Positions 1 to 32,511 of a stretch of 32,511 nt of DNA are shown piece by piece (the first letter of the stretch is position 1; every line of letters begins with the position of its first letter). Under the pieces are notes generated by a model. It saw only the letters and a program-made list of their open reading frames with translations, was not told the DNA's origin and searched no databases. The translations under genes and the position numbers were made by a program. The stretch is taken from the NCBI GenBank assembly GCA_018240985.1, contig JAFEER010000209.1, positions 1-32,511 on the forward strand. The letters run 5' to 3'. The stretch comes from Pseudomonadota bacterium. Its GTDB lineage: Bacteria; Pseudomonadota; Gammaproteobacteria; Burkholderiales; Burkholderiaceae_C.

Positions 1-1457
1 CGGTGCTCGACTGGCTGCGCGAAGCCGCGCGCAGCACCGGCACCAAGGAAGGCTGCAACGAGGGCGACTGCGGCGCCTGCACCGTGGTGCTGGGCGAACT
101 CGATGCTGCGGGCACCCTGCAGCTGGCCAGCGTCAACGCCTGCATACAGTTTTTGCCCACACTGGACGGCAAGGCGCTGTTCACCGTGGAGGACTTGCAA
201 GGCATGGCCCCGGCGGCCCAAGGCTGCAGCGGCGGCGCCCAAGGCCTGCACCCGGTGCAGCAGGCGCTGGTGGAGTGCCACGGCTCGCAATGCGGCTTCT
301 GCACGCCCGGCATTGCCATGTCGCTGTGGAACAGCTACGAAGAGCACCAGCAGGCCGGCACCCGGCCCACGCGCCAGCAGCTGGCCGACGACCTGTCGGG
401 CAACCTGTGCCGCTGCACCGGCTACCGTCCCATCCTGGACGCGGGCGAGCGCATGTTCGACCTGCCCACGGCCCTCCTTGACCGCGCCGCCGTCACGCAG
501 GCGCTGCGAGAGCTGGCGCAGAACCCGCCCCTGTACTACAGAACGCACAACGGCCAGCGCACCGATCATTTCAACAGCCCGCGCACGCTGCAGGAACTGG
601 CGGCCCTGCGCCTTGCAATGCCCCAGGCGCGGCTGCTGGCCGGCAGCACCGACATCGGCCTGTGGGTGAACAAGCAGTTCCGCGACGTGGGCGACCTGAT
701 CTACCTGGGCAATGTGGCCGAGCTGCGCACCGTGGAGGAACGCGGCCAGGAGCTGTGGATAGGCGCCGGCGCCACGCTCGAAGAGGCCTGGCGCGCGCTG
801 GCCGCACGGGCGCCCACGCTCACCGATGTCTGGCTGCGCTTTGCCTCCCCGCCCATACGCCACAGCGGCACCATGGGCGGCAACGTGGCCAACGGCTCGC
901 CGATTGGCGATTCGCCCCCCATCCTGATGGCGCTGGACGCCGCCATCGAGCTGCGCCGGGGCAGCACCGTGCGCCGCATGCCGCTGCCCGACTTTTATCT
1001 GGACTACATGCAGAACGCGCTGCAGGAGGGCGAATTCGTGCAGGCCATCGTGGTGCCGCTGGCGGCCTTTGCGCGCCAGGTGCGCGGCTACAAGATCAGC
1101 AAGCGCTTCGACTGCGACATCTCGGCGCTGTGCGCCGGCATGGCCATCACGCTCGATGGCGGCACCGTCGCCAGCGTGCGCCTGGCCTATGGCGGCATGG
1201 CCGCCACCGTCAAGCGCGCGGCGCTGGCCGAGGCCGCCCTGCTGGGCCAACCCTGGACCGAGGCCAGCGTGCGTGCCGCCCAGCAGGCGCTGGCGCAGGA
1301 CTTCCAGCCCATGACCGACATGCGCGCCAGCAGCCAGTACCGCCTGCAGGTGGCGCAGAACCTGCTGCAGCGCCTGTGGCTGGAGACGCGCGCCAGCAAC
1401 CCATTGGACGCCAGCGCCACCAGCGTCTTCAGCGTGATGCCGCACGCCGCAGCTTGA
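1..1457 (+). CDS. xdhA: Xanthine dehydrogenase small subunit XdhA (5' partial)
   Basis: Iron-sulfur/FAD subunit of xanthine dehydrogenase, the enzyme oxidising hypoxanthine to xanthine and xanthine to urate. It carries electrons from the molybdenum site on XdhB to NAD+. The reading frame is already open at the window edge, so the true start lies upstream; the first in-frame GTG at position 3 is internal. The plant-type [2Fe-2S] cysteines appear in GCNEGDCGACTVV, and the second helical [2Fe-2S] domain in CGFCTPG followed by CRCTGYRP. The FAD domain follows, with LLAGSTDIGLWV and IRHSGTMGGNVANGSPIGDS, then a CO-dehydrogenase-flavoprotein-type C-terminus. The stop lies 12 bp before xdhB, which has its own Shine-Dalgarno, so the two form one operon. 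Family assignment is firm. Confidence 0.95.
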   Translation, partial: VLDWLREAARSTGTKEGCNEGDCGACTVVLGELDAAGTLQLASVNACIQFLPTLDGKALFTVEDLQGMAPAAQGCSGGAQGLHPVQQALVECHGSQCGFCTPGIAMSLWNSYEEHQQAGTRPTRQQLADDLSGNLCRCTGYRPILDAGERMFDLPTALLDRAAVTQALRELAQNPPLYYRTHNGQRTDHFNSPRTLQELAALRLAMPQARLLAGSTDIGLWVNKQFRDVGDLIYLGNVAELRTVEERGQELWIGAGATLEEAWRALAARAPTLTDVWLRFASPPIRHSGTMGGNVANGSPIGDSPPILMALDAAIELRRGSTVRRMPLPDFYLDYMQNALQEGEFVQAIVVPLAAFARQVRGYKISKRFDCDISALCAGMAITLDGGTVASVRLAYGGMAATVKRAALAEAALLGQPWTEASVRAAQQALAQDFQPMTDMRASSQYRLQVAQNLLQRLWLETRASNPLDASATSVFSVMPHAAA

Positions 1458-1469
1458 GGAGACTTCACC

Positions 1470-3899
1470 ATGAACAAGCCCGTCCCCAGCACCTTGCTGC
1501 AGCGCCCCGCCGCCTTCGCCCCCTATCAGGACAACCAGCAGCTGCGCCTGGACTCGCACGCCGAGGCGCGCGCGCACCAGGCGGGCGCGCGCGTGGGCAT
1601 CAGCCAGGCGCATGAATCGGCGCAGCTGCATGTCACCGGCGGCGCCACCTACACCGACGATATCCCAGAGCTGGCCGGCACGCTGCACTGCGCGCTGGGC
1701 CTGGCCCCGGTGGCCGCGGGCCGGCTGTTGTCGATAGACCTGGACGCGCTGCGCGCCATGCCGGGCGTGGTGCGGGTGTTCACGGCCGAGGACATTCCGG
1801 GTGCCAACGACTGGGGCTCCATCGTCCACGACGACCCCATCCTGTGCGTGGGCGACATCCGCTACCTGGGCCAGCCGGTGTTTGCCGTGGTGGCCGAGAC
1901 GCGCGATCAGGCGCGCCGCGCCGCCGCCCTGGCCAGGCAGGTGCTGCGGGTCGAGTCCGCGCAGCCAGTTATCACTCCCCAGCAGGCCCATGCCAAGGGC
2001 CAGTACGTGGTCGATCCCATGCACCTGGTGCGCAGCAGCAGCGGCCTGGATGAGGCCGGCATACGCGCGCGCATCACGGCCGCGCCGCACCGCCTGCAGG
2101 GCCAGCTCGACGTGGGCGGGCAGGAACAGTTCTACCTGGAGGGGCAGATCAGCTACGCCACGCCGAAGGAAGGCGGAGCCATGCATGTGCACTGCTCCAC
2201 CCAGCACCCTAGCGAGATGCAGCACCTGGTGGCGCATGCCCTGGGCGTGCAGGCGCATGCGGTGCAAGTGGAGTGCCGGCGCATGGGCGGCGGCTTTGGC
2301 GGCAAGGAATCGCAGTCCGGCCTGTTCGCCTGCATGGCCAGCGTGGCCGCGCGCCTGCTGGCGCGCCCGGTCAAGCTGCGCGTGGATCGCGATGACGACT
2401 TTCTCATCACCGGCCGGCGCCACTGCTTCTGGTACGAGTACGACGTGGGCTACGACGATGCCGGCCGCATCCTGGGCGCCGCTATCACCATGGTCTCGCG
2501 CGCCGGGCATTCGGCCGATCTGTCGGCCCCGGTGATGACACGCGCGCTGTGCCACTTCGACAACGCCTACTGGCTGCCCGAGGTGGCCATGCACGGCTAC
2601 TGCGGCAAGACGAATACGCAGAGCAACACCGCGTTCCGCGGCTTTGGCGGGCCGCAGGGCGCGATTGCCATCGAATACATCCTGGACAGCATTGCGCGCG
2701 GGTTGCAGCAAGACCCGCTGGCCGTGCGCCGCGCCAACTTCTACGGCCGCGCCGAACACAACGTCACGCCCTACCTGCAGACAGTGCGCGACAACGTGAT
2801 CCACGAACTGGTCGATCAGCTGGAGGAGCGCAGCGGCTACCAGGCGCGTCGTGCGGCCATAGCCTCCTACAACGCCACCAGCCCCGTGCTCAAGCGCGGC
2901 CTGGCGCTCACGCCCGTCAAGTTCGGCATCAGCTTCAACGTCAAGCATTTCAACCAGGCCGGCGCGCTGGTGCATGTGTACACCGACGGCTCCATCCTCG
3001 TGAACCATGGCGGCACCGAGATGGGCCAGGGCCTGAACACCAAGGTGGCCCAGGTGGTGGCGCATGAGCTGGGCGTGGCCTTCGAGCGCGTGCGCGTGAC
3101 CGCCACGGACACGAGCAAGGTGGCCAACACCTCGGCCACGGCCGCCTCCACCGGCACCGACCTGAACGGCAAGGCCGCGCAGGACGCCGCGCGCCAGATC
3201 CGCGAGCACCTGGCGGCCTGCGCCGCGGCGCGCCACGGCGGCAAGGCAGACGACGTGCGCTTTGCCAACGACCAGGTGCAGGTCGGCGGCAAGCAGCTGT
3301 CGTTCGAGACCCTGGTGGGCCAGGCCTATACCGACCGCGTGCAGCTGTGGTCTGACGGCTTCTATGCCACGCCCGGCCTGTCCTGGGACAAGGACAAGAT
3401 GCAGGGCAACCCCTTCTACTACTTCGCCTACGGCGCCGCCGTCAGCGAGGTGGTGGTGGACACGCTCACGGGCGAGTGGAAGCTGCTGCGTGCCGACCTG
3501 CTACACGACGTGGGACGATCCCTCAACCCGGCCGTGGACATAGGCCAGGTGGAGGGCGCCTTCATCCAGGGCATGGGCTGGCTGACCATGGAGGAGCTGG
3601 TCTGGCACCCCCAGAGCGGCCTGCTGCTGACGCACGCGCCCAGCACCTACAAGATCCCCACGGCCAACGACTGCCCGCCCGAGTTCAACGTGCAGCTGTT
3701 CGAGGGCGACAACGTGGAGGACTCCATCCACCGCAGCAAGGCCGTGGGCGAGCCGCCGCTGTTGCTGCCGTTCTCGGTGTTCTTCGCCATCCGCGACGCC
3801 GTGGCCGCCGCTGGCGGGCACCGCATCGTGCCGCCCCTGCAGGCACCCGCCACCAGCGAAGCCATCCTGCGCGCCATCAGCGCCGTGCAGGCCGGCTGA
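1470..3899 (+). CDS. xdhB: Xanthine dehydrogenase large (molybdopterin) subunit XdhB
   Basis: Molybdenum-cofactor subunit where the purine is hydroxylated; partner of XdhA in an (AB)2 complex. At 809 residues it has the usual length. Visible Moco and active-site motifs are RMGGGFGGKESQ (Glu that contacts substrate), FRGFGGPQG (Arg that orients substrate), GGTEMGQGLNTK, and near the C-terminus KAVGEPPLLLPF, which holds the catalytic base Glu. The ATG start is preceded by a clear GAGGAG ribosome binding site. The Moco-sulfuration chaperone gene xdhC, which often follows xdhB, is absent here; a LysR regulator gene starts only 8 bp after the stop. Family assignment is very firm, and the xanthine specificity is supported by the neighbouring guaD and purine permease. 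Confidence 0.96.
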   Translation: MNKPVPSTLLQRPAAFAPYQDNQQLRLDSHAEARAHQAGARVGISQAHESAQLHVTGGATYTDDIPELAGTLHCALGLAPVAAGRLLSIDLDALRAMPGVVRVFTAEDIPGANDWGSIVHDDPILCVGDIRYLGQPVFAVVAETRDQARRAAALARQVLRVESAQPVITPQQAHAKGQYVVDPMHLVRSSSGLDEAGIRARITAAPHRLQGQLDVGGQEQFYLEGQISYATPKEGGAMHVHCSTQHPSEMQHLVAHALGVQAHAVQVECRRMGGGFGGKESQSGLFACMASVAARLLARPVKLRVDRDDDFLITGRRHCFWYEYDVGYDDAGRILGAAITMVSRAGHSADLSAPVMTRALCHFDNAYWLPEVAMHGYCGKTNTQSNTAFRGFGGPQGAIAIEYILDSIARGLQQDPLAVRRANFYGRAEHNVTPYLQTVRDNVIHELVDQLEERSGYQARRAAIASYNATSPVLKRGLALTPVKFGISFNVKHFNQAGALVHVYTDGSILVNHGGTEMGQGLNTKVAQVVAHELGVAFERVRVTATDTSKVANTSATAASTGTDLNGKAAQDAARQIREHLAACAAARHGGKADDVRFANDQVQVGGKQLSFETLVGQAYTDRVQLWSDGFYATPGLSWDKDKMQGNPFYYFAYGAAVSEVVVDTLTGEWKLLRADLLHDVGRSLNPAVDIGQVEGAFIQGMGWLTMEELVWHPQSGLLLTHAPSTYKIPTANDCPPEFNVQLFEGDNVEDSIHRSKAVGEPPLLLPFSVFFAIRDAVAAAGGHRIVPPLQAPATSEAILRAISAVQAG

Positions 3900-3907
3900 A
3901 CACGGCC

Positions 3908-4915
3908 ATGGACATGCCCACCACCCCGAACCCGCCCAAGGCGCCCGCAGGCCATGCGGACGACCGGGCCCTGTTCGACCGCATCGACCTGCACCTGATA
4001 CGCGTGCTGCACCAGGTGTTGACCGAGCGCAGCGTCTCGCGCGCGGCGCTGCGACTGGGCATGCACCAGCCGGCGGTCTCCAGCGCCCTGAAGCGCCTGC
4101 GCGAGCTCTCAGGCGACCCGCTGCTGGTCAGGAGCGGCGCCCACATGGTGCCCACCGAGGCCGGCCAGCGCATGCTGGAGCCAGCGGCCAACGTGCTGCG
4201 CGCGGCCGAGACGCTGTTTACCGAGGCGCGCAGCTTCGACCCGCGCACCAGCTGCCAGACCTTCCACATCGCCGCCAGCGACTATCTCGACCCGCTGTTC
4301 CTGCCGCGCCTGGTGGCCGACATCCAGCGCCAGGCGCCGCTGGCCCGGGTGGAGATACACGCCCTCACGCGCGAGGCCGACTACCGCGCCCAGCTGGCCC
4401 TGGGCGAGATCGACCTGGTGATCGGCAACTGGCTGGAGCCGCCCGAGGATCTGCACCTGGCGCGGCTGTTCAGCGACGAGGTGGTGTCGCTAGTCAGCCG
4501 CCACCACCCGGCCGTGCGCCGCGGCTGGGACGAGGCCGCCTGGCTGGCCGCCGAGCACATCGCGCCCATGCCCACGCATCCGGGCGCGCGCGGCATCATC
4601 GACCAGGTGCTGGACGGCCTGGGGCTCAAGCGCCACATCGCCGCACGCAGCGCCTATTTCAGCCTGATCCCTGACATGGTCGCCGGCACGCGCCTGGTGC
4701 TGACCACGGGGCGGCGCTACTGTGAGCGCGTGGCCAGCCGCCTGCCCCTGGTGATATTGCCCTGCCCCATCGCCCTGCCGCCGCTGCAGTACTACCAGCT
4801 GTGGCATGCGCGCAGCCAGCATTCGAGCAGCGCGCGCTGGCTGCGCGAGCGCACGCGCGAGACCATCGCCGGCCTGCCAGCCCCAGCCATAGAGCCCGCG
4901 CCAGCACATTCCTGA
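3908..4915 (+). CDS. LysR-family transcriptional regulator of the purine cluster
   Basis: A 335-residue LysR-type regulator. The N-terminal winged helix-turn-helix spans about residues 20-80 (DLHLIRVLHQVLTERSVSRA, then LGMHQPAVSSALKRLRELSG and a wing ending VPTEAGQRML). A type-2 periplasmic-binding-protein-like effector domain follows, starting around FHIAASDYLDPLFLP. The style of the HTH and effector domain resembles the NodD/NahR-like branch. The chosen ATG is 8 bp after xdhB; the open frame continues upstream, but only as a shadow inside xdhB, and a second Met lies two codons later. It is co-directional with the xdh and permease genes rather than divergent, so it probably controls the operon from within it. 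The effector (a purine or urate) is inferred from context only. Confidence 0.88.
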   Translation: MDMPTTPNPPKAPAGHADDRALFDRIDLHLIRVLHQVLTERSVSRAALRLGMHQPAVSSALKRLRELSGDPLLVRSGAHMVPTEAGQRMLEPAANVLRAAETLFTEARSFDPRTSCQTFHIAASDYLDPLFLPRLVADIQRQAPLARVEIHALTREADYRAQLALGEIDLVIGNWLEPPEDLHLARLFSDEVVSLVSRHHPAVRRGWDEAAWLAAEHIAPMPTHPGARGIIDQVLDGLGLKRHIAARSAYFSLIPDMVAGTRLVLTTGRRYCERVASRLPLVILPCPIALPPLQYYQLWHARSQHSSSARWLRERTRETIAGLPAPAIEPAPAHS

Positions 4916-4947
4916 CCCCCAAGACAACACGCACGGAGACAAACACC

Positions 4948-6303
4948 ATGAGCACCAACGACCTGAGCGGCGTTACGCCCACGGCGCCGCACCGCACATC
5001 CACGGGCCTGCTGGAGCGCCTGTTCAAGCTGCAGGAGCACGGCACCAGCGTCCGCACGGAGCTGATCGCGGGCCTGACGACCTTCCTGACGATGGCCTAC
5101 ATCATCTTCGTCAACCCCGCCATCCTGGGCGACGCCGGCATGCCCAAGGACGCCGTGTTCGTCGCCACCTGCATCATCGCGGCGCTGGGCACGGCGGTAA
5201 TGGCGCTGTACGCCAATTACCCGATCGCGCTGGCGCCGGGCATGGGGCTGAACGCCTACTTCGCCTACGCCGTGGTGCTGCACATGGGCTTCACCTGGCA
5301 GGCGGCGCTGGGAGCGGTGTTCATCTCGGGCTGCCTGTTCCTGTTCGTCACCGTCACCGGCATCCGGGGCTTGATCATCAACGGCATACCGCAGTCATTG
5401 CGCCTGGCGATCACGGTGGGCATCGGGCTGTTCCTGGCGCTGATTGCGCTCAAGAGCGCCGGCATCGTGGTGGGGTCTGAAGCCACCCTGGTCACCCTGG
5501 GCGACCTGCACAAGCCCAGCGTGATCCTGGCGGTGCTCGGCTTCCTGCTCATGGTGACGCTGGACAAGCTGCGCGTGCCCGGCGCCATCCTGATCGGCAT
5601 CATCGCCGTCACCGTCGCCTCGTTCTTCTTCGGCGGCAACCAGTTCCACGGCATCTTCGACGTGCCGCCCTCGATAGAACCGACGCTGCTGAAGCTCGAC
5701 ATCCACACCGCCGTGACCAAGGGCCTGCTGAACGTGGTGCTGGTGTTCTTCCTGGTCGAGCTGTTCGACGCCACCGGCACCCTGATGGGCGTGGCGCGCC
5801 GCGCCGGCCTGCTGGTGCCGGGCAAGATGGATCGCCTGAACAAGGCGCTGTTTGCCGACAGCGCCGCCATCTTCGCCGGCTCCATGCTCGGCACCTCCAG
5901 CACCACCGCCTATGTGGAAAGCGCGGCCGGCGTGCAGGCCGGCGGGCGCACCGGCCTGTCGGCGCTCACCGTATCGGTGCTGTTCCTGGCGGCGCTGTTC
6001 ATCGCCCCGCTGGCGGGGGCCGTGCCGGCCTACGCCACGGCGCCGGCGCTGTTCTTCGTCGGCTGCCTGATGATGCGCGACCTGACCGAGCTGCCATGGG
6101 ACGACTCCACCGAGGTGGTGCCGGCCGCCGTCACGGCGCTGATGATGCCCTTCACCTACTCCATCGCCAACGGCCTGGCGTTCGGCTTCATTGCCTACGC
6201 CGGCATCAAGCTGCTGACCGGCAGGGTCAAGGAGGTGCACTGGATGGTGTGGCTGATCGCCAGCGTCTTCCTGTTCAAGTTCTTCTACGTCGGGGGGCAC
6301 TGA
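4948..6303 (+). CDS. AzgA-type purine (guanine/hypoxanthine) permease, NCS2-like
   Basis: Inner-membrane nucleobase transporter of 451 residues, very hydrophobic with roughly a dozen predicted membrane segments. Family signatures are LIAGLTTFLTMAYIIFVNP near residue 40, ANYPIALAPGMGLNAYFAY, the carboxylate-bearing FLVELFDATGTLMGVA in the centre, and SSTTAYVESAAGVQAGGRTG. These match the AzgA/PbuG/GhxP group, which imports guanine, hypoxanthine or adenine by proton symport, rather than the UraA/XanQ branch. The start is the ATG preceded by CACGGAGAC, a good Shine-Dalgarno; an upstream in-frame extension overlaps the LysR gene and is not used. It ends 3 bp before guaD, so transport and guanine deamination are coexpressed. 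Confidence 0.93.
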   Translation: MSTNDLSGVTPTAPHRTSTGLLERLFKLQEHGTSVRTELIAGLTTFLTMAYIIFVNPAILGDAGMPKDAVFVATCIIAALGTAVMALYANYPIALAPGMGLNAYFAYAVVLHMGFTWQAALGAVFISGCLFLFVTVTGIRGLIINGIPQSLRLAITVGIGLFLALIALKSAGIVVGSEATLVTLGDLHKPSVILAVLGFLLMVTLDKLRVPGAILIGIIAVTVASFFFGGNQFHGIFDVPPSIEPTLLKLDIHTAVTKGLLNVVLVFFLVELFDATGTLMGVARRAGLLVPGKMDRLNKALFADSAAIFAGSMLGTSSTTAYVESAAGVQAGGRTGLSALTVSVLFLAALFIAPLAGAVPAYATAPALFFVGCLMMRDLTELPWDDSTEVVPAAVTALMMPFTYSIANGLAFGFIAYAGIKLLTGRVKEVHWMVWLIASVFLFKFFYVGGH

Positions 6304-6306
6304 GCC

Positions 6307-7596
6307 ATGGCCGCCACCACGCTGCAAGCCTGGCGCGCCCAGCTGCTGCGCTTTGACGCGCAAGGAACGCCGCTGTACGACAGCGACGGCCTGCTGGTAA
6401 CGGCCGAAGGCGCGGACGGCCGGCGCCGTGTGGTGGACGCCGGCAGCCACGCCGCCGTGGCCGCGCGCCACCCCGGCGTGCCGGTGCAAGAGCTGCCGGG
6501 CCGGCTGATCGCGCCGGGATTCATCGACATGCATGTGCACTATCCGCAGACCGACATCATCGGCGCCCCGGCCGAAGGCCTGCTGCCCTGGCTGGAGCAC
6601 TACACCTTCCCGGCCGAGGCGGCCTTTGCCGACCCCGCGCACGCGGCGGAGGTGGCGGGCTTCTTCTTCGACGAACTGCGGCGCAATGGCGTAACCACGG
6701 CGCTGACCTTCTGCACCTCGCACCCGGCGTCGGTCGATGCCTTCTTCCAGCAGGCGCAAGCACGCGGCCTGCGCATGATCGGCGGCAAGGTGCTGCAGGA
6801 TCGCCACAGCCCCGACGGCGTGCGCGACCAAACCGAGCAAAGCCTGCTCGACACCGAGGCGCTGATAGCGCGCTGGCATGGCCAGGGGCGGCTGGGCTAC
6901 GCCATCACGCCGCGCTTTGCGCCATCCTGCTCCGACGCGCAGCTGCAGGGCGCGGCCGAGCTCGCGCGCCGCCACCCTGACACCTGGATCCAGAGCCATG
7001 TGGCCGAGAACCAGGACGAGGTGCGCTGGGTGCGCGCGCTCTATCCACAGGCGCGCTCCTACCTCGACGTGTACCAGCGCTTCGGCCTGCTGCGCGAGCG
7101 CGCCGTGTACGCCCACTGCATCCATCTGGACGAGGCCGACCGGCGGCTGATGCACGAGACGCAAACCGCCGCCGCCGTGAGCCCGACGAGCAATCTGTTC
7201 CTGGGCAGCGGCTTCTTCGACTACTACGCCGCCGCGCGGGCCCACATGCTGCACGGCCTGGCCAGCGACGTCGGCGGTGGCACCAGCTTTTCGCCCTTCC
7301 ACACCATGCTGGCGGCCTATTTCGTGGGGCGCGAGGGACAAAGCAAGTTGGGCCTGAGCTTGAAGCCGTCCGAACTCTGGTGGCAGCACACGGGCGGCGC
7401 CGCGCAGGCGCTAGGCCTCGCGGGCGTGGTTGGCACGCTGCAGCCGGGCAGCGAGGCCGACTTCATCGTGCTCAACCCGAAGGCCACGCCGCTGCTGACG
7501 CGCAAGACCGAACGCGCGCAAAACCTGGAAGAGCTGCTGTTCGCCCTCATCGTGCTGGGCGACGACCGCGTGGTGGAGCGCACGGTGATTGCGTGA
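6307..7596 (+). CDS. guaD: Guanine deaminase
   Basis: Zinc amidohydrolase converting guanine to xanthine and ammonia, feeding xanthine dehydrogenase encoded upstream. 429 residues, normal for bacterial GuaD. Metal and substrate motifs in order are FIDMHVHYPQTDIIG (HxH metal pair plus substrate loop), a DRHSPDG segment, SHVAENQDE (metal His plus general-acid Glu), YAHCIHLD (His), and SDVGGGTSFS (metal Asp). The C-terminal composite domain ends with GSEADFIVLNP, typical of the superfamily. The gene begins 3 bp after the permease stop and closes the purine operon. It is convergent with dedA, whose stop codon lies 32 bp beyond, across a heptanucleotide tandem repeat. Confidence 0.95.
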   Translation: MAATTLQAWRAQLLRFDAQGTPLYDSDGLLVTAEGADGRRRVVDAGSHAAVAARHPGVPVQELPGRLIAPGFIDMHVHYPQTDIIGAPAEGLLPWLEHYTFPAEAAFADPAHAAEVAGFFFDELRRNGVTTALTFCTSHPASVDAFFQQAQARGLRMIGGKVLQDRHSPDGVRDQTEQSLLDTEALIARWHGQGRLGYAITPRFAPSCSDAQLQGAAELARRHPDTWIQSHVAENQDEVRWVRALYPQARSYLDVYQRFGLLRERAVYAHCIHLDEADRRLMHETQTAAAVSPTSNLFLGSGFFDYYAAARAHMLHGLASDVGGGTSFSPFHTMLAAYFVGREGQSKLGLSLKPSELWWQHTGGAAQALGLAGVVGTLQPGSEADFIVLNPKATPLLTRKTERAQNLEELLFALIVLGDDRVVERTVIA

Positions 7597-7603
7597 GCGC
7601 CCC

Positions 7604-7631
7604 CACTCACCACTCACCACTCACCACTCAC
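7604..7631. repeat. Tandem heptanucleotide repeat, 4 copies of CACTCAC
   Basis: Four exact, uninterrupted copies of CACTCAC fill the junction between the convergent guaD and dedA genes and run over the dedA stop codon (TGA of the - strand at 7628-7630). On the - strand it reads as TGAGTGG units, so a stop is present in every copy and a change in copy number would not alter either protein. It is probably a slipped-strand product. No terminator-like hairpin is visible in this junction. Confidence 0.8.
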
Positions 7632-8266
7632 CCCTTCCGCCCCGCCCTCCACGCCCCAAAAATAGCAATCATCCCCGGCACCAGGATCAGACCCCAGATG
7701 ATCTTCTCCAGGTGCTGGCGCACCCAGGGCAGGTTGCCGAAGAAGTAGCCGGCCGTGGCAATGCCCAGCACCCAGACCAGGGCCCCCGCCACGTTGTAGG
7801 CCGTGAACTTGGCCCGCCCCATGGCCGCAACGCCGCCCACGAAGGGGGCGAAGGTGCGAATGAAGGGCATGAAGCGCGCCAGCACGATGGTGATGCCGCC
7901 ATAGCGCTCGTAGAAGGCGTGCGCCTGGTCAAAGGCCCGCTTGTTGAACCAGCGCGAATCCTCCCACTGGAACACCTTGGGCCCGAAATAGCGGCCGATG
8001 GAATAGTTGCACTGGTCGCCCAGAATGGCAGCGGCCAGCAGGATGGCGCAGGCCAGCGGAAAGTTGAGCAGCCCCGCGCCGCTCAGTGCGCCAACGATGA
8101 ACAGCAGCGAGTCGCCGGGCAGGAAGGGCATGACCACGACGCCCGTTTCCACGAACACTATCAGGAACAGGAGCGCATACACCCAGGCGCCGTAGCTGGC
8201 GACAAAAGCCTCCAGGTGCTTGTCCACATGCAGGATGAAGTCGATCAGAAACGCAATGATGTCCAC
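7628..8266 (-). CDS. DedA-family inner membrane protein (SNARE/VTT domain)
   Basis: A 212-residue integral membrane protein of the DedA family, whose members translocate or flip polyprenyl/phospholipid carriers and affect envelope integrity. Visible hallmarks are FLPGDSLLF after the first membrane segments, the amphipathic GGITIVLARFMPFIRTFAPF with the conserved Arg residues, GGVAAMGRAKF, and a C-terminal hydrophobic segment. The start is taken as GTG at 8266, which gives VDIIAFLIDFILHVDKHL, the typical N-terminus; AAAGG lies 8 nt upstream. The frame stays open much further, to 9043, but that part is antisense to mutL and lacks membrane-protein character. Divergent from mutL across 96 bp. The exact substrate cannot be told. 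Confidence 0.9.
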   Translation of the reverse strand: MDIIAFLIDFILHVDKHLEAFVASYGAWVYALLFLIVFVETGVVVMPFLPGDSLLFIVGALSGAGLLNFPLACAILLAAAILGDQCNYSIGRYFGPKVFQWEDSRWFNKRAFDQAHAFYERYGGITIVLARFMPFIRTFAPFVGGVAAMGRAKFTAYNVAGALVWVLGIATAGYFFGNLPWVRQHLEKIIWGLILVPGMIAIFGAWRAGRKG

Positions 8267-8350
8267 GAGGCAGGCCTTTGGTTTTACGGCGCGAAATGTG
8301 GCGCGTAATGTACCCGCGCCGGGGCGGCGACGGCCGCGCAACCCGGCACC

Positions 8351-8356
8351 TACAAT
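8351..8356 (+). promoter_or_regulatory. -10-like hexamer TACAAT for mutL, leaderless arrangement
   Basis: TACAAT ends exactly 6 nt before the GTG start of mutL. A transcript starting 7 nt past the hexamer would begin at the start codon itself. There is no Shine-Dalgarno in the preceding 20 nt. No convincing -35 box is visible at 16-18 bp, so this rests on the -10 match and on the same spacing seen at other genes here. Confidence 0.45.
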
Positions 8357-8362
8357 CGCCGC

Positions 8363-10273
8363 GTGACCGCCCTGCCGCCCGAATCCCCCGCCCCGTCCGC
8401 CCCGCGCCGCGCCATACGCGACCTGCCCGACGAGCTGATCAGCCAGATTGCCGCCGGCGAAGTAGTGGAGCGCCCCGCATCCGCCGTGCGCGAGCTGGTG
8501 GACAACGCGCTGGACGCCGGCGCCACTCAAGTCACCGTGCGGCTTCTGGCCGGCGGCGTGCGCCTGATTGCCGTGGAGGATGACGGCGCCGGCATCCCCC
8601 GGGACGAGTTGCCCGTGGCCCTGCGCCGCCACGCCACGAGCAAGATCACCAATCTGCACGACCTGGAATCGGTCGCCACCATGGGCTTTCGCGGCGAGGC
8701 GCTGGCGGCCATCGCCTCGGTGTCGGAGCTGGCGCTGCTCTCGCGCACGGCAGAGCAGCCCAGCGCCGTCCTGCTCGATGCGCGCAGCGGCGAGCTGCGC
8801 CCGGCGGCGCGCAGCCAGGGCACGACCGTGGAGGTCAAGGAGCTGTTCTTCTCCACCCCGGCGCGGCGCAAGTTCTTGAAGAGTGACGCCACCGAGCTGG
8901 CCCACTGCGTGGAGGCCGTGCGCCGCCACGCCCTGGCGCGACCCGACGTGGGCTTTGCCATCTGGCACGAGGGCAAGCTGGTCGAACAGTGGCGCGCCAC
9001 CCTTAGCGCCGGCGATGGCGACGCGCAGGCGGCCCTGCAACAACGCCTGGCCGACGTGCTCGGCGAGGACTTCATCCGCGAATCCGTGCCCGTGCAGCTG
9101 CGCTCAGGCGCCGTCACCGTCACCGGCCGCGCCGGCCTGCCCGATGCCGCGCGCTCGCGTGCCGACCAGCAGTTCTGCTACGTCAACGGCCGCTTCGTGC
9201 GCGACAAGGTGCTGACGCACGCCGCGCGCAGCGCCTACGAGGACGTGCTGCACGGCCACAGGCAGCCGGTGTATGCGCTCTATGTGCAGATCGACCCGCT
9301 GCGCGTGGACGTGAACGTGCACCCGACCAAGATCGAGGTGCGCTTTCGCGACAGCCGCGAGGTGCACCAGGCCGTGCGCCACGCCGTGGAAAACGCCCTG
9401 GCCGTGCCGCGCGCGCAGGCGCTTGCATCAAATTCAGTAGCGGCTACCGCTGAATTCACCGCACATTCAAAGGTAACTAATCCTTTAACGCCCAATTGGC
9501 AAGCGCAAGCAGCTATCAGATTTGATGAACGCCCAGGCCACAAGGTCTCCGACCTGCAGGCGCTATGGGGCACGCCGGCGACCGCCTCGCCCCCCATATC
9601 CGCCATCGCACCGGCCGCAGCAGCGCCAGCGGCTGCGCCCCCACCCCAGTCTCTGGCCGTGCCCGCCCCCGCCAATGCCGAACCTAGCTGGCCCCTGGGC
9701 CGCGCCCTGGCGCAGCTGCAAGGCGTCTACATCCTGGCCGAAAACGCCCAGGGCCTGGTGCTGGTGGACATGCATGCCGCGCACGAGCGCATCGTCTACG
9801 AGCGCCTCAAGTCCCAGGCCGACCAAAGCGCGCGCATCGCCAGCCAGCCCCTGTTGATCCCCGCCACCTTTGCCGCCACGCCCGAAGAGGTCGCCACGGC
9901 CGAGGCCCATGCCGACACCCTGGCCCTGCTGGGGCTGGAGGTGGCGCCGTTCTCGCCGCGCACCCTGGCCGTGCGCGCCGTGCCCACGCAGCTGGCCCAG
10001 GGCAACCCGGTGGAGCTGGCGCGCAGCGTGCTGGCGGAACTGGCCGAGCACGAGGCCAGCACCGTGCTGCAGCGCGCGCGCAACGAGATCCTGGCCACCA
10101 TGGCCTGCCACGGCGCGGTGCGCGCCAACCGCAGGTTGACGTTGGACGAGATGCATGCCCTGCTGCGCCAGATGGAGGCCACCGAACGCTCCGACCAGTG
10201 CAACCACGGCCGCCCGACCTGGCGCCAGCTATCCATGAAGGAGCTGGACGCGCTGTTCCTGCGCGGTCGCTGA
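8363..10273 (+). CDS. mutL: DNA mismatch repair protein MutL (nicking type)
   Basis: Mismatch-repair mediator, 636 residues. The GHKL ATPase motifs are near the N-terminus: AGEVVERPASAVRELVDNAL, DDGAGI, RHATSKI and GFRGEAL. The transducer domain contains NGRFVRDK and DVNVHPTK. After a linker of about 100 residues, the C-terminal dimerisation domain carries DMHAAHERIVYE, matching the D-x-HA-x2-E-x4-E endonuclease motif, plus ACHGAVRA and CNHGRPT. This indicates a nicking MutL as in Pseudomonas and Neisseria, not the E. coli type that needs MutH. QPLLIP resembles the sliding-clamp contact. The GTG start follows a TACAAT box by 6 nt. A repeat element at 9426-9527 encodes about residues 355-389 of the linker. 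pilB follows after 285 bp. Confidence 0.96.
   Translation: MTALPPESPAPSAPRRAIRDLPDELISQIAAGEVVERPASAVRELVDNALDAGATQVTVRLLAGGVRLIAVEDDGAGIPRDELPVALRRHATSKITNLHDLESVATMGFRGEALAAIASVSELALLSRTAEQPSAVLLDARSGELRPAARSQGTTVEVKELFFSTPARRKFLKSDATELAHCVEAVRRHALARPDVGFAIWHEGKLVEQWRATLSAGDGDAQAALQQRLADVLGEDFIRESVPVQLRSGAVTVTGRAGLPDAARSRADQQFCYVNGRFVRDKVLTHAARSAYEDVLHGHRQPVYALYVQIDPLRVDVNVHPTKIEVRFRDSREVHQAVRHAVENALAVPRAQALASNSVAATAEFTAHSKVTNPLTPNWQAQAAIRFDERPGHKVSDLQALWGTPATASPPISAIAPAAAAPAAAPPPQSLAVPAPANAEPSWPLGRALAQLQGVYILAENAQGLVLVDMHAAHERIVYERLKSQADQSARIASQPLLIPATFAATPEEVATAEAHADTLALLGLEVAPFSPRTLAVRAVPTQLAQGNPVELARSVLAELAEHEASTVLQRARNEILATMACHGAVRANRRLTLDEMHALLRQMEATERSDQCNHGRPTWRQLSMKELDALFLRGR
9426..9527. 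repeat. About 100-bp inverted-terminus element inside mutL (copy A)
   Basis: A visibly AT-richer patch within GC-rich mutL. It starts CATCAAAT...TAGC and ends with the reverse complement of the same pattern (GCTATCAGATTTGATG); 14 of the outermost 20 positions match between the two arms (9424-9443 versus 9510-9529). The inner core AAGCGCAAGCAGCTA (9501-9515) is the reverse complement of TAGCTGCTTGCGCTT, shared with the elements at 21149-21247 and 31012-31050. Its 102 bp is a multiple of three, so it adds 34 codons to the interdomain linker without breaking the frame. The boundaries are my reading of the arms. Confidence 0.6.
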
Positions 10274-10558
10274 TGCGCGGGTAGATCAGGCCCGCCAGGA
10301 TGGAATTGGGGCCGGATTCCGAGGTTCCCCCCACACCGGCTTCGCACCATTGGTCAATCTTTGACAAAGCCCCGAAAAAAAGGGCCTGCTCCGTCGCTGG
10401 CGCTCTCGTAAACTGCGCTCGCCTTGCGCAAACAAGGTGGCACCCACCCTGGAAGCCTGTCATTCACGCAACGCTGTTACCTTTAATTCTGTACACGGTT
10501 CAGGGTATCGGCGATGATGGGCGCGTTTCTTTTTATCCCACTTGAATAAACTGGTTAC
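10274..10558. other. 285-bp intergenic region between mutL and pilB
   Basis: No convincing gene. It contains a weak inverted repeat, GGAAT/ATTCC (10301-10319), without a T-run, a GCCC/GGGC pair around an A-rich loop (10369-10385), an isolated TTGACA (10361-10366) with no matching -10 box, and TAAACT at 10547-10552 directly before pilB. Short open frames cross it on both strands, but none has a recognisable product or start signal. The pilus promoter presumably lies here. Confidence 0.5.
10547..10552 (+). promoter_or_regulatory. -10-like hexamer TAAACT before pilB
   Basis: TAAACT matches TATAAT at four positions, including the first two and the last, and ends 6 nt before the pilB ATG, the same geometry as at mutL, hrcA and the TPR gene. 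No Shine-Dalgarno is present between it and the ATG. No good -35 box was found. Confidence 0.3.
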
Positions 10559-12298
10559 ATGGCTACCGTAGACAGCGCACAGAAAGCCGCCCAGCCTGTT
10601 GCCCTGCCTGGCCTGGCACGGGCATTGATGTCTGTGGACAAGTTGACGCAAAAAACTGCGGAAGAAATTTACAAAAAGTCACTTTCAGGGCGCTCCAGCT
10701 TCATCGCCGAGTTGTTGGGTGCCAACGTCATCACCGCCACTGACCTGGCGCACACCCTGTCATCCGTCTTTGGAGCGCCGCTGCTCGACGTCCAGGCGCT
10801 GAGCCGCGAGCGCCTGCCGCAGGACTTGCTGGACTTGAAGCTGTGCCAGGCCTACCGGGTGGTGGTGCTGAGCAAGCGCAACAACCGCCTGACCGTGGCC
10901 ACGGCGGATCCGACGAACCAGGAAGCCGCCGAGAAGATCAAGTTCACCACGCAAATGGGCGTGGACTGGATCGTTGCCGAATACGACAAGCTGATCCAGC
11001 TGGTGGACGCCACCTCCAAGAGCAGCAGCGAGGCCCTGGACAGCCTGGTCAACAGTGGCGACTTCGAATTTGGCGACATTTCCGTCGAAGAGGCTACAGA
11101 AGACAACTCGGACGCCGCGCCAAATGAGGTCGAGGACGCGCCGGTCGTCCGGTTCTTGCACAAGATGCTGCTGGATGCGTTCAACATGCGTGCATCTGAC
11201 CTGCATTTCGAGCCTTATGAGCACAATTACCGCGTGCGCTTTCGCATCGACGGTGAACTGCGCGAGATTGCCTCGCCCCCGATTGCCATCAAGGACAAGC
11301 TGGCATCGCGCATCAAGGTGATATCGCGCCTGGACATCTCCGAGAAGCGCGTGCCGCAGGACGGACGCATGAAGCTCAAGGTCGGACCAGACCGGGTCAT
11401 CGACTTCCGGGTGAGCACGCTGCCGACCCTGTTTGGCGAAAAGATCGTGATCCGTATCCTGGACCCGAGCAGCGCCAAGCTGGGCATTGACGCGCTCGGC
11501 TACGAGCCCGAGGAAAAGGAGCGCCTGCTGCAGGCCATTGGCCGCCCCTACGGCATGATTTTGGTAACAGGCCCCACGGGCTCGGGCAAGACCGTCTCGC
11601 TGTATACCTGCCTGAACCTGCTCAACAAGCCGGGGGTGAACATCGCCACGGCGGAGGATCCGTCGGAAATCAACCTGCCGGGCGTGAACCAGGTCAACGT
11701 CAACGAAAAGGCGGGGTTGACCTTTGCCGTCGCGCTGAAGTCCTTCCTGCGCCAGGATCCGGACATCATCATGGTGGGCGAAATTCGCGATCTGGAGACG
11801 GCCGATATCTCCATCAAGGCCGCACAGACGGGCCACCTGGTGCTATCGACTTTGCACACCAACGATGCGCCGACCACGCTCACGCGCATGCGCAACATGG
11901 GTATTGCGCCCTTCAACATCGCCTCCAGCGTGATCCTGATCACGGCCCAGCGCCTGGCGCGCCGGCTGTGCCCGCAGTGCAAGGAGCCGGCCGACATACC
12001 GCATGAGACCCTGGTGCAGGCCGGCTACCGCGAGGAAGAGATCGACGGCTCCTGGGTCACCTACCGGCCGGTGGGCTGCTCCGCCTGCAACAACGGCTAC
12101 AAGGGCCGGGTCGGTATCTACCAGGTGATGCCGATATCGGAAGAGATCCAGCGCATCATCCTGCGCGACGGCAGTGCCCTGGACATAGCCGAGCAGGCGC
12201 GCAGTGAAGGCGTGCGCAGCCTGCGTGAAGCCGGCCTGCACAAGGCCAAGGTTGGCCTGACCTCGCTGGAAGAGGTTCTGGCCGTAACCAACGAATAA
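10559..12298 (+). CDS. pilB: Type IV pilus assembly ATPase PilB
   Basis: Cytoplasmic hexameric ATPase (GspE/PulE superfamily) that powers pilus extension. 579 residues, the usual length. An N-terminal MshEN-like region (about residues 40-160) is followed by the secretion-ATPase core: Walker A GPTGSGKT near residues 338-345, the Asp box around TAEDPSE, Walker B DIIMVGEIRD near 402-411, and a His box STLHTNDAPTT. A tetracysteine zinc site, CPQC plus CSAC about 35 residues apart (near 471-510), distinguishes PilB/GspE from retraction ATPases of the PilT type. The next gene, pilC, follows after 21 bp. The ATG start has no obvious ribosome binding site, and TAAACT lies 6 nt before it. Confidence 0.97.
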   Translation: MATVDSAQKAAQPVALPGLARALMSVDKLTQKTAEEIYKKSLSGRSSFIAELLGANVITATDLAHTLSSVFGAPLLDVQALSRERLPQDLLDLKLCQAYRVVVLSKRNNRLTVATADPTNQEAAEKIKFTTQMGVDWIVAEYDKLIQLVDATSKSSSEALDSLVNSGDFEFGDISVEEATEDNSDAAPNEVEDAPVVRFLHKMLLDAFNMRASDLHFEPYEHNYRVRFRIDGELREIASPPIAIKDKLASRIKVISRLDISEKRVPQDGRMKLKVGPDRVIDFRVSTLPTLFGEKIVIRILDPSSAKLGIDALGYEPEEKERLLQAIGRPYGMILVTGPTGSGKTVSLYTCLNLLNKPGVNIATAEDPSEINLPGVNQVNVNEKAGLTFAVALKSFLRQDPDIIMVGEIRDLETADISIKAAQTGHLVLSTLHTNDAPTTLTRMRNMGIAPFNIASSVILITAQRLARRLCPQCKEPADIPHETLVQAGYREEEIDGSWVTYRPVGCSACNNGYKGRVGIYQVMPISEEIQRIILRDGSALDIAEQARSEGVRSLREAGLHKAKVGLTSLEEVLAVTNE

Positions 12299-12319
12299 AC
12301 GATTCAGAGAGATAGCACC

Positions 12320-13537
12320 ATGGCGACCATTGCAGCGAAAGGGATCAAGGACTTCGTCTTTGAGTGGGAAGGCAAGGATCGCACCGGCAAGATCGTGCGC
12401 GGCGAGGTTCGCGCGGCGGGTGAAAACCAGGTACAGGCGACCCTGCGACGCCAGGGCGTGCTGCCGACCAAGATCAAGAAGCGCCGCATGAGCGCGGGCA
12501 AGAAGATCAAGCCCAAGGACATTGCCCTGTTCACGCGCCAGATGGCCACGATGATGAAGGCCGGCGTGCCGCTGCTCCAGTCGTTCGACATCGTGGGCCG
12601 CGGCAACACCAATCCCAGCGTGACCAAGCTGCTCAACGACATCCGCTCCGACGTGGAAACCGGCACCTCGCTGAATGCCGCGTTCCGCAAGTACCCGATG
12701 TACTTCGACAGCCTGTACTGCAACCTGGTGGAGGCGGGCGAGGCGGCCGGTATCCTGGAGGCGCTGCTCGACCGCCTGGCCATGTACATGGAGAAGACCG
12801 AGGCCATCAAGTCCAAGATCCGTTCGGCTTTGATGTACCCGATCTCGGTGCTCGTCGTGGCCTTCGTGGTGGTGACCGTGATCATGATCTTCGTGATCCC
12901 GGCCTTCAAGGAAGTCTTCACTTCCTTCGGCGCCGACCTGCCGGCGCCCACCCTGGTGGTGATGGCCATCAGCGAATTCTTCGTGTCCTACTGGTGGCTG
13001 ATTTTTGGCGCGATCGGCGGCGGTTTTTATTTCTTCATGCAGGCCTGGAAGCGTAGCGAAAAAATGCAACAGGCCATGGATCGCTTCCTGCTCAAGATGC
13101 CCATCTTTGGTGCCTTGATCGACAAGTCCTGCGTGGCGCGCTGGACGCGCACGCTGTCCACCATGTTCGCCGCCGGCGTGCCGCTGGTGGAGGCGCTGGA
13201 CTCCGTCGGCGGCGCCTCGGGCAACTCGGTGTACGCCATGGCCACGGACAGGATCCAGCAGGAGGTCTCCACCGGCACCAGCCTGACGACCGCCATGGGC
13301 AACGCCAATGTGTTTCCGTCCATGGTGCTGCAGATGTGCGCCATCGGGGAAGAATCCGGCTCCATTGACCACATGCTGAGCAAGGCGGCCGACTTCTACG
13401 AGGCCGAGGTTGACGAGATGGTGGCCGGCCTGTCCAGCCTGATGGAGCCCATCATCATCGTGTTCCTGGGCACGCTCATCGGCGGCATCGTGGTCTCCAT
13501 GTACCTACCCATCTTCAAGTTGGGGCAAGTGGTCTGA
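12320..13537 (+). CDS. pilC: Type IV pilus inner-membrane platform protein PilC
   Basis: Integral inner-membrane platform that couples the PilB motor to pilin assembly. 405 residues, standard for the family. Two T2SS-F domains are evident: the first around residues 70-195 (FTRQMATMMKAGVPLLQSFD, EAGEAAGILEALLDRLA) and the second around 270-395 (RTLSTMFAAGVPLVEALD, GEESGSIDHMLSKAADFYE). Each is followed by hydrophobic membrane spans (ISVLVVAFVVVTVIMIFVIP; IIIVFLGTLIGGIVVSMYLP). The ATG is preceded by AGAGAGAT. The stop codon overlaps the pilD start by one base (TGATG), so the two are translationally coupled. Confidence 0.97.
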   Translation: MATIAAKGIKDFVFEWEGKDRTGKIVRGEVRAAGENQVQATLRRQGVLPTKIKKRRMSAGKKIKPKDIALFTRQMATMMKAGVPLLQSFDIVGRGNTNPSVTKLLNDIRSDVETGTSLNAAFRKYPMYFDSLYCNLVEAGEAAGILEALLDRLAMYMEKTEAIKSKIRSALMYPISVLVVAFVVVTVIMIFVIPAFKEVFTSFGADLPAPTLVVMAISEFFVSYWWLIFGAIGGGFYFFMQAWKRSEKMQQAMDRFLLKMPIFGALIDKSCVARWTRTLSTMFAAGVPLVEALDSVGGASGNSVYAMATDRIQQEVSTGTSLTTAMGNANVFPSMVLQMCAIGEESGSIDHMLSKAADFYEAEVDEMVAGLSSLMEPIIIVFLGTLIGGIVVSMYLPIFKLGQVV

Positions 13538-14418
13538 TGACGGGTTCTCTGGTTGCGGATGCCGCGTTCGTCGGCGTCCTGGGGTTGTTGATCGGCAGCT
13601 TTTTGAATGTGGTGATCCACCGCCTGCCACGCATGATGGAGCGGCAATGGGCGGCGGAATGCGCGCAGTACACCCAGGATGCGGGCCTGCTGCCACCCGA
13701 TACGCCGGCTGCCGCAGCGCCCGAGACCTTCAATCTCCTGACGCCGCGCTCGCGCTGCCCCGCCTGTGGCCACGAAGTGCGCTGGTACGAAAACATTCCC
13801 GTGCTGAGCTACCTGGGCTTGCGCGGACGCTGCTCGGGCTGTGGCACGCGCATCAGTGCACGTTATCCGCTGGTGGAACTGGCCACGGCGGCCCTGTTCT
13901 ACGCCTGCGCCATGCACTGGGGCTGGTCGTTCACCACGTTGGCCTGGTGCGGCTTTTCTGCCGCGCTGGTGGCGCTGACCCTGATCGACTGGGACACCAC
14001 GCTGCTGCCCGACGACATCACCCTGCCGCTGCTGTGGGCCGGTCTGCTGGCTGCCGTGTTGCGCTGGACGGCCGTGCAGCCTGTGGATGCCGTCATCGGC
14101 GCGGCCGCGGGTTATCTCTCTCTCTGGCTCGTCTACTGGGGCTTCAAGCTCGCAACAGGCAAGGAAGGCATGGGCTATGGCGACTTCAAGCTGTTTGCGG
14201 CGCTGGGTGCCTGGTTTGGCTGGCAGGCCCTGGTGCCCATCATCCTCATGGCCTCGGTGATCGGCGCCATCGTCGGCATAGGCATGAAGCTGGCCAGCAA
14301 CTTGCGCGAGGGCAAATATGTGCCGTTCGGCCCGTTTCTGGCGGGCGGCGGCCTGGCGGCCATGCTCTGGGGGCCGGGGCGCATCATGCAGGCCATCTTT
14401 TCCACCCTGGGGCTGTAG
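13537..14418 (+). CDS. pilD: Prepilin leader peptidase / N-methyltransferase PilD
   Basis: Bifunctional inner-membrane aspartic protease that cleaves type IV prepilin leaders and methylates the new N-terminus. 293 residues. The N-terminal part has GSFLNVVIHRLP and a zinc-binding pair of CxxC motifs (CPACGHE and CSGCGTR) in the cytoplasmic methyltransferase region. The two protease aspartates lie in LIDWDTTLLPDD and in GMGYGDFKLFAALGAW, the GxGD signature. Several membrane segments fill the C-terminal half. The insertion between the first helix and the zinc motif (AECAQYTQDAGLLPPDT region) is typical of PilD. It starts inside the pilC stop and ends directly against the coaE start, with no spacer. 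Confidence 0.96.
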   Translation: MTGSLVADAAFVGVLGLLIGSFLNVVIHRLPRMMERQWAAECAQYTQDAGLLPPDTPAAAAPETFNLLTPRSRCPACGHEVRWYENIPVLSYLGLRGRCSGCGTRISARYPLVELATAALFYACAMHWGWSFTTLAWCGFSAALVALTLIDWDTTLLPDDITLPLLWAGLLAAVLRWTAVQPVDAVIGAAAGYLSLWLVYWGFKLATGKEGMGYGDFKLFAALGAWFGWQALVPIILMASVIGAIVGIGMKLASNLREGKYVPFGPFLAGGGLAAMLWGPGRIMQAIFSTLGL

Positions 14419-15054
14419 ATGACAACGCTGCCAGTTGGCGCTGACATGCAACGCCCCGCAAGGCTGGGCGTGACCGGCGGCATAGGCAGCGGCAAGAGCA
14501 CCTTTGCCGCCATGCTGGGCGACTGCGGCGCAGCCGTCATCGACGCCGACGCGATTGCGCGCTCGGTCACAGACAGCGGCGGCACGGCCATCGGCGCCAT
14601 ACGCAGTGCGTTTGGTGCCGAGTACATCGACGACAAGGGGGCGCTGGATCGCGCCCGCATGCGTGCGCTGGTGTTTGCCGACGCACAGGCCAAGGAGCGC
14701 TTGGAGACCATAGTCCACCCGCTGGTGGGCAGCGCCGTTGCACAGGCGGCAGAACATGCCATGCAAGCGGGCAATCGACTCATCGTTTTCGACATTCCCC
14801 TGCTCACCGAGTCGCCGCGCTGGGCGCGCCAGCTCGACGCGGTGCTGGTGGTGGACTGCTCCGAAAGCACGCAGGTCATGCGCGTGCAGGCACGCAGCGG
14901 ACTCACCGAGGATACAGTGCGGGCCATCATGGCCGCGCAAAGCAGCCGCAGCACGCGCCGCGCGGCAGCGGATTTCGTGGTCTACAACGACGGCCTGAGC
15001 TTGTCAGATCTGCAAACAATAGCGCGCCGGATAGCTTCCATGTTCGGGCTATGA
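14419..15054 (+). CDS. coaE: Dephospho-CoA kinase
   Basis: Catalyses the last step of coenzyme A synthesis, ATP-dependent phosphorylation of dephospho-CoA at the ribose 3'-OH. 211 residues. Near the N-terminus is the P-loop GGIGSGKS (residues 20-27); the adenylate-kinase-like fold continues with VIDADAIAR, which holds the conserved Asp for substrate, and HPLVGSAV. The start is the ATG immediately after the pilD TAG; a second ATG nine codons later (14446) would also give a complete enzyme, and I cannot choose firmly. Position in a pilB-pilC-pilD-coaE-zapD-yacG string is a conserved proteobacterial arrangement without an obvious functional link to pili. Confidence 0.95.
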   Translation: MTTLPVGADMQRPARLGVTGGIGSGKSTFAAMLGDCGAAVIDADAIARSVTDSGGTAIGAIRSAFGAEYIDDKGALDRARMRALVFADAQAKERLETIVHPLVGSAVAQAAEHAMQAGNRLIVFDIPLLTESPRWARQLDAVLVVDCSESTQVMRVQARSGLTEDTVRAIMAAQSSRSTRRAAADFVVYNDGLSLSDLQTIARRIASMFGL

Positions 15055-15055
15055 T
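15050..15055 (+). promoter_or_regulatory. Possible -10 box TATGAT upstream of zapD
   Basis: TATGAT overlaps the coaE stop codon and lies 26 nt before the GTG of zapD. The -35 region is poor, so this is only a candidate for a secondary promoter within the operon. Confidence 0.2.
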
Positions 15056-15081
15056 GCGTATGCACTCAGAAAACCCGCAGC

Positions 15082-15837
15082 GTGATCCTTTACGAATACC
15101 CTTTTAATGAACGCCTGAGAACCTATCTGCGGCTGGAGCAGCTGTTTCGCCGCCTGGGCGAACTCATTGCGCGCACGCACCCACTGGATCACCACTACGC
15201 GCTGGTGACCATGTTCGAGGTGATGGACGTGGCGGCGCGTGCCGACCTCAAGTCCGATGTGCTCAAGGATCTGGAGAAGCACAAGCACCAGTTCGAGAGC
15301 TACCGCGGCAATCCCTCGATCTCGGAGGGCGCGCTCGATGGCGTCATCAACCAGCTGGATCAATGCTTTACCGCGCTGAACACCCAGACCGGCAAGGCCG
15401 GCCAGTCGCTGACCGAAAACGACTGGCTGATGAGCATACGCAGCCGCATCGGCATTCCCGGTGGCACCTGCGGTTTTGATCTGCCGGCGTATTACACCTG
15501 GCAGCACAACGCACCACATGAGCGCCAGAACGATTTGCACCACTGGGCGGCCACCCTGGCCCCGCTGGCTGAATCGGTGTATCTGCTGCTGCGCCTGTTG
15601 CGCGATTCGGGCCTGCCGCAAAAGGTGGCGGCCGAACGCGGGCAATTCCAGCAGAACCTGCCGCCTGGCCGCACCTTCCAGCTGCTGCGCCTGCGCATAG
15701 ACCCGGCCCTGCAGTTGATACCGGAGATCAGCGGCAACCGCCTCATCGTGTCGGTGCGGCTGATGCGCCAGGAAGAGGGCGGCAAGCTGGTGGCGAGCAA
15801 TGAAGACGCTGCCTTCGAACTGACGCTGTGCGCCTGA
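15082..15837 (+). CDS. zapD: Cell division protein ZapD (Z-ring associated)
   Basis: Cytoplasmic protein that cross-links FtsZ protofilaments at the division site (former DUF1342/YacF). 251 residues, as usual. Typical features are the N-terminal MILYEYPFNERLRTYLRLEQ, an alpha-helical domain up to about residue 115 (FEVMDVAARADLKSDVLKDL), and the central IGIPGGTCGFDLPAYYTW that leads into the beta-rich C-terminal half. The start must be GTG at 15082, as no in-frame ATG lies nearby and this gives the canonical N-terminus; the ribosome binding site is weak. Its stop codon lies at the outer edge of the large palindrome that separates it from yacG. Confidence 0.95.
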   Translation: MILYEYPFNERLRTYLRLEQLFRRLGELIARTHPLDHHYALVTMFEVMDVAARADLKSDVLKDLEKHKHQFESYRGNPSISEGALDGVINQLDQCFTALNTQTGKAGQSLTENDWLMSIRSRIGIPGGTCGFDLPAYYTWQHNAPHERQNDLHHWAATLAPLAESVYLLLRLLRDSGLPQKVAAERGQFQQNLPPGRTFQLLRLRIDPALQLIPEISGNRLIVSVRLMRQEEGGKLVASNEDAAFELTLCA

Positions 15838-16000
15838 GAGGGTGAGAGGCAATTGCCCATGCCCGCTTTGTGCGCCAAAACGCCCCCACTCTTCGTTGCA
15901 AATACTCGCCATAGCCCGAGCTATGGCTGCGTTTTGCGCCTCGATTGGGGGCGTTTTTACGCACCCTTCGGGCACGGGCAATTTCCTCTCACCCTCTGAG
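15834..16000. repeat. 167-bp imperfect palindrome between zapD and yacG
   Basis: The whole intergenic stretch is one long inverted repeat. The arms are about 82 and 81 nt, with a single 1-nt offset, and meet at CCATAGC-CCGA-GCTATGG (15909-15926). Outer arms match well: CTGAGAGGGTGAGAGGCAAT (15834-15853) against the complement of 15981-16000. Inner blocks such as AAAACGCCCCCA (15877-15888) against TGGGGGCGTTTTT on the right also pair. By hand I count roughly three quarters of positions complementary. It includes the zapD stop codon and ends 4 bp before the yacG ATG. No reading frame in it is convincing. Confidence 0.85.
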
Positions 16001-16004
16001 CCCC

Positions 16005-16220
16005 ATGGCTACTGCCCCACAGCCAACCAGGGCCAGGCAGGTTCCCTGCCCCACCTGCGGCGGCCCCAGCCTGTTCACCCCGGCCAACCGCTACCGGCCC
16101 TTCTGTAGCGAGCGTTGCAAGCAGATCGACCTGGGCGCCTGGGCCGCGGAAGACTTTCGCGTGCCAGCCGAAGCGCCGCCCGAAGATGGTGAATTTGGCG
16201 ACCCCAAGCGTCTGCCGTGA
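16005..16220 (+). CDS. yacG: DNA gyrase inhibitor YacG (zinc-binding)
   Basis: Small zinc protein of 71 residues that in E. coli binds GyrB and inhibits gyrase. Four cysteines form the single zinc site: CPTCGG (Cys15, Cys18) and [14 protein letters not shown] (Cys34, Cys38). After the finger comes the acidic tail [16 protein letters not shown]. The ATG at 16005 is chosen because the frame upstream (to 15945) lies in the palindrome and has no family similarity. No Shine-Dalgarno precedes it; the palindrome arm ends 4 bp upstream, so the start codon may be influenced by the hairpin. It is convergent with the split tRNA-Ile gene. Confidence 0.92.
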
Positions 16221-16249
16221 CTCGAAGCCAATGTGGCGCTGTTCATGAA

Positions 16250-16590
16250 TGGTAGGCCGTGTTGGACTTGAACCAACGACCAAAGGATTCAGGTTGGCGT
16301 AGGTTTCCCCACTCCCTGGACTATCTCATCACCCTCGCCGCGGATTGCTACGCGCGTTAGGGTGCCGGGCGCTCTCGGGGTGCTTATCGGATTGGCTCCT
16401 CACACCCTAGTCTCTGCACCTTCTCGCCTACCGGTTCTTCAACCTGCCTTCGGCGAGCTTGGCTCAGGATTGCCGGGCCATTGACTGACTGACGGTTTCC
16501 CTGAGTTCACCCGGTTTTTCCATTGCCGCTTTCGCGGCAAGGTCACCATTTCGATGAGTCCTCTGCTCTAACCAACTGAGCTAACGGCCC
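16250..16590 (-). tRNA. tRNA-Ile(CAU), interrupted by a group I intron
   Basis: On the - strand the 5' exon is 16590-16554 (37 nt, starting GGGCCGTTAGCTCAG and ending GACTCAT) and the 3' exon is 16289-16250 (40 nt, starting AATCCTTTGG and ending CCTACCA). Joined, they give a 77-nt tRNA with encoded CCA, the acceptor pair GGGCCGU/ACGGCCU, anticodon stem GAGGA/UCCUU and loop CUCAUAA. The CAU anticodon in this context is that of tRNA-Ile2, whose C34 is modified to lysidine by TilS to read AUA; the sequence resembles E. coli tRNA-Ile2 and not initiator or elongator tRNA-Met. The 264-nt intron lies between positions 36 and 37. Standard tRNA searches that do not allow for group I introns would miss it. 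Confidence 0.93.
16290..16553 (-). ncRNA. Group I self-splicing intron in tRNA-Ile(CAU)
   Basis: A 264-nt intron with no reading frame. Recognised by conserved core segments on the - strand: CCTGAGCCAAGCTC (P4/P6 side), GGTGCAGAGACTAG (P7 5' strand) and ATAGTCCAGGGAGTGG (P7 3' strand into P9), close to the Azoarcus tRNA-Ile(CAU) intron (subgroup IC3) as I remember it. P1 pairs the exon end UCAU with an internal guide GUGA, giving a U-G pair at the 5' splice site. P2 is TTGCCGC-GAAA-GCGGCAA, P4 CTCAGG/CCTGAG, P6 CTCGCC/GGCGAG, and P9 GTGGG-GAAA-CCTAC. The last base is G, as required at a 3' splice site. The Azoarcus intron is about 205 nt, so this one has longer peripheral elements. Confidence 0.92.
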
Positions 16591-16656
16591 ATTCATAAAA
16601 CTACTTAACCCGACCAACCGAGCCAAGGCTCCTTGGTGCACAAGGCACAAGCGCGC

Positions 16657-16662
16657 ATTGTA
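16657..16662 (-). promoter_or_regulatory. Possible -10 box TACAAT for the tRNA-Ile precursor
   Basis: On the - strand, directly after the hrcA stop, TACAAT lies about 66 nt before the mature tRNA 5' end. No strong -35 hexamer is visible, and the GC-rich repeats between it and the tRNA (around GAGCCAAGGCTC, 16619-16630) are not a U-tailed terminator, so read-through from hrcA is also possible. Confidence 0.3.
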
Positions 16663-16666
16663 ATTG

Positions 16667-17671
16667 CTACTTATGGTGGCTCAGGGCGTTGGACACGAGT
16701 TTGGAGGTGATGTCCACGATCTGGATCATGCGGTCATAGGCCATGCGTGTGGGGCCGATGACGCCCAGCGTGCCCACCACCTGGCCATCAACCTCATAGG
16801 GCGCGCTGACCACAGACAGCTCCTCAAACGGCACGACCTGGCTTTCGCCGCCGATAAAGATGCGCACGCCTTCGGCGCGGCTGGAGATGTCGAGCAGGCG
16901 CAGAATCTGCGTCTTTTGCTCGAACAGGTCGAAGGCGCGGCGCAGGTGGCCCATGTCGCCAGAGAAATCGCTCACCGCCAGCAGGTTGCGCTCGCCCGAG
17001 AAGACCACCTCGTCCTGCGACTCCGACAGGGCCTGCGAGCCCACGTTCACCGCCGCCTGCATCAGCGTGGCAATCTCGCCGCGCAGCTTGTCCACCTCGC
17101 TCTTCAGCCGCTCGCGCACCTGCTCCATGGTCAGACCTGCGTAGTGCGCGTTGAGGAAGTTGGCTGTCTCCACCAGCTGCGACTGGGTGTAGTCGGCCTC
17201 GGTGAAAATGACGCGGTTTTGCACGTCGCCGTCGGGCGAGACGATGATCACCAGCACGCGCCGCTCGGACAGGCGCAGAAACTCGATATGGTGGAACACC
17301 GAGGCGCGCCGCGGCGCCATCACCACGCCCACGAATTGCGACAGGTTGGACAGCAGCTGCGCCGCGTTCGCTATCACCTTCTGCGGCTGCTCGGGCATGA
17401 GCTGCAGGGCCGGCAGCTGCTCTTGCTGCACCGTGAGCATGGTGTCGACAAACAGGCGATAGCCCTTGGCCGTGGGAATGCGGCCGGCGGAGGTGTGGGG
17501 GCTGGCAATCAGGCCCAGTTCCTCCAGATCTGCCATCACATTGCGTATGGTGGCAGGCGACAATTCAAGGCCCGACGCCCGCGACAAGGTTCTGGAGCCC
17601 ACTGGCTGCCCTTCGGCGATGTAGCGTTCCACCAGCGCCTTGAGTAACAACTTGGAGCGGTCATCAAGCAT
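16667..17671 (-). CDS. hrcA: Heat-inducible transcription repressor HrcA
   Basis: Repressor that binds CIRCE operators in front of groESL/dnaK operons and depends on GroEL for activity. 334 residues, usual length. The N-terminal winged helix ([20 protein letters not shown], then [20 protein letters not shown] and [19 protein letters not shown]) is highly characteristic. The GAF-like effector domain follows, with FIGGES and the C-terminal [15 protein letters not shown] motif. No CIRCE element (TTAGCACTC-N9-GAGTGCTAA) occurs here, so there is no sign of autoregulation through one. The ATG is 28 bp from the divergent nadK start and TAAAAT lies 6 nt before it. The split tRNA-Ile gene follows on the same strand. 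Confidence 0.96.
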
Positions 17672-17677
17672 CGACTC

Positions 17678-17683
17678 ATTTTA
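17678..17683 (-). promoter_or_regulatory. -10 box TAAAAT for hrcA, leaderless arrangement
   Basis: On the - strand TAAAAT is separated from the hrcA ATG by exactly 6 nt (17672-17677). It leaves no room for a Shine-Dalgarno. The matching -35 region would fall at the beginning of nadK. Confidence 0.4.
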
Positions 17684-17687
17684 ATGA

Positions 17688-17693
17688 TGTAAT
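17688..17693 (+). promoter_or_regulatory. Weak -10-like TGTAAT before nadK
   Basis: TGTAAT ends 6 nt before the nadK ATG, mirroring the hrcA arrangement in a divergent gap of only 28 bp. The second base is G instead of the important A, so the match is weak and is listed mainly because of the repeated spacing. Confidence 0.25.
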
Positions 17694-17699
17694 TTCCGC

Positions 17700-18596
17700 A
17701 TGAAGCCCATCTTCCACCGCGTAGCAGTCATAGGCAAATACCGGGAGCCCGCTGCCAGCGTGCCGCCAGAGGGCTCGCGGCAGATCATCGAGGGCATTGC
17801 GCGCCTGATCATCGAGCAGGGGGGCGAGCCCACGCTGGAGGCCGAGACCGCTGCGACCCTCGGGATCTCGGAGTATCCCCGGCTCGATGTGGACGCCATT
17901 GGCGGGCATTGCGACCTGTGCGTGGTGGTGGGTGGCGACGGAACCATGCTGGGCGTGGGCCGCAGGCTGGCCGCCTATGGCACGCCGCTGGTCGGCATCA
18001 ACATGGGCCGCCTGGGCTTTATTACCGACATACCGCTGCAAAATTACGAGGCCGCCCTCAGCGCCATACTGCACGGCGAATACGAGGAGGACGTGCGCCC
18101 CTTGATGCAGGCGCGCGTGATGCGTGGCGACGAGTGCGTGTTCGAGGCGCTGGCGCTCAACGACGTGGTGGTCAACCGCGGCTCCACCGCCGGCATGGCG
18201 GAGCTGCGCATTGAGGTCGATGGCATATTCGTCGCCAACCAGCGCGCCGACGGTCTCATCGTGGCCTCGCCCACGGGCTCCACGGCCTATTCGCTGTCCG
18301 CCGGCGGGCCCATACTGCACCCCTCTATTCCGGGCTGGGTGCTGGTGCCGATTGCGCCGCACACGCTGTCGAACCGCCCCATCGTGCTGTCGGACGCCTC
18401 CGAGATCGCCATCGAGATCGCCGGCGGGCGCGGCATCAGTGCCAATTTCGACATGCAGTCGCTGGCCTCGCTGCAGCTCGGCGATCGCGTGCTGGTGCGC
18501 CGATCGGCCCATCGCGTGTGCTTTTTGCACCCGCGTGGCTGGAGCTACTTTTCCACCCTGCGCAAGAAACTGCGCTGGAACGAGGGAGGATCCTGA
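17700..18596 (+). CDS. nadK: NAD kinase
   Basis: Phosphorylates NAD+ to NADP+ with ATP (or polyphosphate in some species). 298 residues, cytoplasmic. Key motifs are GGDGTMLG (GGDGT at residues 78-82), the [10 protein letters not shown] segment, LNDVVVNRG with the NAD-binding Asn/Asp, and [16 protein letters not shown], the glycine-rich signature of the family. The ATG gives the normal N-terminus [14 protein letters not shown]; there is no ribosome binding site and TGTAAT lies 6 nt upstream. It is followed after 2 bp by recN, whose Shine-Dalgarno lies in the end of nadK; the nadK-recN pair next to hrcA is common in beta- and gammaproteobacteria. Confidence 0.97.
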
Positions 18597-18598
18597 AC

Positions 18599-20272
18599 AT
18601 GGCCTTGAGGCGCATCGCGCTGCGCGACTTCGTCATCGTGCAGGAGCTGGATCTGGACTTGCAAGCGGGCTTCACGGTGTTGACCGGCGAAACCGGGGCC
18701 GGCAAGTCCATACTGATCGACGCACTGCAGCTGCTGCTGGGCGCGCGCGCCGACAGCGGCGTGATCCGCGAGGGTGCGGCGCGCACCGACATCTGCGCCG
18801 AATTCGACGCCGGCCCGTCCGCGCTGGGCGACTGGCTGGATGAGGCCGGCTTTGCGCGTGACGAGCTGTTGCTGCTGCGCCGCACCATCGACCTGCAGGG
18901 CAAGAGCCGCGCCTGGATCAACGGCATTCCGGCCACGGCCACGCAGATGCGCGCGCTGGGCGAGCATCTCTTGGACATCCACGGCCAGCACGCCTGGCAA
19001 AGCCTGACGCGGCCCGATGCCGTGCGCGGCCTGCTGGACGCCTACGCAGGTGTGCAGACTCAAAACCTGACCGCCTTGTGGATCAGTTGGCGCGAGGCGC
19101 AAAAGGCGCTGCAGCATGCCCGCAGCGCGCAGGACAGCCTGCAGCAGGAACGCGAGCGCCTGCAATGGCAGATCGGCGAGGTGGACAAGCTGGCGCCACG
19201 CGAGGATGAATGGGACGAGCTCAACGCCCGGCACGCGCGCCTGTCCAACGCCCAGGCGCTGCTGGACAACGCCCAGGGCGCTTTAAGCGCGCTGCAGGGT
19301 GACGATGCCGGCGGCGCCCTGAGCCTGCTCACACAGGCCCAGCATCTGCTGCAGGACTACGCGCATGTGGACGAGTCCTTCCGCACCTTCGAAGAGGTGC
19401 TGGCCGAATGCCTGGCCCAGGCCGGCGATGTGGCCCACTCGCTGCAGGCCTATCTGCGCCACGCCGAGCCAGACCCCGAGCAGCTGGCGCAGCTGGACGC
19501 GCGCCTGTCGCAGTGGATGCAGCTGGCGCGCCGCTACAAGCGCCAGCCGCCCGAGCTGCCGGCGCTGCTGGCCGGCTGGCGGGACGCGCTGCGCCAGCTC
19601 GACAGCGCCGCCGACCTGGCCGCGCTGGAGGCGGCCGAACAGACGCAAGCCGCGGCCTACCAGAAGGCGGCACGCGCGCTGTCGCAACAGCGCGCCAAGG
19701 CCGCGCCGCAACTGGCCCAGGCCATCACCCAGGCCATGCAGGGCCTGGGCATGACGGGCGGGCGCTTCGAAGTGCAGGTGGACAAGGCGGCGGAGCCCGG
19801 CCCGCAAGGCCTGGATCAGGTGGCGTTTCTGGTCGCCAGCCACCCGGGCATGACGCCGCGCCCCGTAGGCAAGGTGGCCTCGGGCGGCGAGCTGTCGCGC
19901 ATTGCGCTGGCCATCTCGGTCACCACCAGCGAGCTGGGCGAGGCGCCCACGCTGATCTTCGACGAGGTCGATTCCGGCGTCGGCGGCGCCGTGGCCGAGA
20001 CCGTGGGCCGGCTGATGCAGCAGCTGGGCCATGCGCGCCAGGTGCTGGCCGTGACCCACCTGCCCCAGGTGGCGGCCTGCGCCGATCACCACCTGGTGGT
20101 CTCCAAGCAGCGCAGCAGCCAGGGCACCAGCAGCGCCGTCACAAGCGCAGACGCCGCAGCGCGCGTCGCCGAGATCGCCCGCATGCTGGGCGGGCAGCAG
20201 CAGTCCGCCACCACCATGGCGCACGCCCGCGAGATGCTGGCCGGCGCCACCACCCCCACCACGACAGGTTGA
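18599..20272 (+). CDS. recN: DNA repair protein RecN
   Basis: SMC-like ATPase acting in recombinational repair of double-strand breaks, where it tethers DNA ends and assists RecA. 557 residues from the ATG at 18599, which is preceded by a strong GAGGGAGGA 8 nt upstream; the frame extends further into nadK, but that part is not used. Walker A is GETGAGKS (residues 30-37). A coiled-coil middle (about 150-370, Gln/Ala/Leu-rich) is followed by the ABC signature SGGELSRIALAI and Walker B LIFDEVDSGVGG, then a D-loop/H-loop region with VTHLPQVAA. The next gene, rapZ, begins 3 bp after the stop. SOS control is usual for recN, but no LexA box is visible between nadK and recN. Confidence 0.97.
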   Translation: MALRRIALRDFVIVQELDLDLQAGFTVLTGETGAGKSILIDALQLLLGARADSGVIREGAARTDICAEFDAGPSALGDWLDEAGFARDELLLLRRTIDLQGKSRAWINGIPATATQMRALGEHLLDIHGQHAWQSLTRPDAVRGLLDAYAGVQTQNLTALWISWREAQKALQHARSAQDSLQQERERLQWQIGEVDKLAPREDEWDELNARHARLSNAQALLDNAQGALSALQGDDAGGALSLLTQAQHLLQDYAHVDESFRTFEEVLAECLAQAGDVAHSLQAYLRHAEPDPEQLAQLDARLSQWMQLARRYKRQPPELPALLAGWRDALRQLDSAADLAALEAAEQTQAAAYQKAARALSQQRAKAAPQLAQAITQAMQGLGMTGGRFEVQVDKAAEPGPQGLDQVAFLVASHPGMTPRPVGKVASGGELSRIALAISVTTSELGEAPTLIFDEVDSGVGGAVAETVGRLMQQLGHARQVLAVTHLPQVAACADHHLVVSKQRSSQGTSSAVTSADAAARVAEIARMLGGQQQSATTMAHAREMLAGATTPTTTG

Positions 20273-20275
20273 ACC

Positions 20276-21139
20276 ATGGCCCTGGAAGTCGTCGTCATCA
20301 CCGGCATGTCCGGCTCGGGCAAATCACTGGCGCTGCGCGCGCTGGAAGATTCCGGCTACTACTGCGTGGACAACCTGCCGCCCGAGCTGCTGGCCTCCTT
20401 CGTGGCGCTGGAGCAGGCGCACCATGGGCAGCGCGTTGCCGTGGCCATGGATGTGCGCAGCGCCACGGCCCTGCCGCTGGTACCGCCGCTGCTCACCAGG
20501 CTGCGCGAAGAAGGCATGCAGGTGCGCTCGCTGTTTCTCGATGCCAGCACCGGCACCCTGGTGCGGCGCTTTTCCGAGACCCGCCGGCGCCATCCGCTGT
20601 CGCAGGACGAGCTGCTCGAGACCCGCCGCGCACTGGTGCAGACCATAGAACTCGAGCGCCAGTTGCTGGCCGAGCTGCGCGAGCAGTCCTACGTCATCGA
20701 CACCAGCGTGCTGCGCCCGGCGCAGCTGCTGACCTATGTGAAGGAACTGCTGGCGGTGAAGCCGGATCAGCTCACGCTGGTGTTCGAGTCCTTCGCCTTC
20801 AAGCATGGCGTGCCGTTCGACTCGGACTATGTGTTTGACGTGCGCATGCTGCCCAATCCGCATTACGAACCCACGCTGCGCGAACTCACGGGCAGGGATG
20901 TACCCGTGATCGAGTTCCTGCGCCATCAACCCGAGGTGGAGCGCATGCAGACCCACATTGCCCAGTTTCTGGAGCATTGGCTGGAAGCGCTGGCGGAAAA
21001 TCACCGCAGCTACGTCACCGTCGCCATTGGCTGCACGGGCGGGCAGCACCGATCCGTGTACCTGGCGGAACAGCTCACCGCATACTTTGCCAGGCACTGG
21101 AGCACGCTGTGCCGGCACCGCGAGCTGGATCGCCGCTGA
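20276..21139 (+). CDS. rapZ: RNase adapter protein RapZ
   Basis: Nucleotide-binding adapter that in E. coli binds the sRNA GlmZ and glucosamine-6-phosphate and directs RNase E, thereby controlling glmS. 287 residues. Walker A is GMSGSGKS (residues 10-17), followed by [12 protein letters not shown]; the C-terminal domain carries [20 protein letters not shown], the phosphosugar-binding signature. In many proteobacteria rapZ lies beside rpoN and ptsN; here it is instead the third gene behind nadK and recN, and an earlier name for this family is YvcJ. Whether the GlmZ pathway exists in betaproteobacteria is uncertain, so the family name is firmer than the regulatory role. A repeat element follows its stop codon by 9 bp. 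Confidence 0.93.
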
Positions 21140-21148
21140 CATACCACT

Positions 21149-21247
21149 TCAAAATTCATAGCTTGATGCGCTTGCCATACAACGCAATTGGCTAAAAAAG
21201 ATTCTGTATTGACCGTCCTAAAGGCGCTGGCAGCTATCATTTTTTGA
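21149..21247. repeat. 99-bp inverted-terminus repeat element (copy B)
   Basis: Lies between the convergent rapZ and mutY and is clearly AT-richer than its surroundings. The left end TCAAAATTCATAGC mirrors the right end (complement of 21234-21247, TCAAAAAATGATAGC with one extra base). Inner cores are TAGCTTGATGCGCTT (21159-21173) and AAGGCGCTGGCAGCTA (21221-21236), both variants of TAGCTGCnnGCGCTT. It shares this core and its TCAAA outer ends with the copy in mutL. The fold could work as a transcription stop for both genes; that is inference. Confidence 0.7.
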
Positions 21248-21259
21248 CGACCGGCGCCG

Positions 21260-22318
21260 TCATAACGCATCCAGCAGCTTGCGCACCGGCGCCGGCAGGC
21301 CCAACGCCTGCCACTGCTCGCGCGTGAACCAACCCGCGGCGGATGGCTCGGCGCAATGCGCGCCCGCTGCGGCGGCGCTGCCACGCAGCAGCACCGGGTG
21401 CAGGTGCAGGTCGCGGTGCGTGAGCACATGGGTGAAGGCTGGCAGATCCTGCGCCATGGCAACCGCCGGCGCGGCCAGCGCGGCGTCCAACTCATGCCGG
21501 CTGGCATAGACGGGAGGGCAGTACAGAGCGGCCCAAATGCCGGCGGGCGCGCGCCGCTCCAGCCACAGGCGGCCCGCATCGTCCTGGCGCAGCAGCAGCC
21601 ACCAGGCCTGGGCGCTGCGCCGGAGCTTACGTGTGCGCACCGGATAACGCTCGGGGGCGCCTTCACGTCTCGCCACGCAGACCCGCTGCAGGGGGCAGAG
21701 CATGCAACTGGGGCTTCTGGGCAGGCAGATGCCGGCGCCCAGATCCATCAGGCCCTGGGTGTAGCGCGGCATGGCACTCTGCAGATCGTCCTCGGGCAAC
21801 AGCGCCTCGGCCAGGACCCACAGGCTGCGCTCGTTCCTGGCCTCGGCCAGGTCGGCCGCAAAGCCCAGCACGCGCGTGAGTACGCGCCGCACGTTGGCGT
21901 CCAGAATCGGCGCGCGCACGCCAAAGCAGAAGGCGGCAATCGCGCCGGCCGTGGAGCGGCCAATGCCCGGCAACTCGGCCAGCTCGGCCACGGTGCGCGG
22001 GAACTGCCCGCCATGCTGGCTCACCACGATCTGCGCGCAGCGGTGCAGGTTGCGCGCGCGGCTGTAGTAGCCCAGGCCGCTCCACAGCGCCAGCACCTCG
22101 TCCTGCGGCGCGGCGGCCAGCTGCTGCACATCGGGAAAGCGCGCCAGGAAGCGCGCGTAGTACTCCAGCACGGTGACCACCTGGGTCTGCTGCAGCATGA
22201 TCTCGGACAGCCAGACGCGGTAGGCATCGCGCGTGTTCTGCCAGGGCAGCTGGTTGCGGCCATGCTCTGCCTGCCAGCGCACGACCTGCGCGGCGATTGT
22301 CATCGGCACTGCGCTCAT
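21260..22318 (-). CDS. mutY: A/G-specific adenine DNA glycosylase MutY
   Basis: Removes adenine mispaired with 8-oxoguanine, working with MutM. 352 residues. Catalytic Glu39 lies in LSEIMLQQTQV, the helix-hairpin-helix is LPGIGRSTAGAIAAF, and the catalytic Asp is in ILDANVRRVL. The [4Fe-4S] cluster loop has the exact C-x6-C-x2-C-x5-C spacing (CLPRSPSCMLCPLQRVC). A C-terminal NUDIX-like 8-oxoG-recognition domain begins around AWWLLLRQDDAGRLWLERR. The start ATG overlaps the stop codon of the upstream dynamin-like gene by 4 bp (ATGA), so the two are translationally coupled. A second Met five codons on is a possible alternative start. Confidence 0.96.
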   Translation of the reverse strand: MSAVPMTIAAQVVRWQAEHGRNQLPWQNTRDAYRVWLSEIMLQQTQVVTVLEYYARFLARFPDVQQLAAAPQDEVLALWSGLGYYSRARNLHRCAQIVVSQHGGQFPRTVAELAELPGIGRSTAGAIAAFCFGVRAPILDANVRRVLTRVLGFAADLAEARNERSLWVLAEALLPEDDLQSAMPRYTQGLMDLGAGICLPRSPSCMLCPLQRVCVARREGAPERYPVRTRKLRRSAQAWWLLLRQDDAGRLWLERRAPAGIWAALYCPPVYASRHELDAALAAPAVAMAQDLPAFTHVLTHRDLHLHPVLLRGSAAAAGAHCAEPSAAGWFTREQWQALGLPAPVRKLLDAL

Positions 22319-24309
22319 GCCGTTGCCAGGCGTATCAAGGACTGCGGTTGCGTCGGCGCCATATCGGGCGCCGCCATGCCGTCGTCGGCGGGCGCTTGCG
22401 GCACAAGTTGGGCGGTGAACTCAAGCAGGCGCTGCTCCAGCTCGTTCAGCCTGCGCTCGGCATCTTCAATCTCTGCAATGCGCTCCATCAGGCCGCTGGC
22501 CGCATCGTGGATGCGGTTCACGGCCTCGATGCGCCGCACAAAACTGCTCCGGCGCTCGCGCAGCTGGGCATCGAGCTGCGCCGTGGCGACATTGCTCCAC
22601 TGCTCCAGCTCATTGGCCGCAGCCTCGAACACGCTGCGCAGGCGCACACTCAAGGCGTGCAGCACGCGCTGCGCATGCTCAGGCTGCGCCAGGCGCAGCC
22701 GGTTGGCCATACCGACATACTGCAGGTGGCGTTGTTCTATGGCGGTGATTTCATGCGTGCAGCTCGCCAGTGACGGCGCCGGCGCCACCTGCAGCGAAAA
22801 GCCATAGTCGGTATTGAGCTGGCGAAAGGTGCCGCCCAGCATGGCCTGGATTTCAGCGCCAGTGGCCTGCGCAGCCTCCATCGCATGGCGCAGCCGATCA
22901 AAGCTGTCGTCATACGCCTTGCGCACGCCCAGCTTGAGTCCGGCGCCCTGCAATGCCTCGGCGAGCTCGGCCAGGTGCACCCTGAGCCCGCGCGGCCCGA
23001 GCCTTTGGTACAGGTCACGCAGCATCTTCATGTGTACCGCGCGCACCGCCTGAATCTTGATCGCACTGGCTTCGAATTCCTGCTGCTCGACCTCGATGCG
23101 CCCGCGCATGGCGTCGATCACCGCCGTGTTCTTGCCGCGCAGGCTGCGCAGCTCCAGCATCTGCTCATCGAGGTCGCGGCGGCGAAAGCCGAGCACGCGC
23201 TGTATCTCGTTTTGCAAACTTTGCACGCCATTGGCCACCGTGGCGCGCAGGATCGCCTGGCGCCGGCCCATGATGCCCGTGCCCAGCAGCACCTCCAGCT
23301 GCGGCAGGCCACTGGCCTGCAACAACTCATCGTCGCAGCGAATCTTGGCCAGCAGGCCTTTTTGCGCCGATACCGCCACAACCTGATCGAGCGCGACGCC
23401 CAGGCTGTCGGCCGAGGCACGGCGTTGGCGCTCGATCTGCGCCTGCACCTCCTCGGGCGTGTTCAACTGATCCCACAAGGTATCGATCTTGTTGAGCACT
23501 ACCAGCCGCGCGTCCAACGCGTCCTCGGCGGCGCCCAGGTGGTCGCGCCAAATCGTCAGGTCGGAGCGCGTCACGCCCGTGTCCAGCCCCAGCATGAACA
23601 CCACGGCATGCGCCTGCGGGATCAGGTTGATGGTGAGTTCAGGCTCGGCGCCCACGGCGTTCAGGCCCGGCGTATCCAGAACCACCAGGCCCTGCTTGAG
23701 CAAGGGGTGCGGCAGATTGATGATGGCGTGGCGCCACTTGGGCACCTGCACCATGCCGTTGGCATCGGGCACGCTGGCTGCGTCGTCCGCCGCGTCGGTT
23801 GCCAGACCCAGGGCCCGCGCCTCGGCCACCGGCACGCTGCGCATCTCGGTAACCTGCTCGAGCGTCTTGGCGATCTGCTCCGGGTCGTCCATGTTCAGGG
23901 GCAGCCGAACCCAGCTGCCGGGCTTGAGCCGCCACTCAGCCACCCCGAACGCCTGCCGGCGCGTCTCTATGGGCAGCAGCCGCAGGCAGGCCTCCATGCC
24001 GCTTTCGTAGCTCAGCTCGCAAGGGCACATGGTGGTGCGCCCGGCACTGGCCGGCATGATGCGGCGCCCGTATCCGGCAAAGAAGATGGCATTGATGAGC
24101 TCGGACTTGCCGCGCGAGAACTCGCCCACGAAGGCAACCGTCACCTTGTCGCTGCGTACCTGCTGCTCCAGGCGTTGCAGGCGCTCCTGCAGCGTGGCGT
24201 CCATGAGCTCGTGCGCACCCATCCACTGGCCAAGCAACTCCAGCTGGTGCGCAAAGCTGCGCCGCCAGGTACCGTGCTGGTCAAAGCGTTGGTTGAATGA
24301 GAACCCCAC
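22315..24309 (-). CDS. Dynamin-like large GTPase
   Basis: A 664-residue GTPase of the bacterial dynamin-like group. G1 is GEFSRGKS (residues 62-69), G2 RTTMCP (92-93), G3 LDTPGL (212-215) and G4 VLNKIDTLWD (273-276). The C-terminal 350 residues are largely helical with long coiled-coil-like stretches (LQNEIQRVLGFRRRDLDEQM; RRSSFVRRIEAVNRIHDAAS). No clear transmembrane span was seen. The start chosen is GTG at 24309, with GGGAG just upstream; the frame is open to 24933, but that part is antisense-like sequence across mutM. It sits between mutM and mutY and is coupled to mutY by ATGA. Function is unknown. Relatives include membrane-remodelling dynamins and E. coli CrfC, which binds the sliding clamp. 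Confidence 0.85.
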   Translation of the reverse strand: MGFSFNQRFDQHGTWRRSFAHQLELLGQWMGAHELMDATLQERLQRLEQQVRSDKVTVAFVGEFSRGKSELINAIFFAGYGRRIMPASAGRTTMCPCELSYESGMEACLRLLPIETRRQAFGVAEWRLKPGSWVRLPLNMDDPEQIAKTLEQVTEMRSVPVAEARALGLATDAADDAASVPDANGMVQVPKWRHAIINLPHPLLKQGLVVLDTPGLNAVGAEPELTINLIPQAHAVVFMLGLDTGVTRSDLTIWRDHLGAAEDALDARLVVLNKIDTLWDQLNTPEEVQAQIERQRRASADSLGVALDQVVAVSAQKGLLAKIRCDDELLQASGLPQLEVLLGTGIMGRRQAILRATVANGVQSLQNEIQRVLGFRRRDLDEQMLELRSLRGKNTAVIDAMRGRIEVEQQEFEASAIKIQAVRAVHMKMLRDLYQRLGPRGLRVHLAELAEALQGAGLKLGVRKAYDDSFDRLRHAMEAAQATGAEIQAMLGGTFRQLNTDYGFSLQVAPAPSLASCTHEITAIEQRHLQYVGMANRLRLAQPEHAQRVLHALSVRLRSVFEAAANELEQWSNVATAQLDAQLRERRSSFVRRIEAVNRIHDAASGLMERIAEIEDAERRLNELEQRLLEFTAQLVPQAPADDGMAAPDMAPTQPQSLIRLATA

Positions 24310-24385
24310 GTTGCTCCCGGGTATCAATGCGTCAATGCAAGCGCCCACACGGGGGCGGGTAAGAGCGTGTTTACGATCCAAGTGC

Positions 24386-24394
24386 AATATAGCA
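24386..24394 (-). promoter_or_regulatory. Extended -10 promoter TGCTATATT for the dynamin-like gene
   Basis: On the - strand, in the 118-bp gap after mutM, TGCTATATT is an extended -10 element (TGn plus TATATT) about 76 nt before the GTG start. It suggests that the GTPase-mutY pair has its own promoter in addition to any read-through from mutM. Confidence 0.45.
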
Positions 24395-24427
24395 CCGCCC
24401 CCATCACCACAGCCTGTTAGCTCCCGG

Positions 24428-25243
24428 TCAGGAGCGCTGGCAATGCGGGCAGAAGTAGCTGCTGCGCTGCCCCTGGCGCAGCACGCGCACGGGGGTGCCG
24501 CACAACCTGCAAGGCTGCCCATCGCGCCCATAGACATTGGCGTGCAGCTGGAAATGCCCGGCGCTGCCATCGGTGCTGGCAAAGTCGCGCAACGTGCTGC
24601 CGCCCTGCCGCACGGCCTGGGCCAGCACCTCACGGATCGCAGCATGCAGGCGCTGCGCACGCTGCTGGCCAATGCGGCTGGCGCGAGTCGTGGGACGGAT
24701 GCCGGCCAGGAACAGCACCTCGGAGGCGTAGATGTTGCCCACGCCAACGACCAGCCTGCCCGCCAGCAGCAACTGCTTGATGGAAGTGCGGCTGGCACGC
24801 AGGCCGGCGTGAAAGGCGGCAAAGCCGAACTCCTCCCCCAAGGGTTCCACGCCCAGGCCGGCGAGCAGCTTGCTTGCGCGCGGATCGTCCTCGCCCTCGG
24901 CCCAGACCAGGGCGCCAAAGCGGCGCGGGTCATGCAGCCTCAGCGTGCCGCGATCGGTCTGCAGGTCAAAGTGGTCATGCGGCCCAGGCGGCGGCAGATC
25001 CCGGCCAAAACGCAGGCTGCCCGACATGCCCAGGTGAACCAGCAGCAGGCCCTGCGCCAGGTCGATCAGCAGGTACTTGCCACGCCGGCGCACGGCCAGC
25101 ACGCGCTGCCCAGCCAATGCCTGCGGCGCCACGCCCAGGGGCCAGCGCAAGGGCTTGCCCAGCACCAGCGCCAGTATGGTCGCGCCCGCAATCGCGTCGG
25201 CGAAGCTGCGCCGCGTAACCTCAACCTCTGGCAACTCAGGCAT
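24428..25243 (-). CDS. mutM: Formamidopyrimidine-DNA glycosylase MutM (Fpg)
   Basis: Bifunctional glycosylase/AP lyase that removes 8-oxoguanine and formamidopyrimidines opposite C. 271 residues, standard. The N-terminus [12 protein letters not shown] supplies the catalytic Pro2 and Glu3. A conserved Lys lies in [11 protein letters not shown], the helix-two-turns-helix is around [20 protein letters not shown] (here with T in place of the first S), and the C-terminal zinc finger is CRLC...CPHC. The start ATG is 47 bp from the divergent TPR gene. The gene is upstream of the dynamin-like GTPase and mutY on the same strand, placing both halves of the GO repair system in one cluster. Confidence 0.97.
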
Positions 25244-25278
25244 GCGTGTTGGTAATCAAAAGTGTGTAAGCCATCGAT

Positions 25279-25284
25279 TATTAT
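25279..25284 (+). promoter_or_regulatory. -10 box TATTAT for the TPR gene, leaderless arrangement
   Basis: TATTAT ends 6 nt before the ATG at 25291, with only GGGCCG between. A transcript beginning at the usual distance would start at the ATG. No good -35 hexamer is visible. Confidence 0.4.
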
Positions 25285-25290
25285 GGGCCG

Positions 25291-27057
25291 ATGCAGCTAC
25301 TACAGCGTTTCAGGTTCGCAGCCTTGATCTGCGTGATCGCGGCCGCCGCATTGCCAACCCAGGCCAAGACCAAGGCGCCCGCCCCCCCCGCAGCGTCGGA
25401 GTCCGAGGAGCAGGACAGCGACGTCAACGCCGCGCTCACCGCCGAGCTGTTTTACGAGCTGCTGGTGGGCGAAATGACGGCCAGCTCAGGTGACCCCGGC
25501 ACGGGCTACAACCTGATACTGGATGCCGCCCGGCGCAGCGGCGATGGCCAGCTGTACCGACGCGCCACCGAGATCGCGCTGCAGGCGCGCTCGGGCGACG
25601 CCGCCCTGGCCGCGGCGCGCGCCTGGCAACAGGCCCTGCCACAGTCGCGCGATGCCAACCGCTACCTGCTGCGCATTCTGGTCGCGCTCAACCGCATCGG
25701 CGAAAGCGCCGAGCCGCTGCGCCACGAGCTGGCCAACGCCTCCACGCGCGACAAAATATCCAACATCCGCGCCCTGCCGCTCTTGTATGCACGCGCCAGC
25801 GACAAGGCACTGGCCGCGCGCGTGGTGCGCCAGGCGCTGGAGGATGAGCTGAACCACCCGGCGGTCGGCCCCGTTGCCTGGCTCACGCTAGGGCGCATGT
25901 ACTTCGCGGCGGACGACAAGGCGCACACGCTGGAGGCCGTCGGCAATACCCTGGCACAGGATCCAGGCGACGAGGGTGCCGCCATGCTGGCACTGCAGCT
26001 GATGGACTCCGGAGTCGTAGAAGCCGAGCCGCTGCTCTCGCACTACCTGGCAGGCAAGCCCGCGCCCGAGGTTCGCATGGCCTATGCGCGTGTGCTGCTC
26101 GAATCGCAGCGCCTGAATGACGCCCAGACACAGTTGCAGGCGGTCACGCACGAACACCCCGACATCGCCGAAGCCTGGCTCATCCAGGCGATGCTCGACT
26201 TGCAGGTCGGCCGCCTCGATGAGGCCGAAGCGGCCCTGCAGAACGTTACCCGCCTGCAGGACAAGCTGCCCGCGGGCGAGCAGCGCAAGGGTCTATTGGC
26301 GCAGGCCTATCTGCTGCAGGCACAAATAGCGGAAAAGCGCGGCAACTATGCGCAGGCCGAGAGCTGGCTGAGCCGCATCGATGATGCCGCAGAACTGTTG
26401 GCGGTGCAGAGCCGGCGCGCCTCGCTGCTGGCGCGCCAGGGCCGCCTGGCCGAAGCGCGCGCCCTGATCCGCGCCACCCCCGCCAAGAGCGCCGAAGACG
26501 AACGCCTGAAGCTGCAGGCCGAGGTGCAGCTGCTGCGCGAAGCGGGCCAATACCAGCAAGCCTATGAGATGCAGGGCAAGGTGGTGGCGATGGCGCCGCA
26601 AGACAACGACCTGGTCTACGACCTGGCCATGCTGGCCGACAAGGCCGGCAAACCCGAGGAGATGGAGCGGCTGCTGCGCAGCATCATCGCGCGCAAGCCA
26701 GACTATCACCACGCATTGAACGCCCTGGGTTTCTCGCTGGCCGACCGCGGCGTGCGCCTGCAAGAGGCCAAGGCACTGATCACCAAGGCCCTGGAATCCG
26801 CACCCGAAGACCCTTTCATCACCGACAGCCTGGGCTGGGTGGAATTCCGCCTGGGCAACCGCAAGGAGGCCTTGGCGATCCTCGAGCGCGCCTTCACGAC
26901 GCAGCAGGACGTGGAAATCGCCGCGCACCTGGGTGAGGTGCTGTGGAGCCTGGGCCAGCGTGACCGCGCCCTCGACATCTGGCGCCAGGGCCTGCGCATC
27001 AACAAGGACAACGCCACGCTCAAAGAGACCATCAAGCGCCTGGGGGCGCGCCCTTGA
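25291..27057 (+). CDS. Secreted tetratricopeptide-repeat protein
   Basis: 588 residues. A signal peptide is evident (MQLLQRFRFAALICVIAAAA followed by LPTQAK), so the protein is exported to the periplasm or the inner face of the outer membrane. The rest is an alpha-solenoid with many TPR-like helix pairs; clear repeats include AEAWLIQAMLDLQVGRLDEA, ARQGRLAEARALIR and the C-terminal run YHHALNALGFSLADRGVRLQ followed by ITDSLGWVEFRLGNRKEALA, the last being typical of TPR proteins encoded next to lolB. No enzymatic domain was found. Its stop overlaps the lolB start codon (TTGA). The linkage to lolB suggests a role in envelope or lipoprotein biogenesis, but this is inference; there is no established name. 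Confidence 0.88.
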   Translation: MQLLQRFRFAALICVIAAAALPTQAKTKAPAPPAASESEEQDSDVNAALTAELFYELLVGEMTASSGDPGTGYNLILDAARRSGDGQLYRRATEIALQARSGDAALAAARAWQQALPQSRDANRYLLRILVALNRIGESAEPLRHELANASTRDKISNIRALPLLYARASDKALAARVVRQALEDELNHPAVGPVAWLTLGRMYFAADDKAHTLEAVGNTLAQDPGDEGAAMLALQLMDSGVVEAEPLLSHYLAGKPAPEVRMAYARVLLESQRLNDAQTQLQAVTHEHPDIAEAWLIQAMLDLQVGRLDEAEAALQNVTRLQDKLPAGEQRKGLLAQAYLLQAQIAEKRGNYAQAESWLSRIDDAAELLAVQSRRASLLARQGRLAEARALIRATPAKSAEDERLKLQAEVQLLREAGQYQQAYEMQGKVVAMAPQDNDLVYDLAMLADKAGKPEEMERLLRSIIARKPDYHHALNALGFSLADRGVRLQEAKALITKALESAPEDPFITDSLGWVEFRLGNRKEALAILERAFTTQQDVEIAAHLGEVLWSLGQRDRALDIWRQGLRINKDNATLKETIKRLGARP

Positions 27058-27569
27058 TTCTGCAACCCGCCATCGGCACCTCCCGCCCGCAACGCCGCCG
27101 CCTGGTGCTCGCAGCGCTGGCCACGGCGCTTCTCGGCGCATGCGCCCAGCCGCCACGCTTGGCCAGCGGCGCCACCGACCATTGGAGTGGGCGCCTGTCC
27201 CTGCAGGTCGAAGATGCAAGCGCACAATCATTCAGCGCAGGTTTCGAGCTCCAGGGCAACCCTGACGCAGGCGCATTGACCCTGTTCAACCCTCTGGGCA
27301 ATATCGTCGCCGAGCTGCAATGGACGCCCGGCAGCGCCACCCTGAACAACGGATCCGAGCACAGGCAGTCCCCGTCCCTGCAGACCCTGGTGCGCGAGCT
27401 CACGGGCAGCGAGCTGCCCATCGCCGCACTGTTTGCCTGGCTCAAGGGCGAACAGGTGCAGGCCACGGGCTGGCAGGCAGACCTGAGCGGGCTTGACGCT
27501 GGACGCCTCATGGCCACGCGCCACCAGCCTCTGCCACAAACGGTGCTGCGCATCATTCTGACCCCTTGA
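27054..27569 (+). CDS. lolB: Outer-membrane lipoprotein insertase LolB
   Basis: Outer-membrane lipoprotein that accepts lipoproteins from LolA and inserts them in the outer membrane. 171 residues from a TTG start at 27054 that overlaps the TPR-gene stop (TTGA) and follows GGGGG by a few bases. This start gives MILQPAIGTSRPQRRRLVLA with a positively charged n-region, a hydrophobic stretch and the lipobox LLGAC (Cys30). The LolB domain begins at HWSGRLSLQVED, with FELQGNPDAGALTLFNPLGN. It is somewhat shorter than E. coli LolB (about 207). No ATG would preserve the signal peptide. It is followed after 6 bp by ispE, an arrangement also known in E. coli relatives. Confidence 0.88.
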   Translation: MILQPAIGTSRPQRRRLVLAALATALLGACAQPPRLASGATDHWSGRLSLQVEDASAQSFSAGFELQGNPDAGALTLFNPLGNIVAELQWTPGSATLNNGSEHRQSPSLQTLVRELTGSELPIAALFAWLKGEQVQATGWQADLSGLDAGRLMATRHQPLPQTVLRIILTP

Positions 27570-27575
27570 ACCCGC

Positions 27576-28442
27576 ATGCAAGCCCTGTACGACGTACCGG
27601 CACCGGCCAAGCTCAACCTGTTTTTGCACGTCACGGGACGGCGCACTGACGGCTACCACCTGCTGCAGTCGGTGTTCATGCTCATCGACTGGTGCGACAC
27701 CCTGCATTTCGAGCTGCGCCAGGACGGCATCGTCACGCGCGAAGACCTGACGCTGCCCCTGCCTCCCGATGACCTGGTGCTGCGTGCGGCGCGCGCATTG
27801 CAGACTGCCACCGGCTGCAGCCTGGGTGCGCACATCGGCGTGCACAAGCGCGTGCCGGCGCAGGCGGGGCTGGGCGGCGGTTCGTCGGATGCAGCCAGCA
27901 CGCTGCTGGCGCTGAACCGCCTGTGGCGGCTGCAGTTGACGCGCCAGCAGCTGCAGGCGATCGGGCTGGCGTTGGGCGCGGATATACCCTTCTTCCTATC
28001 GGGCGGCAACGCCTGGGTGGAGGGTATCGGCGACGTCATCCGCCCCCTTGCGTTGGAGCACGCATTGCCAGACGCAAGTTTTGCCGTCGTCAAGCCCGAA
28101 GCCGGATTGGACACGAAAGCCATTTTTTCGCACCCTCTCCTCAAACGCGATTCAGGCTACGCTATAATTCAAGGCTTTGCTGCAGCGCCCTACCAGTACG
28201 GCAGGAATGATCTGCAGCCGGTTGCACAAACCTTGTGCCCAGGTGTCGGCGAAGCCATTGCATGGCTGGCATCCAAGGGGCTGCAAGCGCGCATGACCGG
28301 TTCAGGCAGCGCAGTGTTTGCACAGGCCGCCAAGGCGGTTGATTTGCACGATGCACCAGCGGCATGGCAAGTCAAAATGTGCGATAATTTGAGGCTTCAT
28401 CCGATGGCGGAATGGGCTTCAGATGGAGAGATAAAGGGTTGA
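27576..28442 (+). CDS. ispE: 4-diphosphocytidyl-2-C-methyl-D-erythritol kinase
   Basis: GHMP-family kinase of the non-mevalonate isoprenoid pathway. 288 residues. The N-terminus has PAPAKLNLFLHVTGRRTDGYH with the catalytic/substrate residues, the ATP-binding glycine loop is PAQAGLGGGSSDAASTL, and motif 3 is MTGSGSAVFA. The region around 28141-28180 (SGYAIIQGFAAAPYQYG) differs from many homologues but stays in frame. A perfect TATAAT (28163-28168) occurs inside the gene, with no good -35 partner. The tRNA-Gln gene begins 25 bp after the stop; in between is a small hairpin, GATTGCT-CTAC-AGCAATC (28441-28458), whose first two bases are the last two of the stop codon. Confidence 0.96.
   Translation: MQALYDVPAPAKLNLFLHVTGRRTDGYHLLQSVFMLIDWCDTLHFELRQDGIVTREDLTLPLPPDDLVLRAARALQTATGCSLGAHIGVHKRVPAQAGLGGGSSDAASTLLALNRLWRLQLTRQQLQAIGLALGADIPFFLSGGNAWVEGIGDVIRPLALEHALPDASFAVVKPEAGLDTKAIFSHPLLKRDSGYAIIQGFAAAPYQYGRNDLQPVAQTLCPGVGEAIAWLASKGLQARMTGSGSAVFAQAAKAVDLHDAPAAWQVKMCDNLRLHPMAEWASDGEIKG
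28380..28388 (+). promoter_or_regulatory. Extended -10 promoter TGCGATAAT upstream of tRNA-Gln/prs
   Basis: TGCGATAAT within the 3' end of ispE is an extended -10 element (TGn plus GATAAT), which would start transcription around 28395, some 70 nt before tRNA-Gln. It could drive tRNA-Gln and prs together. There is no good -35 box, which extended -10 promoters can do without. Confidence 0.4.
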
Positions 28443-28467
28443 TTGCTCTACAGCAATCGACCTGTGT

Positions 28468-28544
28468 AGGGGAGTAGCCAAGTTGGTAAAGGCACCGGAT
28501 TTTGATTCCGGCATGCGAGGGTTCGAATCCTTCCTCCCCTGCCA
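28468..28544 (+). tRNA. tRNA-Gln(TTG)
   Basis: 77 nt including encoded CCA. Acceptor stem AGGGGAG/CTCCCCT, discriminator G, anticodon stem CCGGA/TCCGG around the loop TTTTGAT (anticodon TTG, decoding CAA/CAG), and T-arm GAGGG-TTCGAAT-CCTTC. The anticodon arm is identical to that of E. coli tRNA-Gln. It lies 25 bp after ispE and 47 bp before prs on the same strand, so it is probably excised from a longer transcript. Confidence 0.95.
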
Positions 28545-28591
28545 AAACCCATTGCCCGCGCTGGATATCAACTCAGACTGCTGAGTCACTC

Positions 28592-29551
28592 ATGCAAACC
28601 AATCCTCAAGATTTCGTGGTGTTCACGGGCAACGCCAATTCCGCTCTGGCTGCCGAAATAGCCCAGAATCTGGGTACCCACCTCGGCGCCATTGACGTAG
28701 GCCGTTTCTCCGACGGCGAGGTGACGGTAGAAATCAAGCAAAGCGTGCGCGCACGCGATGTTTTCGTGGTGCAGCCGACCTGCGCGCCGACCAACGAAAA
28801 CTTGATGGAATTGCTGATCATGGTCGATGCGCTCAAGCGTGCCTCGGCCGAGCGCATCACCGCCGTCATCCCCTACTTCGGCTACGCCCGCCAGGATCGC
28901 CGTCCGCGCTCCACGCGCGTGCCGATTTCCGCCAAGGTGGTGGCCGACATGCTGCAGGCCGTCGGCGTGGCACGCGTGCTGACCATGGACTTGCACGCCG
29001 ACCAGATCCAGGGCTTCTTCGACATCCCGGTGGACAACATCTACGCCTCGCCGGTACTGTTGGGTGACTTGAACCAGAAGAAATACGAGAACCTGGTGGT
29101 GGTCAGCCCCGACGTGGGCGGCGTGGTGCGCGCGCGCGCGCTGGCCAAGCAGCTGGGTTGCGACCTGGCCATCATCGACAAGCGGCGTCCCAAGGCCAAT
29201 GTGTCCGAGGTGATGCATGTCATCGGCGACATCGAGGGCCGCAACTGCGTCATCATGGACGACATGATCGACACCGCCGGCACCTTGATCAAGGCCGCCG
29301 AGGTACTCAAGGAGCGTGGTGCGAACAGCGTTTACGCGTATTGCACGCACCCGATCTTCTCCGGCCCTGCCATCGAGCGCATCACCAATGGCGCGGCGCT
29401 GGACGAAGTGGTCGTCACCAACACCATTCCCTTGAGCGACACCGCCAAGGGCTGCAGCAAGATTCGCCAGCTCTCCGTGGCGCCGCTGATCGCCGAGACG
29501 ATACAGCGCATTTCCACGGGCGAGTCGGTATCGAGCCTGTTCTCGGAGTAA
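28592..29551 (+). CDS. prs: Ribose-phosphate pyrophosphokinase (PRPP synthetase)
   Basis: Makes PRPP from ribose 5-phosphate and ATP for purine, pyrimidine, NAD, histidine and tryptophan synthesis. 319 residues. Signatures are [12 protein letters not shown], the ATP-loop [40 protein letters not shown] and the PRPP-binding loop [13 protein letters not shown]. The start is the ATG at 28592; the frame upstream runs across tRNA-Gln and is not coding. Its ribosome binding site is weak (CTGAG region). Transcription probably enters from the tRNA-Gln side. A U-tailed terminator follows about 20 bp after the stop. Confidence 0.97.
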
Positions 29552-29570
29552 ACCGCCGGGGACATCACGC

Positions 29571-29604
29571 AGACCTCGGGCCAAGAGTGGCTTGGGGTCT
29601 TTTT
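29571..29604 (+). terminator. Rho-independent terminator after prs
   Basis: A hairpin with outer arms AGACC/GGTCT and inner arms CCAAG/CTTGG around AGTGG, ending in a run of five T. It lies between prs and rplY, so it would at least partly separate their transcription. Confidence 0.75.
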
Positions 29605-29650
29605 CAACAGTGGGCCAGCTGGTCGCGGCCGGCCCCATCAGGAGTTAGTT

Positions 29651-30277
29651 ATGCAATTCGTCGCTTTTGAGCGCGCCAAGCAAGGTACGGGTGCGAGCCG
29701 CCGTCTGCGCATTACGGGCAAGGCCCCCGGCATCGTCTATGGCGGTTCCGCCGAACCCCAGCTGATCGAGCTCGATCACAACGCCCTGTGGCACGCCCTG
29801 AAAAAGGAAGCCTTCCACTCCAGCATTCTGGACATGGAACTGAACGGCCAGACATCCAAGGTGCTGCTGCGCGATGTGCAGTACCACCCCTTCAAGCAGC
29901 AGGTGCTGCACGTGGACTTCCAGCGTGTGGACGACAAGACCCGCGTGCACCTGAAGGTGCCGCTGCACTTCGAAGGCCTGGAAAATTCGCCTGCCGTGAA
30001 GGGTGAAGGCTGCACCGTGACCCCCGTGATCCACGAAGTGGACGTGATGTGCATGCCCTCGCAGCTGCCCGAGTTCATCACCGTGGATCTGAGCGGCCTG
30101 ACCTCCAAGTCCGCGCTGGGCCTGCAGTCGCTGACGATTCCCCATGGCGTGCAGCTGGTGGTGCGCGGTTCCAACAAGAACCCCGCCCTGGTGTCGATCA
30201 AGCTGCCCGAAGTGGTGGTCGAAGCCGGCGCGGAAGCTGCTCCCGCCGCCGCCCCAGCCAAGAAGGGCAAGAAGTAA
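29651..30277 (+). CDS. rplY: 50S ribosomal protein L25 (CTC family)
   Basis: 5S-rRNA-binding ribosomal protein, long form with a C-terminal CTC extension. 208 residues. The N-terminal L25 domain spans about 1-95 (RRLRITGKAPGIVYGGSAEP; DVQYHPFKQQVLHVDFQRV), followed by the beta-rich TL5/CTC domain (HLKVPLHFEGLENSPAVKGE; CMPSQLPEFITVDLSGL). It ends in an Ala/Pro/Lys tail (AAPAKKGKK). The ATG has a canonical AGGAG site. It is followed by a strong hairpin and pth, the peptidyl-tRNA hydrolase, a very common neighbour pairing. Confidence 0.97.
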   Translation: MQFVAFERAKQGTGASRRLRITGKAPGIVYGGSAEPQLIELDHNALWHALKKEAFHSSILDMELNGQTSKVLLRDVQYHPFKQQVLHVDFQRVDDKTRVHLKVPLHFEGLENSPAVKGEGCTVTPVIHEVDVMCMPSQLPEFITVDLSGLTSKSALGLQSLTIPHGVQLVVRGSNKNPALVSIKLPEVVVEAGAEAAPAAAPAKKGKK

Positions 30278-30319
30278 TCTCTTCTTTTGTGCCGCCCCTG
30301 TGGGGTGGACTGCCTGCAT

Positions 30320-30345
30320 AACGGCCCACCTTTGCGTGGGCCGTT
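30320..30345 (+). terminator. Strong hairpin after rplY, probable terminator
   Basis: A perfect 10-bp stem, AACGGCCCAC and GTGGGCCGTT, with a 6-nt loop CTTTGC. Only GGCGTTTCC follows, so the U-tract is weak. It lies 42 bp after the rplY stop and about 30 bp before pth. Confidence 0.6.
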
Positions 30346-30362
30346 GGCGTTTCCGGGCCACG

Positions 30363-30368
30363 GATAAT
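30363..30368 (+). promoter_or_regulatory. -10 box GATAAT for pth, near-leaderless arrangement
   Basis: GATAAT is 7 nt upstream of the pth ATG, just past the rplY hairpin, with no Shine-Dalgarno between. This fits separate transcription of pth after termination behind rplY. No clear -35 hexamer is present. Confidence 0.4.
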
Positions 30369-30375
30369 CGCAGCC

Positions 30376-30999
30376 ATGATCAAACTGTTTGTGGGCCTGG
30401 GCAATCCCGGCCCGGAATACGAGGCCACGCGCCACAACGCCGGCTTCTGGTGGATAGACGAACTGGCGCGGGAGCTGAAAGTTTCGCTCATGCCCGAGCG
30501 TGCCTACCACGGCCTGATGGCGCGCACCAGCATCGCCGGCCACAGCGTCTGGCTGCTGCAGCCGCAGACCTTCATGAACCTGTCGGGCAAGTCGGTGGCG
30601 GCGCTGGCGCGCTTCTTCAAGATCCTGCCCGAGGAAATCCTGGTCGTGCACGATGAACTGGATTTGCCCCCCGGCCAGGCCAAGCTCAAGCGCGGCGGCA
30701 GCCACGCCGGCCACAACGGCCTGCGCGACATCCACGCACAGCTGGGCAGCAGCGACTACTGGCGCCTGCGCATCGGCATAGGCCACCCCGGCGCCAAGGG
30801 CGAGGTGATCCACTGGGTGCTGAAAAAGCCCGCGCCAGACCAGCGCCAGCTGATCGAGGACAGCATCGCCCATTCGCTCAAGGCCTACCCCGCCATGCTG
30901 GCCGGCGACATGGACAAGGCCACCATGCTGGTGCACACCACCAAGCCGCCACGCCCCAAGCCGCCCAGGCCGGCTGCCGCTCCCGATGGCACGGTGTAA
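30376..30999 (+). CDS. pth: Peptidyl-tRNA hydrolase
   Basis: Releases peptides from prematurely dropped peptidyl-tRNA, recycling the tRNA. 207 residues. The catalytic His20 lies in [20 protein letters not shown]; other signatures are [28 protein letters not shown] and [14 protein letters not shown], which hold the conserved Asn and Asp. The C-terminal tail is Pro/Lys-rich ([14 protein letters not shown]) and longer than in E. coli Pth (194 residues). It begins 98 bp after rplY. Confidence 0.97.
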
Positions 31000-31011
31000 C
31001 TATTACTTTAC

Positions 31012-31050
31012 TAGCTGCAAGCGCTTTATCCACAGGCCTTTCAGCCATAT
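31012..31050. repeat. Partial repeat element between pth and amidase (copy C)
   Basis: TAGCTGCAAGCGCTT (31012-31026) differs from the mutL core TAGCTGCTTGCGCTT at only two positions, then continues TATCCACAGGCC. Only one arm is recognisable, so this is a half-element filling most of the 54-bp gap, and it reaches almost to the amidase ATG. Confidence 0.5.
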
Positions 31051-31053
31051 TTC

Positions 31054-32457
31054 ATGAGTCCGTTGCACGACCTATCCGCCGCCGAGCTGCTCGCGGCCTA
31101 CCGCAGCCGCAGCCTCTCGCCCGTGGAGGTGGTGCGCGATGTGCTGGCGCATATCGAGCGCTGGGAGCCGCACCTGCACGCCACCTGGCTGCTGCGTCCC
31201 GAGGCGGCCCTGAGCCAGGCCCGCGCGAGCGAGGCGCGCTGGCTGCGCGGCGCACCCGCCGGGCCGTTGGACGGCGTGCCGGTGACCATCAAGGACAACA
31301 TCGCTACCCAGGGCGACCCCACGCCGCTCGGCACCGCCGCCCTGCCCCTGGTGCCGGCCCCAGCCGACGCCCCGCCCGCCGCGCGCCTGCGCGAGGCCGG
31401 CGCCGTGCTGATAGCCAAAACCACCATGCCGGACTACGGCATGCTGTCCTCAGGCCTGTCGAGCTTTCACCCCCTGGCGCGCAACCCGTGGGATCTAAGC
31501 AAAGGCCCGGGCGGCTCCAGCGCCGGTGCGGCCGCAGCCGCAGCCGCAGGCTACGGGCCGCTGCACATAGGTACCGACATCGGCGGCTCGATCCGCCTGC
31601 CGGCGAGCTGGTGCGGCATCTTTGGCCTGAAGCCCAGCCTGGGCCGCGTGCCCATCGACCCGCCCTACGCCGGCCGCGCCGCCGGCCCCATGACGCGCAC
31701 GGTGGGCGACGCGGCGCTGATGATGCAGGTGCTGTCCCGGCCCGACGCGCGCGACAGCATGAGCCTGCCGGCGCAGGACATTGCCTGGGATCGATTCGAC
31801 ACCGGCACGGAACGCCTGCGCGGCCTGCGCCTGGGCCTGCTGCTGGATGCGGGCTGTGGCCTGCCGGTAGACCCCGAGGTGCGCGGCGCCGTCGAAGCCG
31901 CGGCGCGCCTGTTCCAGCAGGCCGGCGCCCACGTCGAACTCATGCGCCCCTTCCTCACCCACACCATGCTCGACGGCATGGATCATTTCTGGCGCATGCG
32001 CTCGCTCATGGATCTGCGCACGCTCACGCCTACCGGGCGGGGCAAGGTGCTGCCCTTCATCCGCCACTGGGCCGAAAGCGCGGCCACGCTGGATGGCGCC
32101 CAGGTCTTTGCGGCCAGCCAGCAATTCCACGCAACGCGCCTGGCCACCGTGCGCGCCTGCGCGCCGTTCGACTACGTGCTCTCGCCCGTCGCTCCCATCA
32201 CCGCCTTTGCCGCCGAGCTGCCCGCGCCCACGGGCGACCCGCTGCGGCCGCTGGAACACATCGCCTTCACCGTGCCGTTCAATATGTCTGAGCAGCCAGC
32301 GGCGTCCATCAACTGCGGCTACAGCAGCACCGGCCTACCGATTGGCCTGCAGATCGCCGGGCAGCGCTTTGATGACCTGGGCGTGCTGCAAATCGCCCAT
32401 GCCTTCGAGCAGCTGCGTGGGCCGCGGCAGCCTTGGCCCCGAGCGCCCTTGGCCTGA
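31054..32457 (+). CDS. Amidase-signature family hydrolase
   Basis: 467 residues, amidase-signature superfamily. The Ser-cisSer-Lys triad is visible: Lys80 in DGVPVTIKDN, cis-Ser155 in GPGGSSAGAAA, and nucleophile Ser179 in IGTDIGGSIRLPAS; the 24-residue spacing of the two Ser is the standard one. It is not GatA: the typical GatA context (gatB, gatC) is lacking and the N-terminus SPLHDLSAAELLAAYRSRSL fits stand-alone amidases (amide, indoleacetamide or 6-aminohexanoate-dimer type). The substrate cannot be told. The ATG has no clear ribosome binding site, and a repeat half-element lies directly upstream. The remaining 54 bp of the window holds nothing recognisable. Confidence 0.9.
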   Translation: MSPLHDLSAAELLAAYRSRSLSPVEVVRDVLAHIERWEPHLHATWLLRPEAALSQARASEARWLRGAPAGPLDGVPVTIKDNIATQGDPTPLGTAALPLVPAPADAPPAARLREAGAVLIAKTTMPDYGMLSSGLSSFHPLARNPWDLSKGPGGSSAGAAAAAAAGYGPLHIGTDIGGSIRLPASWCGIFGLKPSLGRVPIDPPYAGRAAGPMTRTVGDAALMMQVLSRPDARDSMSLPAQDIAWDRFDTGTERLRGLRLGLLLDAGCGLPVDPEVRGAVEAAARLFQQAGAHVELMRPFLTHTMLDGMDHFWRMRSLMDLRTLTPTGRGKVLPFIRHWAESAATLDGAQVFAASQQFHATRLATVRACAPFDYVLSPVAPITAFAAELPAPTGDPLRPLEHIAFTVPFNMSEQPAASINCGYSSTGLPIGLQIAGQRFDDLGVLQIAHAFEQLRGPRQPWPRAPLA

Positions 32458-32511
32458 ATTTGTTCAAGCACCTGGACTTGAATTCGCCATGGCGTTGCGG
32501 CCGAAATCCAC

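Follow-up and report, generated by a model that had tools for sequence, protein, structure and literature searches.

Introduction

Group I introns of bacterial tRNA genes are often located in the anticodon loop. One such intron, in the pre-tRNA-Ile(CAU) of Azoarcus BH72, was reportedly described by Reinhold-Hurek and Shub in 1992. It interrupts the same tRNA as the intron described here, which lies in a stretch of 32,511 nucleotides that was analysed as a whole (the window). We take the Azoarcus intron to share its splice position and to be ORF-less as well. It is also named in the accessible text of PMC3984707.

Transfer RNA genes are known as integration sites. According to the accessible parts of the Islander study (PMC4383910), tyrosine integrases use attB sites in tRNA genes, with anticodon-centred crossovers in 2083 of 3919, and a tDNA fragment in attP restores the split gene. 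The islands described below have the tyrosine integrase, the attB in a tRNA gene and the anticodon crossover in common with those islands; instead of a fragment that restores the gene, however, a whole foreign intron-bearing tRNA appears to replace it. The word 'intron' is absent from the main text of PMC4383910. Randau and Soell, as cited in the accessible parts of PMC4390854 and PMC3293823, hypothesized that disrupted tRNA genes resist integration. In this idea, as in the islands here, disruption of the gene hides a tRNA attachment site. Their proposal concerns protection of the host gene and is discussed for archaea, whereas in the present case it is the island-borne copy that is interrupted, by a presumably self-splicing intron. 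A similar order of parts was described for the Caldiarchaeum tRNA-Thr locus, where, according to PMC3293823, a 5' tRNA fragment is followed by a recombinase gene and then by an intron-bearing tRNA. The islands here likewise have a 5' fragment upstream of an intron-bearing tRNA, but the Caldiarchaeum introns are archaeal, lie at 24/25 and 45/46 and belong to a 1.8-kb element, not to an island in an anticodon loop. A literature search, made mostly among papers readable without subscription and judged by titles and the openings of abstracts, returned no description of an intron-masked replacement tRNA on islands.

Results

A tRNA-Ile2(CAU) gene is split by a group I intron

The two exons in the window (Table 1) join to a 77-nt CAU tRNA. 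ARAGORN folds the spliced sequence, with G-T wobbles in both the acceptor stem and the anticodon stem, while the split gene was absent from its default output for the window. The intron follows U36, directly after the anticodon. Searched with RF00028, the 264-nt intron scored 72.6 bits (gathering 50, E 8.5e-17). P1 is formed by UCAU at the exon end and GUGA in the intron, and the marks of a group I intron, a U.G at the 5' splice site, the guide pairing and a terminal G, are all present. The original prediction had read this locus as a tRNA-Ile(CAU) broken directly behind its anticodon by a group I intron with a GUGA guide and a final G; it was correct in each of these points and exact in its exon and intron coordinates, and the RF00028 search that it proposed as a check was positive.

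Table 1. Positions of the features around the split tRNA-Ile2 gene in the window
Feature	Position	Strand	Basis or remark
3' exon of tRNA-Ile2 with encoded CCA	16250..16289	-	40 nt
264-nt group I intron, P7.1-bearing type	16290..16553	-	RF00028 72.6 bits, covariation, tree
P7.1 hairpin between P7 5' strand and P3 3' strand	16378..16407	-	absent from the Azoarcus-type tRNA-Ile2 introns read
Internal guide GUGA, pairs with exon UCAU	16543..16546	-	invariant in 39/39 aligned tRNA-Ile2 introns
5' exon of tRNA-Ile2(CAU), ends with anticodon CAU (U36)	16554..16590	-	37 nt
19-nt remnant of island sequence preceding the replacement tRNA (GTTGAAGTTGTTTTATGAAT in island copies)	16591..16609	-	local score 15
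Scar: degenerated 5' portion of the resident tRNA-Ile2 gene	16610..16632	-	17/24 identical, resident register
TACAAT, -10-like box common to intact same-genus genes	16657..16662	-	gap-free alignment with L102
hrcA	16667..17671	-	Pfam HrcA 6e-67; synteny

The window's own genome (G000) is a draft of 4.04 Mb in 303 contigs that is 95% complete. It contains three other CAU tRNAs, which by our reading appear to be elongator-Met-like (C183), initiator-like (C180) and a copy within a tRNA array (C182). The split gene differs from all three, as expected of the AUA-reading tRNA-Ile2. The array on C182 (G000:C182:14039-16493, L049) is dense, includes the extra CAU tRNA and several low-scoring tRNAs, and is possibly part of a mobile element.

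A pattern for intact tRNA-Ile2 had zero matches in this draft, and the split gene is the only tRNA-Ile2 detected in it; the draft is incomplete, and some other isoacceptors are also missing from its tRNA list. Because no intact copy turned up in a 95%-complete draft, the cell probably depends on splicing of this tRNA. The original prediction had likewise considered splicing probably essential and had named an intact second tRNA-Ile(CAU) gene as the finding that would speak against it; none was found in the draft.

The intron belongs to a clade with a P7.1 hairpin

For covariation analysis, 39 different P7.1-type introns from tRNA-Ile2 genes were aligned. Across the 62 pairs proposed from P1 through P9, 96.3% of all cells are paired. 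Both-sided changes occur at 33 of the 62 pairs (shuffle mean 22.8), to which P7.1 contributes three pairs and the P7.1 inner helix two, and the covariation score is 0.358 compared to a shuffle mean of 0.145. Covariation in the aligned sequences thus supports the intron and its P3-P9 fold with the P7/P3 pseudoknot; the five P7 pairs are invariant in all 39 introns, so P7 itself shows no covariation.

The P7 5' strand and the P3 3' strand are separated by a 35-nt insert that contains the P7.1 hairpin. The insert measures 34-35 nt in 18 of the 19 loci of a set gathered by DNA similarity (L063-L081), L077 being unmatched by the regular expression. The Azoarcus-type tRNA-Ile2 introns L035-L038, which occupy the same tRNA site, lack it when inspected by eye. 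We take IA-type introns to carry P7.1/P7.2 between P7 and P3, and the name IA would presumably follow for the window intron.

A tree was built from 89 introns, a part of the known loci with tRNA-Asn and viral introns in limited number. It separates 23 Azoarcus-type introns (support 1.0 printed for this node) from 66 P7.1-type introns (0.85 after midpoint rooting), and the window intron groups among island-borne copies. Azoarcus-type and IC3 are working labels here, since the tree contains no named Azoarcus sequence. The original prediction had taken the intron for a longer relative of the Azoarcus intron. This kinship was rejected on account of the tree and the insert: all 23 Azoarcus-type introns fall in the other clade, and those read are devoid of the 35-nt P7.1 insert. 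The window intron, in a separate clade and with P7.1 present, therefore stands outside the IC3 (Azoarcus-type) group and differs from it in clade, P7.1 and its length of 264 nt, a comparison made through Azoarcus-type relatives and not through Azoarcus itself. In the window's own genome the RF00028 profile search gave one match at E <= 0.001; a DNA search added a second intron, of the Azoarcus type (G000:C293:19307-19506), which the profile search had missed.

Related introns also occur in phages. Four records of Klebsiella phages have matches to the 5' part of the locus. In two of these phages, which are both Alcyoneusvirus, an intron of the same type interrupts an unannotated tRNA-Ile2 (231 nt and 104 bits against RF00028 in Muenster). 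In Muenster (L107 2001-2311; similar in L108) this P7.1-type intron interrupts a tRNA-Ile2(CAU) within a tRNA array, and a gene annotated as HNH endonuclease follows shortly downstream. The phage intron included in the tree fell outside the group of the window intron and was therefore treated as a relative; a jumbo phage as source was rejected. A plasmid origin was also rejected, the two plasmid records having short matches confined to the tRNA exons. In the viral contigs L110, L112, L131 and L188, P7.1-type introns appear by eye to interrupt the 3' part of a tmRNA-like gene; around the intron of L110 the tmRNA-like sequence reads GACGCGGGTT ... CCCGCCACCTCC.

In relatives the intron-bearing tRNA sits at the end of an island

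In relatives, the intron-bearing tRNA-Ile2 sits just inside one end of an island that lies in the anticodon loop of a resident tRNA-Ile2. In several of them the 5' half of another tRNA-Ile2 is found between hrcA and the intron-bearing tRNA; this resident half ends at GGACTCATAATC and then runs into a conserved element end. Six islands, spanning 8.6-32.6 kb, were followed to their far end, and in all six the resident halves rejoin to an intact tRNA that is accepted by ARAGORN. The acceptor strands of the two halves are complementary in 7/7 pairs in five islands and in 6/7 in G119. The att direct repeats range from CTCATAA to ACTCATAATC, and the att core CTCATAA/TC is the very sequence that the intron splits. 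The rejoined halves show the empty site, whether or not the islands are active. By sequence, this is the architecture of an island integrated in a tRNA gene.

The resident 3' half follows 30,279 bp on in G420 and 26,213 bp on in G330. Both islands encode a 449-aa tyrosine integrase beside the right junction (Arm-DNA-bind_3 and Phage_integrase), and the G420 protein also matches a PHROG integrase. Genes for restriction and other kinds of defence are present in both islands: the G420 island carries a type I R-M system and a GmrSD-type enzyme, and that of G330 encodes AbiEii, a Lamassu-like LmuB and a type III methyltransferase accompanied by a ResIII protein. In G420 the resident tRNA clearly differs from its replacement. 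The other four islands, in G119 (32,587 bp), G384 (10,344 bp), G703 (8,587 bp) and G782 (20,962 bp), have Azoarcus-type introns in their replacement tRNA-Ile2. The G119 island contains ZorB, ZorC and ZorD genes and, near its left end, a gene for a 450-aa integrase (PHROG 1; without Pfam match). Among the ORFs of the G384 island no integrase was recognised by eye. Rejoining halves were seen in 6/6 islands, and of the four islands inspected for an integrase, G420, G330 and G119 contained one.

At loci where one end is seen, a half gene stands next to a whole gene, as would also arise from tandem duplication of the tRNA gene with decay of one copy and gain of an intron by the other. The six islands place the missing 3' half 8.6-32.6 kb away, with a complementary acceptor strand, and contradict this explanation there; we regard it as very improbable. 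No right half turned up for G187, G232, G130 or G741 within the stretches examined, and in G186 the best 3' match scored 18 (control 17) with the core read by eye.

Two further arrangements were noticed. In G005, a genome of the same genus as the window, an intact tRNA-Ile2 is accompanied by a separate 3' half 868 bp away (L104), which looks like the leftover right end of an earlier island. In G130 two tRNA-Ile2 5' halves with different element ends lie 225 bp apart (L348-L349), and an intron-bearing 5' exon is located 13 kb beyond them; this arrangement suggests nested islands. Another intron there is inserted after U33.

The window retains probable traces of an island

Upstream of the split gene, the window aligns gap-free to the same-genus genome G003 through the end of hrcA and the TACAAT box. 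Here the 17 of 24 bases that match the resident 5' half (16609 included) begin exactly at the resident start; one of 200,000 shuffles was as good. The 19-nt match to island sequence directly before the tRNA scored 15 versus 4-5 in four same-genus genomes. The acceptor sequence is GGGCCGT, as in the island-borne copies L064-L070, whereas the same-genus residents L101-L104 have GGGGCGT. The TACAAT box is probably the old promoter and would now serve the replacement tRNA.

The general relic scan gave the window a score of 11, under the threshold given below, so the scar is recognised by its position. Downstream in the window no resident 3' half was found (score 7, control 12), nor was an integrase among the nine ORFs run against Pfam. 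Of an island, the window thus holds the 5' scar and the replacement tRNA only. The best reading is that the window gene is a replacement tRNA left behind by an island. The original prediction had missed this point: the gene would not be a resident tRNA with an inserted intron, but a complete second, island-delivered tRNA that replaced the resident one.

The intron-bearing tRNA is shared between genera

A search of 398 genomes of the family with the intron gave matches at E <= 0.001 in 23, of which 18, the window's own genome included, had long matches (>150 bits). Seven of these 18 belong to other genera and are 90-97% identical over the full length. The intact tRNA-Ile2 pattern was present in at most 282 of the 398 genomes; such counts are upper bounds, since the pattern also fits some junctions, for example that of G017. 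It was unmatched in 17 of the 18 genomes with a long intron match; G330 had one match to this pattern. In the same-genus genomes G001, G003, G004 and G005 the intact pattern was found in 4/4 and the intron in 0/4. Compared with G333, the tract 16245-16606 (intron and tRNA) is 97.5% identical and hrcA 74.6%. These sequences indicate that the intron-bearing tRNA has moved between genera. Since hrcA adjoins tRNA-Ile2 in many genomes both with and without the intron, if not in every carrier, the site is a fixed chromosomal one in those lineages. The original prediction had pointed to the tRNA-Ile(CAU) loci of related genomes; the intron indeed recurs across genera, but the same-genus loci are intact and the gene appears island-derived, which changes the reading.

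The same data bear on two simpler explanations. An ORF-less intron could have entered the resident tRNA-Ile2 by homing with a borrowed endonuclease or by reverse splicing, with no island involved. The high identity across genera, the HNH gene annotated near the phage intron of the same type and the lack of an island in the window today would fit such mobility. The foreign acceptor stem, different from that of four same-genus residents, and the decayed resident 5' half with 19 nt of island sequence before the tRNA disfavour simple homing, as do the island copies in several genera, and we think it unlikely to be the explanation. The gene might also be a dead, unspliced pseudogene. With the core and the guide intact, the structure covarying and the intact pattern unmatched in nearly all genomes with a long intron match, we give this hardly any credence. 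We favour a replacement tRNA delivered by an island, whose intron would be spliced in the cell.

Relic halves accompany some other intron-bearing tRNAs

Loci were scanned for relics in the 1.5 kb upstream, a resident 5' half being counted from a score of 18 (reversed-sequence controls <= 13). The 45 unique tRNA-Ile2 intron loci comprised 40 of the P7.1 type and 5 of the Azoarcus type. Some sets of P7.1-type introns had been gathered with a pattern requiring the insert. A relic was found in 17 of the 45 loci versus 0 of 20 intact loci (maximum 13); that of L301 is doubtful because it continues into a 3' half. The remaining 28, including L261 with too little upstream sequence, had no relic at this threshold. 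An order-level search with an Azoarcus-type query gave 30 loci that were read, and the intron-bearing tRNA was resolved in 22 of them (the window's genome included). Six of these 22 had a relic half (score >= 23; controls <= 12): three at tRNA-Ile, with the previously found G119 among them, and three at tRNA-Leu(UAA), one printed as Phe by ARAGORN. At a tRNA-Arg(CCU) in G080 there is a 5' half, and what is likely the 3' half lies 5 kb further along (score 32 against a control of 15).

P7.1-type introns also split tRNA-Asn(GUU) genes (GCTGT|TAAC) in several phyla (L206, L208, L213, L214, L216, L219, as well as L225, L227, L229, L231, L234, L239 and others). Their guide GCAG matches the tRNA in at least 34 loci, a count that is not independent, because agreement with the guide helped to place the splice site. 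Relic-like halves were present in 3 of 48 tRNA-Asn loci among the matches listed and were partial or weak.

In a reverse test, two relic patterns were run against 309 genomes of the family, many of which were also among the 398 searched for the intron. Of 17 places matched, two were exons of intron-bearing genes and 15 were true junctions. An intron-bearing tRNA-Ile2 lay within 1.5 kb of nine junctions; among these L396 was counted by our own reading, with the intron after U33, where ARAGORN names the tRNA differently. Beyond one junction lay a CAU tRNA that has no intron and whose D arm is unusual (L408 1484-1754, G193). At the other five no replacement tRNA was found within 1.5 kb, in one case because the contig ends.

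These counts matter for the question whether the intron does anything for the island. Islands might carry a replacement tRNA in which the intron is a neutral passenger of the anticodon loop and offers no protection. Anticodon loops are a frequent place of bacterial tRNA group I introns, 28 of 45 carriers had no relic at threshold, and the L408 replacement does without an intron; moreover, the nine intron-bearing cases are not independent, as several share an intron lineage and some of the genomes had been found earlier through the intron itself. On the other hand, nine of the ten replacement tRNAs found through a relic carry an intron in a family where the intact pattern is common (282/398), and introns of two distinct clades occur in island-borne copies of the same tRNA. 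A neutral passenger seems to us somewhat less likely than not.

A second replacement in the same genome

Contig C293 of the window's genome contains a complete tRNA-Leu(CAA) that has an Azoarcus-type intron and is preceded, at a distance of about 0.2 kb, by a 5' half of tRNA-Leu(CAA) (G000:C293:18701-20000, L381). An intronless tRNA-Leu(CAA) was not among the tRNAs listed for the draft. TrbL, CagX, TrbC and type IV coupling-protein genes lie within about 12 kb beyond this tRNA, and because of these conjugation genes the element is probably conjugative. Its far end was not found within the contig.

Discussion

We consider it quite probable that the intron is a self-splicing group I intron in the replacement tRNA-Ile2 of an island and that the window gene descends from such a copy. 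In this reading, tyrosine recombination at the core CTCATAA/TC inserts the island into the anticodon loop of the resident tRNA-Ile2 and thereby splits that gene, while the island supplies a whole tRNA-Ile2 located some 0.2 kb in from one of its ends. In this copy the core would be broken in DNA (CTCAT|intron|AATC) and restored in RNA through splicing, so that the copy could serve the cell and should not act as attB for the same integrase. As the integrase acts at the anticodon loop, a replacement whose loop is uninterrupted would offer it another target within the island. Because the replacement is a whole gene, it need not match the resident one. In the window the island would have been lost, leaving behind its replacement tRNA joined to what is left of the resident gene. 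Against this explanation speak the lack of an island in the window, the window relic below threshold, the intronless replacement at L408 and the weak tRNA-Asn relics.

Loss of attB function in the intron-bearing copy is what the broken core suggests. Whether selection favoured the intron for hiding the integration site is a matter on which we are about evenly divided. The broader reading, that bacterial anticodon-loop group I introns are at least partly attB-hiding devices and that introns of different clades were recruited to this role in tRNA-Ile(CAU), has in our view an even chance of being right. Under it, intron-bearing tRNAs on bare chromosomes would often be island leftovers. The same role may apply to tRNA-Leu(UAA), tRNA-Leu(CAA) and tRNA-Arg(CCU).

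ARAGORN overlooks the split gene when run in its default mode, which may distort automatic counts both of islands and of tRNAs that read AUA. The proposed mechanism would offer a function and a vehicle for the ORF-less group I introns of bacterial tRNA genes, whose spread is hard to explain. It would also provide a route by which an island can target an essential, often single-copy gene across diverse hosts: break the gene, substitute a complete foreign copy, and let a self-splicing intron hide that copy from the island's own integrase.
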